Shown here piece by piece: positions 1 to 64,000 of a stretch of 64,000 nucleotides of DNA (positions within the stretch are counted from its first letter, which is position 1; the number at the start of each line of letters is the position of its first letter). The stretch is from Halobacterium sp. DL1 (GTDB lineage: Archaea; Halobacteriota; Halobacteria; Halobacteriales; Halobacteriaceae): contig CP007060.1 in assembly GCA_000230955.3 (NCBI GenBank), positions 1,550,001-1,614,000 of the forward strand, written 5' to 3'. A program made the translations under genes and the position numbers. Under the pieces are notes generated by a model that made no database searches, was not told the DNA's origin, and saw only the letters and a list, made by a program, of their open reading frames with translations.

Positions 1-1
1 C

Positions 2-85
2 CCGGAGGAGGCGCGCGGCCGGGTGTTCGTCTTCGAGGAGGACGAGATCGGCGAGTACTCCTACGAACTGTTTCCCGAATCGTAG
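2..85 (+). CDS. C-terminal end of an unidentified protein (partial)
   Basis: An open frame enters from the left edge and runs 27 codons to a TAG at 83-85. The visible tail is acidic (FEEDEIGEYSYEL) with G/C-rich third positions, which fits a real haloarchaeal gene. Too little is present to name the product. It converges on the small zinc-finger gene that follows on the other strand, with 6 bases between the two stops. Confidence 0.6.
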   Translation, partial: PEEARGRVFVFEEDEIGEYSYELFPES

Positions 86-91
86 CCTGGC

Positions 92-226
92 CTACTGCAG
101 ATAGGAGGGACCCTCGCCGTCGCAGTTCTCCTCGTGCTGGCGGGCGTCTCCTTGATCGTCGAACATGAGACCACATCCCTCACAGCGGTACCAGGTCATG
201 TCGTCCCGCTCTGTCGCCTCGACCAT
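92..226 (-). CDS. Small zinc-finger-like protein (44 aa)
   Basis: A 44-residue acidic protein. Cys15 and Cys18 (CEGC) are followed by His31 and Cys35, which gives a C-x2-C-x12-H-x3-C arrangement that should bind one zinc. It resembles the one-finger microproteins that are common in haloarchaea (the DUF7128 type, by memory). The start ATG lies 22 bases outside the ABC ATPase gene, so both are read on the minus strand but may be separate transcripts. A role in protein or nucleic-acid contact is inference only. Confidence 0.75.
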   Translation of the reverse strand: MVEATERDDMTWYRCEGCGLMFDDQGDARQHEENCDGEGPSYLQ

Positions 227-248
227 GGTAGAGGATGGGTGGCCAGTG

Positions 249-923
249 CTAAAAACCGTTGCCCCGCTGAGATTGTAGCTCTGCCAACAGTCCGTCGTAC
301 GCGCTGGCGGGGCCGGTCGTCAACTCCTCCCGAGTCCACTCTCTCCGGATTCGGCCGTCGACGAGCACCGTCAGCGTCTCGTACTCGTCGCGGAACGCCG
401 CGAGGTTGTGCGTGCACGCGAGGACGCAGTGGTCGTCGGCGTACTCCGTGGCGACGGCGACGAGACGGCGACGAGTGGCTGGGTCGAGGTCCGCCAGCGG
501 TTCGTCGAGGATGAGCGCGTCGGGGCGCTTCAGGAGCGCGAGCGCGAGGTCGAGTTTCTTCCGGAACCCGCCCGAGAGGTCGGTCGCCGCCCGGTCACGC
601 TCCGGTCCGAGTCGCAGTCGCGTGACCAGCGTCTCCCGCCAGGACGCGCTCGCGCCGGTCAGCGACGCGAACACGTCGAGGTTCTCCCGGACCGTCAGTT
701 CGGGGTAGACGTTGGGCACCTGGAAGGCGTAACCCAGCGAGTCGGGGGTCGAGACGCTGCCCGAGTCCGGGCGGGTGAGACCCGCGAACAGTCGCATCAG
801 GGTCGTCTTCCCAGAGCCGTTTGGGCCAGCGACGCAGTGCAGTCCCTCCCCGAACGCGACGCTCACGCCGTCGAGGGCGGTCGTTCCGTCGTACGTCTTC
901 CCGAGATTGTATGCTTCGAGCAT
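249..923 (-). CDS. ABC transporter ATP-binding protein
   Basis: Nucleotide-binding subunit of an ABC-2 type exporter, acting at the inner face of the membrane. All motifs are present in 224 aa: Walker A GPNGSGKT (33-40), Q-loop Gln68, signature LSGGF (116-120), Walker B LILDEP (137-142) and the switch His172. The ATG overlaps the stop of the permease gene upstream (TGATG), so the two are translationally coupled. The substrate cannot be read from the sequence; drug, lipid or sodium-type export are the usual roles of this family. Confidence 0.93.
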   Translation of the reverse strand: MLEAYNLGKTYDGTTALDGVSVAFGEGLHCVAGPNGSGKTTLMRLFAGLTRPDSGSVSTPDSLGYAFQVPNVYPELTVRENLDVFASLTGASASWRETLVTRLRLGPERDRAATDLSGGFRKKLDLALALLKRPDALILDEPLADLDPATRRRLVAVATEYADDHCVLACTHNLAAFRDEYETLTVLVDGRIRREWTREELTTGPASAYDGLLAELQSQRGNGF

Positions 924-1993
924 CAGGCCCTCCGTTCGTACAGTTCAACCGCGCCAGCGAACGCCAGCGCCGCGACCACGACGGCGGCAGCGAGACCGAG
1001 CAGCCAGTCGGCGTACAGGCCGATGGGGTCGTCACGCAACACGAACCCCCTGGTCGAGATGGCCGCGTAGTGCGTCGGGACGTGGCGGACCAGCCACCGC
1101 CGCGCCGGCGAGAAGAACCCCACCGGGTACGCGAACCCCGAGAAGCCGAGCACGAACAGCAGGACGAGGAGGTTCACGATGCGCCCCCAGGCCCCGAAGC
1201 CGACGAGCAACATCACCGTCGCCGCTGTCAGCGCGAGCAACAGGAAGGTCAGCAGTGTGACGACGACGGTGCCGACGCCGAGGACCTGGACGCCGGCGCC
1301 CATGTAGATGCTCATCAGGTCGAACACCGCCAGCGGGACGATCAGCAGCGCGGCGAAGAACGCGAGTTTGCTCGCGACCACGGCGTGCAGCGACGTCTCC
1401 ACGCGCAGGCGGTCGAGAACCGCGGCCTCGGAGTCGAACGTGTACGGGAAGTAGACCAGCGCCACGAGCGCGACGAGCGTGAGTACGAACGTCGGCACAA
1501 GGTACGACGACAGCGAGTACTCCGTCCCGACGACGTGTCTCGTCACCTCCACCTCCCGCGGGAGGGTCCCGTCGAGGCCGTAGGCGACGATGTTCTCGAT
1601 GGCCTGGGCGGGGGTGAGGTACGGGACGACGCTCCCGTCGACGTACACCCCGAACTGCGCGGTGCCGAGCGACCCGTCCGTGAGGTTCGGCGGCACCGTA
1701 ACGACGGCATACACCTGCTCGCGGGCGAGTGCGTGCATCGCCGACGACTGCGTCGTGAACGTTTGCGGGTCGCTGAAGACGGTCACCGCCGCCGTCGCGA
1801 TGTTGAGGTCGTCCTCGGTCACTGCGGCGGTCTGGGGCGCGATAGCTATCGGCGTGTCCGTCGGGAGCACGTGCTGGAAGCCGAAGGTCGCGTACGCGAA
1901 CACCGCAGGGAGCACCACGAGGATAGCGAACAGCGCGAGAATCTTGTGCCGCCCCCACGTCAGCTCCTTGCCGAGCAGGGACGAGAAATCCAT
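923..1993 (-). CDS. ABC-2 type permease
   Basis: Membrane subunit of the ABC exporter, 356 aa. One hydrophobic helix near residues 17-38 is followed by a large outward loop (about 40-170) and then a block of about five or six helices to the C terminus, the usual ABC-2/NatB-like plan. Its ATG directly abuts the TAG of the preceding reading frame, and its own stop overlaps the ATPase start, so lipoprotein, permease and ATPase form one minus-strand operon. The outer loop could contact the lipoprotein; that is inference. Confidence 0.9.
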   Translation of the reverse strand: MDFSSLLGKELTWGRHKILALFAILVVLPAVFAYATFGFQHVLPTDTPIAIAPQTAAVTEDDLNIATAAVTVFSDPQTFTTQSSAMHALAREQVYAVVTVPPNLTDGSLGTAQFGVYVDGSVVPYLTPAQAIENIVAYGLDGTLPREVEVTRHVVGTEYSLSSYLVPTFVLTLVALVALVYFPYTFDSEAAVLDRLRVETSLHAVVASKLAFFAALLIVPLAVFDLMSIYMGAGVQVLGVGTVVVTLLTFLLLALTAATVMLLVGFGAWGRIVNLLVLLFVLGFSGFAYPVGFFSPARRWLVRHVPTHYAAISTRGFVLRDDPIGLYADWLLGLAAAVVVAALAFAGAVELYERRA

Positions 1994-2176
1994 CTATGCG
2001 TCCGAGGCGCTCCCGCTCGCCGTCGCGGAGGCGCCCGCGTTCATCGTGTACATCGTCTCGACGAGCTCCTGGAGGTTCTCGACGTTGTCGGTGAACGAGA
2101 CTGTCGTGGTGTCGCCGTTCTGGGAGACGGAGAGCTTCTCCAGAGTGGACCGAATCTGCTCGTTGCCGACGCCCGA
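1994..2176 (-). pseudogene. Severed C-terminal segment of the lipoprotein gene
   Basis: This segment is in the same frame as the lipoprotein gene and follows its TAG at 2177-2179 directly. It gives 60 sense codons with almost only G or C at third positions and ends in a TAG that touches the permease ATG. It therefore looks like the original C terminus, cut off by a single in-frame amber codon. There is no ATG or GTG near the break from which it would obviously be translated alone. Alternatives are a sequencing error or stop-codon readthrough. Confidence 0.7.
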
Positions 2177-3055
2177 CTAGATGGAGAGGGCCCCGTCGAC
2201 GAGGTCCGCGGTCCGGGAGGCGTCCCCGCTGGACTCGCTGACCATGTTGACGTTCGCGGTGACGCTGTCACCGGACGTCGAGAACGACCCGGAGACGAAC
2301 TGGACGGTGTTGAACGCGCTCGTGTCGAGCGGAGAGTTCGCCCCGAGCTGTTCGCTCGGAATCTGCTCCTGTGGGACGTTCATGGCGAAGCGGACGTAGC
2401 CGTCGTCCGTGTCCTTGTACTCCGAGCGCAGTTCGCCGCTGAGTGCGTCTGCGTCGCCGGACTCCACGTCGACGACGCTCTTCACTGCGGCCGTGTCGCC
2501 GAGTGCGAACGTGCCGTCACCGAGCGCCGCGACCGCGTTCTGGTTCTCGAAGCCGTACGTGTACACGGTCGTGTCGCCGTAGGACTCCTCGGCGAGTTCG
2601 GTGCCGGACTCCTCCATCGAGGAGATGATCTCGTCCTCGGAGAACTCCGTGGTGACGATCATGCCGGCCTGCTCGGCGTTCGTCGCCACGGTGTCGCCGG
2701 GCGACCCGAAGAACGTCACGTCGTTGAACTTCTGGGGGTCGAGTCCGGACTCCTCCTCAAGCGTGTCCAGCATCTCGGAGACGCTCTCCGGTCCCTCGTA
2801 GTACTGGGACGTCTGGGCCTGGGTCTCGAGGGCCGTGTTGGCGAGCGTCCGCAGCGAGTCGTCGCCGACCATTCCGCTGGCGTCGACGTAGCCGACGAAC
2901 TCGGCGTTCGCGGGCACGCTGTCGAGCTGTGCGCCGCTACCGCCACTCTCGCCGCCGGAGCCGAGGATGCCTGTACAACCTGCCGTCACAAGCATCGCAG
3001 CCAGCGCGACTGCGAGCAACGCCTTCCGTCCGCGCAGGCGGGGACTACCTGTCAT
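2177..3055 (-). CDS. Lipoprotein of the ABC operon, prematurely stopped
   Basis: The protein has a basic N terminus, a hydrophobic stretch and a lipobox ending at Cys27 (TAGC), so it should be exported and lipid-anchored outside the cell. A Ser/Gly linker follows, then an acidic domain I do not recognise. As read, it ends after 292 aa in ALSI at an amber codon; without that codon the frame would continue to 1994 and give about 353 aa. It is the first gene of the ABC-2 operon and may be its extracytoplasmic partner. Loss of about 60 residues may or may not destroy function. Confidence 0.8.
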   Translation of the reverse strand: MTGSPRLRGRKALLAVALAAMLVTAGCTGILGSGGESGGSGAQLDSVPANAEFVGYVDASGMVGDDSLRTLANTALETQAQTSQYYEGPESVSEMLDTLEEESGLDPQKFNDVTFFGSPGDTVATNAEQAGMIVTTEFSEDEIISSMEESGTELAEESYGDTTVYTYGFENQNAVAALGDGTFALGDTAAVKSVVDVESGDADALSGELRSEYKDTDDGYVRFAMNVPQEQIPSEQLGANSPLDTSAFNTVQFVSGSFSTSGDSVTANVNMVSESSGDASRTADLVDGALSI

Positions 3056-3211
3056 AGCCGCTACTTTGCAACACCGCTATGAATAGCTTGTGACGTACAG
3101 CAGCGATTGCGACTGACCAGGTAGGGTTTCCCTACCTCGATTTTGGGATGGCTGGTACCACCCCACACACCACCGTAATCGACTTCCACAGCACCCACCA
3201 TCTATCACCCG

Positions 3212-3646
3212 ATGCCGACCGTCCGCGACCTCACACCCGACGACGCCCCGGCGCTGACTGCGCTCTACGAGGAGTACGAGTGGTGGGCGGACAGGACCGT
3301 ACCGACCGTCCGTGAGGCGCTCACGGAGACCGAGGTAGCCGTCGGGATCGAAGCCGACGGTGAACTGGTCGCCGCCGCCCGCGTCCTCACCGACTACCAG
3401 TACTACGCGAACCTCTACGATCTCATCGTCGCCGCGGACCACCGCGACGACGGCCACGGCGAGACGCTGATGGAGGCAGTCGTGAACCACCCCGACCTCC
3501 AGTCCGCTCCGGGCGTCTCTCTGCTCTGCCGGGACGGCCTCGTCCCGTTCTACGAGTCCGTCGGCTTCGAGGTGTTCGGCCCGGAGTTCGAGGTGCCGGA
3601 GGGCGGTACCGAGGAACTCGTGCGGATGACCTACGCGTTCGACTGA
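3212..3646 (+). CDS. GNAT family N-acetyltransferase
   Basis: An acetyl-CoA-dependent acyltransferase of 144 aa with the GNAT order: an N-terminal strand and helix (TVRDLTPDDAPAL), the beta4 strand with the acetyl-CoA loop RDDGHG (78-83), and a C-terminal FYESVGFEVFG segment that matches the usual Y-x-x-x-G-F motif. The pyrophosphate loop is slightly degenerate compared with R/Q-x-x-G-x-G/A. The substrate is unknown. It stands alone between the ABC operon and a second GNAT gene. Confidence 0.88.
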   Translation: MPTVRDLTPDDAPALTALYEEYEWWADRTVPTVREALTETEVAVGIEADGELVAAARVLTDYQYYANLYDLIVAADHRDDGHGETLMEAVVNHPDLQSAPGVSLLCRDGLVPFYESVGFEVFGPEFEVPEGGTEELVRMTYAFD

Positions 3647-3745
3647 CGTCGCCGTGATGTCGGGCACTCGAGTCGCCCGCAGTCACTCTGGCCGGACGCT
3701 CCGCTCGGGGTCGAAAGGGAGACCGAGTGTGTCGAAGACGCTCCG

Positions 3746-4270
3746 TCAGCGACCGACGTCGGTGTCGTCCAGCAGGAACGGGGCGTAGCCGGCGTCGAGG
3801 GAGAGTCGTACTGCTGGCAATCGGTCGGATTCTACGCCGACGCGGACGCTGTGGTAGCCGGCGTCGAGCAGGCGCCGGGTCGCCGCCGCAGCGAGCGCCC
3901 GTCCGAGTCCCTCCCTGCGGTGTGCCGGATCGACGACGAGATAAGCTAGTTCGCCGCCGAACGGGAAGTAGTGGTCGCCGGCGTCCGGATTGTGGATGCC
4001 GGAACACGTGCCGACGACGGCGTTCGTCGCGCGCTCGACCGCCACGAAGCAGCCGTTGGGCAGCACGCGGTCGCGGAAGGCGTCGAAGGTCTCGTCGTCG
4101 ACCGCCCACCCGCCCGCCTCGACGAGGTCGAGGACCGCCGCCCTGTCGCGGCCCGCCAACCGGCTCTTCCGGAGCGCGAACTCGTCGGGAACCTCCGGGT
4201 CTGGCGGCCGCAGTCCGTCGGGCCAACAGAGGTAGAGTGTCCCCTCGCCTTCCGGCGCGTCCTCGGTCAT
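3746..4270 (-). CDS. GNAT family N-acetyltransferase
   Basis: A second acetyltransferase of 174 aa, not closely similar to its neighbour. It has the acetyl-CoA loop RREGLGR (118-124) preceded by the beta4 strand LAYLVVDPAH, and a C-terminal LSLDAGYAPF segment. Residues 50-100 resemble N-acetyltransferases that use a FVAVE...VVGTCSG core. The substrate is unknown. It runs convergently to the first GNAT gene and in the same direction as lhr. Confidence 0.85.
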   Translation of the reverse strand: MTEDAPEGEGTLYLCWPDGLRPPDPEVPDEFALRKSRLAGRDRAAVLDLVEAGGWAVDDETFDAFRDRVLPNGCFVAVERATNAVVGTCSGIHNPDAGDHYFPFGGELAYLVVDPAHRREGLGRALAAAATRRLLDAGYHSVRVGVESDRLPAVRLSLDAGYAPFLLDDTDVGR

Positions 4271-4333
4271 ACGCCCTGTTCGTCGCCGAGCGTGGAACGC
4301 GTTGCGGTCACGGACGCGGTTGCGGTGGGCACT

Positions 4334-7144
4334 CTACCAGAACGCCTTCGTGCGGGCGTACTCCCGCTCGCGTTCGAGGATGTCGCGGTAGAAGTCGGCC
4401 TCGTCCTCCCGGTGGCGGTTGATGACGCGGGCGGCGTTCTGCGGGCCGACGCCGCGGGCGGAGAGCGCGATTATCGCTTGCTTGCCGTGGCTCTGGACGA
4501 TGCTCGCGTTCCGGTAGGCCCGCTCGGTCTGCTTCTCCTGTTCCTCGTCCTTCTCGTCCGCCCGGACCGCGGTGACCACCTCGTCGGCCCACGGCGACAG
4601 CGCGGCGATGCGCGTCGACCCACAGCGCGGGCATTCTGGCTGGTCGCTCACGCGGCTCACCGTCGTCTCGCGCTCCCAGTCCTTGCAGTGCGTGCAGAAG
4701 AGGTTCACGCGGTCGTCCTGGATGCGGTCCCGGATGGCCTGCACGACACTCGCGTCGGCGTTCTGCGGGGTGAGTAGCTCCTGACCGGACGACCGCCCGC
4801 CGGTGCCGATGGCGGTGCGCTCGCCGACGATTTCCACGTCGAGTTCGTCGGACTGGATGGCCTCGAGTACGGCGCTCGCGCGTTCGACGTCGAGGTCCGT
4901 GTGGAATACCTCGCGGATGGCCTCGTCGTACACCGGCGTGTCCTCGAGCGCGCCGAGGAGGCGGGAGAGGCCGACGCCATCCCGACCTTTCCATCGCTTG
5001 AGCGCCCCGAACTTCGCGGCGACCTGCGCGAGCGTGAACTTCAGCGTGTCCGAGCGCTTCAGGCTGAGTTCCAGCAGCGGTTCGACGTGGTCGGGGTCCG
5101 TCTCGCGGAGCAGGTCGACCACCTCGTTGGCGCTCACGCGCGCCGGAACCTCCAGTTCGATGCGGTAGGGTCCGACGTCCATCCCCACCGAGGAGCCGGT
5201 CTGCTGGCCGAGCAGTGACGAGAGCAGGCGCCCGAGCGTCTCGTTGGTCTCGTGGCCGAAGCAGGCGTTCACGCCGATGGTTTGTCCCATCTGCTCGACG
5301 ACGAGTCGGTCGTCGGTCGGCACCGGCGTGTCGGCCTCGACTTGCCGGCTGACCTGGTCGAGCGCCTGCTCGGTGGTGTACTGGTCGGTCGGGTAGCGAG
5401 TCGTGAACTCGCGGGCCACGCCCTCGCGGGTCCCGCCCGCGGCGAGCTGGTCGCCGGCCACCTCGCGCATCTCGCCGACCTCCTGGGCCACGTCGTAGGG
5501 GACTGGAATCTCCTGGCCTGTCCACGACGGCACCTCGCCCGCCGGGTCTTCGATGGGCGAGACGTTGACCTCCTCTTCCTCCTCGTCGATGTTCGTGATG
5601 CGCCACATCTCCCCGCGCTGGACGAACGTCGCGCCGGGTTCGACGAAGTTCACGACGAAGCGCTCGTCGAGTGTCCCGACCTGCCGGCCCGCGGCCATGT
5701 CGTAGACGTCGTACGTCTCCTCGTCCGGAATCATCGAGAGGTTCGCGTAGTAGTACTGCCACGTGCCGCCAGATTTGGAGATGGTGTCCTCCTCCTCGTC
5801 GACGTAGACGACGCGGTTCGAGTGGAGTTCCAGGGCCACCTCGCGGAACGTCGACTCCTTGAGGTCGTGGAACGGGTACGCCCGGGTGAGTATCTGGTAG
5901 GCGTGGCGGGCGCTCGTCTCACCGAAGTCCATTGCGATGCCGACGATCTGGTTCGCCACGGTGTCGAGGCTACCGTGGTGTATCTGGGTCGTCTCAACGT
6001 CCCCGGCGGCCGCCCGCCGGGCGATAGCGAGCGCCTCGAACGTGTCGTCCGGGTGGCCAGTGATGACAGTGCCCTCGCTGACCTCGTCGCGGCGGTGGCC
6101 CGCGCGGCCGACGCGCTGGAGCAGGCGGGCAACCTCCCGGGGCGACGCGTACTGCACGACGTGGTCGATGCGCCCGACGTCGATGCCGAGTTCCATCGAG
6201 GACGTGCAGAGCAGGCCGTCGAGTTCCCCGGCCTTGAACTGGTCCTCGACCTCGATGCGGGCGTCCTTCGACAGCGACCCATGGTGGACGCCGATGTTCG
6301 CGTCGAGTTCCTTGAACCGCGAGCCCAGCGCCTCGGCCGTCTGGCGCGTGTTCACGAAGACGAGCACCGAGTCGTGGGCCTCGACGATGCGCCGAATCTC
6401 CCGGACGTGGCTCGCCATCTCGGGGCTGGTCATCAGTTCGTTCCCCATCCGCTCGTCCGCCCGCGTCACCTCTGGTTCCCTGACCGTGAAGTCGACCTTC
6501 GAGGCCACGTCCACCTCGATGATTTCGCAGCCCCGTCCCCCCGTGAGGAACGCGCCGACCTCCTTCGGGTCGCCGACGGTGGCAGAGAGGCCGATTCGCT
6601 GGAAGTTCCCCGCCAGCTCGACGAGTCGCTCTAGGCCGATGGAGAGCTGTGTCCCCCGCTTCGCGCCCGCGAGTTCGTGGACCTCGTCGACGACGACGTG
6701 GCGCACGTCGGCGAGCCCGTTCCGCAGTTTCTCTCCGCTGAGCATCGCCTGCAGCGTCTCCGGTGTCGTCACGAGCACGTCCGGCGGGTCGTTCGCCTGC
6801 TTCGTGCGCTGGTACTGCGTCGTGTCGCCGTGGCGCACGTCGACGTCGATGCCCAGCGTCTCCCCCCACCAGTCGAGGCGCTCGCGCATGTCGCGGTTGA
6901 GCGCCCGCAGCGGCGTGATGTACAGCGCAGCAAACCCCTCCGGCGCCCCCTGCTCGGCGATGCTGTTCAACACCGGGAGCATCGCCGTCTCCGTCTTCCC
7001 GGTGCCAGTCGGCGCGACGACGAGGCCGTTTCGCCCGTCCGCGAGCGCCGGAATCGCGCGGCGCTGTGGCTCCGTGGGCGTGGAGAATCCGCGCTCGGAG
7101 AGCGCCTCGCGGACCTCGGGGCCGAGGTGCGAGAACGCGTCCAT
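4334..7144 (-). CDS. lhr: ATP-dependent DNA/RNA helicase Lhr
   Basis: A large superfamily 2 helicase of 936 aa. Walker A APTGTGKT (44-51), the DEVH box (153-156), motif III SAT (187-189) and the motif VI region with QRVGRAGHR are all visible. A winged-helix and Lhr-specific region follow. A four-Cys zinc ribbon lies near the C terminus (CTHC about 817-820, CPRC about 838-841). An earlier in-frame start would add 17 residues, but the ATG at 7144 is better placed after the TATA-like box at 7186-7193. Lhr proteins unwind or anneal nucleic acids in repair and RNA metabolism. Confidence 0.93.
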   Translation of the reverse strand: MDAFSHLGPEVREALSERGFSTPTEPQRRAIPALADGRNGLVVAPTGTGKTETAMLPVLNSIAEQGAPEGFAALYITPLRALNRDMRERLDWWGETLGIDVDVRHGDTTQYQRTKQANDPPDVLVTTPETLQAMLSGEKLRNGLADVRHVVVDEVHELAGAKRGTQLSIGLERLVELAGNFQRIGLSATVGDPKEVGAFLTGGRGCEIIEVDVASKVDFTVREPEVTRADERMGNELMTSPEMASHVREIRRIVEAHDSVLVFVNTRQTAEALGSRFKELDANIGVHHGSLSKDARIEVEDQFKAGELDGLLCTSSMELGIDVGRIDHVVQYASPREVARLLQRVGRAGHRRDEVSEGTVITGHPDDTFEALAIARRAAAGDVETTQIHHGSLDTVANQIVGIAMDFGETSARHAYQILTRAYPFHDLKESTFREVALELHSNRVVYVDEEEDTISKSGGTWQYYYANLSMIPDEETYDVYDMAAGRQVGTLDERFVVNFVEPGATFVQRGEMWRITNIDEEEEEVNVSPIEDPAGEVPSWTGQEIPVPYDVAQEVGEMREVAGDQLAAGGTREGVAREFTTRYPTDQYTTEQALDQVSRQVEADTPVPTDDRLVVEQMGQTIGVNACFGHETNETLGRLLSSLLGQQTGSSVGMDVGPYRIELEVPARVSANEVVDLLRETDPDHVEPLLELSLKRSDTLKFTLAQVAAKFGALKRWKGRDGVGLSRLLGALEDTPVYDEAIREVFHTDLDVERASAVLEAIQSDELDVEIVGERTAIGTGGRSSGQELLTPQNADASVVQAIRDRIQDDRVNLFCTHCKDWERETTVSRVSDQPECPRCGSTRIAALSPWADEVVTAVRADEKDEEQEKQTERAYRNASIVQSHGKQAIIALSARGVGPQNAARVINRHREDEADFYRDILEREREYARTKAFW

Positions 7145-7185
7145 CCCCCGCGTCTCAGTCACTGTCCGTCGTAGGGGTGTGACGG

Positions 7186-7193
7186 CCAAAAGC
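7186..7193 (-). promoter_or_regulatory. TATA-like box for lhr
   Basis: The minus strand reads GCTTTTGG about 42-49 nt before the ATG at 7144. With initiation about 25 nt downstream, the transcript would start between the two possible start codons and so exclude the upstream one. Confidence 0.4.
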
Positions 7194-7255
7194 ACGTCGC
7201 CGGTGAAGAAACGTTCACAGAACCGCTTTCAGGGAGCGCCACGCCACTCCCACCG

Positions 7256-7999
7256 ATGAAGGTCGGAACCACCGTCGGACCGCACATCGACGTCGTCGAA
7301 GGTGACACCGACTCCTTCGACTTCGTGGAACCCGCGCTCAATCCCCGGGACAATCCGGTCGACGACATCGACGCCGAGCACTGGCGCGACGAACTCGACG
7401 CCGCTGGCCTGGACTGCACGGTCCACCTCCCGCACTTTCCCCACCTCGCGACGACAGTCCAGGAAGTGGACGAGGGCATCCGACAGTACCAGGAGCGCGC
7501 ACTGGACGTGGGGGCGACCCTGGGCGCCACGAAGGCTGTCGTCCACGGGAAGACCCGCCTGAACGACGAGGGGGACAGAGCGGCGTTCGTCGAACAGGCG
7601 AGTTGGCTGGCCGAGGCCGCCGCCGAACGAGGTGTCGAACTCACAGTCGAGAACATGGGGTACTCGGGCGGCTTCACGCTCGACGAACTCCCGGCGGTCG
7701 TCGAGGAGGCGGGCGCGAGCGTCTGCTTCGACGTCGGCCACGCGTTCCGCGAGGGCGGACAGGACGCTGTCGAATCGTTCCTCGCCGACCACGGCGACAT
7801 GGTCAGCCACCTGCACGTCCACGACGCTCGCTCCAGGGGAGACGACCACATCCCGGTCGGCACCGGCGAAGTCGACTTCGTCCCCGTGATGGAGTGGGCA
7901 GGGGGCCGCGACGTGACCGTGGCGGTCGAACTGCTCGTCGACGAGTTCGCTTTCAACCGCGACAGCGTCCGGCGACTCCGGGAGATGGCGTCCGACTGA
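7256..7999 (+). CDS. Sugar phosphate isomerase/epimerase (TIM barrel)
   Basis: A 247-aa protein of the AP-endonuclease-2-like TIM-barrel superfamily. Putative metal ligands lie at the usual strand ends: E132-N133 (TVEN), CFDVGHA (157-163), HLHVHD (185-190) and DDHIPVGTGEVDF (196-208). These proteins isomerise or epimerise sugars, or cleave abasic sites in the nuclease branch; the sequence does not decide the substrate. It lies between lhr and the RPA operon but on the opposite strand, so it is probably not functionally tied to them. Confidence 0.85.
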   Translation: MKVGTTVGPHIDVVEGDTDSFDFVEPALNPRDNPVDDIDAEHWRDELDAAGLDCTVHLPHFPHLATTVQEVDEGIRQYQERALDVGATLGATKAVVHGKTRLNDEGDRAAFVEQASWLAEAAAERGVELTVENMGYSGGFTLDELPAVVEEAGASVCFDVGHAFREGGQDAVESFLADHGDMVSHLHVHDARSRGDDHIPVGTGEVDFVPVMEWAGGRDVTVAVELLVDEFAFNRDSVRRLREMASD

Positions 8000-8005
8000 C
8001 GGCCG

Positions 8006-8740
8006 CTACACGTGGTCGTAGCGGCCGAGTCGCGTCCCGTCGAGCAGGTAGAGCTGGGCGTTCGGACAGCCCTCGGGGAGGAACGGCGCGAGGAAGCCCT
8101 GGCCCTCCACGTTCACCCAGGTCCCGCCGGAGAGGTCGTTGAACGCCGGGAACACCGAGAGGTCGCCGTTCACGTCGATGGCCTCGCCGTGGTGTTCCTC
8201 GAACGGCGCGGCGACCAGTGGGCCGCGGAGCCACGCCCGCTCGACGCGCGTGCCGCCGACGTCGTCCTCCAGGCGGACCGCCGGGTGTTCGTGTCCGACG
8301 CAGACCGCCTCCGCTTCGAGCACCTCTGGGCTCGGCCAGGTGTGGCCGTGTGCGAAGCCGATGTCCCCGATGCACGCGCCCTCCGGCGGCGTCACCTCGA
8401 TGTCGAACTCGTCGCCGATGCCGCCGTCGTGGTTGCCGACGACGAGCGTCACTGGCACGGTCAGGGCGTCGAACAGCTCCGCGAGTTCCTCGCGCTCGTC
8501 GCCGACCGGCGTCGCGATGTCGTGGCCCAGGTCGCCGAGAACGATCACCCGGTCGGCACGGGTCTCCTCGACGAGTCGCAGCAGGCGCTCGCGGCGCTGG
8601 GTGCTACGGCTCCGCACTTCGAGTCCCTCGCGGCGCAGCGACCTCTCGATGCCCGCGTGGTAGTCTGCGACCACGAGCGCTCTACTACCGACGTCCGCGA
8701 TGGCGGCGGGTGCGCCCGGCACTGGCTCGACGAGCGCCAT
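8006..8740 (-). CDS. rpe: RPA-associated metallophosphoesterase
   Basis: A calcineurin-type phosphoesterase of 244 aa with all metal motifs: DYH (26-28), GDLGHD (69-74), GNHDG (102-106), HGH (131-133) and GHEHP (149-153). It begins 4 nt after the stop of the RPA-associated gene, and the order rpa1-rpap1-rpe matches the known haloarchaeal operon in which the third gene is called rpe. Phosphoesterases of this group also tend to lie close to lhr, as here. The target (DNA end, RNA or nucleotide) is not known. Confidence 0.9.
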   Translation of the reverse strand: MALVEPVPGAPAAIADVGSRALVVADYHAGIERSLRREGLEVRSRSTQRRERLLRLVEETRADRVIVLGDLGHDIATPVGDEREELAELFDALTVPVTLVVGNHDGGIGDEFDIEVTPPEGACIGDIGFAHGHTWPSPEVLEAEAVCVGHEHPAVRLEDDVGGTRVERAWLRGPLVAAPFEEHHGEAIDVNGDLSVFPAFNDLSGGTWVNVEGQGFLAPFLPEGCPNAQLYLLDGTRLGRYDHV

Positions 8741-8744
8741 CCGC

Positions 8745-10358
8745 TCAGATGGCCTTCAAGTGGTCGTCGCCGGACTCGTAGCAGCGTCCGCTCATCAGCG
8801 CGGACTGGATGGCGTCCTCGACCTCACCCTCGTCGACGTCGTGTTCGTCGACGGCCGTGGCGACGATTGACTCGCGGCTCGCGCCGTCGCCGTCGTCGAG
8901 TTCGCCCATCAGGTCGACGACGTAGTCCTCGAGATCGAGTTCCATCGATCCCGCCTCGTCGTCCTCCCTGTCGGAGGACGACTCGTCGTAGGCGTCCTCG
9001 GTAAAGTCGTCGAGGTCGTCGGCGTCGTCCTCCTGGGACTCGTCGAACGCCTCGTCGGTCTCGTCGAAGTCACCAAGGTCGTCCGCTTCGTCGTCTCCAC
9101 CGTTCGTCTCTGCCGTCTCGGCGGTCTCCCCGGTCTCCGCGTCCGGCTCGGGCTCGTCGAGGTCGGTCTCGCCGGACTCCGGAATCTCGTCGCCCGAGCT
9201 GAAGCCGACGTCGTAGTTCTCCTCTACCTCCTGGCGCTCGTCCTCGGAGAGTTCGTACATCTCGCCGTCGCTGGACGCCGCGTCCTCCGTGGCAGGTTCG
9301 GCGTCGCCACTGGTTTCGTCCGCGTCCGCAGTCGTCGTTTCGGTGGTGTCGGTCTCTGCGTCCGCCGTCGCCGTCTCCGCGGTCGCTGTCTCGTCCGGTT
9401 CCTTAGAGGTGGACGCCGGTTCGGCGTCCGCCGGCTCCCCGTCCTCGGCCGCCGGTTCGGACGCCTCGACCTCGGCGGCTTCGGACGCGTCTTCGGTGGT
9501 CTCGGCAGTCTCGGATTCGGCCTCTGTGGACTCCGTCGCCCTGGTCTCGACCGCTTCCGCCTCGGTGGTCGCGGGCTCCGCTTCGGCAGTTTCCGGCTCG
9601 GGTTCAGCTTCGGGCTGCTCGACGTCGACGTCGCCGAGGTCCGCGGCGAAGTCGAGCGGGACCTCGCCGCCCTGGTCGGGGGAGAGTTCCAGTTCGCCGG
9701 CGGACTCCACGTCGCCGGAGACGACGCGGGCAGCGTCGAGGGCGAGTTCCCGGACCGCCGCGAGGTAGGCTGGTGACGTACCGTAGTGGTCGAGCGCGAG
9801 CGGGATGCCCGCGGCGAGTCCGTAGTCCACCCCCGCAGATTCGAGGACCTGGCGGAGCTGGTCGTCGCGTTCGACGCGCTGGTAGGCCGCGGCCATCGTG
9901 GCCACGCGGTCGACGGTCTGCTCGGCGGTGGTGACCACCCAGCGGTCGCGGGTGTCGGCGTCCACCTCGCTAACCGTCTCAGGCCGGATGGACGTGTAGA
10001 CGACGTCGGAGTCGTCCGGCGAGAACGTACGGGCCTTCCCGGTCACTGCGACGAACGACGGCGTCTCGGCTGATTCGAGGGCGGCGAGTGCTTCAGGCTG
10101 GTACTGGCCGGCGTAGACGACGAACGCGCCCGTCGGGTCGACGACCCGGGCGCGAACGACGTCCTCGTTGACCTGCTCGATCTCCGTGAGCACACCGACG
10201 ACGAACACGCGGTTGACCCGCGCTCCCGTCGGCGTTACGACGTAGTTCGGCGCGCGCTCCTCGTCGCTCTCGGCGTAGCTGTAGTCTGCGTCGTCGAACT
10301 CCGCCGCGAACAGCCGGTAGGCGACTTCGCGTCGGTTTATCTCCTCGGACTCGCTCAC
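8745..10358 (-). CDS. rpap1: RPA-associated protein RPAP1
   Basis: Second gene of the RPA operon. The N-terminal part, about 240 aa, has an OB-like core (NRVFVVGVLTEIEQV, FVVYAGQYQPEAL). A long linker from about 240 to 460 is built almost only of E, A, D, T and S, and a C-terminal domain of about 70 aa looks like a small winged helix. At 537 aa it is long for the family because of the linker. I start it at the GTG at 10358, which overlaps the stop of a 27-codon ORF; a GTG at 10367 is the alternative. RPAP proteins bind RPA and support single-stranded DNA protection and repair. Confidence 0.88.
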   Translation of the reverse strand: MSESEEINRREVAYRLFAAEFDDADYSYAESDEERAPNYVVTPTGARVNRVFVVGVLTEIEQVNEDVVRARVVDPTGAFVVYAGQYQPEALAALESAETPSFVAVTGKARTFSPDDSDVVYTSIRPETVSEVDADTRDRWVVTTAEQTVDRVATMAAAYQRVERDDQLRQVLESAGVDYGLAAGIPLALDHYGTSPAYLAAVRELALDAARVVSGDVESAGELELSPDQGGEVPLDFAADLGDVDVEQPEAEPEPETAEAEPATTEAEAVETRATESTEAESETAETTEDASEAAEVEASEPAAEDGEPADAEPASTSKEPDETATAETATADAETDTTETTTADADETSGDAEPATEDAASSDGEMYELSEDERQEVEENYDVGFSSGDEIPESGETDLDEPEPDAETGETAETAETNGGDDEADDLGDFDETDEAFDESQEDDADDLDDFTEDAYDESSSDREDDEAGSMELDLEDYVVDLMGELDDGDGASRESIVATAVDEHDVDEGEVEDAIQSALMSGRCYESGDDHLKAI

Positions 10359-10438
10359 GCGAACCACCCCGTGGTGGTGAGGGTGAGGTCGTCACGCGCA
10401 GTCTCACCGCAGGTGAGGAAGCGTGGGACGGAACTCAT
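10355..10438 (-). CDS. Possible coupled mini-ORF (27 aa) between rpa1 and rpap1
   Basis: The ATG overlaps the rpa1 stop (ATGA) and the TGA overlaps the probable GTG of rpap1 (GTGA). The 27 codons (starting MSSVPRFLTCGE) have mostly G or C at third positions, like real genes here. The product has no recognisable domain. It could act as a coupling peptide that passes ribosomes from rpa1 to rpap1, or be a chance ORF in a short spacer. Confidence 0.35.
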   Translation of the reverse strand: MSSVPRFLTCGETARDDLTLTTTGWFA

Positions 10439-11703
10439 GCTTCCACCTCCGAGAGGAAGCTACGGGCGCGCTCCGCTGGGTCGTCGTCGCTCTCGTCGAA
10501 CTCGACGGTCTCGAGGTTCGCGCCGTACTCGTCGACCGAGAGGTGGCCGCGCACGCGGTACTCCGCGCCGACGAGTTTCTCCGCGATGGTGTCCGCGACG
10601 ACCTCCTGGTCCATCGCGTCGCGGGCCTGCTGGCGTGCGTCCTCGATGCCGCCGCCGTACACCCTCTCGGTGAGGTCGCGGTCCAGGACGACCGTGACGG
10701 TCTCCGTGCCGTCGTCGAGGATGGCCTTCACGCGCAGGTCGTCCTCGCCCTCGACGTCGCCGTGCTGGCGGCACTGTCCCTTCTGGACCACGCGACCGCA
10801 CTCCGGACAGCGCTGGATGAGCCCGGAGCCGTCCCGCACCTCGATGACGTTGCCGACGAGTTCCACGTCGTAGGCGCCGCCGCGTTCGACGGCTTCACGG
10901 ATGGTGAGGCGGGTCGGACCGCCGATTTCGACCTCACGGTCGAGGGTCGAGACTGTCGAGAACTCCGAGACGTTCACGGACGGGACGCCCCGGAACTCCC
11001 GGACGTAGACGTCCTCGAGGCGTACGGAGGCGCCCTCGGTGAGTTCGTCGTGGGGGTTCCAGTCGGTGAACGGGAGGCGGGCGGACTCGTCGCCGAGCAC
11101 GCCGCTCAGAATCTCCGTCTCGCCGTCGCGGCCGTCGATGGTCCGCGTCTCGACCTCTGTGACGCGCACCTCGACGTTTCGGCCGCGGTCGCCGGGCTGG
11201 AGGTCGGCGAGGTCGCGGTCGCCGCCCACGTCGTCGGGGACGTCGATGTCGTCGGCCTTGCTGACCGAGGCGGACTCGCCGAAGTTCAACTCGGCGTTGC
11301 CCTCCCACTCGCGGACGCTCGCGTTCCCGATGGTGACCGTGTCGCCGGGTTCGAGGCCGAAGTCCTCCCACGCGGTGTAGGATAGCGTTCCGGTCTCGTC
11401 GGCGAGTTCGCCCTCCCGGATGACGTGGTCGTCGCCCTGGTAGCGGATGGAGCGCTGCCCGGCCGTGAGGACTTTCACCGTGACGGTGACGTTGCCGCTG
11501 TCAGGTCCGATGTCGGCAATGTTCGCGGCGGTCGGACCGCCCGACTGGCCTTCGCCCTCGTCGCCGAACTTCCGGCGCAGGCTCCGCTTGGCCTCCTCTA
11601 CCGGGACGCTGTACTCCACGAGGTTCTGCAGGTTCTCTTTGACCTCCGCTTTGTCTACACCGAGGTCGGAGGCGAGCTCCTCGGCGTGATCGTCGATGTT
11701 CAT
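10435..11703 (-). CDS. rpa1: Replication protein A RPA1 (single-stranded DNA-binding protein)
   Basis: Single-stranded DNA-binding protein for replication and repair, 422 aa. An N-terminal helical segment is followed by three OB folds in tandem (about 70-170, 175-275 and 280-400). A zinc motif with Cys299, Cys302, Cys312 and His315 (CPEC, CRQH) is set in the third. Length and domain order match haloarchaeal RPA1. The ATG at 11703 was preferred over one 38 codons upstream, because it lies 24-32 nt after a good TATA box and begins the conserved MNIDDHAEELASDLGVD. First gene of the rpa1-rpap1-rpe operon. Confidence 0.93.
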   Translation of the reverse strand: MNIDDHAEELASDLGVDKAEVKENLQNLVEYSVPVEEAKRSLRRKFGDEGEGQSGGPTAANIADIGPDSGNVTVTVKVLTAGQRSIRYQGDDHVIREGELADETGTLSYTAWEDFGLEPGDTVTIGNASVREWEGNAELNFGESASVSKADDIDVPDDVGGDRDLADLQPGDRGRNVEVRVTEVETRTIDGRDGETEILSGVLGDESARLPFTDWNPHDELTEGASVRLEDVYVREFRGVPSVNVSEFSTVSTLDREVEIGGPTRLTIREAVERGGAYDVELVGNVIEVRDGSGLIQRCPECGRVVQKGQCRQHGDVEGEDDLRVKAILDDGTETVTVVLDRDLTERVYGGGIEDARQQARDAMDQEVVADTIAEKLVGAEYRVRGHLSVDEYGANLETVEFDESDDDPAERARSFLSEVEA

Positions 11704-11726
11704 GCGTCTTGAAGTGGGGCAGCCCG

Positions 11727-11735
11727 GGATAAAAG
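11727..11735 (-). promoter_or_regulatory. TATA box of the rpa1 operon
   Basis: The minus strand reads CTTTTATCC 24-32 nt before the rpa1 ATG, the spacing expected for a leaderless haloarchaeal transcript. Confidence 0.6.
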
Positions 11736-11867
11736 AGTTCCCGCGAGCGGGCGCGCGGCCGACAGTGTGGAGGGTGGAGGGCGCGGACGGACGAGCGGGG
11801 GGCGATGCAACCCGCAAGCGCGCGGTGGAGCGAAACCGGTTTCCCGTCCCCGCCGCCTACCCCGGGT

Positions 11868-12527
11868 ATGCACGTCGTCGTGAACGCCGCGATGAGCGCG
11901 GACGGGAAACTCTCCACGCGCCGCCGCGAGCAGGTCGCCATCAGCGGGCCCGAGGACTTCGACCGCGTGGACGCCCTCCGCGCCGACGTCGACGCCGTGA
12001 TGGTCGGCGTGGGCACCGTTCTCGCGGACAACCCCTCGCTCACCCTCGACGACGCTGACCGCATCCGCGAGCGCGAGGAACGCGGGGACTCCCCGCACCC
12101 GGCCCGGGTCGTAGCGGACTCGCACGCACGCACGCCCCCCGACGCGAAGATTCTCGACGGCACCGCGGAGACGTTCGTCCTCGTCGCCGAGGAGGAGCCC
12201 CGGGGCCACCGCAAGTCCCTCGAAGAGGCCGGCGCGACGGTGGTCGTCGCGGGCGAGAACCGCGTCTGGCTCCCGGACGCACTCCCGCAACTGGAGAGCC
12301 ACGGCGTCGAGCGCCTGATGGTCGAGGGCGGCGGCGAACTCATCTTCTCGCTGTTCGAGGCCGGCCTCGTCGACGAACTGTCAGTGTACGTCGCACCGAA
12401 GATAATCGGCGGCCGTGACGCCCCGACGCTCGCCGACGGCGAAGGGTTCGTCGACGACTTCCCGGAGCTAGCGCTGACGGGCGTCGAGCGCCTCGACGAC
12501 GGCGTACTGCTCCGGTACGACTGCTAG
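11868..12527 (+). CDS. arfC: Diaminohydroxyphosphoribosylaminopyrimidine-type reductase (riboflavin synthesis)
   Basis: A 219-aa enzyme of the RibD C-terminal/dihydrofolate reductase fold. It reduces the ribosyl side chain of the pyrimidine intermediate in archaeal riboflavin and F420 synthesis, using NAD(P)H. Seen: the N-terminal VVVNAAMSADGKLST, the substrate loop GVGTVLADNPSLT and the cofactor loop VEGGGELIFSLF. It has no deaminase domain, as expected for archaea. The ATG at 11868 fits the family start. It is divergent from rpa1. Confidence 0.9.
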   Translation: MHVVVNAAMSADGKLSTRRREQVAISGPEDFDRVDALRADVDAVMVGVGTVLADNPSLTLDDADRIREREERGDSPHPARVVADSHARTPPDAKILDGTAETFVLVAEEEPRGHRKSLEEAGATVVVAGENRVWLPDALPQLESHGVERLMVEGGGELIFSLFEAGLVDELSVYVAPKIIGGRDAPTLADGEGFVDDFPELALTGVERLDDGVLLRYDC

Positions 12528-12607
12528 GGAGCGCGGCGGCGAGTCGACGGACGCTGTCGCAGTCCGGTGAACCAGCCTGCGCAGAGACGCGGCCGAACTG
12601 CGCAAAG

Positions 12608-13537
12608 TCAGACCACCTGTCGGTAGACCGCCTCGATCCGGTCGAGTTGATTCGCTAGCTGGAGGTCCGCAACTGCCTCTCGGCCGTTGGAGCGTTCCCC
12701 GGAACGGAGCACCGCGACGAGCGCGTCCACGAGCACCTCGTCGTCGTTGCTGGCCGTCGAGTGCGTGACTCCTTCGACCCGCTGGGCGGTATCCCCGACG
12801 TCGGTCGTGACTACCGGGAGATTGCAGGCGAGCGCTTCCTTCACCGTGTTCGGCGACCCCTCCCGCGTGGAGGTGAGGAGCATCGCGTTGGCGGCGTTCA
12901 TGTACCACGGGACGCGTTCGTGCGGTACTCCTGACATGGTCTGCAGTTCTACCGGGTCATCGAGTCGAGTCCTCGCCTCTTCCACAATGCGTTCCGCTCG
13001 CGAGAAGTTCTTCTCCTCCCGTGCAGGGCCATAGGGGAACAGTACCTGGTGGGCCTCGGAGTCCCAGCCGACCTCCGTGCGCGCAGTCGACTGTGGCAGT
13101 GGCCGGAACGTCTGGAACTCGACACCGTGTGGAATCACGTGACAGTCGCCGCCGACGATGTCCGCCATCTCCCGGGACATCACGACGACGGCGTCCGCGA
13201 ACCGGGCACAGGCACGGCTGAGAAGCGAGATGTCCCCCGTCACGTCGCTCCCCCACAGGGTGAGTACGACCGGGTGGAACGGCTGGAGAACCGCCGGCGG
13301 GCCGGTTAGCCCGTAGTTGGCGTGGACGACGTCGTACGCTCCGGCCGCGGCGACGACCGCTCGTGGATAGTACCAGAGGTACGACGAAACGGGTCTACTC
13401 CCGGTGCGTTCCCCGTCGGTTCCGATGTTCCCGGGCACGGGGAGCGTATCGACGGTGTGGCCGCGGTTCCGGAGGCCCGCGACCTGCTGGCGGTAGAAGT
13501 TGGCGGTGTCGTTGGTGACGAGGCTGAGTACGCGCAC
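12608..13537 (-). CDS. Glycosyltransferase family 4 (GT-B fold)
   Basis: A 309-aa sugar transferase. The C-terminal half holds the nucleotide-sugar motif with E-x7-E (REGSPNTVKEA) and LPVVTTDVGD; the N-terminal half has a Rossmann strand and HANYGLTGP, like GT4 enzymes. It starts with GTG (RVLSLVTNDTANFY follows) soon after a GATAAGC box. At 309 aa it is short for GT4, which are often 350-400. With the AlkP-type gene next door it suggests synthesis of a surface glycan; the acceptor is unknown. Confidence 0.88.
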   Translation of the reverse strand: MRVLSLVTNDTANFYRQQVAGLRNRGHTVDTLPVPGNIGTDGERTGSRPVSSYLWYYPRAVVAAAGAYDVVHANYGLTGPPAVLQPFHPVVLTLWGSDVTGDISLLSRACARFADAVVVMSREMADIVGGDCHVIPHGVEFQTFRPLPQSTARTEVGWDSEAHQVLFPYGPAREEKNFSRAERIVEEARTRLDDPVELQTMSGVPHERVPWYMNAANAMLLTSTREGSPNTVKEALACNLPVVTTDVGDTAQRVEGVTHSTASNDDEVLVDALVAVLRSGERSNGREAVADLQLANQLDRIEAVYRQVV

Positions 13538-14016
13538 TGCTTATCAGCTGTGGAACGGCCGGGAGCGTTCGAGAGCCCAGTTTCCACGTCCAGCGATGCC
13601 GAGTGACTGTCCGCCGGGGAGAACCGATACACTGTGGTTCTGAACACTGTCTGTCGCCCACTCACGACTGGCTGGTTCTCGCCGGTCAGACCCGTTCCGT
13701 GACATGAATCAGAGTGTTGTGTCCACCGTTGATTGGTACACCCCCCTTACTGAGTGTGGTGGCAATGGTTCCCCCACTCTCTCCGACAAAAGTACGACCG
13801 TCGTGGCTTCAGACGAACACACTCACTCGTTAGCGAGACCCTCCAATATCTGTCCGCTTCGTCGTTCTCGACCAGTTCGGGCTCGAATCTACGAACGGGA
13901 CGGCTACCGCGTGAACGGGCGTTATAACAACGGATACGAGTAGCGAACACGTTCTCATCGATGGCTTCCAGACTCGAACGGTCGGTCCACCAGTCCACGA
14001 CGGGGGCCGGTGATAG
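13538..14016 (+). other. 479-bp AT-richer spacer with promoter signals
   Basis: The spacer lies between two divergent genes and is clearly lower in GC than its surroundings. Open frames in it have poor third-position GC and no recognisable motif, so I call none. A TATA-like GTTATAAC at 13921-13928 sits about 90 nt before the AlkP-type gene. The composition fits a horizontally acquired or fast-evolving surface locus. Confidence 0.5.
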
Positions 14017-15552
14017 ATGACCCGCGTCGTCTCGATCGGACTCGACGGTGCAGCGTGGCACAAACTCGACCGACTCATCGACGAGGGCCGCCTGCCCAAC
14101 CTCGCGGAACTCACGAACGAGGGGGTCCGCGCCCCGCTACGGTCGGTCACACCGCCCGTGACGTGCCCGGCGTGGCGCTGCTCGACGTCGGGCAAGAACC
14201 CGGGGAAACTCGGTGTCTTCTGGTGGCTGAACGTCGACCGGGAGCGCGGAGAGATCACCTCGCCCGACGCAAATTCGTTCGAGACGGCCGACGTCTGGGA
14301 CTACCTCGGTGAGGACGGCCATCGCTCTGCCGTCCTCAACGTCCCGATGACGTACCCCCCGAAGGCGATAGAAGGGACGATGGTTTCGGGGTTCGGCGCA
14401 GCGTTCGACCCAGGCGGGGACTCTGAGCAGTCGATCACCCATCCGCCGGAGTTCGAGCGCGAACTCACCGAGCGGTACGACTGGCAGACCACGATAGACG
14501 ACGTCACGACACCAGACGGACTGGAGACGGCCTACGACGTTATCGACTCCCGCTTCGACCTGCTGTCGGACATCCTCGAAGACGACTACGACTACGTCCA
14601 CCTCACCCTATTCTACATCAACGCCCTCGAGCACAAGTACGGGGACGGTGAGGAGACGAGTCGTGCCTGGGAGCTGATCGACGAGCGCCTCGGCCAGATA
14701 GACACCGAGGACACGTTACTCCTGCTCTACTCGGACCACGGCCACGGCCACATCGAGCACACGTTCGTCGTCAATCGGTGGCTCCTCGACAACGACTATC
14801 TCTCGCTCTCCTCGGACTCCTCGTCCGGGCCGGGGCTCTCACAGAAGCTGTACAGTACGCTCGAATCCCTCGAAGTGTCGCCGAAGAAGATGGCAGCGTA
14901 CGGCCGGCGGTTCCTCCCAGAACCCGTGTACGACCGAATGATGCCGTCGAAGTTCCCGATATCGAGCGCGGAGCTGGCCGAGGAGGTCGACTGGGAACAG
15001 ACCGACGCCCTCGCGTTCAGTCAGGGGCCGCTCTACCTCAACCGCGATCGGCTGGGCGACGACTATTCGAGCGTACGAGAAGAGCTCCGCCAGCAGCTGG
15101 CGGACCTGACTCACGAGGGCGAACAGGTGCTCTCGGACGTGCAACCCGCTGAAGACGTCTACGAGGGCCCGTTCGTCCCTGACGCACCGGACCTCCTGCT
15201 GTCCAGTCATGACGGGTGGGAGATCTACGGCGGCATCGTCCCCTCGACGTTCGAGTCCCAGGTCATGTCCTGGACGTCCGGGAACCACCCGGTCGGAATG
15301 CTGCTGGCGGCCGGCCCGGACATCGAGGCCCAGAGCCTCTCCGAGCGGTCGATTCTCGACGTGGCCCCGACGGTCCTCCACGCCCTCGACTCGGCGGTTC
15401 CGAGCGACGTGGACGGAACGGTGATAGACGAGATCGCCGGCACAGAGTCCCCCGTTTCAACTCGCGACCCGATCGACGGGTCGCGGACGGTCGAAGAGTC
15501 ACGGAACGGTGACCTCGAAGAACACCTCCAGGATATCGGCTATCTGGAGTAG
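14017..15552 (+). CDS. Alkaline phosphatase superfamily protein (type I phosphodiesterase/nucleotide pyrophosphatase-like)
   Basis: A 511-aa metal-dependent hydrolase or phosphotransferase. The N-terminal SIGLDGA provides the first metal Asp. The stretch TPPVTCPAW followed by SGKNPGKLGVF holds the likely nucleophile Thr/Ser. LLYSDHGHGH supplies the central Asp and His ligands, and SGNHPVG the last one. There is no signal peptide, so it probably works in the cytoplasm or at the inner membrane face. It shares a divergent spacer with the glycosyltransferase, which suggests a role in glycan or lipid-phosphate metabolism. Confidence 0.87.
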   Translation: MTRVVSIGLDGAAWHKLDRLIDEGRLPNLAELTNEGVRAPLRSVTPPVTCPAWRCSTSGKNPGKLGVFWWLNVDRERGEITSPDANSFETADVWDYLGEDGHRSAVLNVPMTYPPKAIEGTMVSGFGAAFDPGGDSEQSITHPPEFERELTERYDWQTTIDDVTTPDGLETAYDVIDSRFDLLSDILEDDYDYVHLTLFYINALEHKYGDGEETSRAWELIDERLGQIDTEDTLLLLYSDHGHGHIEHTFVVNRWLLDNDYLSLSSDSSSGPGLSQKLYSTLESLEVSPKKMAAYGRRFLPEPVYDRMMPSKFPISSAELAEEVDWEQTDALAFSQGPLYLNRDRLGDDYSSVREELRQQLADLTHEGEQVLSDVQPAEDVYEGPFVPDAPDLLLSSHDGWEIYGGIVPSTFESQVMSWTSGNHPVGMLLAAGPDIEAQSLSERSILDVAPTVLHALDSAVPSDVDGTVIDEIAGTESPVSTRDPIDGSRTVEESRNGDLEEHLQDIGYLE

Positions 15553-15636
15553 CAGCCGGCCTGAAGAACCTGCGTCCAAAATCTGGTCATCGGGCTACCT
15601 GCTGTCACGCCCTCGAGCGCAGCCGTCGGGAATCGC

Positions 15637-15921
15637 TTAGTGCTGGTGGCCGGTCGCCTCGCCGTACGTCATCCCGAAGCGCTCCTCGAACTGGTCGAGA
15701 GTCGCCTCCTCGATGGCCTGGAGTTCCTCGCTCGGGTTGTCCTCGTTGTGGTGGACGACCATGTGCGCGCGCTGGGCGAACGCCATCAGCGAGATGTCGC
15801 CGACGACCTGCGCCTGGGAGTCGTCGTCTTCCTCGCTGAACAGTTCGACGAGTTCGGCGGGAAGCGTGAGTTCGTCTGTGTTGCCGTCCGCGTCCTCGAT
15901 GGTGAACGTGGTCTCGTTCAT
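15637..15921 (-). CDS. Conserved acidic haloarchaeal protein (94 aa)
   Basis: A small acidic protein (starting MNETTFTIEDADGN) with a first half of beta strands, a middle EEDDDSQ linker and a helical second half (MAFAQRAHMVVHH, ATLDQFEERFGMTYGEATGHQH). I know the type only as a conserved haloarchaeal protein without assigned function. A strong TATA-like box lies 22-30 nt upstream. It runs in the same direction as the thioredoxin reductase gene behind it but has its own promoter upstream of it. Confidence 0.8.
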   Translation of the reverse strand: MNETTFTIEDADGNTDELTLPAELVELFSEEDDDSQAQVVGDISLMAFAQRAHMVVHHNEDNPSEELQAIEEATLDQFEERFGMTYGEATGHQH

Positions 15922-15942
15922 ACTCGCACCGAGGCGACGGCG

Positions 15943-15951
15943 CCTAAAAGG
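15943..15951 (-). promoter_or_regulatory. TATA box of the 94-aa protein gene
   Basis: The minus strand reads CCTTTTAGG 22-30 nt before the ATG at 15921. Confidence 0.55.
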
Positions 15952-15986
15952 GATGTGGGTACGCAGTTCTCGGCCGGGACCCGGCG

Positions 15987-17306
15987 TCAGTCGTCGGCGG
16001 GCGCCGCTTCGCTGCCTTCGCCGGTCGCCGCCGCAGCCTCGCTCTCGAGGTAGTCGTCGGCGTCGATGGCAGCCTTGCAGCCCATGCCGGCCGCGGTGAC
16101 CGCCTGCTGGTAGTGGGCGTCGACGACGTCGCCCGCGCCGAAGATGCCCTCGACGTCGGTGTGGGTCTGCTCACCGCCCTCGCCACCCTTCGTCAGAATG
16201 TACCCCTCCTCGTCGAGTTCGACGCCCGTGTCCTGGAGGTACTCCGTGTTCGGCGTGTGGCCGATGGCGACGAAGAACGCCCCGACCGGCAGCGAGAACT
16301 CCTCGGTCTGCTCCGCGTCGAGTTTCTCCGTCGGGTGGCCCTCGGGGTGCTCGGCCAGCGTGACGCTCTCGACGCCGCCTTCCTTCGAGCCCTCGACCTC
16401 GAGAGCCTCCGTGTTCCACAGCACCTCGATGTCGCCGGCGTCGACGTGCTTCTGGACGCGGTCCTCCCAGTAGTCCTCCGCGCGGAGGTCCTCGCGGCGG
16501 TGGACGAGGTAGACGGTGTCCGCAAACTTCGTGAGGAACGTGGCCTCCTCGGCGGCCGCGTCGCCGCCGCCGACGACGACCATGTCCTCGCCCTTGAAGA
16601 ACGCGCCGTCGCAGGTCGCACAGGTCGAGACGCCGAAGCCCATCAGTTCGTCCTCGCCCGGGATACCGAGAGTGCGCGCGCTGGCGCCGGAGCCCGCGAT
16701 GACGGCGTCCGCCGTGTAGACGGTGCCGTCGGTCAGTTCGACGCGGAACGGGCGCACCGAGTCGTCGACAGACGCCACCATGCCGTGTTCGATGTCGGCG
16801 CCGAAGCGCTCGGCCTGCTCTTTCATGTTGTTGATGAGGTCCGGCCCAGAGATGCCCTCCGGGAAGCCGGGGTAGTTGTCCACCTCGGTGGTGAGCGTGA
16901 GCTGTCCACCGGGTTCGTCGCCCTCGAACAGCAGCGGGTCGTTGTTCGAGCGGCCCGCGTAGATGGCCGCGGTCAGCGCCGCGATGCCGGTTCCGGTGAT
17001 GATGAGTTTGCGGTGCGCCTCGACGTCCGGTCCGTCGTCGGCGATGCCGAGCAGTTCGTCGAGTTCGCCGGTCTGGTCGAGTTCGCTGGTGTCGTCCCAG
17101 CCGCCGATCAGTTCGTCGTCGACGAACACCTCGGGTGCGGTCTCCCTGCCGTTCGCGCGCTCCTTCATCTCCGCGAACAGGTCGTCGTCGCCGGTCACGT
17201 TGTACGTCACGTAGTCGACGCCCTTCGCGTCGAAGAGCTCCTTCGCCTTCTCGCAGTACGGGCAGTCGTTTTTCGTGTAGATCTCCACTCGGGGCTCGTC
17301 GCTCAT
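15987..17306 (-). CDS. trxB: Glutaredoxin-thioredoxin reductase fusion protein
   Basis: 439 aa in two parts. Residues 1-90 form a glutaredoxin/NrdH-like domain with the redox pair Cys15 and Cys18 (CPYC) and the cis-Pro region APEVFV. Residues 98-420 form an FAD-dependent thioredoxin reductase: GTGIAALTAA for FAD, the active-site CATC (229-232), GGGDAAAEEA for the pyridine nucleotide, HRRE (NADPH-type), and a C-terminal FAD loop GIFGAGDV. The fusion joins reductase and an electron acceptor in one chain. The C-terminal tail is an Ala/Glu-rich extension. Confidence 0.92.
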   Translation of the reverse strand: MSDEPRVEIYTKNDCPYCEKAKELFDAKGVDYVTYNVTGDDDLFAEMKERANGRETAPEVFVDDELIGGWDDTSELDQTGELDELLGIADDGPDVEAHRKLIITGTGIAALTAAIYAGRSNNDPLLFEGDEPGGQLTLTTEVDNYPGFPEGISGPDLINNMKEQAERFGADIEHGMVASVDDSVRPFRVELTDGTVYTADAVIAGSGASARTLGIPGEDELMGFGVSTCATCDGAFFKGEDMVVVGGGDAAAEEATFLTKFADTVYLVHRREDLRAEDYWEDRVQKHVDAGDIEVLWNTEALEVEGSKEGGVESVTLAEHPEGHPTEKLDAEQTEEFSLPVGAFFVAIGHTPNTEYLQDTGVELDEEGYILTKGGEGGEQTHTDVEGIFGAGDVVDAHYQQAVTAAGMGCKAAIDADDYLESEAAAATGEGSEAAPADD

Positions 17307-17410
17307 ACCTCTACTTCGACGACCACGGGGTTTGTAGATTGTGTTGACCGAACTGGGTGCCGCTTCGAGACACCCAAGCGCTTACGCCGCCACTCCACGG
17401 AGAGACGACC

Positions 17411-17695
17411 ATGACCGCGGACCTCCACGAGAAGATGGACCGCTACGAGGGGTTGCTCGCCGAGGCGCTGGACGAGGCCGAGTCAGTCCCACCGGCGGGG
17501 ACGCCGCTCGCCGAGGCGGCCGCCGAGTACGAGGAGATGGCACAGTCCTACCTCGAGGACGGGCGGCACTTCCGGGAACACGACGACCCGGTCAACGCCC
17601 TCGCCGCGTTCTCCTACGGTCACGCGTGGCTCGACGCTGGCGCGCGCATCGGCCTCTTCGACGTCCCGGAGTCGGGGCACCTGTTCACCGTGTGA
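17411..17695 (+). CDS. DUF357 family protein
   Basis: A 94-aa all-helical protein. The order KMDRYEGLLAEAL, then EYEEMAQSYLEDGRHF, then DPVNALAAFSYGHAWLDAGARIGL matches DUF357, an archaeal helical-hairpin family of unknown role. The ATG at 17411 was chosen over one 18 codons upstream because the family begins with this helix. It is followed by an HTH regulator and a small membrane protein in the same direction. Confidence 0.88.
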   Translation: MTADLHEKMDRYEGLLAEALDEAESVPPAGTPLAEAAAEYEEMAQSYLEDGRHFREHDDPVNALAAFSYGHAWLDAGARIGLFDVPESGHLFTV

Positions 17696-17766
17696 GCGCC
17701 GACCCGAACGTCCGCTACGCTCCCAGTTGGGAGGTTTTACGGTACTCCGCCGCGACGGCCCGACCA

Positions 17767-18042
17767 ATGGAGGCTGCGCTCTGGTACGTGTTGACCGGCA
17801 CGCGCGGCGGCCCCAACCGGGTTCGCCTGCTGCGCGCCGTCGACGAGCAGCCGCGCAACGCGAACCAGCTCGCGGAGGACCTCGAACTGGACTACAAGAC
17901 GGTTCGTCACCACCTGGACGTGCTCGTCGAGCACGACATCGTGGAGTCGAGCGGGGACGACTACGGTGCCATCTACCTGCCGACCGACCGGGTGCGAGCG
18001 AACTGGGACACCGTCGAGAACATCGTCGAGGAGGTCGAATGA
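17767..18042 (+). CDS. ArsR-like winged-helix transcriptional regulator
   Basis: A 91-aa protein that is almost only a winged-helix DNA-binding domain: GPNRVRLLRAVDEQPRNANQ, the recognition region LDYKTVRHHLDVLVEHDIV and a wing with GAIYLPTD. It carries no metal-binding Cys cluster, so the signal is unknown. It lies 73 nt upstream of a 100-aa membrane protein, and this pairing suggests that the two work together. Confidence 0.88.
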   Translation: MEAALWYVLTGTRGGPNRVRLLRAVDEQPRNANQLAEDLELDYKTVRHHLDVLVEHDIVESSGDDYGAIYLPTDRVRANWDTVENIVEEVE

Positions 18043-18115
18043 TGGGGCAATCCGGGCTCGAACCGGCCGAATTTGGGAAAGCGTATAACTGTTGGAGTTG
18101 CCAACGGTGGTGTAG

Positions 18116-18418
18116 ATGACAGTCTGGGCCGACGTCTCGCGGGTCGCGATGGGGGTGAACGTGGTGCTGCTCCTCGCGCTGTGCGTCATCTGGGCGCGGA
18201 ACTACCGTCGGTTCGGCTCGAAGCACACGCTCGGTCTGCTGCTGTTCGGCCTGCTGCTCCTCGGGGAGAACGCGCTCGGGCTCTACTACTTCATGATGCA
18301 CGCGACGCTTGCGGGCTGGTTCGGAGGGCTGCCGGAACTCGCCGCCACCGCGCTGATGGCGCTGCGCGTCCTCGAGACGTTCGCCATCGCCTTCCTCGTC
18401 TGGGTCACCTGGGACTGA
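18116..18418 (+). CDS. Small three-helix membrane protein (DUF7521-like)
   Basis: A 100-aa protein with three predicted membrane helices: VAMGVNVVLLLALCVIWA, HTLGLLLFGLLLLGENALG and ATALMALRVLETFAIAFLVW. The first loop is basic (RNYRRFGSKH), which places it inside. I associate this plan with a haloarchaeal family usually found next to a small HTH protein, as here. Function unknown; a membrane sensor for the regulator is a plausible guess. Confidence 0.8.
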   Translation: MTVWADVSRVAMGVNVVLLLALCVIWARNYRRFGSKHTLGLLLFGLLLLGENALGLYYFMMHATLAGWFGGLPELAATALMALRVLETFAIAFLVWVTWD

Positions 18419-18474
18419 GGCTCGTCCGCGGGAGCGCGACAACCTTTTTCTGCGCTCCCGTTGGACAGTGGGAC

Positions 18475-18657
18475 ATGGCTCACGAGGCGTTCGTCCAGCT
18501 GGACTGTCCCGAATGCTCGAAGAACTGGGAGAGCACCCCCAGCGAGTTGCCCGCGCACAACGTCAATTTCAGCTGCCCGAACTGTCACGCGACCCGCCGG
18601 CTAGCGGAGTTCATGCGGACCGACCGGGACCTCGAGAATCTCAAGCGGCTGCAGTAA
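18475..18657 (+). CDS. Small two-CxxC zinc-ribbon protein (60 aa)
   Basis: Four cysteines in two CPxC pairs (CPEC and CPNC) spaced by about 20 residues form a classic zinc ribbon, followed by a short helix (LAEFMRTDRDLENLKRL). A T-rich CCTTTTT at 18443-18449 lies 26-32 nt before the ATG and can serve as the TATA box. The stop abuts that of the convergent aIF2-beta gene. Possibly a nucleic-acid or ribosome-binding microprotein; no direct evidence. Confidence 0.82.
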   Translation: MAHEAFVQLDCPECSKNWESTPSELPAHNVNFSCPNCHATRRLAEFMRTDRDLENLKRLQ

Positions 18658-19059
18658 TCAGACGGCAGACCGGGCGCCACACGCCTCGCAGTGGAGGCGC
18701 TCGTCGCCTTGCTCGTTCGCCTCGATGTTCGTGTCCGGCAGGCCACACTCCGGGCAGATGACGTACGTCTCGACGTAGTCGTCGAGCACTTCCTCGACGC
18801 GGCGCTGGCCGAACTCACCGGTGAAACGCGCGCGGCCGCGGTCGTCGATCTGTGCGCTCGTCCCGAGTTCGTTCTGGATGAACTTCAGCACGTGGTCCTG
18901 CTGTCGGCTCAGGTCGTCGAGGGTCGACTGGAAGTTCTCGTACACCGTGACGTTCCCCTCCTTCCGCACGTTCGGCTCCGGCACCTCGAAGCGGCTCTCG
19001 TTGCCCGCGATGTCGGGTTTCTCTTCCATCGCGCGGTCGAGTTGCTCTTCGTAGTCCAT
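18658..19059 (-). CDS. Translation initiation factor aIF2 subunit beta
   Basis: 133 aa. The N-terminal helix (MDYEEQLDRAMEEKPD), the central mixed domain (FVVPEPN-like FEVPEPNVRKEGN, LKFIQNELGT, FTGEFGQRRVEEVL) and a C-terminal zinc ribbon with two CxxC pairs (CPEC, CEAC) are all present. The protein is one subunit of the heterotrimer that carries initiator tRNA to the ribosome. The ATG at 19059 is the family start; an upstream ATG would precede the TATA box. Confidence 0.95.
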   Translation of the reverse strand: MDYEEQLDRAMEEKPDIAGNESRFEVPEPNVRKEGNVTVYENFQSTLDDLSRQQDHVLKFIQNELGTSAQIDDRGRARFTGEFGQRRVEEVLDDYVETYVICPECGLPDTNIEANEQGDERLHCEACGARSAV

Positions 19060-19081
19060 AGGAGGCAGAAGTGGTGTCCTG

Positions 19082-19091
19082 CACAAAAGCC
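19082..19091 (-). promoter_or_regulatory. TATA box of the aIF2-beta gene
   Basis: The minus strand reads GGCTTTTGTG 23-32 nt before the ATG at 19059. Confidence 0.5.
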
Positions 19092-19171
19092 TTTCATAAG
19101 AGGCGGCGGGAACAGCCGAGAACACGTCTCCCGTTCACTAGCAGTCGTGTTAACGGTTCTCAGGATAATAC

Positions 19172-19177
19172 TATAAC
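19172..19177 (+). promoter_or_regulatory. TATA box of the UPF0058 gene
   Basis: TATAAC preceded by GGATAATAC, 26-31 nt before the ATG at 19203, in an otherwise GC-rich context. Confidence 0.6.
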
Positions 19178-19202
19178 CCCTTACCCGTTAGAATCGGGTG
19201 TC

Positions 19203-19442
19203 ATGAAGAAGCAGGAGCTAATCCACCTTCACGGCCTTCTCGCGGAGGTCGGGAACTACTACGAGCAGCGAGAGAACGACGACATTCCACTCGACGAGTA
19301 CGAGGACCTCGGTGTACGACCGACGTCTATCCACAAGTCGAAAACAGACCACAAAGCAGCAGTGTTCGCACTGGCCGGCGGCATCACGTCCACGATGAAC
19401 GACGCCGAAGAGACGGACGCGGTCCCGGCCCAGGCCGACTAA
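19203..19442 (+). CDS. UPF0058 family protein
   Basis: A 79-aa helical protein starting MKKQELIHLHGLLAEV, with SIHKSKTDHKAAVFALAGGI in the second half; both are the hallmark segments of archaeal UPF0058. The function is unknown. The gene has its own strong TATA box and an ATG that fits a leaderless message. Confidence 0.9.
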   Translation: MKKQELIHLHGLLAEVGNYYEQRENDDIPLDEYEDLGVRPTSIHKSKTDHKAAVFALAGGITSTMNDAEETDAVPAQAD

Positions 19443-19505
19443 CTCGTCGGAACGCGACGGCTCCTCGTACAGCAACACTCCACAGCGACAGCCTCGCTCT
19501 GCGGT

Positions 19506-19931
19506 CTACGTGCCGTCCGTCGACGGACCCCGGCCACCGTCCCCACGCTCCTCGCTCCCCGCGTCCTCGGTCTCCTCCGCTCCGTCCTCGCTCTCCTCGA
19601 TCACCTCGACGGTGAGCACCTCCAGTGGGATGTTCTCCAGTCGCTGACCGATCTCCTTCCTGGCGATGCGGGCGGCGTGCTCCTCGCGCTCGACGTTGAA
19701 CACGGTCATCTCGAGTTCCAGGGCGACGAGGCTCTCGTCGGCCGCGACGAACGCCGGTTCCAGGACCTCCCCGCAGTGTGGGCACGACCGGTCGCCCATG
19801 CTGATCTCGACGTAGTTGAGGTCCGGATTCAGCATCTCGCCGGTCTTCGAGATGGCGATGCGCACTGCTTCGTCTGCGGACTGCACGTCGTAGACGGGGA
19901 CGGCAGCCTCGACGACCACCCTACAATCCAT
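19506..19931 (-). CDS. UPF0212 (DUF555) family protein
   Basis: 141 aa. The N-terminal MDCRVVVEAAVPVYDV, then AVRIAISKTGEMLN and a zinc-like CPHC in SMGDRSCPHCGE match the archaeal UPF0212 family. The C-terminal 30 residues are an acidic low-complexity tail typical of haloarchaea. Role unknown. It is divergent from the DNA glycosylase gene. Confidence 0.9.
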   Translation of the reverse strand: MDCRVVVEAAVPVYDVQSADEAVRIAISKTGEMLNPDLNYVEISMGDRSCPHCGEVLEPAFVAADESLVALELEMTVFNVEREEHAARIARKEIGQRLENIPLEVLTVEVIEESEDGAEETEDAGSEERGDGGRGPSTDGT

Positions 19932-20017
19932 AGCTACCTGAACTGTTCGCGGGCAACGTAGAAGAAATTTGGCCCGGAACCGAACCCGTCTTCACCCGCG
20001 ACGGCCAAATCCGGCCG

Positions 20018-20908
20018 ATGGAGCGCGGCGCTATCGCCCTCGACGACGTTCCGGGTTCGGTGGACCTCCAGTCGACCCTGGAGAGCGGACAGACGTACCT
20101 CTGGTGGCGGCCCGACGGCGCGACCTACGACACGACTGGCGCGTACGGCGGCGACGCCTGGTACCGGACCGTCGTCGACGGCGACGTGGTCGAGGTCAGA
20201 CAGACCCCGGACGCGGTGGAGTGGCGCGCGACGACGGACGCCGACCCGCTCGTGCGTGAACTGCTCGGCCTGCACGACGACCTCCACGAGATACGGGCGG
20301 CGGTCACGGACGACGAGCTGCTCCAGGCGGCGTGGGACACCTACGACGGCCTGCGCATCGTCCGGGACCCGTTCTTCGGCTGCCTCGTCTCGTTCATCTG
20401 CTCGGCCCAGATGCGCGTCGAGCGCATCTTCGCGATGCAGGAGGCGCTCCGGGAGACGTACGGCGACCCCATCGAGTACGACGGCGAGACGGTGCACGGC
20501 TTCCCCGAACCGGCGGCGCTCGCGGCCGCCACGGAGGACGACCTCCGAGACCTCAAACTCGGCTACCGCGCGCCGTACGTCCAGCGCACCGCCGAGATGG
20601 TCGCCACCGGGGAACTCACCAAAGCGGACGTCGAGGGCCGGGCGTACGAGACGGCACGCGACGCGCTCACCGGGTTCGTCGGCGTCGGCGACAAGGTGGC
20701 GGACTGCGTGCTGCTGTTCTCGCTGGGCTACCTGGAGGCCGTCCCGCTGGACACGTGGATGCGAACGGCCATCGAGGAGCACTACCCGGACTGCGACCAC
20801 GGCAACTACGCCGACACCTCGCGGGCCATCCGGGAGCGCTTCGGCCCGTACGCGGGCTACACCCAGACCCACCTGTTCCACTACCTCCGGTCGGGCGACG
20901 ACACCTGA
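20018..20908 (+). CDS. ogg: 8-oxoguanine DNA glycosylase (Ogg-type)
   Basis: A base-excision repair enzyme of the HhH-GPD superfamily, 296 aa. The hairpin-helix-hairpin GFVGVGDKVADC contains the catalytic Lys226, and VPLDTW holds the catalytic Asp245. The N-terminal LESGQTYLWW and the helix with FICSAQMRVERI match Ogg1-like enzymes rather than MutY or Nth; no iron-sulfur cysteine cluster is present. It should excise oxidised purines and cleave the strand through its lyase activity. Confidence 0.92.
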   Translation: MERGAIALDDVPGSVDLQSTLESGQTYLWWRPDGATYDTTGAYGGDAWYRTVVDGDVVEVRQTPDAVEWRATTDADPLVRELLGLHDDLHEIRAAVTDDELLQAAWDTYDGLRIVRDPFFGCLVSFICSAQMRVERIFAMQEALRETYGDPIEYDGETVHGFPEPAALAAATEDDLRDLKLGYRAPYVQRTAEMVATGELTKADVEGRAYETARDALTGFVGVGDKVADCVLLFSLGYLEAVPLDTWMRTAIEEHYPDCDHGNYADTSRAIRERFGPYAGYTQTHLFHYLRSGDDT

Positions 20909-20941
20909 AGACACTTACCGGACCCGCGAGCTTCGGCGAGT

Positions 20942-21514
20942 ATGGTTTCTCGGAGGCGACTGCTCACGGCCGTCGCGTCGGCCGCCGCGGTCACCGGTTG
21001 TCTCTCGTCGCCGGACGCGTCGGCAGCTGACGGAACGGAGACGTCCACACGGACGACCGAAACGACGACCCGAACGACCGAAACGACGACCACGACGGAG
21101 AAAACGCGCGACCGGGCGACGGACGACACGAAATACGACCGGACTGTCGTGGAGAACCGGACGGACACCGAACACCGTGTTTCCGTGGCAATCGAACTGG
21201 ACGGCGAGACGCTCCACGAGGGGACCTACCGTGTACCCGCGAAGACGGGGCTCCGCATCGAACAGCAGTTCGACTGGGGAACGCAGACGGTCCGGGCCGC
21301 CGTCGACGGCGGCGAGACGAGAACGTACGAGTGGGAGCACGGGTCCTGTGCGAACACGCCCCACCCGAACGGCAACCAGAACGCCGGCGTCGTCGTCGAA
21401 CCGGGCGAGTGGTTGTTCGTGACGAACGGCTGTGACTACCTGAAACTCGGCCAGGTGTACGTCGAGGAGTACGCGCCGGCGTCCGAGCACACTGTCACGT
21501 CCACGACAGCGTAG
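20942..21514 (+). CDS. Predicted Tat-exported lipoprotein
   Basis: 190 aa. The N terminus has the twin arginine SRRRLLTAV, a hydrophobic stretch and the lipobox ending in VTGC (Cys at about 20), so Tat export and lipid anchoring are expected. A Thr/Glu-rich linker follows, encoded partly by two near-identical 21-nt units. The rest is a beta-rich domain (NRTDTEHRVSVAIELDGE, LRIEQQFDWGTQTV). I do not recognise the family. A run of six T follows the stop. Confidence 0.85.
   Translation: MVSRRRLLTAVASAAAVTGCLSSPDASAADGTETSTRTTETTTRTTETTTTTEKTRDRATDDTKYDRTVVENRTDTEHRVSVAIELDGETLHEGTYRVPAKTGLRIEQQFDWGTQTVRAAVDGGETRTYEWEHGSCANTPHPNGNQNAGVVVEPGEWLFVTNGCDYLKLGQVYVEEYAPASEHTVTSTTA
21051..21091 (+). 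repeat. Two tandem 21-nt units in the lipoprotein linker
   Basis: Units at 21051-21070 and 21072-21091 differ at one position (G versus A near the start) and encode the Thr/Glu/Arg linker after the lipobox. Such in-frame repeats change linker length by slippage. Confidence 0.7.
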
Positions 21515-21520
21515 TTTTTT
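21515..21520 (+). terminator. T-tract after the lipoprotein gene
   Basis: Six T residues directly follow the TAG at 21512-21514, in line with the oligo-T termination signals of archaea. Confidence 0.5.
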
Positions 21521-21545
21521 CGCTGGCACGGACAATGGTGCACGT

Positions 21546-21824
21546 ATGTCCGACCGCACACGCGCACACGTCTTCGTCTCGGGCACCGTCCAGGGCGTCT
21601 ACTACCGCGCGACGACACGCGAGCAGGCGGGCGAACACGGCGTCGACGGCTGGGTTCGGAATCTGGAGGACGGCCGCGTCGAAGCAGTGTTCGAGGGACC
21701 CGAGGACGCCGTCGAGGCGATGGTCGACTGGTGCCACGAGGGCAGTCCTGCTGCCCACGTCGAAGACATCGAAGTCGAGTACGACGACCCCGAGGGCGAG
21801 ACCGGCTTCCGCGTCCGCCGGTAG
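21546..21824 (+). CDS. acyP: Acylphosphatase
   Basis: 92 aa, the full family length. The signature HVFVSGTVQGVYYRATTREQA contains the phosphate-binding Arg (YYRA) and G-x-V-Q-G-V loop; GWVRNLEDGRVEAVFEG holds the catalytic Asn. Hydrolyses acyl phosphates in the cytoplasm. The YYR in place of the usual FFR/FYR is conservative. Confidence 0.95.
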   Translation: MSDRTRAHVFVSGTVQGVYYRATTREQAGEHGVDGWVRNLEDGRVEAVFEGPEDAVEAMVDWCHEGSPAAHVEDIEVEYDDPEGETGFRVRR

Positions 21825-21874
21825 CCGCCGCGCGCCCCCACGGTTTTAGGGTGGACGGCGACGAACGACCGGAC

Positions 21875-23311
21875 ATGATCACCAGCGAGCGCATGGCCGC
21901 AGTCGATCGGAACGCGGCCGCCCTCGGCGTCCCACGGAAGCAGCTGATGGAGTCCAGTGGGAACGCCGTCGCCCGCGAAGTACGGGACATCGCCGACACC
22001 GGTGCGAGCGTCGCCGTCGTCGCGGGTCGCGGGAACAACGGGGGCGACGCGTTCGTCGCGGCGCGCTTCCTCGACGACTACGACGTCACCGTCCACCTGC
22101 TTGGCCGACCGGAGTCCATCGCGACCGACATCAGCCGCGAGAACTGGGCAGCGCTCCAGCAGGCGGAGTACGACACTCGGATAGTCAAAGATTCTCGGAG
22201 TCTCGACCTCGGCGACCCGGACGTCGTCGTCGATGGCATCCTCGGGACTGGCGTCTCCGGCGCACCCCGGCAGCCCGAATCGTCGGCCATCGAAGCCGTC
22301 AACGATGCCGGAGCGACTGTCGTCGCCGTCGACGTCCCCTCCGGAATGGACGCGGACTCCGGCGAGACGTCGGGAGCCGCCATCGACGCGGACCGGGTCG
22401 TGACGTTCCACGACCAGAAACCCGCGCTCGCGGACCGCGAGGACGTCACCGTCGCGGACATCGGCATCCCCGACGCCGCCGACCTGTTCGTCGGCCCGGG
22501 CGACCTCCAGCGCCTCGAACGCGACCCCCAGGCCCACAAGGGGGAGTTCGGGCGCGTGCTGGTCGTCGGTGGCGGTCCGTACACCGGCGCGCCCGCGCTC
22601 AGCGCGCAGGCGACGCTCCGCGCGGGCGCCGACCTCGCCTTCCTCGCCGTCCCCGACAACGTCGCGGACAGCGTGCGCGGCTACAGCGAGAACCTCATCG
22701 TCGACTCCCTCGTCGGGAACCGCCTCGTCCCCGAGCACGTCCCCGAACTCCTCGACCGAGCTGAGGACGTGGACGTGGTCGTGCTCGGCCCCGGTCTGGG
22801 CGACGCCGACGACACGCTCGCGGCCGTCATGGCGTTCCTCGAGAAGTTCGACGGAACCGCGGTCGTCGACGCCGACGCGCTCCAGGTCGTCCCGGAGGTG
22901 GACACCGACGCGACGCTCGTCTGCACGCCCCACCAGGGCGAGCTACAGGGGATGGGCGGCCCGAGCGCGGAAAGCTGGGAGGAACGGGCCGAAGCCGTCG
23001 AGTCGTTCGCCGCCGAACTCGGCCACACGCTACTCGTGAAGGGCGCCTACGACGTGGTCTCGGACGGCGACACCACTCGCGTGAACCGCACCGGCAACCC
23101 CGGCATGACCGTCGGCGGCACCGGCGACGTGCTGGCGGGCGCGACGGCCGCGATGTGCTCGACGCTCGACCCCGTTCCCGCGGCGAGCGTCGGCGCGTAC
23201 GCCAACGGCACCGCCGGCGACCTGGTCGTCGACGAGCAGGGGTACGGCCTGCTCGCGACCGACCTGATCGATGCGCTTCCCCGCGCGCTCTGGGGTGACG
23301 GCGATGAGTGA
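21875..23311 (+). CDS. nnr: Bifunctional NAD(P)H-hydrate epimerase/dehydratase
   Basis: 478 aa that repair damaged (hydrated) NADH and NADPH. The N-terminal epimerase domain shows GRGNNGGDAFVAARFL and VVAVDVPSGMDADSG. The C-terminal ADP-dependent dehydratase has GGGPYTGAP, LGPGLG and the NPGMTVGGTGDVLAG loop. The ATG at 21875 starts the family motif; the frame upstream is not coding. The end overlaps moaC by 8 nt. Confidence 0.94.
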   Translation: MITSERMAAVDRNAAALGVPRKQLMESSGNAVAREVRDIADTGASVAVVAGRGNNGGDAFVAARFLDDYDVTVHLLGRPESIATDISRENWAALQQAEYDTRIVKDSRSLDLGDPDVVVDGILGTGVSGAPRQPESSAIEAVNDAGATVVAVDVPSGMDADSGETSGAAIDADRVVTFHDQKPALADREDVTVADIGIPDAADLFVGPGDLQRLERDPQAHKGEFGRVLVVGGGPYTGAPALSAQATLRAGADLAFLAVPDNVADSVRGYSENLIVDSLVGNRLVPEHVPELLDRAEDVDVVVLGPGLGDADDTLAAVMAFLEKFDGTAVVDADALQVVPEVDTDATLVCTPHQGELQGMGGPSAESWEERAEAVESFAAELGHTLLVKGAYDVVSDGDTTRVNRTGNPGMTVGGTGDVLAGATAAMCSTLDPVPAASVGAYANGTAGDLVVDEQGYGLLATDLIDALPRALWGDGDE

Positions 23312-23810
23312 AAATAGCGAGAACTCGACGGCCGGCGACGACCTCACGCACACCACCGACGACGGCGACGTCCAGATGGTCGACGTCGGCGACAAGCCCG
23401 ACACCGCGCGACGGGCGGTCGCCCGGGGCGAGATTCGTCTCTCGTCGTCGACCGTCGACGCGATTCGTGCCGACGAAATCGGGAAGGGCGACGTGCTCGC
23501 GACGGCTAGAGTCGGCGCCGTGCAGGCCGTCAAGCACACCTGGGAGACCATCCCGATGTGCCACCAGATTCCCATCACGAACGTCGAGACGAAGTTCGAC
23601 GTGCGCGACGACCGCGTGGTGCTAGAGGTCGCCGTCGAGACGACCGGGAAGACGGGCTGCGAGATGGAGGCCCTGGAGGGCGTCACCACTGGGCTGAACG
23701 TCGTCTGGGACATGGTGAAAGCGGCCGAAAAGGACGAGTCGGGTCAGTATCCAGGCACTGCTATCGAGGGCGTGGAGGTCGTCTCGAAGGAGAAGCGGGA
23801 ACTGGACTAG
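23304..23810 (+). CDS. moaC: Cyclic pyranopterin monophosphate synthase
   Basis: 168 aa. MoaC makes cyclic pyranopterin monophosphate in molybdenum cofactor synthesis. Seen: QMVDVGDKPDTARRAVA near the N terminus, the signature MCHQIPIT, and CEMEALEGVT with the active-site residues. The first 20 residues are an acidic Ser/Asn extension. The ATG overlaps the end of nnr by 8 nt in another frame, so the two are likely cotranslated. It converges on hflX, with stops overlapping. Confidence 0.95.
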   Translation: MSENSENSTAGDDLTHTTDDGDVQMVDVGDKPDTARRAVARGEIRLSSSTVDAIRADEIGKGDVLATARVGAVQAVKHTWETIPMCHQIPITNVETKFDVRDDRVVLEVAVETTGKTGCEMEALEGVTTGLNVVWDMVKAAEKDESGQYPGTAIEGVEVVSKEKRELD

Positions 23811-25114
23811 GCCTCGGCGACGAGTTCGCTGGCCTTCGCGTGGGACTGCTCGACGACGGTGGGCCGAGCTTCGAAGTCGATGACGACCTGTTCGTCACCG
23901 TAGTCCACCTCGCGGACGTACGCGTGGTCGTGGACCCAGGAGACGACACTCATCGTGTCCTCGGTCATCGGGAGGACGAGTTTCTCGCGCTCCCGCGGCG
24001 GGAGTTCGGCGTCGATGCGCGACCGGAGCGTGTCGAGGTTGGTGGCTTCAAGGCCGCTCACCGCGACCGGGTTCGGGGCGAGCGCCGACAGCGCCTCCAT
24101 CTTCTCCGCGAGTTCGTCCTCGTCCACAGTGTCGACTTTGTTGAACACGGTGATGATGGGCGCCTCGTTGCGCTCGTAGAGGGTGTCGTGGCTCGTCGTC
24201 AGCTTCTCGCGTATCTCGTCGATAGACTCGCCGGCGTCTACGACGAGGAGCACGAGGTCCGCCTGGTAGACGGATTCGAGCGTGGACTTGAACGACTCCA
24301 CGAGCCAGTGCGGCAGGTCGCTGATGAACCCGACGGTGTCCGTGAGCAGGACGTTCCGGCGGTCCATCTCGAGGCGCCGGGTCGTCGTCCCGAGGGTCGT
24401 GAACAGCTCGTCCTGGGACTCCGCGGTGGTGTCGAGGTCGGGGTGGAGGTCCTCGTTCTCGTCGACGTCCAGGTCGTCGGCAAGCTGGCGGAGTAGCGTC
24501 GACTTCCCGGCGTTCGTGTAGCCCGCCAGCGCCACGAGGTCGAAGCCGGACTCCCGGCGGGTGTCCCGCCGCTGGGACTCTGTCTTCTCGATCTTCTCGA
24601 GTTCGTCACGGATGCGAGAGATCTGGGCCTTGATGTCCTGCTCGCGGCTCTCGTCGTACTCGCCCAGCCCCATGAACCCGGGTCGCTCGTCGCGCTTCGC
24701 GAGGCTCGTCTTGGCTTCGGCCCGCGGGAGTTCGTACCTGAGTTCCGCGAGCTCGACCTGTAGCTGGGCCTTCCGCGTGTGTGCGCGCTGCCCGAAGATG
24801 TCCAGAATGAGGCGGAAGCGGTCGCCTACCTCGGTGTCCTCGGGGAGCCGCTGGCCCAGGTTGTACGTCTGGTAGGGGCCGAGACGGTTGTCGAAGACGA
24901 CCCGGTCGGCGTCCGTCTCGTCGACGACCACCGCCAGTTCCTCGACCTTCCCTTCACCGAACTGGAGGGCCGCGTCGGCTTTCCGCTCCTGGGTCACTTC
25001 CGCGGCCACGTCGTAGCCCGCGGCGCGAACAAGGTCCCTGATTTCGGCGGTGTCCGGAGTGCCGTCGTCGACGCGCTTGGCGACGACAGCCACGTTCGTA
25101 TCGGTTCCTGTCAC
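23807..25114 (-). CDS. hflX: GTPase HflX
   Basis: 435 aa. The N-terminal HflX domain contains DNRLGPYQTYNLGQ and FGQRAHTRKAQLQVELA; a coiled region (about 160-190) leads to the G domain with G1 GYTNAGKST (198-206), G3 DTVGF and G4 NKVD. HflX binds ribosomes and splits stalled or hibernating ones. A TATA-like box lies 23-32 nt upstream of the start. It overlaps the moaC stop by 4 nt. Confidence 0.95.
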   Translation of the reverse strand: MTGTDTNVAVVAKRVDDGTPDTAEIRDLVRAAGYDVAAEVTQERKADAALQFGEGKVEELAVVVDETDADRVVFDNRLGPYQTYNLGQRLPEDTEVGDRFRLILDIFGQRAHTRKAQLQVELAELRYELPRAEAKTSLAKRDERPGFMGLGEYDESREQDIKAQISRIRDELEKIEKTESQRRDTRRESGFDLVALAGYTNAGKSTLLRQLADDLDVDENEDLHPDLDTTAESQDELFTTLGTTTRRLEMDRRNVLLTDTVGFISDLPHWLVESFKSTLESVYQADLVLLVVDAGESIDEIREKLTTSHDTLYERNEAPIITVFNKVDTVDEDELAEKMEALSALAPNPVAVSGLEATNLDTLRSRIDAELPPREREKLVLPMTEDTMSVVSWVHDHAYVREVDYGDEQVVIDFEARPTVVEQSHAKASELVAEA

Positions 25115-25136
25115 TCGCTGTGAGCTACGCCCCGGC

Positions 25137-25146
25137 GATACTTAAC
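25137..25146 (-). promoter_or_regulatory. TATA box of hflX
   Basis: The minus strand reads GTTAAGTATC 23-32 nt before the ATG at 25114. Confidence 0.55.
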
Positions 25147-25221
25147 TTCGGGGCGAGGAACGTGTCACGAACGTAGCGACTGGACACAAGAGTCTTACCA
25201 GTTGGTTGCACAGTGGTTCCT

Positions 25222-25539
25222 ATGCCAGACGTAGATCTGACCACACTCGGCATCGAGTTCGGCGGTGGTGCGGGCATCGGTGCGATAATCGGGTTCGCCG
25301 CGAAGAAGATCGCGAAGCTCATCGCGGTCATCGTCGGCCTCCAGCTCGCGCTGTTCAAGTTCCTCGAGTCGCGGGGTATCCTCGAAGTCGACTGGAACCG
25401 TCTCACGGCCGGGATGGTGAAGGCGACGGAAGTCGGGGCGGGCGGCGCGCCGCCGTCGTGGATGAACACCATCCTCTCGACGCTGTCGGTCAGCGCCGGG
25501 TTCACCGGCGGCTTCCTGCTCGGCTTCCGGCGCGGATAA
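25222..25539 (+). CDS. FUN14 family membrane protein
   Basis: 105 aa. A Gly-rich helix (GGGAGIGAIIGFAAKKIAK), a hydrophobic stretch (LIAVIVGLQLALFKFL), the DWNRL segment and a final Gly-rich helix (SAGFTGGFLLGFRRG) match the FUN14 family. Eukaryotic relatives act in mitophagy at the outer membrane; the archaeal role is unknown. The second of two near ATGs is chosen because it begins the family motif. Confidence 0.88.
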   Translation: MPDVDLTTLGIEFGGGAGIGAIIGFAAKKIAKLIAVIVGLQLALFKFLESRGILEVDWNRLTAGMVKATEVGAGGAPPSWMNTILSTLSVSAGFTGGFLLGFRRG

Positions 25540-25553
25540 CTGGCTGCGGGCGG

Positions 25554-26279
25554 TTACCGTGTGTCCAGTTCGTCCTTTTCCTTGACTATCTGCGTCTCGC
25601 CCTCCCCCTCGGAGACCTCGTTGACGAGTCCGTAGAAGTCGTTTTGCATCCCCGCGGGGAACGTCAGCACGCCCACCCACGAGCCGTCGGCCTGCCACTC
25701 CTCGCGTTCGAGTTCCGCGAACTCACGGACGCGGGCCTGCCCGCTCCCGGCGTAGTCCGCGGGCAACTGGACGGCCACCGTCACCTCCTCGAAGCGGATG
25801 GGAATCACCGGACGGAGCGCCTCCAGAGCGTCGTCGACCTGCTGCTCGGCGGGCGTCATCGGGTCGACGGTGAACCCGGCCTCCTCCAGCGCGCTCTCGA
25901 TGCGCTCTGGTGGGTGCGGGGCGTCGTCCATCTGCGGGTTGATGGCGTTCCGCGTGATGGTGTTGATGAGCTTCCGGCGCTTTTGCTCCTGCATCTCCTC
26001 TCGCTGCTCGGCGGTGATCTGGATCTCCCCGCGTTCGATGACCTCCGGGATGATCTCCATCGGGTCCGTCGTCCCGAACACCTCCTCTAGGTCCTCCTCG
26101 GCGGGCCGGTCGCCGCGGGAGGCGTTCTCGAAGACGTCGCGCGCGGCGATGACGTCCTCGAGTTCGCCCTCGAACTCGTCGCGTTTCATCTCCAGGGCGG
26201 CGTCGGGGTCCACGAGTACCTCGAATCGCTCCCCGTGCGTCTCCAGGCGAGCCGTCACGGCCTCGTCGAGTGAAATCAT
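25554..26279 (-). CDS. Ribosome maturation protein SBDS/Sdo1
   Basis: 241 aa in the three SBDS domains: the N-terminal FYSH-like domain (RFEVLVDPDAALEMKRDE, VFENASRGDRPAEEDLEEVFGT), the helical middle (KRRKLINTITRNAINPQ) and the C-terminal ferredoxin-like domain (IPIRFEEVTVAVQLP). It frees the large ribosomal subunit of its anti-association factor. It lies downstream of psmA but has its own TATA box, so it may be made separately. Confidence 0.95.
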   Translation of the reverse strand: MISLDEAVTARLETHGERFEVLVDPDAALEMKRDEFEGELEDVIAARDVFENASRGDRPAEEDLEEVFGTTDPMEIIPEVIERGEIQITAEQREEMQEQKRRKLINTITRNAINPQMDDAPHPPERIESALEEAGFTVDPMTPAEQQVDDALEALRPVIPIRFEEVTVAVQLPADYAGSGQARVREFAELEREEWQADGSWVGVLTFPAGMQNDFYGLVNEVSEGEGETQIVKEKDELDTR

Positions 26280-26300
26280 ACGCGTCGTTTCGTCGGGTCA

Positions 26301-26308
26301 CTAAAAAG
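26301..26308 (-). promoter_or_regulatory. TATA box of the SBDS gene
   Basis: The minus strand reads CTTTTTAG 22-29 nt before the ATG at 26279, in the 78-bp gap after psmA. Confidence 0.6.
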
Positions 26309-26357
26309 ACCTTCTCCCGCGAGTCGCGCTAGCACGGAACGTGGTCGCGGCCGAACC

Positions 26358-27158
26358 TCACTCCTCGCTCTCTTCGTCCGCGCCGCTCTCGTCCTCCTGG
26401 CTACCGTCGTCCTCGTCCTCGTCCTCGTTCTCCGGGAGCAGTTCGTGTTCGCCGAGGTACCCCCTGATCTCGTCGTCCGTCAGTTCGTCGAACGTGGCCG
26501 TCTCCACGTCGATGGTCCCGACGCCGACGTCCTTCGGCGTGAGGGAGTCCCGTATCTGGCCGAGCGCGCGGAGCGCGAGTTCGACGCCCTCGTCGAGCGT
26601 GAGGTCGGGTTCGTACTCGTCCTCGAGGTAGTCCTGGACGTCCGAGCGGTTCTCGCCGATGGCGATTGCCTTCCACTCGTAGGGGGTGCCCGAGGGGTCC
26701 GTCTCGTAGAGGTGCGGTTCGCCGTCGGAGACCCCGCCGATGAGGAGGGCGACGCCGAACGGGCGTGCGCCCCCGACCTGCGTGTACTGCTGGATGTGGT
26801 CGGTGATATCCTTCGTGAGCGTCTCCACCGCGATGGGTTCGTCGTAGCGGACGCGGTTGACCTGCGCGTCGCGGCGCGCGAAGTCGATGAGCTGGCGGGC
26901 GTCGGCGACGTGGCCCGCGCTCGCGATACCGATGTGGTCGTCGGCCTTGTGGATCTTCTCGACGGACGTCTCCTCCATCAGGTCCGAGCTGATGCGCTTG
27001 TCGACGAGGAGGACGACGCCTTCGGCGGTCCGGACGCCGATGCTCGGCGTGCCGCGCTTGACTGCCTCCCGCGCGTACTCGACCTGGTAGAGTCGGCCGT
27101 CCGGGGAGAAGATGGTGATACCGCGGTCGTACGCCTGTTGCTGGTTCTGGCCTTGCAT
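26358..27158 (-). CDS. psmA: Proteasome subunit alpha
   Basis: 266 aa. The N-terminal alpha helix region (AYDRGITIFSPDGRLYQVEYA) that gates the 20S core and the alpha-type signature are complete; VGGARPFGVALLIGGV is the conserved inner strand. The last 30 residues are an acidic tail of E, D and S. It begins 3 nt after the rnp2 stop, so it is the last gene of the rnp3-methyltransferase-rnp2-psmA operon. Confidence 0.97.
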   Translation of the reverse strand: MQGQNQQQAYDRGITIFSPDGRLYQVEYAREAVKRGTPSIGVRTAEGVVLLVDKRISSDLMEETSVEKIHKADDHIGIASAGHVADARQLIDFARRDAQVNRVRYDEPIAVETLTKDITDHIQQYTQVGGARPFGVALLIGGVSDGEPHLYETDPSGTPYEWKAIAIGENRSDVQDYLEDEYEPDLTLDEGVELALRALGQIRDSLTPKDVGVGTIDVETATFDELTDDEIRGYLGEHELLPENEDEDEDDGSQEDESGADEESEE

Positions 27159-27161
27159 ATT

Positions 27162-27641
27162 TCACCTGCAGTCGAATGTCGTCGCGCCGACGAACGACTC
27201 GCCGAGTTCCACGTCGACGCGCTCGCCGCGGACGACGGCGCGCCTGCAGTCGCCGTCGAACGCGACCGTCTCGTCCGATGAGGATTCTGCTCCGTCTCCT
27301 AAATACTTTTCCGCGGCCGCTCTGATCGTGCCCGAGACGCCCCGTACGGCGACTCTGATGGGGTTACCGTGGACCGAGTCCACGCACGCGACGGCGGCGC
27401 GCGCCCGCTCGACCTCCCCCCGGCGCACCCTGAGGAGCGCCTCGCCGCTCCCCGAGTCGAACGCGAACCGGACGACGCGGAGGTCCGCGTCCGCGCTGCC
27501 CGCGTCCCCCACGAGGTTCTGGGCGGCGAACCAGACGCTGCGCTGGAACTCCCCGCGGGAGACCGCTGCGTCCGGCCACGCCTCGAGTTCGACGGCGAGG
27601 TAGCGCCAGCGCGGCCGGAGGTGTTTCGGGAGGTGCTTCAC
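27162..27641 (-). CDS. rnp2: Ribonuclease P protein component 2 (Pop5)
   Basis: 159 aa, GTG start. The N terminus KHLPKHLRPRWRYLAVELE is the classic Pop5/Rpp14 signature; the core is a ferredoxin-like fold (VVRFAFDSGSGEALLRVRRG, IRVAVRGVSGTIRAA). A C-terminal extension of about 40 residues is acidic. It pairs with Rnp3 to activate the RNase P RNA for 5' maturation of tRNA. It lies between a methyltransferase and psmA. Confidence 0.93.
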   Translation of the reverse strand: MKHLPKHLRPRWRYLAVELEAWPDAAVSRGEFQRSVWFAAQNLVGDAGSADADLRVVRFAFDSGSGEALLRVRRGEVERARAAVACVDSVHGNPIRVAVRGVSGTIRAAAEKYLGDGAESSSDETVAFDGDCRRAVVRGERVDVELGESFVGATTFDCR

Positions 27642-27694
27642 GCCACTACGTTCGCCGGGCACCCATTTGTCAGTTTGTGTTGAGCAGCGGGCAG

Positions 27695-28297
27695 CTACCG
27701 GCGCTCGGCGACCAACACGCCGACCTGGTCGTGGACCATCTCGACGGCCGTCAGCGCGTAGCCCGCGTCCGTGAACGCGTCCGCGAGCAGGCCGACCGTC
27801 GCGGGGTCGTCCACTTTGGGGCTGAAGAACGGGTCGTCGGGGTCCGGTTCGCCGAAGAACATCACGTCTCCGAGCACTATCTTCCGGGGGCCGAGAGCGG
27901 CGATGGTCGCTATCGCGTCGCGCTTCTCCGCGTCGCTCAGGTGGTGCATCGCGAAGTTCGAGGTGACGACACTCACCGCGCCGTCGTAGTTCGGCTCCCG
28001 GAACCGGCCTTGGCCGAACTCGACGTTCTCCAGGCCGCGCTCGGCGGCCTTCTCCCGGGCCTGGGCGAGCATCCCGTCGCTGATGTCGCGGCCCACGACG
28101 CGCTCCGCGGCGTCGGCGAGGCCGAGAGCGATGGCGCCCGTCCCACACCCCAGGTCGAGGACCGTGTCGTCGCTCTCGGGAGCGGCGTGTTCGAGGACGA
28201 GCGCGACGCACTCGTTGTACTCCTCGCTCTTGTCCTCGTCGTACTCCGCGGCCACCTCGTCGAAGCGAGCGGCGTGCTCGTCAAGCGTCTTCTTCAT
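27695..28297 (-). CDS. Class I SAM-dependent methyltransferase
   Basis: 200 aa. The AdoMet loop VLDLGCGTGAIALGLAD, the acidic end of strand 2 (VVGRDISDGM) and the post-motif VVTSNFAMHHLSD define a Rossmann methyltransferase. The substrate is unknown. It overlaps the rnp3 gene by 17 nt and lies between the two RNase P protein genes, which hints at RNA or translation. The ATG at 28297 starts the MKKTLDEHAARFDEVA helix. Confidence 0.9.
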   Translation of the reverse strand: MKKTLDEHAARFDEVAAEYDEDKSEEYNECVALVLEHAAPESDDTVLDLGCGTGAIALGLADAAERVVGRDISDGMLAQAREKAAERGLENVEFGQGRFREPNYDGAVSVVTSNFAMHHLSDAEKRDAIATIAALGPRKIVLGDVMFFGEPDPDDPFFSPKVDDPATVGLLADAFTDAGYALTAVEMVHDQVGVLVAERR

Positions 28298-28985
28298 CGT
28301 CGGCGACTTCGACGCCCGGCGCAATGAACTCCTCGGAGAGCAGTTCCCGGTTGCGCTCCGCGAGAACACCCCACTCCTCGAGACCCGCGCGGACCTGCTC
28401 GCGGTCGAACCCGATCTCCTCGCCGACGGCGAGCAGTTCCCGGGGTGCGCGCAGTTCGAGGTGGGAGGTCGGGTCCGCGCTCACGACGAACGGCGCGTCG
28501 TAGTACTCCACGAGTTCCCGGAGTTTCCGGAGACCCCGCAGCGCTTGCACGCGCTCGCCGCCCTCGGCGCGAAGCACACCCGAGAGGTCGAACTCGATGC
28601 GGACGCCGTTCTCCTTCGCGGCCTTGACGATCACGTGGTTGACGTCGCCGTCGCCGCGCATCGGCCCGGCCAGCACGTCAACCTTCGGTGATTCCGCGAC
28701 GAACCGATTGAGTTCCGGCGTACCCCCGCGCACGGCCAGCAGGGTCACTTGCTCCCGGAGGCTGGCGATGGAGCCGCTGGCGTGCGAGCGGTCCTCGGCG
28801 TCCACTTCCACGCCGTCCACGACGTCCACGTCGTACTCTTCGCGGACCGCGTCGAGGTCGGTCTCCGGGCGGGCGTCGCTCCGACTCCGCACCACGACGC
28901 CGTCGAAGCCGTCGCTCGCGGCGGTCAGCGCGAACCGCGCGACGGTGCTCTCGCCGTCTGGGTGGGCGTGGACGGCCTCGTACAC
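28281..28985 (-). CDS. rnp3: Ribonuclease P protein component 3 (Rpp30)
   Basis: 234 aa, GTG start. A TIM-barrel-like protein of the PHP-related Rpp30 family: YEAVHAHPDGESTVARFA at the start, VDVLAGPMRGDGDVNHVIVKAAKENGVRIEFDLSGVL and VVSADPTSHLELRAPREL. It binds Rnp2 and RNase P RNA. First gene of the operon; a strong TATA box lies 22-31 nt before the GTG. Confidence 0.94.
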   Translation of the reverse strand: MYEAVHAHPDGESTVARFALTAASDGFDGVVVRSRSDARPETDLDAVREEYDVDVVDGVEVDAEDRSHASGSIASLREQVTLLAVRGGTPELNRFVAESPKVDVLAGPMRGDGDVNHVIVKAAKENGVRIEFDLSGVLRAEGGERVQALRGLRKLRELVEYYDAPFVVSADPTSHLELRAPRELLAVGEEIGFDREQVRAGLEEWGVLAERNRELLSEEFIAPGVEVADDEEDA

Positions 28986-29006
28986 GGACTCTCGTTGACA
29001 CCCGCT

Positions 29007-29016
29007 CCTAAAAACG
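29007..29016 (-). promoter_or_regulatory. TATA box of the rnp3-psmA operon
   Basis: The minus strand reads CGTTTTTAGG 22-31 nt before the GTG at 28985, which marks a leaderless GTG start. Confidence 0.6.
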
Positions 29017-29098
29017 CGTGCGGTCCGGGCGCCGGTTAGCGTCGCCCAAACGTGTTAGGCAGACACCAACTATCTCGGCCGGACCCGTACTCGACGGT

Positions 29099-29284
29099 AT
29101 GCCCGAGAGCACCGAGCGCGCGACCTGGACCGACCCCGAGACGTGCCCGTTCTGTGGCGAAGCGTTACGGAACGGCGGCGCGGGCTTCGTGGAACACGCC
29201 GACGCGAACGCCGACTGCAGGACGCGATTCGACGAGTGGCGGGAGAACGTCGCTGGAGACGTGCGGTCCGAGTGGTCCGGCTAG
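29099..29284 (+). CDS. Small zinc-finger-like protein (61 aa)
   Basis: A 61-aa acidic protein with CPFC near residue 17, then EHADANADC, giving a C-x2-C...H...C finger. It resembles the other small haloarchaeal fingers in this window but is not a copy of any. Its TAG overlaps the stop of the convergent gene by three bases (CTAG). Function unknown. Confidence 0.78.
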   Translation: MPESTERATWTDPETCPFCGEALRNGGAGFVEHADANADCRTRFDEWRENVAGDVRSEWSG

Positions 29285-29712
29285 GCCGCTTCGTCGGCCA
29301 GCGCGTCGCGGGCGTTCTCCACGGCTGCCTCCTTGTTCGCGGGGTACGCCTCGACTTTCGCCCGGAGGGAGATGCCGTTGCCCAGGCGGGCGTCCCCGAG
29401 GAACGCCTCCTGCTTGTCGAGGTGGACGAACAGCGAGCAGTTGTCGTCGACGCGCTGGTCGAGTTCCCCGCGGATGCGGTCGATGTCCGCGCCGTCGCGC
29501 AGCTGGCCGAGGACGTGGCGCATCTCGTCGGCGCGCTCGACGCGCGCCGAGAGCACCACGATGCGGTCGCCGTGGTGGCCCGCCGATTCGGCGCGTTCGA
29601 GTTCGACGTCCTCCGGGAGGAAGTGCTGGAGGGCGTCGGCGACGCGGTTCTCGTCCTCCGTGTCGTAGCAGAACGCCCGAAGGTCGACGTAGTGGAACGG
29701 AACCTCGCTCAT
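29281..29712 (-). CDS. DUF54 / COG1325 RNA-binding protein
   Basis: 143 aa. The N-terminal VPFHYVDLRAFCYDTEDENRV, then SAGHHGDRIVVLSARVERAD and FVHLDKQEAFLGDARL match COG1325, a conserved archaeal family with an RNA-binding alpha/beta fold that has been linked with the exosome region in other archaea. A TATA box lies 24-32 nt upstream. Exact role unknown. Confidence 0.88.
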   Translation of the reverse strand: MSEVPFHYVDLRAFCYDTEDENRVADALQHFLPEDVELERAESAGHHGDRIVVLSARVERADEMRHVLGQLRDGADIDRIRGELDQRVDDNCSLFVHLDKQEAFLGDARLGNGISLRAKVEAYPANKEAAVENARDALADEAA

Positions 29713-29735
29713 TGATTCTGGGTACTCACCGGACG

Positions 29736-29744
29736 CCTAAAAGG
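29736..29744 (-). promoter_or_regulatory. TATA box of the COG1325 gene
   Basis: The minus strand reads CCTTTTAGG 24-32 nt before the ATG at 29712, the same 9-mer as before the 94-aa gene at 15921. Confidence 0.55.
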
Positions 29745-29772
29745 GACGCTACTGCGGGCCGCTCGCGGGTCG

Positions 29773-29991
29773 CTACTCTTCGCTGTCTTCTTCGGCGTCC
29801 TCGAGGTCCTCGCCGTCCGCCGCTTCGAGGTTGTCCGAGGGGACGCCGGCTTCCTGGCCGTCCTCGAAGCTGACGGTGTAGTTCGGCTCGCCGAACATCG
29901 TGTCGACGACCTGCGTGACGCTGCCGGTCTGGCCGTCGTACTCGCTGTGCTTGTCGTGCAGGACGACTTCGTCGTCTTCCTCGAAGCTCAT
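29773..29991 (-). CDS. Small KOW/SH3-like protein (72 aa)
   Basis: The first 50 residues (DDEVVLHDKHSEYDGQTGSV, NYTVSFEDGQEAGVP) look like a small SH3/KOW beta barrel, and the last 20 are an acidic tail. Such barrels often bind RNA, DNA or protein tails. The ATG at 29991 is preferred to one 11 codons upstream. Function unknown. Confidence 0.82.
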   Translation of the reverse strand: MSFEEDDEVVLHDKHSEYDGQTGSVTQVVDTMFGEPNYTVSFEDGQEAGVPSDNLEAADGEDLEDAEEDSEE

Positions 29992-30039
29992 ACAACTGGA
30001 TTCCGTCGGCCCGCTCAAAAACACCCCGATTCCGGCGCC

Positions 30040-32139
30040 TCAGAACGACGACAGCGTCACGTCACGCGTCCCCCGTAGCTCACGTTCCACCCGCGAGCGG
30101 TCCCAGCCGAACGGCGAGAGCACGGTCGCTGCGGCCCGCACGAGGCAGTCGGCGTAGTGGTCGGTGTCGTAGTCCGCACAGTCCTCGAACGGGAGGCGGA
30201 CGCGCCGCCGGCCGTCCGCGTCGTCGTCCACGACGACGTACTCGACGCTCTGGCCGGGATGGCGCTCGACGCCGTGGGCCTCGTACCGCCGGAGCGCCGC
30301 GACCGTGCGCGTCTCCCGGTCGTACTCGCCGGCGGGCTTCGACGCACGGCGAGTCACCACGAGGTCCGCGGGAGCCACCTCGCCCGCCCGGAGCGTCGCG
30401 AGGTCCCGCGAGAGCGCGTCCACCACGACGCCCGGGCCGCCGCGGTCGAGGACGCGCAGCCACTCGCGCTGGCAGTCCGCGACGAACGACGGCGTCGAGC
30501 GGCGGCGCGCCTCCACGCCCCTGAGTTTGTGGTCGTCTTCCCCGGCGACCTTCCCGAAGTACGACGTGAGCGCGCCACCGCCGCCGTCGCGCCGGGGCAC
30601 GAAACAGACCCAGTCGTAGTGGCCGTCGCGCTCGAGGCGCACGTCCCGGTTCTCGGTGATGCGCTCGCAGACGTCGTCCAGTGGCTCCGGGTCGTCGGCG
30701 GGCGTCACCCAGACGCTGTCCACGATGGCGTGGGCGACGTGCCAGCCCGCGGCCTCCAGCGTCTCCTTCGCGCCGAGCAGGATGTCCCGCGCGTAGGCGT
30801 TGATGGCCTCGTGGCACTCGATGCGGCCGAACTTGCTGTTCCGGTAGCCCTGGTAGCCGAAACACGACACCAGCACCCACTTGATGGCCGCCGACTTCGC
30901 TTCGAGGCGCTCGGCCGCGTCCCCGGTCGCCGTCTCCAGCGCATCCTTGATGCCGCGGCGGTCGTCCAGCAGCGGACCGAGCACGTCCCCGAGGAAGCCG
31001 TCCTCGGGACAGAGGTTGTAGCCGAGTTCCGGCACCACCATCCGGTCGGGGTGACAGTCGCAGAGGACGGTGTCCGGGCTGACGTTGTACTCGCGGATGA
31101 TGTTCGGGTACAGCGACGCGAAATCCACCGCGTAGACGTCCTCGTGGCGGCCGACCTCCGGCGCGAGCGTCGTGCCGCCGCGGTCCGCGGCGTGGAGCGT
31201 GCGGGCGTCGGTGAACTGCTCGGGTTCCCACTTGTTCCACGGAACGAGCACGCCGCGGTCCAGTGCCTCCCGCGTCTGCATCGCGGTGAGGACGTTGCCG
31301 ATGCTCGCCCACCCGGCCTCCTCGATGGGTTTCCACGAGCGCTCGACGAGGTAGCGCAGGCCAGCGAGCCCGGACTGCCCCCAGAGGAAGCTGTTGGACT
31401 CGTCCAGCACGGCCCGCCCCGGCACCGTGTACCGGGCGGGCGAGTGGCCGGTGCGCCCGTAGCTCTCGTACGTGTTCGCGCCCGACAACTGGGTGACGCC
31501 GCCCGCCTCGCGGCCCCACTGCAGCGACACGCCCACCTCGCTCGCGCGGTCGGCGGCGAGTTCGAGGAGTGCGCCGTGACTCACCACCAGCACGTCCGGG
31601 TTCTCGCGGGTGAGTCGCGTCGCCAGCGTGCGCAGGACGGCGCCCTCGTCGCCCGCGACGCGCTCGCCGTCGACCCGGAGTTCGGTGAAGTCGCCGTCGG
31701 CGAGCGCGCGGTCGGTCGTCCGCACCGCGAGCGTACGCAACTCGCGGTCCGGCGTCGGGTCCGTTCCCGTCTCCACGCAGTACCGGAACCCCGGCGAGAA
31801 GTCGACGTTGTACAGCCGGAACGTGCCGGGGGCGCGGCCGCGCTCGTGGCGCTCGCGCACCTCCCGTGCGAGCGTCCGGACCTCTCGGACGCGCTCGACG
31901 TCCACCGCCAGCACCTCGGTCCGGTCGTCCGCGTGCAGGTCGAGGAAACGCTCGACCCACCGGAGGTCGGCGACCTTCGGGTCGTCGTCGAGCGCGTCCG
32001 CGAGCGACCCGAGCGCGCCGTCGCTGGCGTGGACGAACACGGTCGGCCGGTAGTCGGTGTCGCGTTCGGCGCGCCCCCCGTCCTCGGTGAGATGCCACGC
32101 CGTCACGCCGTTTTCGTCCACGTCGAAGGCGTACGCCAT
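30040..32139 (-). CDS. polB2: B-family DNA polymerase PolB2 (degenerate active site)
   Basis: 699 aa, shorter than replicative PolB. Motif A DFASLYPNII (339-348) and motif B (Lys420 to GYQGYRNSKFGR) are intact. Motif C, usually YGDTDS, is AIVDSV (471-476), so only one of its two Asp remains. The Exo I DxE motif is not found (LAVRTTDRA in its place), so proofreading is probably lost. Its ATG overlaps the stop of the small upstream gene (TGATG). Last gene of the three-gene cassette. PolB2 proteins have been linked to damage tolerance in other archaea; activity here is uncertain. Confidence 0.9.
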   Translation of the reverse strand: MAYAFDVDENGVTAWHLTEDGGRAERDTDYRPTVFVHASDGALGSLADALDDDPKVADLRWVERFLDLHADDRTEVLAVDVERVREVRTLAREVRERHERGRAPGTFRLYNVDFSPGFRYCVETGTDPTPDRELRTLAVRTTDRALADGDFTELRVDGERVAGDEGAVLRTLATRLTRENPDVLVVSHGALLELAADRASEVGVSLQWGREAGGVTQLSGANTYESYGRTGHSPARYTVPGRAVLDESNSFLWGQSGLAGLRYLVERSWKPIEEAGWASIGNVLTAMQTREALDRGVLVPWNKWEPEQFTDARTLHAADRGGTTLAPEVGRHEDVYAVDFASLYPNIIREYNVSPDTVLCDCHPDRMVVPELGYNLCPEDGFLGDVLGPLLDDRRGIKDALETATGDAAERLEAKSAAIKWVLVSCFGYQGYRNSKFGRIECHEAINAYARDILLGAKETLEAAGWHVAHAIVDSVWVTPADDPEPLDDVCERITENRDVRLERDGHYDWVCFVPRRDGGGGALTSYFGKVAGEDDHKLRGVEARRRSTPSFVADCQREWLRVLDRGGPGVVVDALSRDLATLRAGEVAPADLVVTRRASKPAGEYDRETRTVAALRRYEAHGVERHPGQSVEYVVVDDDADGRRRVRLPFEDCADYDTDHYADCLVRAAATVLSPFGWDRSRVERELRGTRDVTLSSF

Positions 32140-32381
32140 CAGTCGAGTCGCTCGCGGAGGTCCCGGAGCGCCGCCTCCTGGGCGACCAGCACCGAGAGGA
32201 TGGCGGCGCGCTCCGGGTCGACCGCGTTCAGGTGGCCGGCGGCGTGGGCGTGGTTCCGGGCGCGCTCGAAGACGCGGTCGAAGTCCTGCTTGCGCTCGCG
32301 GCGGAGCGCCCGCCGGAACGACTGGCAGCGCTGCTCGTAGGCGTCGAGGTGGTCGCGGTACGTCGCGTTCGTGCGGCCCAT
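32139..32381 (-). CDS. Small helical protein of the PolB2 cassette
   Basis: 80 aa, nearly all helix, with alternating charged and hydrophobic positions (YRDHLDAYEQRCQSFRRAL, RAAILSVLVAQEAALRDLRE), so a helical hairpin or coiled coil is likely. It overlaps both neighbours by one base of start/stop, which ties it to the RecA-like protein and to PolB2. It may bridge the two as an adaptor; that is inference from context. Unlike most haloarchaeal proteins it is quite basic. Confidence 0.85.
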   Translation of the reverse strand: MGRTNATYRDHLDAYEQRCQSFRRALRRERKQDFDRVFERARNHAHAAGHLNAVDPERAAILSVLVAQEAALRDLRERLD

Positions 32382-33010
32382 CAGACCACCACCTCCGGTT
32401 CCGGCGGCTCAATGCGCTCGGCCACCCGCCCCGCGACGTCGACCCAGTACGGGATGGTCGTCTGCCAGCCGTTCTGCGTCCAGTACGCCGTCGTCTCGAC
32501 GTCCTCGCCCTCGAAACGCGGGCCGAACCGCGTCTCCTCGACGGAGAGTTCGGCGTCGGCGTGCTCGGCGACTCTGTCGTCGTCCGTGGCGGTCACGAGC
32601 ACCGGCACGTCCCGCGCGTCGGCGAGCGCCGAGAGCGTGGACAGCGACGCCGTCCGGAGCCGCTCGGCCTCGCAGGCGAGCAGGTCGTCGTCGCGGTAGC
32701 AGTCGTCCACCGCGGGCGCGACGACGAGACTGGTCGGCCGCCGGGCGTCGGCCACCAGTTGCCGGACGAGCGCGTGGTGCTGGTGGGCGGTGAACGCCCG
32801 CGCCACCCGCACACGGTCGAGGACGCGGTGGGAGCGCGCGGCGTCGGCGAGCGCGTACGTCGAGGCGTGGTTCCGGGCGTCGACCCAGCGAGCGGGGCCG
32901 TCGCGGCGGTCCAGCACGGCGACGACGAGCGCCGCAATCTCGCCGCGGTCGCCGCCCCGGAGCAGTGTCACGCCCGAGTCGAGTGTCGGCAGTGGGTCTG
33001 CGCGTGGCAT
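32381..33010 (-). CDS. RecA-like protein without Walker A, PolB2 cassette
   Basis: 209 aa. The pattern of strands and helices resembles the RecA core: SGVTLLRGGDRGEIAALVV where the P-loop should be (18-27), a hydrophobic strand before D/E (SLVVAPAVDD, the Walker B place), and VPVLVTATDD. The P-loop lacks GKT, so ATP hydrolysis is unlikely. First gene of the cassette with a TATA-like box 25-33 nt upstream. By position and fold it parallels bacterial ImuA, the RecA-like partner of an error-prone polymerase. Confidence 0.78.
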   Translation of the reverse strand: MPRADPLPTLDSGVTLLRGGDRGEIAALVVAVLDRRDGPARWVDARNHASTYALADAARSHRVLDRVRVARAFTAHQHHALVRQLVADARRPTSLVVAPAVDDCYRDDDLLACEAERLRTASLSTLSALADARDVPVLVTATDDDRVAEHADAELSVEETRFGPRFEGEDVETTAYWTQNGWQTTIPYWVDVAGRVAERIEPPEPEVVV

Positions 33011-33034
33011 ACTCCAAGCGAGTGTCGACGCCCC

Positions 33035-33043
33035 GGATAACGG
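33035..33043 (-). promoter_or_regulatory. TATA-like box of the PolB2 cassette
   Basis: The minus strand reads CCGTTATCC 25-33 nt before the ATG at 33010. No LexA-like palindrome is obvious beside it. Confidence 0.5.
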
Positions 33044-33135
33044 ACGGCCATCCTCGGGGTGAAAGTGAAAGTAGACGCTATCTGGTTACAACGGTGCAGG
33101 TGACGAGGCTGGAGTCCGGGTCCGGGACTGAACCG

Positions 33136-33963
33136 TCACGTCGGGCCGAAGGACTCGCCCTCGCGCTCCTCGGCGCCCATCCGCCGGAGCGCCGCCCGCG
33201 CGTTACTCGCCTCGTAGCCGAAGAAGACGTCCTTCGCGTACTCGTCGGCCACCTCGGCGGCGTGGACGAGATTCTCCACGTCGACGTTAACGCCGTACAG
33301 TTCGACGCTGAACGGCGCGTCGAGGGCGTCCTGAAACCCAGAGGCGATGGTCTCCAGCCAGTACGTCGTCCCGTAGTGGGTGTCGTATAGCGGGACGACG
33401 AACTCGTCGACGTGCTCCGAGAGTGCCTCGAGGTCGAGGCCCGCGCGCTCGTAGAGGTGCCCCGGGTAGGGGTCGGGGTAGAGCGTGAGGTAGACCCGTC
33501 CGGGGATGCGGTCGGCCGCCTCGGCGACGAACTCCGTGATGACGCTCGCGCGCCAATCGTACCAGTCGTCGTGAGAAGACTCCTGGAAGGCGGTCACGCA
33601 GCGCTCGCAGCGACAGTAGTCGTCCCGGGGGAAGCCGACGTCGTCGAGGCGCACGTCCTCGTTGAGTTCCGCGCACGTCTCGACGACGGTGAGCACGCCG
33701 TTCCGGTAATCTTCGGCGAGCGGACAGATGTACGCCCAGTCGAAGTACGGCTGTTCGCGGGTGGCCCGGTTGCCCTCGCTGTCGACGGGGACGAGGTCGG
33801 GTTCGGTGCCCGCGGTGGCGTTGTCCCCGAAGCAGGAGACCATGTTGACCGCGTTCTCCACGGGGTCGGTGTGTCGGCCGGTGACGTCCTTGACCTCGTA
33901 GAACGCGCGGTCGAACTCCGGCCAGTCGAGTTCCTCGGCGTTCCGGGTGACGACGCCGTACAT
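33136..33963 (-). CDS. Putative TIM-barrel hydrolase-like protein
   Basis: 275 aa, no signal peptide. Features: MYGVVTRNAEELDWPEFD, VGFPRDDYCRCERC with three Cys close to an Asp, a strand VYLTLYPDPYPG, and FVVPLYDTHYGT. The DD-x-C-x-C-x-x-C block followed by a helix is reminiscent of putative glycoside hydrolase-like barrels in which a CxxC lies just after an acidic residue. I cannot assign a reaction. It stands alone, downstream of nothing obvious. Confidence 0.72.
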   Translation of the reverse strand: MYGVVTRNAEELDWPEFDRAFYEVKDVTGRHTDPVENAVNMVSCFGDNATAGTEPDLVPVDSEGNRATREQPYFDWAYICPLAEDYRNGVLTVVETCAELNEDVRLDDVGFPRDDYCRCERCVTAFQESSHDDWYDWRASVITEFVAEAADRIPGRVYLTLYPDPYPGHLYERAGLDLEALSEHVDEFVVPLYDTHYGTTYWLETIASGFQDALDAPFSVELYGVNVDVENLVHAAEVADEYAKDVFFGYEASNARAALRRMGAEEREGESFGPT

Positions 33964-34026
33964 GCGACTGCGTTGACCGCGCTGCCGCGTAAGTCGTTCG
34001 GAAAGAGAACGAGAGAAGCGTGTTCG

Positions 34027-34143
34027 TCAGTCGATTCGGTCGACGCCGTCGTCGATAGTCTCGGCGTCGCCGCCGAGGAAGAGCTTCCAGACTAGCACGA
34101 TCACGACCAGGGCGAGGGCGAACTTCAGCAGTTTTCCAGCCAT
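34027..34143 (-). CDS. Single-span membrane microprotein (38 aa)
   Basis: MAGKLLKFALALVVIVLVWK is one membrane helix with a basic start, and the tail (GGDAETIDDGVDRID) is acidic and likely outside. Third positions are mostly G or C. It lies 40 nt after the pyrI stop in the same direction. Function unknown. Confidence 0.65.
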   Translation of the reverse strand: MAGKLLKFALALVVIVLVWKLFLGGDAETIDDGVDRID

Positions 34144-34183
34144 AGCTGTTAGTATCGTGCGAGGAAGTAAACGCTTTGTGGGG

Positions 34184-34642
34184 TCAGTCCCGCAGGTAGT
34201 CGGTGAGGTCCTCGCGGACGATCTCGTCGCAGTACTCGCAGCGGACGCCGTCGTCGATGACAGCGAACGTCGGCTGGACGGGTTCACCGGCGTTCGTGAT
34301 GCAGTCGCGGTTCGGACAGCGCAGGACGCCGGTGACCCGGTCGGGGCGTTCGACCTGGCGCTTCTCCACGACGTCGTAGTCCCGGATGATGTTGATGGTG
34401 GCCTCCGGCGCGATGAGCGACAGCACCTCCAGTTCGGAGTCGCTGAGTTCGCGGCCCTCGACTTTCACCACGTCCTTGCGACCCATGCGGTCGGAGGGGA
34501 CGTTCATGCCGAGGCTGACGGTCGCCTCGCTTTCGCCGTCGATGCCCAGCAGGGAGAGCACGTGGAGTGCCGCACCGGCGGAGACGTGGTCGATGACGGT
34601 GCCGCTCTGGATCTTCGAGACGCGGAGTTCGGTGTCTGTCAT
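34184..34642 (-). CDS. pyrI: Aspartate carbamoyltransferase regulatory subunit
   Basis: 152 aa. The allosteric domain starts [19 protein letters not shown]; the zinc domain has four Cys in CPNRDC and CEYC, which hold the contact to PyrB. Binds nucleotides to control pyrimidine synthesis. Its ATG overlaps the pyrB stop by four bases (ATGA), giving the usual pyrB-pyrI pair. Confidence 0.97.
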
Positions 34643-35541
34643 AGCAGGAGGTCGAGGAGGGCCATCCGGACCGGGACGCCGTTGTGTGCCTGTTCGAAGT
34701 ACGTCGCGTTCGGCGCGTCGTCCACCTCCGCGGCGATCTCGTCGACGCGCGGGAGCGGGTGCATCACCGCGAGGTCGTCTTTGGCCGCCTCGAGGGTCTC
34801 GGCGGTGATGCGGTACTCGCCGGCGACCGCCTCGTACTCGTCCTCGTCGGGGAACCGCTCGCGCTGGATGCGGGTGACGTACAAAACGTCGAGGTTCGGC
34901 AGCACGTTCTCGAGTTCCTCGTGCTCGCGGACCTGCGCGCCGGCCTCGTGGAGGTCGTAGCGGACGCCGCGAGGGAGGCGCAGGCTCTCGGGGCTGACGA
35001 AGTGCTGGCGCGCGTCGAAGTTCGTGAGCGCGTGGGCCAGCGAGTGGACCGTCCGGCCGTACTTCAGGTCGCCCATGATGCCGATGGAGAGGTCCTCGAG
35101 GCCCGCCTGCTCGCGGATGGTGTAGAGGTCCAGCAGCGTCTGACTCGGGTGGTGGCCGGCGCCGTCGCCGGCGTTCACGACTGGCACGTCGACGTAGTCG
35201 CTGGCGAGTTTCGCGGCGCCCTGTTTGGGGTGGCGCAGCACGAGGCCGTCGGCGTACCCCTCGACGACGCGCACGGTGTCCGCGAGCGACTCGCCCTTCT
35301 TCACCGACGAAGATTCGACGGAGCCCATGTCCACGACGTCGCCGCCGAGGCGCTTGGCGGCCGCCTCGAAGCTCATCTTCGTGCGCGTGCTCGGCTCGAA
35401 GAAGCAGAGCGCGAGCAACTTCCCGGCGTGCAGGTCGCGGGCGGCGTCGGGGTCCGCGTCGAACTCCGCGGCCCTGTCGAGCACCGTCTCGACGTCGGCC
35501 CGCGAGAGCTGTTTGGCGGTGAGGAGGTGGTCGTGGCGCAT
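34639..35541 (-). CDS. pyrB: Aspartate carbamoyltransferase catalytic subunit
   Basis: 300 aa, typical length. The carbamoyl phosphate site [15 protein letters not shown], the HPSQ-like [15 protein letters not shown] and the aspartate-domain [10 protein letters not shown] are all intact. Makes N-carbamoyl-aspartate, the first committed step of pyrimidine synthesis. The ATG at 35541 gives the family start [14 protein letters not shown]; longer frames upstream are noise. Confidence 0.97.
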
Positions 35542-35603
35542 CGGTTGAGAGCGCGACGCCCAGCAGGGTAAAACTCTCGGAGTGTGCCGGAAGTTAAAGT
35601 GCG

Positions 35604-36236
35604 ATGGCGGGACCACCCACCACCGTGCTCGCAGTCGCTGGCGGCAAGGGCGGGAGCGGCAAGACGACCACCGCGCTCGGCGTGGCGAGCGCGCTCGCAC
35701 AGCGGCGGCGCCGGCCGCTGGTCGTGGACTGCGACCTCGACGCGCCGAACCTCCACCTCCGCGCGAACGTCGAGCGGGACCCCGGACTCGACGCGGAAGA
35801 CCCAGCCACGGTCGCCCAGGAATCCTCCGTCGCCCCCGGCGTGGACGTGCTCCCCGCGGGGGACGCCGACGGCGCGACGCTCGAATCCGTGCTCCCGGAA
35901 CTCCCCGGGAGCCGTCCTGTCGTCCTCGACTGCCCGGCCGGCGCGAGTGAGGCGGCGGCGCGCCCACTCCGCGCGGCGGACGGCTGTCTGGTCGTCGCAA
36001 CCCGCGGCCGCGAGAGCGTCGAGGACGCGGTCAAGACGGCGGCGATGGCCCGGGCGGTCGGCACGCCGGTTCGCGCCGTCGCAGTGTCCCGGGAACGCTC
36101 GGTCCCCAGCGGACTCGCCGGCGCGCTCGACGCTCCGCGCGTCGTCCCAGTCCCGGAAGCTCGGGACCCCCTCGCTAGCCCCGAAACGGACGCTGCGCAC
36201 GCGGAACTGGCGGACTGCGCGGAGCCAAATAGTTAA
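35604..36236 (+). CDS. MinD/ParA-like P-loop ATPase
   Basis: 210 aa. The deviant Walker A KGGSGKT (15-21) with the signature Lys, the [10 protein letters not shown] switch and [13 protein letters not shown] are typical of the SIMIBI MinD group. The C-terminal amphipathic membrane-targeting helix of true MinD is not obvious. It is followed after 27 nt by a RecA-like protein in the same direction, so the two may act together. Haloarchaea have several MinD homologues not used for division-site placement. Confidence 0.9.
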
Positions 36237-36263
36237 CTTGCAGCGGTTCGTTGCGGTCATCGA

Positions 36264-36890
36264 ATGGCCAGGCGGCTCTCGACGGGCATCGACGTGCTCG
36301 ACCGGGAACTGGGTGGCGGGGTGCCAGCGGGGACGGTGGTCGCGTACGAGGCGCCTCCCGCGAGCCAGGGGGAGCTACTGCTGTACGAACTCACCAAGCC
36401 GCGCCCGACGCTGTACCTCACCACCGACCGCACGGAACAGGCCGTCCGCGACGCCTTCGAGGCGACGAACGCGCCGACGGGGGACCCCCAGTTCGGCTAC
36501 ATCCCGGGCGCGGACTCCCTGGAGAACGCCCGACGCGCGTTCCGTAGCGTCCCCGAGGAGTCCACCGTCGTCATCGACCCTGCGGACGCGCTCGAGCGCG
36601 CCGACCGGGGCCGCTACGAGAACTTCCTCAACGAACTCGGCAACCACATGCGGAACGTCGGGGGCGTGGCCGTCCTCCACTGCCTCGACACCGACCACGA
36701 GGGACCGCTCCGCGGCACCACCGAGCATATGGTCGACGTCGTGTTCCAGTTGCAGGTCGAGGAGAACAGCGGCGAGGTCGAGACGACGCTCACCGTGCCG
36801 AAGTTCCGCGGCGGGAGCGCACTCGACGCCCCGATAAAACTGAACCTCCGCGAGCGCGTCCAGGTCGACACGAGCCGCGACATCGCGTAG
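36264..36890 (+). CDS. RecA/KaiC-like protein without Walker A
   Basis: 208 aa with the RadA/KaiC-like start STGIDVLDRELGGGVPAGTVV. At the P-loop place it reads APPASQGE (30-37), with no GKT, so it should not hydrolyse ATP in the usual way. The Walker B-like STVVIDPADALE and the C-terminal strands fit the RecA core. Related haloarchaeal proteins are listed as RAD55-like or transcription-linked. It lies just downstream of the MinD-like gene. Confidence 0.82.
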   Translation: MARRLSTGIDVLDRELGGGVPAGTVVAYEAPPASQGELLLYELTKPRPTLYLTTDRTEQAVRDAFEATNAPTGDPQFGYIPGADSLENARRAFRSVPEESTVVIDPADALERADRGRYENFLNELGNHMRNVGGVAVLHCLDTDHEGPLRGTTEHMVDVVFQLQVEENSGEVETTLTVPKFRGGSALDAPIKLNLRERVQVDTSRDIA

Positions 36891-36983
36891 CGACTCTACT
36901 ATACCGGCGCTGCGTCGCCACTCTCTCGTACGTACGCTAAAACCCGTCCCAGACGGCGGTCCGTCCGGCGCGGGAGAAGGGGG

Positions 36984-37901
36984 TTACTCCTCGTCGCCTT
37001 CAGCTTCGAGTTCGTCGACGATCTCGTCGGCGTCGACGTCGGCGTCCTCGAGGGCGTCCTCGATCTCACCGAGGTCCTCGCCGCCGCCCATCCCGCCCAT
37101 GCCGCCCATCATGCCGGGCATGCCCGCGGGCTGGCCGTCGATGATCTCCTGGACGATGACGCGGTCGAGGTCCAGCATCTCGATGAACTCGTTGAGCACC
37201 TGCTGCTTGCCCATCATCCACTGCTGGTTGAACTGGAGCTGCTGGGACTGCTCGATGTACAGCGTCTCCTTCTCGACGGTCTCCGTCTCGGTCTCGCCGT
37301 CGTCGTTCTCGACCTCCTCCTCGACCTCGTCGGTCTCGATCTGCATCTCGAGGTCGACGTCGAAGTACATCCGCATCAGGCCCTTGGCCTTCTCGACGCG
37401 GTCCTCGACCTCGCCAACGATCTCGTAGTCGTACTCGACGTCCTCGCCGGCCAGCGGGTGATTGAAGTCGACGCGAGCGCGGCCGCCGATGATGGCCTCG
37501 ATGTGGCCCTGCTGACCGTCGATCTCGACGTGGGCGCCGGGGTAGCGGTCGTCCTCGGGGATCTTCTGGGCGCTGACGGTGCGGACCTGTTCGTCGTCGT
37601 ACTCGCCGAACGCCTGCTCGACGACGACGTTCCCGGAGTCGCCGACCTCCTTGCCGATCAGGTCGTCCTCGACCTCGTCGAAGATGTGGCCCTCGCCGAT
37701 GACGATGGTGCGCGGGGAGAAGTCTCGCTCCTCCGTGTCGACGCCTTCCTCCTCGGCGGTCTCCTCGTCGGTGGTGTCGACGAGTTCCTCGCTGTCGACC
37801 GTGTAGGCGGTGTAGGAGAGTTCCACGAAGTCGCCTTCCTGGAAGCCGCCCTGTTCAGCGTCGGATTCATCGGCCGTCTCGGCCTCGGGTTCGTCGCTCA
37901 T
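36984..37901 (-). CDS. FKBP-type peptidyl-prolyl isomerase
   Basis: 305 aa. An N-terminal FKBP domain (GDFVELSYTAYTVDSEELVDTT) with an inserted chaperone flap (SAQKIPEDDRYPGAHVEIDGQQGHIEA), then VDFNHPLAGEDVEYDYEIV, is the archaeal long FKBP plan. A C-terminal extension of about 110 aa is acidic and ends in a Met/Gly-rich patch (PGMMGGMGGMGGG). It helps protein folding in the cytoplasm. A TATA-like box lies 23-30 nt before the ATG at 37901. Confidence 0.94.
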   Translation of the reverse strand: MSDEPEAETADESDAEQGGFQEGDFVELSYTAYTVDSEELVDTTDEETAEEEGVDTEERDFSPRTIVIGEGHIFDEVEDDLIGKEVGDSGNVVVEQAFGEYDDEQVRTVSAQKIPEDDRYPGAHVEIDGQQGHIEAIIGGRARVDFNHPLAGEDVEYDYEIVGEVEDRVEKAKGLMRMYFDVDLEMQIETDEVEEEVENDDGETETETVEKETLYIEQSQQLQFNQQWMMGKQQVLNEFIEMLDLDRVIVQEIIDGQPAGMPGMMGGMGGMGGGEDLGEIEDALEDADVDADEIVDELEAEGDEE

Positions 37902-37923
37902 ACCCGTACGGACTCCCGTTCCA

Positions 37924-37931
37924 CCCTTAAG
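37924..37931 (-). promoter_or_regulatory. TATA-like box of the FKBP gene
   Basis: The minus strand reads CTTAAGGG 23-30 nt before the ATG at 37901. It overlaps the 3' end of the upstream 79-aa gene. Confidence 0.45.
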
Positions 37932-38166
37932 AATCACGTTTCGTGCCTGTCAGCCTCGGTCGCCGCGAATCGCCCGGCGGGACCATCGCGTCGGCGTTCA
38001 CGGAGAGCCACGCGGTCAGCCGCCGGTCGTCGTCGACATCTGCCGGTGCGAGCGTGCACCGGTCGGGGCTGTCGCGGTACCGGACGACGGTCGCCTGTAG
38101 TGGTTCACGGCCTGCGTCTACGTCGACCCTCTCGCCCACGTCGGCCTGTTGGGTGTCGGCGGACAT
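37927..38166 (-). CDS. Conserved haloarchaeal protein (79 aa)
   Basis: A short, mainly beta protein (LQATVVRYRDSPDRCTLAPADV, RRLTAWLSVNADAMVPPGD). I know the pattern LTAWLS...N from a small haloarchaeal family of unknown function (DUF7511-like, by memory). It lies 25 nt upstream of the FKBP start on the same strand; the FKBP TATA box overlaps its last codons. No motif for catalysis. Confidence 0.72.
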   Translation of the reverse strand: MSADTQQADVGERVDVDAGREPLQATVVRYRDSPDRCTLAPADVDDDRRLTAWLSVNADAMVPPGDSRRPRLTGTKRDS

Positions 38167-38277
38167 CCTACTCGAGTGGTCGACGGTGGGCGCTTAACGG
38201 CTGCTAGGAGCCCAATGTAGCAGTACTGAGTGCTCGGAAGCGCGGGTCTTTTCTCGGGTGGCCGCGTCCGGTAGGTC

Positions 38278-38889
38278 ATGTACGAAGTCGAAGTGAAGGT
38301 GCCCGCCGACCTCGATGCGGTGCGCGAACGACTCGCGGACGCAGGAGCGGGCCGGGTTGCGACCGTCGCCCAGGCGGACACGTACTTCGACGCGCCACAC
38401 CGGGAGTTCGCGGAGACCGACGAGGCGCTCCGCGTGCGACGCGTGGCGACAGCGGACCCCCAGTTCGAACGCGACCGTCCGCTCCCGAAACTCGTCGACG
38501 CCGTCCTCGACGGCGAGGAGCATGCGAGTGGGGAGTCCCGCGTGACCTACAAGGGACCGCTCGTGGAGGCCCAGTCGAAGACCCGAGAGGAGTTCGAGAC
38601 CGGCGTCGACGACGGCGACGTGATGCGCGAGCTCCTCGCGCGTCTCGGCTTCGAACCCGCCGCGACCGTCCGGAAACTCCGCGAGAAACACGAACTAGAC
38701 GGGTTCACGGTCCTGCTCGACGCGGTCGAGGACGTCGGCGAGTACGTCGAAGTCGAGACCGAAGTCGACGGCGAGGCGGCGGTCGAGGCGGCCCGCGAAG
38801 ACGCCTACGAACTGCTCCGATCGCTCGGTCTCGACCCCGGCGACCAGGTCCGGACGTCCTATCTCGGACTTCAACTCGAAGATGCGTAG
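38278..38889 (+). CDS. CYTH domain protein (class IV adenylate cyclase/triphosphatase)
   Basis: 203 aa. The N-terminal E-x-E-x-K (Glu3, Glu5, Lys7), DTYFDAP, LRVRR, VTYKGP and EVETEVDG give the full set of CYTH tunnel residues. The family includes CyaB adenylate cyclases and inorganic or thiamine triphosphatases; the sequence alone does not tell them apart. It precedes the AdoMet synthetase gene by 66 nt; AdoMet synthetase makes tripolyphosphate as an intermediate, so a triphosphatase is an attractive but unproven idea. Confidence 0.88.
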   Translation: MYEVEVKVPADLDAVRERLADAGAGRVATVAQADTYFDAPHREFAETDEALRVRRVATADPQFERDRPLPKLVDAVLDGEEHASGESRVTYKGPLVEAQSKTREEFETGVDDGDVMRELLARLGFEPAATVRKLREKHELDGFTVLLDAVEDVGEYVEVETEVDGEAAVEAAREDAYELLRSLGLDPGDQVRTSYLGLQLEDA

Positions 38890-38920
38890 CGCGCATACTG
38901 TCGGCACTTTCCCTTTTCGC

Positions 38921-38929
38921 AAGTTATAG
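38921..38929 (+). promoter_or_regulatory. TATA box of the AdoMet synthetase gene
   Basis: AAGTTATAG lies 27-35 nt before the ATG at 38956. Confidence 0.55.
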
Positions 38930-38955
38930 AAGCGGAGGCCGGGTACGTTCGCGCA

Positions 38956-40176
38956 ATGACCGAGCGGAACATCCAGGTCCAGTCTCTCGACCGCGGAGCG
39001 GTCGAAGACGAAACCGTCGAAATCGTCGAACGAAAGGGGCTCGGACACCCCGACTCCATCTGCGACGGCATCGCTGAGCACGTCTGTGAGTCCCTCGCCC
39101 GAGCGTATCTCGACCGCGTCGGCGAAGTCCTCCACTTCAACACGGACGAGACCCAGCTCGTCGCCGGCCGGGCCGCGCCCGCGTTCGGCGGCGGCGAGGT
39201 CATCGAACCGATCTACATCCTCGTCGTCGGCCGCGCCACCAGCCACTACGTCGACGACGACGGCACCGAGTACGACATCCCGGTCGAGAGCATCGCGCTG
39301 GACGCTGCCCGCGACTACCTCCGCGAGAACCTCCCGAACCTCGACCTCGAGACCGACGTCATCGTCGACGTGAAACTCGGCGAGGGCTCCGGGGACCTCC
39401 AGGAGGTCTTCGTCGAGGACGGTCCCGACGTCCCGATGGCCAACGACACCTCCTTCGGCGTCGGCCACGCACCCCTCACGGAGACCGAGCGCGTCGTCTA
39501 CGAGACGGAGCGCTCGCTCAACGGAGCGTACGGCGAGGACAACCCCGCGGTCGGCGAGGACGTCAAGGTCATGGGGAAACGCGAGGGCGACCACATCGAC
39601 CTCACCGTCGCCGCCGCGCTCGTCGACACCTACGTCCCCAACATGGAGGCCTACGAGGCCGAAATCGAGGCCGTCCGCGAGCACGTCGAAGAACTCGCTG
39701 GCGAATACACCGACCGCGACGTCACTGTCCACGTCAACACCGCCGACGACTACGACTCGGGGTCGATCTACCTCACCACCACCGGCACGAGCGCCGAGCA
39801 GGGCGACGACGGCTCCGTCGGACGCGGCAACCGCGCGAACGGCCTCATCACGCCCAACCGTTCGATGAGCATGGAGGCCACGTCCGGGAAGAACCCGGTC
39901 AACCACATCGGGAAGATATACAACCTGCTCTCCACCCAGATCGCCGAGAGCGTCGTCGCGGAGGTCGAGGGTATCCGCGACCTCCGCGTCCGACTGCTCT
40001 CCCAGATCGGCCGCCCCATCGACCAGCCCCACGTCGCCGACGTCCACGTCGTTACCGAGGCTGGCGTCACCATCCCCGACGTCGAACCCGAGATTCGGGA
40101 CATCGTCGACGAGGAACTAGCCGGCGTCACCGACATCACCCAGCGCGTCATCGACGGCGAACTGGACACCTTCTGA
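38956..40176 (+). CDS. mat: Archaeal S-adenosylmethionine synthetase
   Basis: 406 aa. This is the archaeal MAT form, which differs strongly from bacterial Met[18 protein letters not shown] at the N terminus, [13 protein letters not shown], and [17 protein letters not shown] near the C terminus. Makes AdoMet from Met and ATP for all methyltransferases. A hairpin with a T-run in its loop follows the stop directly. Confidence 0.96.
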
Positions 40177-40193
40177 AGCGCACTTTTTGCGCT
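40177..40193 (+). terminator. Hairpin with T-rich loop after the AdoMet synthetase gene
   Basis: AGCGCA (40177-40182) pairs with TGCGCT (40188-40193) around a CTTTT loop, directly after the TGA. The T-run may be the actual archaeal stop signal. Confidence 0.5.
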
Positions 40194-40616
40194 GCGGGGG
40201 TGCGCCGAAGGCGCACTCCGCTCGGCAAAACTTGCGGGAAATCACTCCTCCTTCGGTCCCGTCGGTCCCTCAGTCGTCGGCCTCCGCTCCCGCCGGTCGC
40301 GGAGTGAACCACTTCACTCGGGTTCTTCGAACCGCTCACGGGTCACGTCGTTCCCCGTTCGCACGTTCGGCGGTTCTCGCTTCGCTCCGAACCGCCCGCC
40401 GCTCGCTCGCGGATGCTGACACTGCAGGCGCATCTATCAGCCATGGGGCTCTGCTCGCGTAAATTCAAGTAGGAGAGCAGGACCAACCCGTCGCGTGACC
40501 TGATTCCGAGTGCGGGTCCGGCCGAGGCGGGAGCGTGGCGAGCCGGCCCACAGCGACGAGTCGCCACCTGTACGCACCTATCCGAGCGGTCTGTCTGTCC
40601 GCGAGAAGGCGATAGG
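40194..40616. other. Non-coding spacer with several palindromes
   Basis: No frame here has convincing codon use. Perfect or near-perfect hairpins are at 40200-40216 (GTGCGCC/GGCGCAC), 40302-40319 (GAGTGAA/TTCACTC), 40321-40333 (GGTTC/GAACC), 40370-40395 (GCGGTTC/GAACCGC) and 40451-40480 (CTGCTC/GAGCAG). The region could hold a structured RNA or be a remnant of short palindromic repeats that spread in intergenic DNA. Confidence 0.55.
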
Positions 40617-40624
40617 CGTTTAAT
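40617..40624 (+). promoter_or_regulatory. TATA-like box of thiI
   Basis: CGTTTAAT lies 23-30 nt before the ATG at 40647, which favours that ATG over one at 40623. Confidence 0.5.
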
Positions 40625-40646
40625 GCCGGGACGGCTTGCATCGACC

Positions 40647-41825
40647 ATGCTACCACCCGGAGCGGACTCCGTGGTCGTCCGACACGGCGACGTGGGGGTG
40701 AAGTCGAGCCAGGTGCAGGCGGACATGGAGACGACGCTCCGGGAGAACCTCGCGGCGATGCTGGAGGCCAGGGGGATTCCTGGGACAGTCGAGCGAGAGT
40801 GGGGGCGACTGCTCGTTCGGACGTCCGACCCCGACGCAGCAGCGACTGCCGCGGCGGACACGTTCGGTGTCGTGTCAGCCAGTCCCGCCGTCTCCGTCGC
40901 GCCCGAGATGGACGCCATCACTGAGGCGCTCGCCAACGCCGCCCGCGAACAGTACGACGGCGGCGCGTTCGCGGTGGACGCGCGCCGCGCTGGTGAGCAC
41001 GCGTTCGACAGCCACGACGTCAACCGTGAGGGCGGCGACGCCGTCTGGCAGTCCGTCGAAGACGAGTTCGACCCAGAGGTGGACCTCGACGACCCGGACC
41101 TGACGTTCTCCGTCGAAGTCCGCCAGGAGGAGGCGTTCGTCTTCCTCGAGACCCGCGACGGTCCGGGTGGGATGCCGCTGGGCACCCAGAAGCCGCTGGT
41201 CGCGCTGTTCTCCGGCGGTATCGACTCGCCGGTCGCCGCCTGGGAGGCGATGAAACGCGGGTCACCCGTCGTTCCGCTCTACCTCGACCTGGGCCGCTTC
41301 GGCGGCCCCGACCACCGTGCCCGTGCCGAGGAGACCGCGCGGAGACTCGCCGAGTTCGCACCGGGAGAGGACCTCCGCTTGCGCGTCGCTCCGGCCGGCG
41401 ACGCCGTGGAGGAGCTCGCCGGACGAACCGGCCGCACGCGGATGCTCTCCTACCGGCGGTTCATGTACCGGGTCGCCGAGCACGTCGCCGAAAGCGTCGG
41501 CGCTGTGGGCATCGTCACCGGCGAAGCGATGGGCCAGAAGTCGAGCCAGACCGCCGCGAACTTCGCCGTGGTCGACGGCGCGACGGACCTCCCGATTCAC
41601 CGCCCGCTGTTCTCGCTCGACAAACAGGAGATCATCGCCCGGGCCCGCGACATCGGCACCTACCGCGACTCGACGCTCGACGTGGGCTGTAACCGGCTCG
41701 CGCCGAGCCAGCCGCTGACAGCGGCGCCCGCCGAGAGCGTCCGGAAGGACGAACCCGACGAACTGTTCGAGTGGGCGCGGGACGTAGCCGATGCCGTCGA
41801 ACAGACCAGAGAGGTGGAGGCGTGA
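40647..41825 (+). CDS. thiI: tRNA 4-thiouridine sulfurtransferase ThiI
   Basis: 392 aa. An N-terminal ferredoxin-like and THUMP part (VVRHGDVGVKSSQVQ, TFSVEVRQEEAFVFLETR) binds tRNA; the PP-loop SGGIDSP (189-195) adenylates U8; TGEAMGQKSSQTAANF is the second conserved block. No C-terminal rhodanese domain, as usual in archaea. Adds sulfur to tRNA and may also serve thiamine synthesis. Its TGA overlaps the GTG of the next gene. Confidence 0.94.
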   Translation: MLPPGADSVVVRHGDVGVKSSQVQADMETTLRENLAAMLEARGIPGTVEREWGRLLVRTSDPDAAATAAADTFGVVSASPAVSVAPEMDAITEALANAAREQYDGGAFAVDARRAGEHAFDSHDVNREGGDAVWQSVEDEFDPEVDLDDPDLTFSVEVRQEEAFVFLETRDGPGGMPLGTQKPLVALFSGGIDSPVAAWEAMKRGSPVVPLYLDLGRFGGPDHRARAEETARRLAEFAPGEDLRLRVAPAGDAVEELAGRTGRTRMLSYRRFMYRVAEHVAESVGAVGIVTGEAMGQKSSQTAANFAVVDGATDLPIHRPLFSLDKQEIIARARDIGTYRDSTLDVGCNRLAPSQPLTAAPAESVRKDEPDELFEWARDVADAVEQTREVEA

Positions 41826-42274
41826 CCCGCGTCTGCATCGTCGGCAAGGACGACGTCGACGTCCGCCTCGACCTCTTCTCCTACGAGACGGCGCGGAAGG
41901 CGCTCGCCACCTACGACGTGCGCTCGCCGTACGAGAACACGGTCGCCGTCGACACCGTGAGCCTGGGGGCCGCCGTCTCCCTGCTGAACGACCTGAACTG
42001 GTATCTCGTCCGTCTCGCCGACGAGGCGTTCGTGCTCGAACCGTCGATATCGGAGACCGAGTGGCTCTCCCGGGAGCTCGCTGCCGCGGTCAGGGAGAGC
42101 GAGGTGCGCGCGTCCGAGACGGACGCCCGCCTGAAGGTGTACGGCGTCGCGGACGGCGAACTCGTCGAACCGATGTACGTGACGAGGGTCCAGGGGGAGC
42201 GTCCCGACTACGACCTGCGGGACGTCGAGGAGACGGTCGTCGTTCGCGTCGCCGAGTCGGAGTTCCAGACCTAG
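41822..42274 (+). CDS. Conserved haloarchaeal protein coupled to thiI (DUF5804-like)
   Basis: 150 aa from a GTG that overlaps the thiI stop (GTGA). The core TRVCIVGKDDVDVRLDLFSY, TVSLGAAVSLLNDLNWYLVRLADEAFV and EWLSRELAAAVR belongs to a family I know only as haloarchaeal and uncharacterised. Coupling with thiI points to tRNA thiolation or sulfur supply, by inference. Its stop overlaps that of the convergent cysteine synthase. Confidence 0.82.
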   Translation: MTRVCIVGKDDVDVRLDLFSYETARKALATYDVRSPYENTVAVDTVSLGAAVSLLNDLNWYLVRLADEAFVLEPSISETEWLSRELAAAVRESEVRASETDARLKVYGVADGELVEPMYVTRVQGERPDYDLRDVEETVVVRVAESEFQT

Positions 42275-43266
42275 TCGAAGACGCCCGCGGAGAGGTACCG
42301 CTCCCCGGAGTCAGGGAAGACAGTGACGACGAGCGGGCAGTCGTCGTACGGATCACCGCCGTCCGCGAGCGCGTCCTCGTCGATGTCGGCGTCCGCGAGG
42401 TCCTCGGCGTCGAAGCTCACCTCCGGGCAGTTGAGTTCCGGTTCGGCGATCCGCTCGGCGACGCGCTTCGCGCTTAGGTACGCGGCCCCGCTGGACTGTC
42501 CGACGAGGATGCCCTGTTCGCGGGCGAGTCTCCGGACTGCGGCCTCGGCGTCCGGGAGCGCCACGGTCTCGACGTGGTCGATGAGGTCGAGGTCGGTGAT
42601 GTCGCTGACGAACCCTGGCCCCATTCCCTGGTAGTCGTCGCTCCCGGCCTTCCCCGTCGAGATTACGGCGTTGCCTTCCGGTTCGACGGCGACGACATCC
42701 ATGTCGGGGAACTCCTCGCGGAGGCGCGTTGCCGTCCCGGTTATCGTCCCGCCGGTGCCGACGCCCGCGACGAACGCGTCGATTTCGCGGCCCTCGACCT
42801 GCTCGAGTATCTCCTCGGCGGTCGTCCGGTAGTGCGCCCGGGGGTTCGCGGGGTTCTCGAACTGGGAGACGCGGAAGCCACCGTTCGCTGCGGCGAGCTG
42901 GTCGGCGCGTTCGTTGGCGGTCGTCATGCCGCCGTCGACGAGTTCGAGGTCCGCGCCGTACGCCCGCAGTAGCTGCTTGCGCTCCTCGGACATCGACTCG
43001 GGCATCACGATGGTGAGGTCGTAGCCGCGCGCGGCCGCGACGACGGCGAGGCCGATGCCGGTGTTCCCGCTGGTGGCCTCCACGAGGCGGTCTCCGGGCT
43101 GTACGAGCCCCTCTTGCTCCGCGGCCAGCACCATCTCGCGGGCCGGGCGGTCCTTCGCGGAGCCGCCGGGGTTGAACCCCTCCAGTTTGGCCGCGATGGT
43201 CGCGCCCTCGGGCGCCGGTACCCGCACGAGTGGCGACCCGATGGCGTCCAGAATGCTGTCCTTCAT
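42271..43266 (-). CDS. cysK: PLP-dependent cysteine synthase
   Basis: 331 aa of fold-type II. The PLP Lys38 is in NPGGSAKDR; ATSGNTGIGLA is the substrate loop; GTGGTITGTA binds the PLP phosphate; GQSSGAA holds the pyridine-nitrogen Ser. Makes cysteine from O-acetylserine or a phospho-activated serine and sulfide. Cystathionine beta-synthase is an alternative within the family. It converges on the thiI unit, a possible sulfur donor link. Confidence 0.92.
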   Translation of the reverse strand: MKDSILDAIGSPLVRVPAPEGATIAAKLEGFNPGGSAKDRPAREMVLAAEQEGLVQPGDRLVEATSGNTGIGLAVVAAARGYDLTIVMPESMSEERKQLLRAYGADLELVDGGMTTANERADQLAAANGGFRVSQFENPANPRAHYRTTAEEILEQVEGREIDAFVAGVGTGGTITGTATRLREEFPDMDVVAVEPEGNAVISTGKAGSDDYQGMGPGFVSDITDLDLIDHVETVALPDAEAAVRRLAREQGILVGQSSGAAYLSAKRVAERIAEPELNCPEVSFDAEDLADADIDEDALADGGDPYDDCPLVVTVFPDSGERYLSAGVFD

Positions 43267-43327
43267 CGAGTGGAACTACTCATCCGGGGGGTAAACATTT
43301 GGCGGGCAGTGGCAGTTGCCGCCGCCT

Positions 43328-43678
43328 CTACAGACTACCGAGGTGGGTGTCGCCGAACCCGGTCGGTTCCTTGAGTCCGTACCCCAGGGCGCGGTCCGCG
43401 CCGATGTGCGCAGCCCAGACGAGCCCGCCGAAGACGGCGAGTTCGGCGCCGAACGCGAGTCCACCGCCGGCGAGCGCGAGCGGCCAGACGTAGAGGTGGG
43501 TTGCGTTGTACGTCCATGACCCAACGCGCGGGCCACCGAGGTAGCCGACCATGCCGAGGTCCGGCAGAAGGACGAGCAGGAGATAGAGCCACCAAGCACC
43601 GTCGAGCGTGACGAAACTGCCCGTGGCCGCGAGGAACACCGCCAGCCCTTCCAGTCTGAGGAGGCGAATCGTCGCCAT
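43328..43678 (-). CDS. DUF4260 family membrane protein
   Basis: 116 aa with three to four membrane helices (LLRLEGLAVFLAATGSFV, LYLLLVLLPDLGMVGYLG, LALAGGGLAFGAELAVFGG). Residues LPDLGMVGYL, YNATHLY and HIGADRALGYGLK match DUF4260, which is of unknown function. The ATG at 43678 starts the first helix. Confidence 0.88.
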   Translation of the reverse strand: MATIRLLRLEGLAVFLAATGSFVTLDGAWWLYLLLVLLPDLGMVGYLGGPRVGSWTYNATHLYVWPLALAGGGLAFGAELAVFGGLVWAAHIGADRALGYGLKEPTGFGDTHLGSL

Positions 43679-43773
43679 ACGGACGTACACGTCAGTTCTG
43701 TGGATAATCGTGTCGGCCGGCAACCACCGCGACGAGCGCGAGCCTTTTGCCGGGTGCCCACCAAGCCGGATGC

Positions 43774-44139
43774 ATGACGCTGAACACGATGGAGCCGAAC
43801 CCGACGTGGGGGGCCGACGCCTACCCGGAGGTCGTCGAGGCGTTCTCGGCCCTCGAGGACGACGCAGTCGTGCGGGTGTGGGGCGCGGACTGGTGTGGCG
43901 ACTGCCGCTCACAGCTACCGGACTTCGCCGCGGCGCTCGAGGCGGCGGGCGTCGAGAACGTCGAAGAGTACCCCGTCGAACGCGTTGACGGGGAGAAGGT
44001 CGGCCCGAAGGTGGAGGCGTACGACGTCACGCTCATCCCGACCATCGTGATCGAGCGAGACGGGGAGGAGGTCGCCCGGTTCATCGAAGAGGAGCCCGTC
44101 AGTCCCGAAGTGTACCTCGCGGAGCAGCTCAGCGACTGA
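43774..44139 (+). CDS. Thioredoxin family protein
   Basis: 121 aa, thioredoxin fold. The active site is WCGDC (Cys41 and Cys44) and the cis-Pro is in LIPTIV. The CGDC motif is uncommon among thioredoxins and changes redox potential. It may be a substrate of the fusion reductase at 16-17 kb. It overlaps the end of the convergent DUF255 gene by 11 nt. Confidence 0.9.
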   Translation: MTLNTMEPNPTWGADAYPEVVEAFSALEDDAVVRVWGADWCGDCRSQLPDFAAALEAAGVENVEEYPVERVDGEKVGPKVEAYDVTLIPTIVIERDGEEVARFIEEEPVSPEVYLAEQLSD

Positions 44140-46303
44140 ACTCCGCGAGCCACTCCTCGATCTCTTCTGCGGTCGACAGTGGTGGCGAGCACGCGCGCCG
44201 GCAGACGTAGGCGGTCGCAGCCTCGTGGCTCTGCCTACCTGCCCAGATTGGCGGAGCGTCGGCGAGGCCGAGGGCCGCGAGCCACTCGTCCAGTTCGACG
44301 GCGCTCCGCGGCCGGCGGCTCAGTAGGCGGTCCGGCAGGTACGCAGTGCCGACCGTCCGGCGCCACTCGACGGGCAGCGAGTCCGCGGCGACGGTGACCT
44401 CGCGGTGGCCAGTGACGAGCATGTCGGCGGCGAGCACGAGCGTCGGGTGGGCCGCCGGACTGCGCTGGACGCGTTCGCCGTACCGTTCGAGCATCGCTTC
44501 GGCGGCGTTCGCGTATTCAGCGTCGGGGTCGAACGCGTCGAGGGCGAGCAGCGTCTCCGCGGCGACGCCCACTGGCGAGGGCGTGGGACCGCCGTCGACA
44601 GCCTGCGAGCGCACGTCGACGTCCTGGACGGACGCCGGCGTCTGGTAGAGCGCACCCGTCTCGGCGTCGTAGCAGGCGTCGAGAAGCGCGTCCGCGAGGT
44701 CGAGTGCGAACCCGAGGTGCGCGTGGTCGCCGGTCGCCTCGTAGGTCGCGAGCGCGCCCGCCGCGAGGTAGGCGTAGTCCTCGGCGTAGCCGATGCCGGC
44801 GACGTCCCCGTCGATGACCCGGCGCGCCAGACGCTCGCCGTCCCAGAGTTCCGAACGCACGTGGTCGATGGCCTCGGCCGCGCGCTCGGCGTAGGAATCC
44901 TCGTCTGCACGCGCCTCCGCACCGTCGAACGCGAGGCCGGCTTCCGCGTAGGCTCGCGCCATGAGCCCGTTCCAGCCGGCGAGCACCTTGTCGTCGCGAG
45001 CGGGACGCGGCCGGTCGTCGCGGGCGGCGCGGAGCCGTGTCTCTGCGGCGGCGAGCAGTTCGGCCACCTCGTCTTCCTGGTAGCCGAATTCGTCGGCCAG
45101 TTCTTCGCGGGACGCCGAGACAGTCAGGACGGTCTGGCCGTGCTCGAAGTTCCCGGCCTCGTCGACGCCGTAGCGCGCACGGAACAGGTCTACGAGGTCG
45201 CCAGGGTCAACGTCGGCGGGCGCTTCGTCGGCGTAGTCGGCAACCGCGTTCTCGACCTGTTCGGGCGTCCAGACGTAGAAGGCGCCCTCCACACGTTCTC
45301 CCTCCGGGTCGTCGATCGGCGGACTGCGCGCGTCGAGCGTGGCGTAGAAGCCGCCGTCCGGGTGACCGAGTTCACGGTCGACGAACGCGAGCGTCTCCCC
45401 GACCTCGTCGGCGTAGCGCTCTTCGCCGAAGGACCGATAGCCGTCCACGTACGTTCGGACGAGCGTCGCCTGGTCGTACAGCATCTTCTCGAAGTGCGGG
45501 ACCGTCCAGTCGGCGTCCGTGCAGTAGCGGTGGAAGCCGCCGCCGAGGTGGTCGTAGAGACCGCCTCCGGCCATCGCGTCGAGTGCCTCGCGGACGATGT
45601 CACCGTACTGTTTCCCGTCGTCAGAGGCGTCGTGGGCCCGGAGCAGCGCGTCCACGCGGCCCGCCTGGGGGAACTTCGGCGCCCGTCCGAAGCCGCCGTT
45701 GTCGCGGTCGGCGGTCCGGGCGAGCGCGTTCGCCGCCTCGTCGAGCGGGCTGTCGTCGCCGAGGTCCGTTGCGTCCGGGAGGTCCTCGAGTTCGCCCTTC
45801 GCCGCGCTCAGCCACTGCTCCGCGCGGTCCTCCAGGTCGCCGCGCTCGGTCTGCCACGAGTCGGCGACGTCGTCGAGCAACTGCGTGAAGCCTGGCTGGT
45901 TCCGCTTGGGCTCCTTCGGGAAGTACGTCCCGACGAAGAACGGCTTCCGGTCGGGCGTGAGGAACGCCGACAGCGGCCACCCGCCGCCGCCCCGGACGAC
46001 CTGGCAGACCTTCATGTACAGTGAGTCCACGTCTGGGCGCTCCTCGCGGTCGACTTTCACCGGGACGAAGTTCTCGTTCAGCGCCGCGGCGACGCCGTCG
46101 TCGGAGAACGACTCCTCCTCCATCACGTGACACCAGTGGCACGCGGAGTAGCCGATGGAGAGGAAGATGGGGACGTCGCGCTCGCGGGCAGCCGCGAAGG
46201 CCGTCTCGTCCCACGGCTGCCAGTTGACGGGGTTGTCGGCGTGCTGGCGGAGGTACGGGCTCGCAGCCTCGTCGAGTCGGTTGCGCCGCGTCGGGTCGGT
46301 CAT
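44129..46303 (-). CDS. DUF255 thioredoxin-domain protein (YyaL/SPATA20-like)
   Basis: 724 aa, full length for the family. The N-terminal thioredoxin-like domain has SACHWCHVMEEESF with Cys55 and Cys58; the rest is an alpha/alpha six-barrel of the glycosidase type (GGGGLYDHLGGGFHRY-like GGLYDHLGGGFHRYCTDA, VLAGWNGLMARAYAEAGLAF). The function is unknown in all domains of life; some members resemble N-acylglucosamine epimerases. Confidence 0.93.
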   Translation of the reverse strand: MTDPTRRNRLDEAASPYLRQHADNPVNWQPWDETAFAAARERDVPIFLSIGYSACHWCHVMEEESFSDDGVAAALNENFVPVKVDREERPDVDSLYMKVCQVVRGGGGWPLSAFLTPDRKPFFVGTYFPKEPKRNQPGFTQLLDDVADSWQTERGDLEDRAEQWLSAAKGELEDLPDATDLGDDSPLDEAANALARTADRDNGGFGRAPKFPQAGRVDALLRAHDASDDGKQYGDIVREALDAMAGGGLYDHLGGGFHRYCTDADWTVPHFEKMLYDQATLVRTYVDGYRSFGEERYADEVGETLAFVDRELGHPDGGFYATLDARSPPIDDPEGERVEGAFYVWTPEQVENAVADYADEAPADVDPGDLVDLFRARYGVDEAGNFEHGQTVLTVSASREELADEFGYQEDEVAELLAAAETRLRAARDDRPRPARDDKVLAGWNGLMARAYAEAGLAFDGAEARADEDSYAERAAEAIDHVRSELWDGERLARRVIDGDVAGIGYAEDYAYLAAGALATYEATGDHAHLGFALDLADALLDACYDAETGALYQTPASVQDVDVRSQAVDGGPTPSPVGVAAETLLALDAFDPDAEYANAAEAMLERYGERVQRSPAAHPTLVLAADMLVTGHREVTVAADSLPVEWRRTVGTAYLPDRLLSRRPRSAVELDEWLAALGLADAPPIWAGRQSHEAATAYVCRRACSPPLSTAEEIEEWLAEFSR

Positions 46304-46420
46304 GGCTCTCTCTCGGTGCTGCGAGCGGGTAAAACCCCGCGTAGAGAGACCGCCTGGAGGCCCGCCAGCAGCCCGTCAAATATGCACGAACGAGCACACA
46401 AACGCCCGGTCGAAGGGCAA

Positions 46421-46429
46421 GGTTTACAC
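46421..46429 (+). promoter_or_regulatory. TATA-like box of purD
   Basis: GGTTTACAC lies 24-32 nt before the ATG at 46453. Confidence 0.5.
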
Positions 46430-46452
46430 TTGTTTGCTCACTCCGTTCGGGT

Positions 46453-47739
46453 ATGACCGAACGCGTCCTGCTCGTCGGTGGCGGCGGCCGCGAGCACGCC
46501 ATCGCCGACGCGCTGGCCCCCGACTGCGACCTGTACGCCTGCGCGAGCAACCGGAACCCCGGTGTCGACCGCCTCGCCGAGGAGTTCCGCGCGCTCGACC
46601 CGAGCGACCCCGACGCAGTAGTAGAGTACGCAGAGGACGTCGAGGCGACACTCGTCGTTGTCGGCCCGGAAGGACCGCTCGACGCGGGCGTCGTTGACGC
46701 GCTCGAAGACGCCGGCATCTACGCCTTCGGCCCGAAGCAGGCCGAGGCGCGCATCGAGACGGACAAGACGTTCCAGCGGGAGTTCATGGCCGAGGCGGAC
46801 GTCCCCGGACAGGCTGGCTTCGAGACGTTCACCGACGCCGAGGCGGCCGCCGACTACGTCGAGAACGTCGAGGGTGACGTCGCCGTCAAGCCCGCCGGCC
46901 TCACCGGCGGCAAGGGCGTCCGCGTCACCGGCGACCAGGTGACGAAGGCCGAGGCCGCCGACTACGTCCGGACCGCGGGCCACGACGAGTGGGTCATCGA
47001 GGAGCGACTCGTCGGCGAGGAGATCACCGTCCAGGCGCTCATCGCGAACGGCGAGTTCCGCGCGACGCCGGTCGCCCACGACCACGGCCGCGCCTACGAG
47101 GACGACGAGGGGCCGAACACCGGCGGCATGGGGAGTATCGCCGGCCCGGAGAAACTGCTCCCGTTCGTCACCGAAGCGGAGTACGAGGCGGCCCTCGAGA
47201 CCATCGACGCCGTTGTCGAGGGGCTCCCGGACTATCGCGGCGTCCTCTACGGCCAGTTCATGCTCACCCCCGAGGGCCCGAAGGTCGTCGAGTTCAACGC
47301 GCGCTTCGGCGACCCCGAGGCGATGAACACGCTGCCCGCGATGGAGACGCCGCTGCTCGACGTGCTGACCGCGGCGCGGGACGGCAACCCGCTCCCCGAA
47401 CTGACGTTCGCCGAGGTCGCGACCGTCTGCAAGTACGCCGTCCCAGAGGGCTACCCCACGAACCCCGAGGGTGGCGTTCGCCTCACCATCGACGAGTCGT
47501 CGGTCGGCGACGCCCGGCTGTTCTACGCGAGCGTCGACGCCCGCGAGGACGGCGTCTACACCACCACCTCGCGTTCGTTCGCGGTCGTTGGCTCCGGCGA
47601 GACGCTCGCGGAAGCGAACGCCCAGGCCGAGGCGGCGCTCACGGACCTCCCCGATGGCGTCCGCGTCCGCCACGACATCGGGAGCGAGGAACTGCTCCAG
47701 CGCCGCATCGACCACCTGGCCGAACTGCGCGGCGAGTAG
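46453..47739 (+). CDS. purD: Phosphoribosylamine-glycine ligase
   Basis: 428 aa. Second step of purine synthesis. N domain VLLVGGGGREHAIADAL; ATP-grasp domain with KTFQREFMAEADVPGQAGF, GNTGGMGS-like GPNTGGMGSIAGP, and FNARFGDPEAM at the metal site. All key segments are present and the length is normal. It has its own promoter. Confidence 0.97.
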   Translation: MTERVLLVGGGGREHAIADALAPDCDLYACASNRNPGVDRLAEEFRALDPSDPDAVVEYAEDVEATLVVVGPEGPLDAGVVDALEDAGIYAFGPKQAEARIETDKTFQREFMAEADVPGQAGFETFTDAEAAADYVENVEGDVAVKPAGLTGGKGVRVTGDQVTKAEAADYVRTAGHDEWVIEERLVGEEITVQALIANGEFRATPVAHDHGRAYEDDEGPNTGGMGSIAGPEKLLPFVTEAEYEAALETIDAVVEGLPDYRGVLYGQFMLTPEGPKVVEFNARFGDPEAMNTLPAMETPLLDVLTAARDGNPLPELTFAEVATVCKYAVPEGYPTNPEGGVRLTIDESSVGDARLFYASVDAREDGVYTTTSRSFAVVGSGETLAEANAQAEAALTDLPDGVRVRHDIGSEELLQRRIDHLAELRGE

Positions 47740-47742
47740 GCG

Positions 47743-48369
47743 CTACTCGAGCAGACGGCGGCGTGCGAAGGAGACGACGCCGTCGAGGTAGCCCGTTCCG
47801 AAGACGGCCAGTATCACCGCGCCGAGCGTGTTGAAGACGAGGTCCGAGACGATGTCGTCGACCCCCTTTACCGCTAGTGGTGCCTTTGCGCCGACGAGTG
47901 TCGCGGCCACCCCGGAGCCGAACTCCAGTAACTCCCAGAAGACGCCCGCGGCGAGCACGAAGACGACGATGAAGAGGGCCCGGAACTCCCCGGGCACGTC
48001 TATCTCCGCGGAGTGCTGCTCGAACGTCCGCAGTATCACGTATCCGATGCCGGCGATGAGTACGGCGGAGACGGTGTGGGCGACGCTGTCGTACCATCCC
48101 CACCAGTCGTAGGGCCCCAGCGAGCCGATGGTGTGGATGAAGATGGAGAGCGTGATCCAGAGCGCGAGCAGCGGGTCTAGCGAGTAGCCGTACTCCCGGC
48201 GTACCACCGCGGGCAACAGGGTGACGGCGAGGCCGAACCCGACGCCGAGCGCGAGTCCGAACCGCGCCCGCACGAGCGTGTAGACGAGGAGCGCGAACAG
48301 CACGGCCTGCATCGCACGCACAGCGAGTCGTTCGGCTTTGTCGGAGCCGTCGTCCTCTTCGCCGCTCAC
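47743..48369 (-). CDS. YjdF/DUF2238-like membrane protein
   Basis: 208 aa from a GTG that overlaps the upstream stop (GTGA). About six helices; the conserved polar spots are WGWYDSVAHTVSAVLIAG, FWELLEFGSG and DDIVSDLVFNTLGA, which fit the YjdF/DUF2238 pattern of H, W-E-x-x-E and D-x-x-x-D-x-x-x-N. These look like a buried metal or proton site, but no activity is known. Operon with the 194-aa membrane gene. Confidence 0.85.
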   Translation of the reverse strand: MSGEEDDGSDKAERLAVRAMQAVLFALLVYTLVRARFGLALGVGFGLAVTLLPAVVRREYGYSLDPLLALWITLSIFIHTIGSLGPYDWWGWYDSVAHTVSAVLIAGIGYVILRTFEQHSAEIDVPGEFRALFIVVFVLAAGVFWELLEFGSGVAATLVGAKAPLAVKGVDDIVSDLVFNTLGAVILAVFGTGYLDGVVSFARRRLLE

Positions 48370-48950
48370 GTTTCGTTCACCGTCGGTTCCTCCTGTGAGC
48401 CGGCGTCGTCCGCCTGTTTGAAGTACAGTTCGAAGGCGCCACTGAACACCAGCGCGACGAGCGTGACGAAGACGAAGTCCCACTGGACGTCCGCCTGGCT
48501 CTGGATGTACTCCGTGCCGAGCAACTGGTCGGAGTAGAACCGGACGATGGTCCAGATCCCCTGGATAGCCATCGTCGTCAGCGCGGCGAACGCGATGGCG
48601 AACCGCCGGCTCATCTCCACCTCCGTGTACGCCTCCAGTTCCGCGACGCCGACGAGTGCGAAGGCCGCGACGGCCGTGTACGCGGTCAACTCCTGGTGGA
48701 GGCCGAGCGACTGGGCCCCCATCGCGACGGCGCCGACGAGCAGGAGCGGCCACGGGACGAGCACCCGCCAGTCCCGGCTGAACAGGACCGGCAGCGCGGC
48801 GACGACGACGAAGAGGAGTTCGAACCCGCCCCAGAGGTATCTCGCCGCGAGGAAGCTCTGGGCGGCCGACAGCAGGACGACGCCGAGTAGCCCCCAGCCG
48901 ATGATTCCGTTCGTCCGCTCGTCGGTGTTCCAGAGACGGTCTACCGACAC
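48366..48950 (-). CDS. Polytopic membrane protein (194 aa)
   Basis: About six membrane helices (IIGWGLLGVVLLSAAQSFLA, LLFVVVAALPVLFS, VPWPLLLVGAVAMGA, YTAVAAFALVGVAELE, FAIAFAALTTMAIQGIW, FVFVTLVALVFSGAFE). No family recognised. Its end overlaps the start of the YjdF-like gene, so the two membrane proteins are coupled and may form one complex. Confidence 0.82.
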   Translation of the reverse strand: MSVDRLWNTDERTNGIIGWGLLGVVLLSAAQSFLAARYLWGGFELLFVVVAALPVLFSRDWRVLVPWPLLLVGAVAMGAQSLGLHQELTAYTAVAAFALVGVAELEAYTEVEMSRRFAIAFAALTTMAIQGIWTIVRFYSDQLLGTEYIQSQADVQWDFVFVTLVALVFSGAFELYFKQADDAGSQEEPTVNET

Positions 48951-49080
48951 AGCCGTACTTCGGTAGAGTTCCCTAAAGATATGAAGTCCGTACTCGGCTA
49001 AGGTGGCCGCAGGCCGGCGGTAAGGTGACCTTTCGACGGGACGGCCGGAGGGATATCAGTCGCCAGGCCATCGTCGATGC

Positions 49081-49620
49081 CTACGACTCCCGGTTCGGAA
49101 GTTCAGCTATCTCGACGTCCCCGCCGGTCTTCGGGTCCCGCTCCTGGGCCGCGTCGACGGCCGCTCGCGCGACGTCCGCCGCGTCCGCCAGTTCCAGGCC
49201 GACGTCCCCGTCCTCCAGTCGGCCCAGCGCGACGGACGATCCGCTCCCGATTGCCGCCTTCTCCGCGGACACCGTGCGACCGTCCGATCCGACCTGCAGG
49301 AACGCGGCCTGGCCCTCGCCGTCGTGGGTCGCCACGATAGCGTCGACGCCGAGGTTCTCCGCGATGTCGGCCGCAATCTGGCCGAAGCTGGTGAGGCCGA
49401 GTTCCCGGCCCGCCTCGACGTCGACCTGCCGCAGTTCGGCCTCGAGGCGGCGACCGAACTCGTCGACGTCGCCATGGTCGCCGACGACGCCGGCGGCGCC
49501 CCCCTCGAACTCGAACAGCCGGTGGGCGTGCTTGCTCGTCACGTCCCCGTCGTCGACGGCGAGCGTGTCGGCGGCGAGCACGACGCCGTCGGCGGTCTCG
49601 ATAGCGACGACTACCCCCAT
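49081..49620 (-). CDS. Proteasome beta-like NTN-hydrolase homologue, catalytic Thr absent
   Basis: 179 aa. Clear proteasome-beta core: GVVVAIETADGVVLAADT, SKHAHRLFEF (Lys33 area), VVGDHGDVDEFGRRLEAEL, AIGSGSSVALG and AAQERDPKTGGDVEIAEL. The true beta subunits start the mature chain with Thr1; here the protein begins directly with M-G-V where TTT-V-G would be, with no propeptide. So peptidase activity in the usual way seems impossible. Could be a pseudo-subunit or a separate NTN enzyme. Confidence 0.85.
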   Translation of the reverse strand: MGVVVAIETADGVVLAADTLAVDDGDVTSKHAHRLFEFEGGAAGVVGDHGDVDEFGRRLEAELRQVDVEAGRELGLTSFGQIAADIAENLGVDAIVATHDGEGQAAFLQVGSDGRTVSAEKAAIGSGSSVALGRLEDGDVGLELADAADVARAAVDAAQERDPKTGGDVEIAELPNRES

Positions 49621-49644
49621 CGACTCACCTTCGGGGTCGCAGCC

Positions 49645-49992
49645 TCATCGCCGACTCCAGCGGCGGAGGAGCCGCCGGACGGCCGTCGCCGCCAGAACGC
49701 CCGCCACCATCCTGCCCGTTCGGCCGGTCAGTCGCTTGCGGAGTCCGCCGCTGTCGGACCGGCCGCCGGACGACCCGCTGGAGGACGAGGCCGACCGGTT
49801 TCGTTTCTTTCGCCGTCCGGAGCGCAGCCGACGGATGAGGGCTGCGGCGCCGAGTCCGGCGACAGCCAGTCCGAGTCGCCGGCGCATCGACCCACCGCCG
49901 GAACTGGACCCACTCGACGGCTTTCCTCGGGCTCGCTCGCTCGACGTCGTCTCTGCTTTCGTGCTCGAACCTGACGGTAGTAAGCTGCTCAT
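49645..49992 (-). CDS. Basic Ser/Arg-rich small membrane-associated protein
   Basis: 115 aa, strongly basic, which is rare in this acidic proteome. A Ser/Gly-rich head is followed by two short hydrophobic helices (LGLAVAGLGAAALI, MVAGVLAATAVRRLL), each flanked by Arg clusters, with a Ser-rich linker between. A TATA-like box 26-34 nt upstream supports the ATG at 49992. A second ATG at 49887 is possible. Function unknown; membrane or nucleic acid contact is possible. Confidence 0.62.
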   Translation of the reverse strand: MSSLLPSGSSTKAETTSSERARGKPSSGSSSGGGSMRRRLGLAVAGLGAAALIRRLRSGRRKKRNRSASSSSGSSGGRSDSGGLRKRLTGRTGRMVAGVLAATAVRRLLRRWSRR

Positions 49993-50017
49993 TGCAGCCT
50001 ACCAGACGGGGTCGGCG

Positions 50018-50026
50018 AGTATAGTT
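50018..50026 (-). promoter_or_regulatory. TATA box of the basic protein gene
   Basis: The minus strand reads AACTATACT 26-34 nt before the ATG at 49992. Confidence 0.5.
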
Positions 50027-50175
50027 AGCCAGTGCGGTCACGAACCAATGCAGAGGTTACGGGTCGGCGCTCGTCGGTGGGTCAGGTTCCGATCGAACGC
50101 GAGACGATGGCCACTCTTAGACCCCTTTACTGTGCCGGGTGGCAGCGTATTCCGCTCACGGGAGTAGTAGGTCCG

Positions 50176-50691
50176 ATGGCACGGTCTCGACCACCACGGA
50201 GTCGTAGCCAGGAGGAACCGCCGGAGCACGGGTTGCTCCGGTCAGTCGTGAACGGCGCCCTGGGCGGCACGCTGGCGACGGTCGTGATGACCGCCTACCG
50301 GATGCCGGTAGCGTCGTCGCTGCCGCCGACGGCGGAGTTCTGGGCGCAGTACGTGGCGGACGGCGACGCCGACGACCACCCGATTCCCGCGCTCGTCCTC
50401 CACCTCGTCTACGGCGCCGGCGCGGGCAGCGCGTTCGGCGTCCTCTTCCGTCCCGTCGACCGCCGCATCGAGAGCGACGAGGCCCGCGAGACCGCCGGTG
50501 TAGTTCTCGGGGCGCTGTACGCCCTCACACTCTCAGTGTTCGGCGAGCGGGTGGTGCTCGGTGAACTCCTGGACGTGGACCTCGACGGCTCGGAGTCGCT
50601 GGTGTTCCACGTCGGCCACCTCGTCTTCGGCCTCTCGCTCGGGTCGTGGGTCGCGTCCCGGTCGACGTTCGAGGACCTCGAACTCCGGTGA
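50176..50691 (+). CDS. Membrane protein, DUF6789-like
   Basis: 171 aa with four membrane helices: SVVNGALGGTLATVVMTAYR, ALVLHLVYGAGAGSAFGVLF, TAGVVLGALYALTLSVFG and LVFHVGHLVFGLSLGSWVA. The G-x-x-G-T-x-x-T-x-x-M-T-A start and the H-L-x-Y-G motif match a haloarchaeal family of unknown role. The ATG at 50176 is chosen since earlier codons are not helix-forming or G/C-rich. Confidence 0.8.
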   Translation: MARSRPPRSRSQEEPPEHGLLRSVVNGALGGTLATVVMTAYRMPVASSLPPTAEFWAQYVADGDADDHPIPALVLHLVYGAGAGSAFGVLFRPVDRRIESDEARETAGVVLGALYALTLSVFGERVVLGELLDVDLDGSESLVFHVGHLVFGLSLGSWVASRSTFEDLELR

Positions 50692-50693
50692 GA

Positions 50694-50963
50694 TCACTCC
50701 TCTATCTTCTGGACGATCTCGTTGGCCTGCTCCTCGGCCTGGTCCTCGCCGACGTGTTTGTCGATGAGGACGGACTGGACCTCCCAGTCGTCGCTGTCCT
50801 CGCGTTTGCCGGTCCGCACTTCGCTGCCGTCCGAGACGGAGTCCGACGCTTCGTCCGCCCAGTCGGGAGTCCGAATCGTCTCGAAGTCGTCGGGGTCGCG
50901 GTATCTGACGTGGATGTACTCGTCCTCGGTCTCCACGGCCGTCGGTTCTGGGTGGTCGGCCAT
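50694..50963 (-). CDS. Conserved acidic haloarchaeal protein (89 aa)
   Basis: Very acidic (MADHPEPTAVETEDEYIHVR, WEVQSVLIDKHVGEDQAEEQ). A short beta part leads to a C-terminal helix that ends in EIVQKIEE. I know no function. It converges on the DUF6789-like gene with a 2-nt gap. Confidence 0.75.
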   Translation of the reverse strand: MADHPEPTAVETEDEYIHVRYRDPDDFETIRTPDWADEASDSVSDGSEVRTGKREDSDDWEVQSVLIDKHVGEDQAEEQANEIVQKIEE

Positions 50964-51117
50964 GTGAGAACGTAGGTTGCGAACGTGGAAAAGACGTATG
51001 GCAGCCCCAGGCCACCGAGCACGCCGGTCCAGGGCTTGCACTTGCAGGCTCTCCCTGTAAGTGGCTGACGGCCGTCAGTTCTCGTATGCGCGACGTTCCA
51101 GTCGTCCGGAGTGAATC

Positions 51118-52170
51118 GTGTCGAGCCGTCGTGTGGCCGACCACGTGGCGATGAGTTTGGCGGACCACTTCTACGCGCTGCGGGACTGGGTGCCCGTGCC
51201 AGTGGACGGCGTACGCGTCGAAATCGTCCGGTGGGTGCTGCTGGAGGCGAACCGGCGGGCGGTCACCGGCGCGCTGCTCACGCTCACGTTCGTCTCGATG
51301 CTGGCGCTCGGGAACGTCTGGACGTTCGAGATGCAGCGCCTGTTCACCGAGACCGACAGCGTCCAGACCGTCCTCAACAGCCTCCTCAGCGGGATCATCC
51401 TGCTCGTCTCCGTCGTCGTCTCCATCAACTCCATCGTGCTCACCTACGACATCACCGCCATCAGCACCCAGCGCGAGCGCGTCCAGGGGACGACGGAGTA
51501 CCGGCGGGAGATCGGGCAGATGGTCAGAAGCGAGCGGAGCCCGACGGACCCGCGGTCGTTCCTCGAGCTGATGACCCACGTCATGCAGGAGCGCGCGGAG
51601 GACCTCCAGGAGACTGTCACCCGGGACAACCACGAGGAGTTCGCCGAAGCCGTCGACGAGTTCGTGGACTCCCTCGAGACCTCTATCAGGACACTCGAGG
51701 ACCCACGCGAGGAGGTCGGGGGCGCGGACTTCGGCACGCTCTGGCTCGGCCTCGAGGCGGACTTCGGTCGGCTGGTCGACGAACTGCAGACGATCAGGAT
51801 CGCCCACGCCGAGGAGATTCCGGACGAGGAGAAAGAGGAGTTCGACAAGCTGATGGAGGCGTTCGAACTGTTCGAGACCGGCCGCCAGTACTTCAAGACG
51901 CTGTACTACTCCCGGGAGATTTCCGAGCTCTCCCGGACGCTGCTCGTCATCTCGTTCCCGTCGATTCTGGTCACCGCGTGGACGATCATGGCCATCGACG
52001 CGGGCACCATCCCGGGCTTCGGGCTGTTCGGCCTCCCGCCGCTGCAGGTCTTCCTGGCGACCTCGTTCACCATCTCACTGGCTCCCTACCTGGTGCTGAC
52101 TGCCTACGTCCTCCGGACCGCGACTGTGGCCAGGCGCACGGCGGCCGGTGGGCCCTTCGTCCTGGACTGA
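51118..52170 (+). CDS. Membrane protein with two helix pairs and a long cytosolic coiled domain
   Basis: 350 aa. Two helices at about 55-75 and 85-110 (ALLTLTFVSMLALGNVW, SGIILLVSVVVSINSIVLTY), a charged helical domain of about 170 residues, and two more helices at the C terminus (LVISFPSILVTAWTIMAI, VFLATSFTISLAPYLVLTAY). The plan is like haloarchaeal proteins of unknown role. GTG at 51118 or ATG at 51151 could be the start. Confidence 0.8.
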   Translation: MSSRRVADHVAMSLADHFYALRDWVPVPVDGVRVEIVRWVLLEANRRAVTGALLTLTFVSMLALGNVWTFEMQRLFTETDSVQTVLNSLLSGIILLVSVVVSINSIVLTYDITAISTQRERVQGTTEYRREIGQMVRSERSPTDPRSFLELMTHVMQERAEDLQETVTRDNHEEFAEAVDEFVDSLETSIRTLEDPREEVGGADFGTLWLGLEADFGRLVDELQTIRIAHAEEIPDEEKEEFDKLMEAFELFETGRQYFKTLYYSREISELSRTLLVISFPSILVTAWTIMAIDAGTIPGFGLFGLPPLQVFLATSFTISLAPYLVLTAYVLRTATVARRTAAGGPFVLD

Positions 52171-52174
52171 GGGG

Positions 52175-52711
52175 TCACCGCTCGTGTAACTCCAGGTCCT
52201 CGTCGAGTTCCTCACCGAACACCGTCTCGTCGCCGACCGATTCGATGACGGAGAACTCCCCGCTCGACTCGATGACGATGGCCTCCACCTCGGCGAGCGT
52301 GCTGAAGTCGTTCTTCCGTGCCGCGGTCTCGAGTTCCGACCTGGTGACGCGCTCGCGTCGCATCGCGTCCCGGAGGAACTCCCCGCGGAAGTAGAGCAAG
52401 ACGGGAGGGTTCGTCACCACCCGTCCGAGAGACGGCCAGCGGACCTTCAGCCTGGTGACGACGTACTGCAACGAGATGAGCAGCGCGAACGCCGCGACGG
52501 CCTCCACGAGCGTCACTCGTCTGGCCGTGAGGGCGCGACCGAAGACGGAACCGATTGCGACGGTGATGATGAAGTCGAACGCACTCATCGTCGACAGCGT
52601 CCGGCTCCCCGAGACGCGGAGGAACGCCACGAGCGCGATGTACATCGATACGCCGACGACGACGATGCGGACGAGTGGCCGCAGTCCGTCGAAGATGAAG
52701 GGGCTGCTCAT
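52175..52711 (-). CDS. DUF421 (YetF-like) membrane protein
   Basis: 178 aa. Three N-terminal helices (VRIVVVGVSMYIALVAFLRV, FDFIITVAIGSVFGRALT, VEAVAAFALLISLQYVV) lead to a cytosolic domain with VTNPPVLLYFRGEFLRDAM and VEAIVIESSGEFSVI, the DUF421 order. The family is found in bacteria and archaea and some members affect spore or membrane traits; the role is unknown. Its ATG overlaps the stop of the channel gene (ATGA). Confidence 0.9.
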   Translation of the reverse strand: MSSPFIFDGLRPLVRIVVVGVSMYIALVAFLRVSGSRTLSTMSAFDFIITVAIGSVFGRALTARRVTLVEAVAAFALLISLQYVVTRLKVRWPSLGRVVTNPPVLLYFRGEFLRDAMRRERVTRSELETAARKNDFSTLAEVEAIVIESSGEFSVIESVGDETVFGEELDEDLELHER

Positions 52712-53706
52712 TGTTCGATTGGGGGCCAGTGCCACGCGTCGCTGCGCACGAGCGCGAGCAGTTGCCGTCGCCGTTCCTCGAGGTCGTCGACCGCGTCCTC
52801 GAACTCGTCGTCGGACACCGTCGGGACGTCCGCAGACCGGACGCGGTCGAGGTCCGGCGGGTCGGGCGTCTCGTCGGCCGGATCGATGAACGCCTCGTTG
52901 AGCGTCTCGAGGTAGTTCTCGGTGGCGCTCCGCGCGTTCTCGACGAGCGCGTGGTTCGGGCGGTCGTCCTCGGTGACGCCGAACCTGAGGACGGTCAGCG
53001 CCTCGTCGAAGATGACGACAGCCATCGTGGAGGCGTGTTTGGCCTCCTCGCTGTGGTAGTAGTGGAGTATCGGGTAGGCCTTGTGCTGGGTGGCGAGCGT
53101 GTCGAGTCCGGCGGCCAGGGAGTTCAACGGCGGGTGTATCCCCTCGAAGTCCTCCCCGTCCCACCCCGTCTCGACCACGGTCTCGCTGCGTTCCCCGAGC
53201 CCCGTGACGCTGCTGGCGAACGACCGCTTGTCCGAGACGGCGCCCAGCACCGAGAGGACGTAGGAGACGCCCATCGTGACGAACAGCATCCCGCTGGCGG
53301 TCGTCAGCGAGGCAGCGATCTGGAAGCCGCCGTCCGCCGGGTAGAAATCGCCGTTCCCCATCGTGAACATGGTGTAGGCGACGAAGTAGATGCGGTCGAT
53401 CCACGTGACCGGCGTGCCGCTCCGCGCGTTCGTGAGCGAGGCCCCGCTGCTGCCGAACACCAGCGTCCAGCCGCCCCAGATGGCGGCGACCCAGACGACG
53501 AGCGTCGTTGTCAAGATGATTGGGCCCGCCAGGCTGAGTACCCGCGAGCGCTCGCTCCCGAACTGTCGGAGGCCACGCCAGAGCCACGACGTCAACCGGG
53601 AGGACAGCGGGCCGGAGCCGCCGTCGACCCACAGCGTCGTCCAGAGGATGTCGACGATAGTGACGACGAGAACTGCGATTCCGACGACGAGGTAGACGAG
53701 ACTCAT
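52708..53706 (-). CDS. Two-pore-helix potassium channel-like protein
   Basis: 332 aa. An N-terminal helix, then a helix (GPIILTTTLVVWVAAIWGGW), a pore loop with the selectivity filter-like TMGNGDFYP (115-123) and a pore-lining helix (GMLFVTMGVSYVLSVLG) give the minimal ion channel plan. The filter is TMGNGD rather than TVGYGD, so strict potassium selectivity is open. The C-terminal 170 residues are an acidic, helical cytosolic domain. Coupled to the DUF421 gene. Confidence 0.88.
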   Translation of the reverse strand: MSLVYLVVGIAVLVVTIVDILWTTLWVDGGSGPLSSRLTSWLWRGLRQFGSERSRVLSLAGPIILTTTLVVWVAAIWGGWTLVFGSSGASLTNARSGTPVTWIDRIYFVAYTMFTMGNGDFYPADGGFQIAASLTTASGMLFVTMGVSYVLSVLGAVSDKRSFASSVTGLGERSETVVETGWDGEDFEGIHPPLNSLAAGLDTLATQHKAYPILHYYHSEEAKHASTMAVVIFDEALTVLRFGVTEDDRPNHALVENARSATENYLETLNEAFIDPADETPDPPDLDRVRSADVPTVSDDEFEDAVDDLEERRRQLLALVRSDAWHWPPIEQ

Positions 53707-53975
53707 GGTCCGGGAGAGCGTCCACTCGAGGCGTCTGTCGAACCTGTCCGGAACACGCTTCTACCGTCTCCGTCCTCGGGACGTTCGTTCGTTCACCCGC
53801 TCGCGGGCGACGTGACGCCGACGGTCAGCAGCCCGCACGACGATTCCGCGGCCGACGCTGACCGTTCTCGGCGTCGGACAACCGCCTCTCGTTCGCCCGA
53901 GCGGGGGTTCGTGCACGATAGCTCTGTACGTGACTGAGCGGCATAAGCAGCGGACTGGCACCTGCAAGCACCAGG
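53707..53975. other. Spacer without a convincing gene
   Basis: A 269-bp spacer between the channel gene start and the GCS2 stop. It contains open frames on both strands with weak codon bias; I see no domain, no tRNA and no strong hairpin. Confidence 0.4.
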
Positions 53976-55079
53976 TCAGGCTTCCTCGATGGGGTCGGAG
54001 ACCGCGGGCTGCGGGGCCGTGAGTTTCGCCACGTCGGCCTCGAATCGGTGGGCCTGTTCGAGGCGCATCCGGCAGGCCTCTTCCTCGCTCAACGTCTCCC
54101 CGCCGTCGATGCGCGGCGACAGCGGTCGGTAGGCCGAACAGTCGAACCCCAGTCGCTGGAGGTAGTTCTGGACGGGCGACGGTCCGAGCCCGAAGTTGAT
54201 GGCTACCCGGCTGAGGTCGTACAGTTCGTCGAACGGCGGGACGGAGATTCGGTCGTCCGAGACGCCCGGGCGCCCGACCTCGACGGCCTTCTCCTCGGTC
54301 TGTTCGACGAGTCGGCCGACGTCGGTGGCGAGCCTGACGACCTCCGAGGGGAGGGCGGCGTCGGGCGCCCGCCACTCGACCGTCGGCTGGCAGCGCCGGA
54401 GTCGCACGGGGTTCAACACTGTGTCCTCGGGGTCGAACTCTTCGTCGACCCTCGCGGGCGAGACGCCGCGGTCCGCGGCGAGAGACTTGAACGCCTCGTA
54501 CGAGGAGTCCACGCGTCGTTCCCACTCCTCGACGGAGTCGGTGTACGCCCAGAGGTCACAGAACTGCGTGAACTCGTTACCGCACTCCTTGCGGTAGGCG
54601 TGGGCCCTCGACGACGACCGGCCGCGCTCGCCGCAGTAGTACGGCGAGGAACTCGTCAGAGCGAGCGCCGGGTCGAGCGCGGTCAGCAGGTTGAGCTGCC
54701 GGACCGTCTCCTCGCGCTCGAAGTGGACGTGGGTGCCGGCGCAGTTCTTCGCGCTCCTGACGCCGTCGCCGTATATCTCCTCGAACAGCTTCCCACGTTC
54801 GGTGTAGCACGGTTCGTCCGCCTCCGTGAGCGGCGTTCCCAGCGGAACTAGTCGCTTGTCGCTGGCGCGTGCGGCCCGGATGGCCGTCCGGAGCGTCTCC
54901 TGGAGGTCCTGGCGGAGTTCGGTCTCCGAGGCGCGGGGTTCCGTCTGCACTTCGAGGAGCGGCCCGATGAATTCGGGCTTGATCCGCTCGTGTTCGTCGG
55001 CGATCTGCCGACCCTCACACAAACAGCCGTTCTGGTCGACGACCCAGAGTTCTAGCTCGATCCCCGTGTTTACTGTCAT
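53976..55079 (-). CDS. gshA: Glutamate-cysteine ligase family protein (GCS2)
   Basis: 367 aa of the GCS2 carboxylate-amine ligase family. GIELELWVVDQNGCLCEG holds the first metal ligands, CAGTHVHFEREETVRQ is the conserved H-x-H, and PTVEWRAPDAALPS is the R-containing end. In haloarchaea this family makes gamma-glutamylcysteine, the main low-mass thiol. The substrate is not proved by sequence, so a paralogue with another amine is possible. Confidence 0.88.
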   Translation of the reverse strand: MTVNTGIELELWVVDQNGCLCEGRQIADEHERIKPEFIGPLLEVQTEPRASETELRQDLQETLRTAIRAARASDKRLVPLGTPLTEADEPCYTERGKLFEEIYGDGVRSAKNCAGTHVHFEREETVRQLNLLTALDPALALTSSSPYYCGERGRSSSRAHAYRKECGNEFTQFCDLWAYTDSVEEWERRVDSSYEAFKSLAADRGVSPARVDEEFDPEDTVLNPVRLRRCQPTVEWRAPDAALPSEVVRLATDVGRLVEQTEEKAVEVGRPGVSDDRISVPPFDELYDLSRVAINFGLGPSPVQNYLQRLGFDCSAYRPLSPRIDGGETLSEEEACRMRLEQAHRFEADVAKLTAPQPAVSDPIEEA

Positions 55080-55530
55080 TGTTGTAGGTTCTAGCCGCGA
55101 ACGGCTACCGATTTGACATCGCTGAGACGACGAACGTCTCTACTTCACCGAAGACGAAGCGCCCGGTTGTGCCCGTCCCTTACTTGTGCAACCTCTTTAT
55201 CACAGATAGGGGCCTGTGCGGCCGGATACTCCCCCGATATGGCCGTCGAAAGGGGGTTCCGAACACCACTGGAATCGTCCGCCGTCCCGTGGTATCGTGA
55301 GACACGGTCGCATCACGACTGGTGGGAAATCACGAAGCAGCACCGCCGGGAATCGTGGCCACTGGGAGGGGGCCTCGACTGACTGCCCAGTAACCACGAA
55401 CTATCGATTCGGCTACCGCCGTCTCATCCGGTCGGAGCCGGCCGAATATCTACTAGGATTCGGTTACCGGTTACTGAGTCGAGCGGAGGCGACGGGTTCG
55501 CTTTCGGGGTGGAGGGAACGGCCTCAGCCG
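55080..55530. other. 451-bp spacer, no supported gene
   Basis: The spacer holds the upstream region of the GCS2 gene and the 3' side of the HTH-10 gene. A 47-codon frame at 55239-55382 on the plus strand has weaker third-position GC than real genes and no motif. A CTTTATC box at 55193-55199 could start a short transcript toward it. Confidence 0.45.
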
Positions 55531-56196
55531 TCACTTGACGTGGGCGAGCGGAAAGTCGGCGGAGACGACGTTCGTTATCATCACCCGGTGGGCGCGGGAG
55601 AGGCGTTCCGAGAGCGCCTGGTGGGTGACGTCGAACTCGTCGGCGAGTTCCTCGAGGGTCACCTTCCGGGGGATGTCGTAGAACCCTTTCTGGAGCGCGG
55701 TCTCGAGAGTGACGTACTGCTTCTGGCTGAGTCCGTACTGTCGCGGGCGGACGGCCACCGTCGGGTCGTAGATCGACTCGATGTCGACGCGGAGGCCACA
55801 GTCGCGGCAGTGGTGGTACCAGTCCTCCATGGACTCCCGCTCGGCGAAGAGGACGCGGAAACACCACTTGCCGTCGAACGCCTGGGTCCGCAACACCGTG
55901 CCGTGGTCCCAGAACATCTCGCGGAAGCGGTCCTCCGTCGGCTTCGCCCACTCGACCCGGTAGACGGACTCCTTCTCTAGTGTGGCGAGCGGTGACACAC
56001 CCTCGACGGTGGGGTCCTCGCGGAGTTCCGGACCGATGTCCTCGTCGGTCCCCTCGAAGGCCAGCACGGGCATCACCGAGTTCGGCCCCGTGGTGACCGT
56101 CCGCAGCACGTCGACTCTCGTCTCCGGCACTCCCGACAGCGTGTCGGCGAGTGCGAGCTGTTCGGCCGGAACGGCGATTTCGATGATTGATGTCAT
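55531..56196 (-). CDS. Bat-type HTH-10 transcriptional regulator
   Basis: 221 aa. An N-terminal sensor-like alpha/beta part (about 1-150) and the C-terminal HTH-10 domain (LSQKQYVTLETALQKGFYDI, VTLEELADEFDVTHQALSER) typical of bacterio-opsin activator-like proteins of haloarchaea. The ligand is unknown. The start at 56196 is clear (MTSIIEIAVPAEQ). Upstream, at 56374-56396, lies one copy of a motif shared with two other genes. Confidence 0.92.
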   Translation of the reverse strand: MTSIIEIAVPAEQLALADTLSGVPETRVDVLRTVTTGPNSVMPVLAFEGTDEDIGPELREDPTVEGVSPLATLEKESVYRVEWAKPTEDRFREMFWDHGTVLRTQAFDGKWCFRVLFAERESMEDWYHHCRDCGLRVDIESIYDPTVAVRPRQYGLSQKQYVTLETALQKGFYDIPRKVTLEELADEFDVTHQALSERLSRAHRVMITNVVSADFPLAHVK

Positions 56197-56577
56197 GAGC
56201 GGAGCGCTTCTCGTCGATTCGTGTTCGGCTGTACCAGCGACCGGGCGGACGGACCCGTGGGCGGCGAGCACGCTCCGGGCGGCGCCCGTCGGACGGAACT
56301 CCGTCTCGCACCTCCCTGTGCCTCCATTGCTTGGAGCCCACTGCGGGGGAGCACGTACTATCGATAGCCCCAATGTTATTTGGACTGTATCGTACGAAAG
56401 GGGCGTCTACGCCCCGATTTCAGCCGAATTTCGAACTGGCCCGTATCGGAGAGACTGGCGGTAGAGCCGGGTAAGGCCGGTCTGCGGGACCGACGACTGT
56501 GGGTCGGTCGCGCGTTCCGACCGGTCGCAGCCGAGACCGGCACAACACGCTTACGACGCATTGCCGTAGTTGGGGGC
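56197..56577. other. 381-bp divergent spacer with regulatory motif
   Basis: It separates the HTH-10 gene (minus) from the 118-aa protein gene (plus). No supported gene. It holds the TGTTAT element at 56374-56379 on the plus strand (ATAACA toward the HTH-10 gene) and, for the plus gene, a weak TATA-like CTTACGAC about 30 nt upstream of its ATG. Confidence 0.5.
56374..56396 (-). promoter_or_regulatory. TGTTAT...CGTACG element upstream of the HTH-10 gene
   Basis: TGTTAT at 56374-56379, then TTGGAC, then TGTATCG, with a CGTACG at 56391-56396. It resembles two stricter copies at 59569 and 62672. It lies 178 nt before the start codon. Confidence 0.35.
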
Positions 56578-56934
56578 ATGGCATCCGACGACGAACGGGA
56601 CGCTAGCACCTCAGAGAGCGACGACAGCCGCCAGCAGGGGGTCGAACTCGGACCCCTCGACGAGGAGCTGGAGTCCCACGACTACCCCACCACGTCGACG
56701 GAGCTGGTCGAGGAGTACGGCGACTACGAGATCGACCTCCCGGGTGGCTCCCAGCGCCTCGAGGAGGTACTCGGTATCCTCGAACAGAACGAACAGGAGT
56801 ACGAGGAGCCCGAGGACGCGCGCCAGGCCATCTACAACCTGGTCGGGTCGGAGGCGGTCGGCCGGGACCGCTACAGCGACCGCGGGGGCGATACCCCGGA
56901 CGCGGGGACGGACAGCGAGGACGAGTCGTTCTGA
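56578..56934 (+). CDS. Conserved acidic haloarchaeal protein (DUF5789-like)
   Basis: 118 aa. After an acidic head (ASDDERDASTSESDDS) comes a core (PLDEELESHDYPTTSTELVE, GSQRLEEVLGILEQNEQEYE) that fits the haloarchaeal DUF5789 type, with two conserved helices (HDYPTTSTELVEEYGDYEI; ARQAIYNLVGSEAVGR). No function is known. The ATG at 56578 gives the full core. Confidence 0.82.
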   Translation: MASDDERDASTSESDDSRQQGVELGPLDEELESHDYPTTSTELVEEYGDYEIDLPGGSQRLEEVLGILEQNEQEYEEPEDARQAIYNLVGSEAVGRDRYSDRGGDTPDAGTDSEDESF

Positions 56935-57048
56935 GTCTCCCCGCCCGGCGAATCGAGTGATGCCGGGCGGACGCCCTCCCGGGACAGTTAAACACCACGC
57001 AGTCGCAGCCCCCGGTGCAATCCGACGAGCCGCCGAAGGGACTACTGC

Positions 57049-57294
57049 ATGGATTCGAACGTCACGATAACCGAGGACGAGAAGGGCAAGAAAGTTGTCA
57101 ACGAGCACGGCGACGCAATCGGTCGTGTCGTCGAGGTGCAGAACGGGACCGCACAGGTCGACCCCGACCCGGACATCACGGACACCATCATGTCGAAGAT
57201 CGGCTGGAGCAGCGACGACGGGGGCACGTACGCGCTCGAACCGCAGGCTGTCGACAGGATCACGGACGACGAGATTCGCCTCGACCTGCAGTAG
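57049..57294 (+). CDS. PRC-barrel-like small protein
   Basis: 81 aa. A small beta barrel: NVTITEDEKGKKVVNEHGDAIGRVV, then VQNGTAQVDPDP and ITDDEIRLDL at the end. The order resembles the PRC-barrel of RimM and photosynthetic reaction centres. Small free-standing PRC proteins are abundant in haloarchaea and one type helps cell division (CdpB); this one is not clearly that type. No membrane part. Confidence 0.82.
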   Translation: MDSNVTITEDEKGKKVVNEHGDAIGRVVEVQNGTAQVDPDPDITDTIMSKIGWSSDDGGTYALEPQAVDRITDDEIRLDLQ

Positions 57295-57316
57295 CGCCGT
57301 CGGCCGCGGACTCCTG

Positions 57317-57321
57317 TTTTT
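57317..57321 (+). terminator. T-tract after the PRC-barrel gene
   Basis: Five T residues 23 nt after the TAG of the PRC-barrel gene. Confidence 0.35.
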
Positions 57322-57412
57322 CCACCGCTGTCGAGGAGTGCAAACCGTCGATAGGCCTCGCTGTAGTCCCACTGGCAGTAGGTTGATGTGCGCGGCTCTA
57401 CAACGTTATAGC

Positions 57413-57730
57413 ATGGAAGACTCCGGAGACGATTCTCCCGAAGCCGTCAGCATCGAGAGTGGTGACACGGTGTACGACGACGAGGGGCACGTGCTCGGCA
57501 TGGTCACCGAGTCCACCGACGAGGGGTTCGCCGTCGAGGTGGTCGAGGCCGGACCCGACGTCGAGGTGTCCGAGGAAGGCACCGAAGCGGCGGACGACGA
57601 CGGGGAGGGGTACCTAATGTGGCGGTGCGAGGACTGCGGGGAGATGGGCGACCTCGACGACGGCATCCCCGAGGAGTGTCCGAACTGCGGGGCGCCAAAG
57701 GAGCACATTCACAAGGCCCAGGAGGACTGA
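57413..57730 (+). CDS. Rubredoxin-like zinc-ribbon protein (105 aa)
   Basis: The N-terminal part is a PRC/KOW-like strand set (SIESGDTVYDDEGHVLGMV), then an acidic linker; the C-terminal 40 residues hold two CxxC knuckles (CEDCGE and CPNCGAPKEH) like rubredoxin or rubrerythrin tails. Might carry iron and take part in electron transfer, or bind zinc. An ACGTTATA box lies directly upstream of the ATG. Five T follow the gene. Confidence 0.85.
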   Translation: MEDSGDDSPEAVSIESGDTVYDDEGHVLGMVTESTDEGFAVEVVEAGPDVEVSEEGTEAADDDGEGYLMWRCEDCGEMGDLDDGIPEECPNCGAPKEHIHKAQED

Positions 57731-57749
57731 CCGCGGTCGCGAGCCGCCG

Positions 57750-57754
57750 TTTTT
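57750..57754 (+). terminator. T-tract between convergent genes
   Basis: Five T residues after the rubredoxin-like gene, in the 35-bp gap to the convergent PHP gene. Confidence 0.4.
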
Positions 57755-57765
57755 CGAGGCGACGG

Positions 57766-58449
57766 TTACTGCTGGACTTCCCGAGAGCGCGTCACGGAGC
57801 GCCGCTTGTACCGGTGGACCTGTCGATACGCCCTCCGGAGCAGTCGCTGGGTCGGCCCGGTACGCACTCTGGGTTCGACCCGGCCGTCACGGATGGCGTC
57901 GACGACGGACTCGGGAGTCAGCGTGTCCGCGTCGATGCGGGTGTAGGCGCGCCCGGCCTCTAACGGGAAGTGAGCGTCGCTGCCCGCGACAACGGGGAGC
58001 CCGAGGTCCTTCCCGAGTTCGTGTATCTGGTCGGCGTTCCGCGGGTGTTTGCCGCTGATCTCGACCGCGTCGAAGTCGGCGCCGCTCTCGTGGATGCTGC
58101 CGTGCCGGTAGGGGTGGGGGATGATGGCGGCGCAGTCCGCACCGTGAGCCAGGTCGACGACCGCCTGGGGCGTGAGTTCGCCGGGCGGCGTCCGGGACGG
58201 CGGGTCGGGTCCCACGACGATTGCGTGGCCCTCCGTCGTCGAGATTTCGATGCCCGGAATGAACAGCGGCGTCGTCGAGATGGCGCCGACGTCCGTGTAG
58301 TAGTCGTGGTTCGTGAGCGCGACGCCGTCCAGTCCGCGCCACCGACTCGCCAGTGCCAGCAGGTTCGCCCCGAGCGGGTCGTAGCGCGTCGGCTCACCTG
58401 CCCACTGGTGGAAGAACCGGGTGTGGGCGTGCAGGTCTACGTCGAACAT
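57766..58449 (-). CDS. PHP domain metal-dependent phosphoesterase
   Basis: 227 aa. All PHP motifs are seen: DLHAHT (His7 and His9), ALTNHDYY, PGIEISTTEGHAIVV, IIPHPYRHGS and GSDAHF. These bind three metals and cleave phosphoesters, as in histidinol phosphatase or nucleotide-specific enzymes; the substrate is unknown. It lies 49 nt after the lipid kinase gene on the same strand, so cotranscription is likely. Confidence 0.92.
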   Translation of the reverse strand: MFDVDLHAHTRFFHQWAGEPTRYDPLGANLLALASRWRGLDGVALTNHDYYTDVGAISTTPLFIPGIEISTTEGHAIVVGPDPPSRTPPGELTPQAVVDLAHGADCAAIIPHPYRHGSIHESGADFDAVEISGKHPRNADQIHELGKDLGLPVVAGSDAHFPLEAGRAYTRIDADTLTPESVVDAIRDGRVEPRVRTGPTQRLLRRAYRQVHRYKRRSVTRSREVQQ

Positions 58450-58498
58450 CCGACCACCTCCGCGCTGACCGCGCCCGGCAGCCCTGTTCCACACCGAC

Positions 58499-59425
58499 TC
58501 ATTGCCTGTCCGGGTCGGGGTCGTACCCCTCTCCCACGGCCACCTCCACTCTCCCGGGGTCGGTGTGCACCGACAGCGACTGCCCCTCGACCATCTCGCC
58601 GTCCAGACTGAACTGCGTCGCCTCCGGCGTCTGGAGCGTGATGTCCAGGGCCGGCGCGTGGAACCGAGTGACGTACTCGGAGGCCCGGCCGAACAGCCGG
58701 CCCGCGACGGCGTCACCCATCAGGTCGAGCGCCGAGACGTCCTCGACGACGGTCACGTCGAAGCGGCCGTCCTCGACGTTCGCCTGGCTATCCTCGCCCG
58801 GGACGAAACGGCGGGCGTTTCCGACAAGCACCGTCATCGCGTTGCCCTCCCAGACGGTCGCCTCGCGGCCGTTCTCGTAGATGTCGACGGAGATGGGGAG
58901 CGACTCGAACTCCGCGACCGAGCGCAGCGTCGCGACAACGTACGCCAGCACGCCGAGGCGCTCTTTCATCTCGTCGGAGGTGTCCCCGCTCGATTCCGCA
59001 GTCAACCCCGCGACACAGGAGTTCACGAACAGGTGGTCGTCCGTCCGCCCGAGGTCGATGCGGCGCCGCTCCCCGTTCTCGATGACGTCGAAGGCGTCGT
59101 CGATGCCGGTGACGTCGATGTTGCTCGCGAAGTTGTTCCCCGTGCCCACGGGAATCACGCCGAACGTCACGTCGTCGAAGGCGTCCGCGGCGTCGATGCC
59201 GCGGAGCACCTCGTTGATGGTGCCGTCGCCGCCGGCCGCCACGACGGTGGACGCGCCGGCCGCGGCCGCCTCTCGCGAGAACTCGACGGCCTCCCCCTCG
59301 TTCTCCGTCTCCCGGAGGCCGTACCCCCGTATCGATGCCCTGTTCCGAATCGCCTCCGCGTGCTGTCCGTCCCCGCTGTTCGGGTTGACGACGACGACCG
59401 TCTCCGGTGACTCTGTTGCTGACAT
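58499..59425 (-). CDS. Diacylglycerol/lipid kinase family protein
   Basis: 308 aa. VVVNPNSGDGQ opens the domain; GGDGTINEVL (65-74) and VGTGNNFASNI are the nucleotide-binding loops, as in YegS/DgkB-type enzymes. The C-terminal part is the beta sandwich with FSLDGEMVEGQ. Probably phosphorylates an archaeal lipid such as a saturated archaeol or a polyprenol; the target is unknown. Longer in-frame starts exist up to 59530, but their codon bias is poor. Confidence 0.92.
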   Translation of the reverse strand: MSATESPETVVVVNPNSGDGQHAEAIRNRASIRGYGLRETENEGEAVEFSREAAAAGASTVVAAGGDGTINEVLRGIDAADAFDDVTFGVIPVGTGNNFASNIDVTGIDDAFDVIENGERRRIDLGRTDDHLFVNSCVAGLTAESSGDTSDEMKERLGVLAYVVATLRSVAEFESLPISVDIYENGREATVWEGNAMTVLVGNARRFVPGEDSQANVEDGRFDVTVVEDVSALDLMGDAVAGRLFGRASEYVTRFHAPALDITLQTPEATQFSLDGEMVEGQSLSVHTDPGRVEVAVGEGYDPDPDRQ

Positions 59426-59568
59426 GGTGTGTACAGTGACTCCATCTCCGGGTGGACCGGCGAACACCGCGGCGGTTCTGACCACCCGCCGGCGACTGGG
59501 AGCGCTGCCGGCCGGTCGGACGACCCCCATCCTGGCGTCTCTAGGCATCCGTCGGCGGCCGCGGGTTT

Positions 59569-59587
59569 TGTTATGGACGGCGTACGG
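59569..59587 (-). promoter_or_regulatory. TGTTAT-N6-CGTACGG element upstream of the lipid kinase gene
   Basis: The plus strand reads TGTTAT, then GGACGG, then CGTACGG, so the minus strand has CCGTACG-N6-ATAACA. The same element with the same spacing occurs before the MscS gene. It lies 144 nt before the chosen start. Confidence 0.45.
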
Positions 59588-59646
59588 AAATCGGCCCGGA
59601 GAAAGCGCCCTGCACACTTTTCGACCTCCCAACCGACCGTCTACCC

Positions 59647-60435
59647 GTGAGCGGTGCCCCCGACCCGAGCGAAATCTTCCAGCGCGCCGTGGACGAGGGA
59701 AACCGACGTCTAGACCAGACGACACTCGAACTAGTTTCGACGAGTTTCATCGCGGGATTCACCGTCGTCTTCGGGATGGCAGCCCTCGGCATCGCCCACG
59801 CCGCCGTCGAACCGCAGTTCGGCGACGTCTCCAAGATCGCGGGCGGGCTCGCGTTCGGTCTCGCGCTCGTCTTCCTCGTCGTCGGGCGCACGGAGCTGTT
59901 CAACGAGAACTTCTTCGACCCGACCGCCGCGGCGGTCGACAACGACGACTCCTGGATGGTCGGTCCGCTCGTCCGCCTGTGGGCGCTCACGTTCGTCTTC
60001 AACTTCGTCGGGGGCGCCATGCTCGCGACGTTCGTCGCCATCGAGGGGGCGCTCCCGCCGGGCACTGCAGAGGCGCTGGTCAGCACCGCCGAGGATATCG
60101 TGGCCAGGAGCCCGCTGGCGCTGTTCGCCAGCGCCGTCTTCGGGGGCGCGCTCGTCTCGCTGCTGTCCTTCCTCCTCCAGGCCGTCGACAGCGACGGCGC
60201 GCGAATCACCCTCTCCTACATGGTCGGGTTCCTGCTCGCGCTCGGTCCGTTCGACCACGTTGTGGTCAGCGTCCTCCACGTCTACTTCGGGATGCTGTTC
60301 GGCGGCCCCATCGGCTACGGCGCGCTCCTCGTCACGATGGCTGTCTCGACAGCAGGAAACTTCGTCGGCGGTCTGGGCCTGGTGACGGTCTCGCACGTCG
60401 CGCAGGTGAAGGGGTCCCGCAGCGAGTCCGACTGA
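59647..60435 (+). CDS. Formate/nitrite transporter family channel
   Basis: 262 aa, GTG start. The FNT plan is clear: PSEIFQRAVDEG helix, STSFIAGFTVVFGMAALGIA, GLALVFLVVGRTELFNEN (the conserved N in the pore region), and GFLLALGPFDHVVVSVLHVYFGMLFGG with the pore His. Small anion channel in the cell membrane; the YfdC-like subgroup is closest by feel. The substrate is not certain. Confidence 0.9.
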   Translation: MSGAPDPSEIFQRAVDEGNRRLDQTTLELVSTSFIAGFTVVFGMAALGIAHAAVEPQFGDVSKIAGGLAFGLALVFLVVGRTELFNENFFDPTAAAVDNDDSWMVGPLVRLWALTFVFNFVGGAMLATFVAIEGALPPGTAEALVSTAEDIVARSPLALFASAVFGGALVSLLSFLLQAVDSDGARITLSYMVGFLLALGPFDHVVVSVLHVYFGMLFGGPIGYGALLVTMAVSTAGNFVGGLGLVTVSHVAQVKGSRSESD

Positions 60436-60480
60436 GTGGAGGACTCTGGCTGACAGCCTAGACCCCAACAGGGCCCACGG

Positions 60481-61308
60481 TCAGGCGGAGAGCCAGCCGT
60501 CCTCGACGTCCTCGAGCGAGTCCCCGAGCTTCCGGCCCTTGTAACCGTAGATATCGACGTAGCCGCACTCGGACATCAGTATCGGGTAGAACGGCCGGTC
60601 GGCGACCAGTTCCTCCCCGTCGACAGTGGCGTACACAGTCCCCTCCGGGACGCACTCGAAGTTCTTGACGTGGAGCTCTCCGTCGGCATCCGGACGCTTC
60701 GGGACGGCTCCGGTCATGTGGAAGAAATCCGGGTCGCCCTCCGGCGGATTCCCCGGGAGGGAACCGACCCGGCGGAGGAACGCTCGGGCCTGCAGTTCCG
60801 CAGAGATAGCAGCCGCGTCGGTTCCCTGGATTCCCACTTCGATCTCGACGAGACAGCCACACGTCGTAATCGTCCCTTCGTTGACGCCCGAGTGGTCGAC
60901 GACGTGGGGGAGTGGCAGTTCCGAGATGAGTTCGTACTCCTCGGGCTGTGAGCGGTGGACCAGTCCGAACGGCTCCGGGTGTGAGTGCGTCCCGTGTATC
61001 GACACCGTGGTCAGTGGCTCGATCAGGTCGCAGAGTTCCGCCGCGAGACGCTGCTCTCTGTTTCCCTCCGAGTCGCCCGGAAACATCCGGTTGAGGTCCG
61101 AGTCGAGGAAGCGCTGGCCCGCCTCGACCGCTGCCGGGTTGGCGATGACGAACATCACTCCCCGCTGGAGGTCGAGGTCGGCCTGCCGGAGGGTACGCAC
61201 GGCGTGAACGCCGCTCGGTTCGTCGCCGTGGACGCCGCCGACCACGGCCACCTCGGGTTCGCCTGGACCGGCGACGGTCACGTCCGGCGGGACGTACTCA
61301 CCAGTCAT
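60481..61308 (-). CDS. Succinylglutamate desuccinylase/aspartoacylase family protein
   Basis: 275 aa zinc carboxypeptidase-like hydrolase. GGVHGDEPSG holds the zinc ligands His27 and Glu30, SDLNRMFPG is the substrate Asn-Arg, and SIHGTHSH gives the third zinc His. The usual catalytic Glu is expected in VEIEVG. Removes an acyl group from an amino acid or related amide; the substrate is unknown in archaea. The ATG at 61308 fits the family start. Confidence 0.9.
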   Translation of the reverse strand: MTGEYVPPDVTVAGPGEPEVAVVGGVHGDEPSGVHAVRTLRQADLDLQRGVMFVIANPAAVEAGQRFLDSDLNRMFPGDSEGNREQRLAAELCDLIEPLTTVSIHGTHSHPEPFGLVHRSQPEEYELISELPLPHVVDHSGVNEGTITTCGCLVEIEVGIQGTDAAAISAELQARAFLRRVGSLPGNPPEGDPDFFHMTGAVPKRPDADGELHVKNFECVPEGTVYATVDGEELVADRPFYPILMSECGYVDIYGYKGRKLGDSLEDVEDGWLSA

Positions 61309-61449
61309 GATTCCAATTTGGTTCGCACGTCCCTGAACGCTTCGCCGCACCCCGGTCTACGGGTGAGAAGTGCCGTCGAAGACAGTGTTGCGCCACCGGA
61401 GGGGCCGACGCGCCAGCGGGGTCAGCCGCTCACCTCGTCGGGGAGCGGG

Positions 61450-61680
61450 TCAGAGGAAGAACGTGACGATGGCGAGCACCACGAAGATGATGACGAGCCA
61501 CTTGGCGATATCCATACTCAGCCCCGCGATACCTCTGGACCCGAGGACGGCGGCGACGATTGCGAGTATCAGGAAGAACACCGCCAGGGCGATGAGGTCA
61601 CCCCCGAACTGGAGCGGCGTTAGCTGACCAATCTGCGCGACTGTACCTGCAGCCACCACGGTTGACGGTGTGAACGCCAT
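61450..61680 (-). CDS. DUF1328-like small membrane protein
   Basis: 76 aa. Two helices (DLIALAVFFLILAIVAAVLG and IAKWLVIIFVVLAIVTFFL) joined by SRGIAGLSMD match DUF1328, short two-helix membrane proteins of bacteria and archaea that are often linked with envelope stress. An N-terminal 25-aa part is also mildly hydrophobic. Next to MscS on the same strand. Confidence 0.85.
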   Translation of the reverse strand: MAFTPSTVVAAGTVAQIGQLTPLQFGGDLIALAVFFLILAIVAAVLGSRGIAGLSMDIAKWLVIIFVVLAIVTFFL

Positions 61681-61741
61681 GCCAATTCGAACGCGCCACG
61701 AACACTTCGTTACCTGATGCATAGTGTCGCCGCCTGTCGCC

Positions 61742-62632
61742 TCACTCGGGGCCGTCGACGGTTATGCTGCCGCTGAGTTCCTGCTCCGGTGCCGGACTGA
61801 TGGCGACGCCCTCGTCCTCCAGACGGCGTTTCACTGCTCGCGCGTACGCTGACCGGACGTCCACGACGTACCCGGGTCGTGGCCGCTCGATCCAGTAGTG
61901 GACGCGGACTACGACCGCGTCGTCCCCGAGTTCTTCGACGTAGGCACTCGGCGCAGGTTCCTCGAGCACGGCGTCGAGTTCCGCCGCTGCCTCCCTGACG
62001 TAGCGCAGTGTCTCGGTGACGTCTGCCTCGTAGTCGACATCGACGTGGTCGACGATACGGTGTTCGGCCCGACCGTACGGACGGACGATGGCGTCGTTCG
62101 TCAACGCCGTATTCGGAACCGTGACGAGTTCGCCGTTCACCGTCTCGATGCGTGTCGCCCGAAGCTGTATCGACTGGACGGTTCCCTCGTACTCCCCCCA
62201 CTCGATGTAATTCCCGACGCTGAACTCCGGGTCGAAGACGAGCACCAGGCCGCTAACCAGCGACCCGATGACCGTCTGCGCGGCGACACCGACGGCGAGC
62301 GTCCCGGCGGCGACGACGATGGCCGAGTCGCCGATGATGTGTCCGTACCCCGCGACCACGGCCCCGACCAGGACGGCGAAGAGCAGCACGAGGAGGCGGA
62401 CGTACCGGGTTATCGCATCCTGGAGAGTCGGGTTGTTGCGGTTCCGTCGACGGACCGCCCGACGGACGAGCGGTTCGACCACGAACCAGCCGACCGAAAC
62501 GACGACGAGAAACCCGAGGAGGAACCACGCGGCCTGGAGGAGGATCGGCACCAGTTCGACGAGTTCCTCGGGGCCACTGCCGGGCGTGGCTGTCGCGGGT
62601 TCTGCGCCGAGATGGTGACTGGTGGGGGACAT
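61742..62632 (-). CDS. MscS family mechanosensitive channel
   Basis: 296 aa. Two or three helices at the N terminus, then the pore helix VVAAGTLAVGVAAQTVIGSL and the MscS beta domain (FSVGNYIEWGEYEGTVQSIQLRAT-like, TVPNTALTNDAIVRP). A C-terminal alpha/beta domain ends in RRLEDEGVAISP. It opens at membrane stretch to let solutes out during hypo-osmotic shock. The TGTTAT-N6-CGTACGG element lies 40-58 nt upstream. Confidence 0.93.
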   Translation of the reverse strand: MSPTSHHLGAEPATATPGSGPEELVELVPILLQAAWFLLGFLVVVSVGWFVVEPLVRRAVRRRNRNNPTLQDAITRYVRLLVLLFAVLVGAVVAGYGHIIGDSAIVVAAGTLAVGVAAQTVIGSLVSGLVLVFDPEFSVGNYIEWGEYEGTVQSIQLRATRIETVNGELVTVPNTALTNDAIVRPYGRAEHRIVDHVDVDYEADVTETLRYVREAAAELDAVLEEPAPSAYVEELGDDAVVVRVHYWIERPRPGYVVDVRSAYARAVKRRLEDEGVAISPAPEQELSGSITVDGPE

Positions 62633-62671
62633 GACAGACGCCCTGCTCCGTGGATACCCTCCGTCGGCCAA

Positions 62672-62690
62672 TGTTATGTGGGCCGTACGG
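62672..62690 (-). promoter_or_regulatory. TGTTAT-N6-CGTACGG element upstream of the MscS gene
   Basis: TGTTAT at 62672-62677, GTGGGC, then CGTACGG at 62684-62690. On the minus strand the ATAACA lies 40-45 nt before the ATG at 62632 and can serve as TATA box, with CCGTACG as an upstream element or operator. Confidence 0.5.
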
Positions 62691-62798
62691 CTCCGAGGGT
62701 CGCTATCGGAACCACTCGGTTGTTCTCTGTCGGCACCGAGAACCCGCAGCATCTCACGCAGCAGACAGTTTGATACGTCTCGTCCCCGTAGCGTCTGT

Positions 62799-63254
62799 AT
62801 GACCAACGAAGAGGTCACTCGACTGCTGAAGAAGGCGTACGGTGACGAGATCGAGACCGTGATGAACTACCTCACGAACTCGATCGTGCTCGACGGCGTA
62901 CGCGCCGAGGAGATCAAGGAGTCCCTCAAGGTAGACATTCAGGAGGAACTCGATCACGCCGAACGGCTCGGCGAGCGACTCAAGCAGCTCGAGGAGGCGC
63001 CGCCCGCCTCCGCCGATTTCGAGGCCCACCAGCACTCCCTCCAGCCGCCCGAGGACACCACGGACGTGCCCGCTGTCATCGAGGGCGTGCTTGAGGCCGA
63101 GGAGGGCGCCATCGACACGTACCGGGCGCTCATCGACGCCGCGACGGACGCCAACGACCCGGTCACGGAGGACCTCGCGGTGACCATCCTCGCCGACGAG
63201 GAGGCCCACCGCACCGAGTTCCGTGGCTTCCGGAAGGAGTACGTCAACGACTGA
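62799..63254 (+). CDS. Ferritin-like protein
   Basis: 151 aa four-helix bundle. Metal ligands are suggested by YGDEIETVMNYLTNS, EELDHAERLGERL, VLEAEEGAIDTYRALID and ILADEEAHRTEF, the E...ExxH pairs of a di-iron site. It could store iron, detoxify peroxide or act as a DNA-protecting protein. A T-rich signal follows. It is divergent from MscS across the spacer with the shared motif. Confidence 0.9.
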   Translation: MTNEEVTRLLKKAYGDEIETVMNYLTNSIVLDGVRAEEIKESLKVDIQEELDHAERLGERLKQLEEAPPASADFEAHQHSLQPPEDTTDVPAVIEGVLEAEEGAIDTYRALIDAATDANDPVTEDLAVTILADEEAHRTEFRGFRKEYVND

Positions 63255-63268
63255 CGCGTATCGCGCGC

Positions 63269-63273
63269 TTTTT
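63269..63273 (+). terminator. T-tract after the ferritin-like gene
   Basis: Five T residues 15 nt after the TGA. The same box is 26-30 nt before the ATG of the XapX gene, so it might be its TATA box instead. Confidence 0.4.
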
Positions 63274-63298
63274 GGGCTGCGTCCGTCTGTCGGTCAGT

Positions 63299-63493
63299 AT
63301 GGACGTGGCTTTCGTCGCGGCGGCGACGCTCACCGGACTGGTCGTCGGTGCCGTGTTCGCATCGCTTCGCATCCCCATCCCGGCCCCGGGGAATCTCGCG
63401 GGCGTGATGGGTGTCGCCGGTATCTGGCTCGGCTACCGACTCGTCAGACACTTCGACGTCGGCATCGACCTGGTGGACGCGCTCGGGCTGTAG
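63299..63493 (+). CDS. XapX domain protein
   Basis: 64 aa with two membrane helices (AAATLTGLVVGAVFASLR, LAGVMGVAGIWLGYRLV) joined by IPIPAPGN, the XapX motif. The family is named after xanthosine phosphorylase loci in bacteria, but its role is unknown. It stands 44 nt downstream of the ferritin-like gene. Confidence 0.88.
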   Translation: MDVAFVAAATLTGLVVGAVFASLRIPIPAPGNLAGVMGVAGIWLGYRLVRHFDVGIDLVDALGL

Positions 63494-63689
63494 CTAGTCG
63501 TGGGGTCTAGGCGCGTCGAGGTTCGGGCTGACAGACGGCGCGCAATCGAACCCGGGCCGGTGCGCCGCCAGTTTCCGCGTCGCCGGCCCGGGCAGCACTC
63601 AGGTCACACGGCGAGTTGCCCCCGCTCTCGTAGATAAAGCTACGCGACGGGGCGGCAGTGGAGAACTGAGGTAGGGAGTCTGCAGCCAG
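63494..63689. other. Short spacer, no gene seen
   Basis: 196 bp between the XapX gene and the end of the sdhA gene. I see no frame with good codon bias and no tRNA. A short GC-rich palindromic patch at about 63550-63600 may fold. Confidence 0.35.
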
Positions 63690-64000
63690 TTAGTACGAGC
63701 GTTCCTTCGGCTCGTACTTGCCTTCGGCGCCTTCGAGGAGCACCGGGCGGTACCAGAGTTCGGGTTCGCCGTCGTTCCAGGAGACGAGCGTGTGCTTGAG
63801 GTACTCGTCGTCCTTACGCTCCTGGTGTTCGGCCCGCCAGTGGGCGCCGCGGAACTCTTCGCGGGCGAGGGCGCCCATCGCGATGGCCTCCGCGACGTCG
63901 AGGAGGTTGCGCGTCTCGATGGTGTGCTGGAGGTCCGTGTTGAACGTCCGGGACTTGTCCGCGACGTAGACGTCCTGGTAGCGTTCGCGGGCCACCTGGA
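63690..64000 (-). CDS. sdhA: Succinate dehydrogenase/fumarate reductase flavoprotein subunit, C-terminal part
   Basis: The frame continues past the right edge; only about 103 C-terminal residues are seen. VADKSRTFNTDLQHTIETRN, GALAREEFRGAHWRAEHQER and KHTLVSWNDGEPELWYRPV are typical of the SdhA C-terminal helical domain, with the R-G-A-H segment. The enzyme oxidises succinate in the membrane-linked complex II; the other sdh genes should lie beyond the window. The C-terminal tail ends in EPKERSY. Confidence 0.92.
   Translation of the reverse strand, partial: QVARERYQDVYVADKSRTFNTDLQHTIETRNLLDVAEAIAMGALAREEFRGAHWRAEHQERKDDEYLKHTLVSWNDGEPELWYRPVLLEGAEGKYEPKERSY

Follow-up and report, generated by a model that had tools for sequence, protein, structure and literature searches.

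We identified a cassette of three genes in Halobacterium sp. DL1, located in a window of 64,000 nucleotides that comprises the whole stretch of DNA analyzed. All three genes lie on the minus strand. The first gene, iRadA (32381..33010), encodes a protein of 209 amino acids that consists of a RadA/Rad51-like core lacking both the Walker A motif and the N-terminal domain. It is followed by PPB2 (32139..32381), encoding a small, putatively helical protein of the arCOG07300 type (80 amino acids) which starts with MGRTN, and by PolB2 (30040..32139), encoding a family B DNA polymerase of 699 amino acids with an altered motif C and an inactive exonuclease domain. The stop codon of iRadA and the start codon of PPB2 overlap in the sequence TGATG (32379..32383, minus strand), as do the stop codon of PPB2 and the start codon of PolB2 (32137..32141, minus strand), and in both cases one base is common to the two genes. 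A TATA-like box, TTATCC (33035..33040, minus strand), is found 24 nt before the ATG of iRadA and 30 bp from the start of TTTCACTTTCA, and the transcript of the three genes is likely leaderless. The element TTTCACTTTCA itself (33060..33070, minus strand) is an exact copy of the haloarchaeal UV-B motif. It lies 49 nt ahead of the ATG of iRadA and is referred to below as operator A. A first-pass annotation, made from the sequence, had described three genes joined twice by TGATG behind a TATA-like box; both overlaps and the box are present, and the observation of a three-gene cassette is confirmed.

The three proteins and their motifs

The Walker A motif GxxxxGK[ST] is absent from iRadA, in which the corresponding stretch reads GVTLLRGGDRGEIAAL. 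The Pfam Rad51 match to this protein was weak (E 0.0013), and a profile match to RadA/RAD51 was obtained with E 2.8e-12. Structure prediction of the single iRadA and PolB2 chains yielded high-confidence RadA/Rad51 and family B polymerase folds, respectively; the AF2 model of iRadA (pLDDT 92.9) matched Rad51/Dmc1 with a Z score of 18.2. The earlier description of a RecA-like protein without the Walker A GKT is thus supported by motif, profile and fold. PPB2 was recognised by its small size and its N-terminal MGRT. MGRT is the arm motif of PPB2 described by Timinskas 2025 (PMC11791011). In haloarchaeal copies of PPB2, G2 and R3 are present in 115/115 and T4 in 109.

PolB2 matched NCBIfam NF004418 with 872 bits (cutoff 692) and Pfam family PF00136. 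Its AF2 model (pLDDT 89.3) matched KOD/9N-type polymerases over residues 1-690 with a Z score of 28, representing a full polymerase fold. Motif A, DFASLYPNII (31096..31125, minus strand), retains the catalytic Asp339, and motif B (K420 to Q430; 30850..30882, minus strand) contains an invariant K420 and FGYQ. In motif C, HAIVDS (30715..30732, minus strand), the first Asp is replaced by Ile and the second (Asp474) is kept. A profile alignment with PolB of Pyrococcus abyssi placed IVD at the DTD of motif C, RTT at the DIET of Exo I and ADRGG at the YEGG loop of the replicative polymerase, and Exo II was lost. Among 128 haloarchaeal PolB2 proteins, the first motif C position is Ile or Leu and the second Asp in every case, and Asp339, Lys420, Asp474 and the DRGG at residues 319-322 are likewise invariant (128/128). 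The polymerase had been described as keeping motifs A and B, with AIVDSV in place of YGDTDS and no Exo I motif, and all of this was borne out. The term "catalytically altered" is also apt, as a motif C Asp is replaced; PolB2 of Sulfolobus (Dpo2), which carries a comparable substitution, is an active and mutagenic translesion polymerase (PMC7390963), and translesion activity of Sulfolobus PolB2 is also reported in PMC8764526.

Three further motifs of PolB2 are candidate contact sites. DRGG (31174..31185, minus strand) corresponds to the D(K/R) motif for which a contact with the PPB2 arm has been proposed. FTDA (residues 309-312; 31204..31215, minus strand) is an FxxA-like candidate for binding of iRadA, of the kind found in Rad51-type oligomerisation; position 309 is aromatic in nearly all copies and position 312 is M/V/A/L, and the monomer model has a short helix at residues 312-318. 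The C-terminal TLSSF (30043..30057, minus strand) resembles a PIP box (LxxF), with Leu in 117/128 and Phe/Tyr in 121/128 copies, and this conserved LxxF/Y may bind PCNA. The statement that the haloarchaeal cassette has no demonstrated function remains valid. Halobacterium NRC-1 can do without polB2 (PMC1906834), the gene is reported to be deletable in Haloferax (PMC7776575), and no phenotype of a polB2 deletion in haloarchaea was found in the literature searched.

Conservation of the cassette and similarity to known mutasomes

Among 292 Halobacteria genomes, 191 contained a PolB2 match at E 1e-20, and 128 loci were fetched. Both partner genes were found upstream of PolB2 on the same strand within the fetched stretch at 116 of these loci and 6-12 kb upstream at six more, giving 122/128 loci with both partners. 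This argues that the three-gene arrangement is not due to chance, and it contradicts the possibility, raised in the first-pass annotation, that the partners are missing beside PolB2 in most relatives.

The cassette is not new. It is the published archaeal PolB2 mutasome: its components, including the severely decayed P-loop, were noted by Makarova 2014 (PMC4104785), and iRadA-PPB2-PolB2 was described as the PolB2 mutasome by Timinskas et al. 2025 (PMC11791011). The remark that such PolB2 neighbourhoods had been noted in comparative work was correct. The proposed resemblance to the bacterial ImuA/ImuB/DnaE2 mutasome holds as far as the mutasome-like character is concerned, but the system already has a name and its closest analogue in print is Pol V (UmuC-UmuD'2-RecA). 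That the cassette was built from unrelated parts is not entirely correct: iRadA is a RadA/Rad51 core of the RecA superfamily. The polymerase belongs to family B, unlike DnaE2 and ImuB.

The Dpo2 operon of Sulfolobus islandicus contains the same three genes and the MGRT arm, probably has the D(K/R) loop in common with the DL1 cassette, and shares the loss of the motif C Asp, the dead exonuclease and the RadA core without P-loop. It differs from the DL1 cassette in that the promoter of the latter carries the haloarchaeal UV-B box of radA and top6B, no Orc1/Cdc6 gene adjoins and PolB2 has the conserved C-terminal LxxF. Pol V of E. coli similarly combines an error-prone polymerase, a small multimeric adaptor and a RecA-fold partner, but its polymerase is of family Y, its adaptor is unrelated and its RecA is active. 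ImuA/ImuB/DnaE2 likewise combines, in a unit inducible by damage, a RecA-fold protein with an altered polymerase-like subunit. However, DnaE2, a member of family C, and ImuB, a member of family Y, both have no counterpart here, and iRadA is a RadA/Rad51 core. Membership of this system was rejected, the polymerase being of family B and the third gene PPB2.

Two alternative promoter elements

The new part is the promoter, in which the UV-B box before the cassette alternates with an Orc-linked operator among relatives. The same 11-mer was described by Boubriak 2008 before the UV-B-induced genes radA1, top6B, vng17 and vng280 of Halobacterium NRC-1 (PMC2556686). In the literature searched, TTTCACTTTCA was found in no other relevant paper, and neither an identified regulator of this proposed haloarchaeal damage operator nor a link to mutagenic repair was found. 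A pattern search of the 3.16-Mb DL1 genome identified seven exact copies, compared to 0.04-0.09 expected from Markov models estimated from the window; a control with the reversed pattern was set aside, since the reversed and the real motif overlap. The seven sites include radA, top6B and the iRadA-PPB2-PolB2 operon, and the spacing between motif and TATA-like box is similar at all seven. Two of the sites (L173 and L176) are near genes without an evident repair role. In 28/30 Halobacteria the radA1 promoter contains the box with no more than one mismatch. Among 115 cassettes the box was exact in 10, present with at most one mismatch in 17 and with at most two in 20, always on the coding strand at -80 to -45, and shuffled sequences gave 0, 0.02 and 0.38, respectively.

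As in the UV-B regulon of NRC-1, the start codon is preceded at a distance of about 50 nt by the identical 11-bp motif, which lies farther upstream than the TATA box, and radA and top6B carry this motif in the DL1 genome too. The PolB2 operon differs in not being among the reported members, and its induction by UV is suggested here by the promoter box alone. The Boubriak study does not list polB2 among the UV-B-induced genes (PMC2556686). The polB2 of NRC-1 is a pNRC200-borne copy with a linked orc gene (PMC1906834), and because this type carries the other operator, the list is no test of the window cassette.

The other element, operator B, is a tandem CGGAA-N3/4-CGGAA at about the same place in the promoter. 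When 116 cassettes were classified by simple pattern rules, 20 had operator A, 84 had operator B, none had both and 12 had neither. For operator B ([CT]GGAA-N3..5-[CT]GGAA or a near variant), 84/116 compares to 4.2 expected and 6 on the antisense strand, and 84 is a low count since several "neither" promoters hold near-matches outside the regular expression (L084 with GTGAAACGCGGAA, L105 and L099). On a FastTree phylogeny of PolB2, which has long branches, the operator label changes eight times, and six of these changes are forced by well-supported branches.

Operator B goes together with a linked gene of the Orc1/Cdc6 family (TIGR02928 above cutoff, Pfam Cdc6_lid). Such a gene was present in the fetched stretch of 52/84 cassettes with operator B and 0/20 with operator A (Fisher 2e-7); a tree-aware test, with few independent pairs, gave 0 same and 4-5 opposite pairs (p ~0.06). 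Operator B also occurs in the linked orc genes' own promoters (35/54, compared to 1.4 expected), and this promoter element common to orc and mutasome operon makes the orc product well suited as a regulator; in most relatives it is likely the regulator of the operator B cassettes. No orc gene was found near the window cassette in the 25 kb searched (20001-45000). Linkage of orc and polB2 was known previously (PMC4104785, PMC1906834, PMC11791011). An operator shared by orc and cassette, or its alternation with the UV-B box, was not found in the literature searched, and promoters and haloarchaea are both absent from the text of Timinskas 2025 (PMC11791011). A wider operator B regulon is not claimed, as whole-genome matches beyond the cassette and orc promoters are mostly coding or unclear.

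Operator A may be related to a Sulfolobus element. Positions 33072-33061 read ACTTTCACTTTC, which represents two tandem ANTTTC hexamers, and the box extends to ANTTTC-ANTTTC at 7/7 sites of the DL1 genome, in 15/20 operator A cassettes and in 21/30 radA1 promoters. Orc1-2 of Sulfolobus binds ANTTTC, and Dpo2 is not induced in strains with an altered Orc1-2 supply (PMC9738581). Operator A, too, may therefore be under an Orc1/Cdc6-type regulator, which we treat as a hypothesis because the ANTTTC motif is short; with five fixed bases, the likeness may be due to chance. The Sulfolobales Orc1-2 response resembles the situation here in its ANTTTC site, known as the DDRE, in including Dpo2 induction and in the linked Orc1/Cdc6 gene of many haloarchaeal cassettes, but the window cassette has no linked orc, and in relatives the linked orc genes are associated with the CGGAA repeat.

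A damage-induced translesion mutasome as the probable function

Taken together, the cassette is probably a translesion-synthesis mutasome of the PolB2 type that is induced by DNA damage as part of the radA/top6B UV regulon. Gene identity, arrangement, conservation, selection, the folds of iRadA and PolB2 and the common promoter box were computed here, and polymerase activity, mutagenic bypass and the architecture of the complex are suggested by published work on Sulfolobus and AlphaFold complexes of others. After UV damage, a regulator would act on TTTCACTTTCA, a short distance ahead of the TATA box, to induce the operon along with radA and top6B, and the three proteins would be produced from one tightly coupled operon. 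PolB2, with Asp339 and Asp474 and lacking proofreading, would extend primers past lesions as Sulfolobus Dpo2 does. iRadA, which would represent a filament-like RadA core lacking ATPase activity, would dock on PolB2 via the FxxA-like loop (FTDA), and a PPB2 trimer would bridge PolB2, iRadA and DNA with its MGRT arm through an MGRT-DRGG contact. These contacts are modelled on the AlphaFold complexes of Timinskas 2025, according to which the assembly would be a heteropentamer, PolB2-iRadA-PPB2(3). In most relatives the same operon would be controlled by operator B, in common with the adjacent Orc1/Cdc6-family gene as the likely regulator.

Losses in the proteins could also be read in other ways. 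The disappearance of Walker A, the exonuclease motifs and one catalytic Asp might mark the cassette as the decaying remnant of a polymerase operon, but dN/dS values of 0.14-0.38 for iRadA, PPB2 and PolB2, calculated against two close relatives, together with intact frames, high-confidence folds and residues invariant throughout the class (128/128), indicate that the altered active site is a fixed, selected state; decay was rejected on the basis of dN/dS and the invariant residues, and we give it practically no credence. A more serious alternative, offered by Makarova 2014 (PMC4104785), is that PolB2 has no catalytic activity and that the three proteins form a complex with a structural or regulatory role at replication initiation or in the handling of forks, with Orc as a replication partner. 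The universal loss of the first motif C Asp, the lost exonuclease motifs and the many cassettes with linked orc genes are in line with this. However, Asp339 of motif A, Lys420 of motif B and Asp474 of motif C do not vary, the polymerase fold is fully retained, and Dpo2 is active and mutagenic despite a like change (PMC7390963). Moreover, the promoter element shared by orc and operon fits a regulator, and the window cassette lacks an orc within the 25 kb searched. We consider a dead PolB2 quite unlikely.

The mutasome could also be constitutive or respond to another signal, if TTTCACTTTCA were a general promoter feature or a site unrelated to damage, as the two of seven sites near genes without an evident repair role might suggest. 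The scarcity of the motif in the genome, the presence of radA and top6B among its sites, its fixed strand and position in promoters and the published UV-B induction of motif-bearing genes in Halobacterium (PMC2556686) argue against this, and we regard it as improbable.

For the damage-induced mutasome, the promoter box suggests how salt-loving archaea turn on mutagenic repair upon damage. An operator for the DNA-damage regulon of haloarchaea was proposed in 2008. With a mutasome placed behind the radA/top6B box, damage-induced mutagenesis in archaea becomes accessible to experiments in haloarchaeal species amenable to genetics. That the UV-B box alternates with an operator linked to Orc suggests a role of Orc1/Cdc6 proteins in regulating the damage response beyond Sulfolobus as well. 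More tentatively, and with the balance of probability against it, haloarchaea may possess an SOS-like response via Orc1/Cdc6-type regulators, in which a regulon with the tandem ANTTTC box comprises radA, top6B and part of the PolB2 mutasomes, and the other mutasomes have a self-regulating Orc1/Cdc6 gene and a CGGAA-repeat operator of their own. If so, an Orc-based damage response would be common to distant archaeal phyla, and mutasomes would have moved repeatedly between global and private control.

The DL1 genome contains a second cassette, located on contig C2 (L084), with a variant operator B repeat and a linked orc gene. The presence of two cassettes with different operators in DL1 suggests that a single cell may possess two mutasomes, each controlled in its own way.

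A second PolB2 cassette in the DL1 genome

The genome of Halobacterium sp. DL1 carries a second PolB2 cassette (L084; contig C2, positions 1,658-3,790 plus the upstream region). Its PolB2, the second copy of this genome, is 50% identical to that of the window cassette, and its iRadA, the RadA/Rad51-like core protein without Walker A, is of the long type. The L084 cassette contains the variant operator B repeat GTGAAACGCGGAAG and is linked to an Orc1/Cdc6 gene.

Features of the long-iRadA cassettes

In cassettes of the long-iRadA type, 14 matches indicate an RNase H-like exonuclease of the DEDD type that is encoded by a stand-alone gene between those for PPB2 (the small helical protein) and PolB2 (L063, L065, L068, L070, L080, L089, L090, L093, L102, L103, L105, L111, and L119). 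The DIETTG motif is intact in this stand-alone exonuclease, whereas the exonuclease of PolB2 itself is lost; the stand-alone protein could possibly provide proofreading in trans. A conserved DPLLDAW-like stretch was observed near the C-terminus of long-type iRadA (L057, L061, L065, L069, and similar proteins) and is a possible clamp-binding motif. A gene encoding an SOS response associated peptidase (SRAP) lies close to the cassette at 15 loci with matches, including L096, L064, L086, and other loci of the long-iRadA type.

PolB2 loci without detected partners and genes flanking the window cassette

Neither iRadA nor PPB2 was found in the fetched stretch at six PolB2 loci (L014, L062, L087, L091, L118, and L050), of which L050 sits at a contig end. 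Directly upstream of the promoter of the window cassette, a 275-amino-acid protein is encoded on the minus strand (33,136-33,963), for which Pfam and NCBIfam gave no match. The plus-strand gene at 36,264-36,890, 3.2 kb from the cassette, encodes a KaiC/ArlH-like protein of the RecA superfamily, whose family matches are weak.

Additional UV-B boxes

Four more exact copies of the UV-B box TTTCACTTTCA are present in the DL1 genome (L172, L173, L176, and L177). A threonine dehydratase-like gene is found near the L176 box, and the gene behind the L177 box appears to encode a short cysteine-containing protein.
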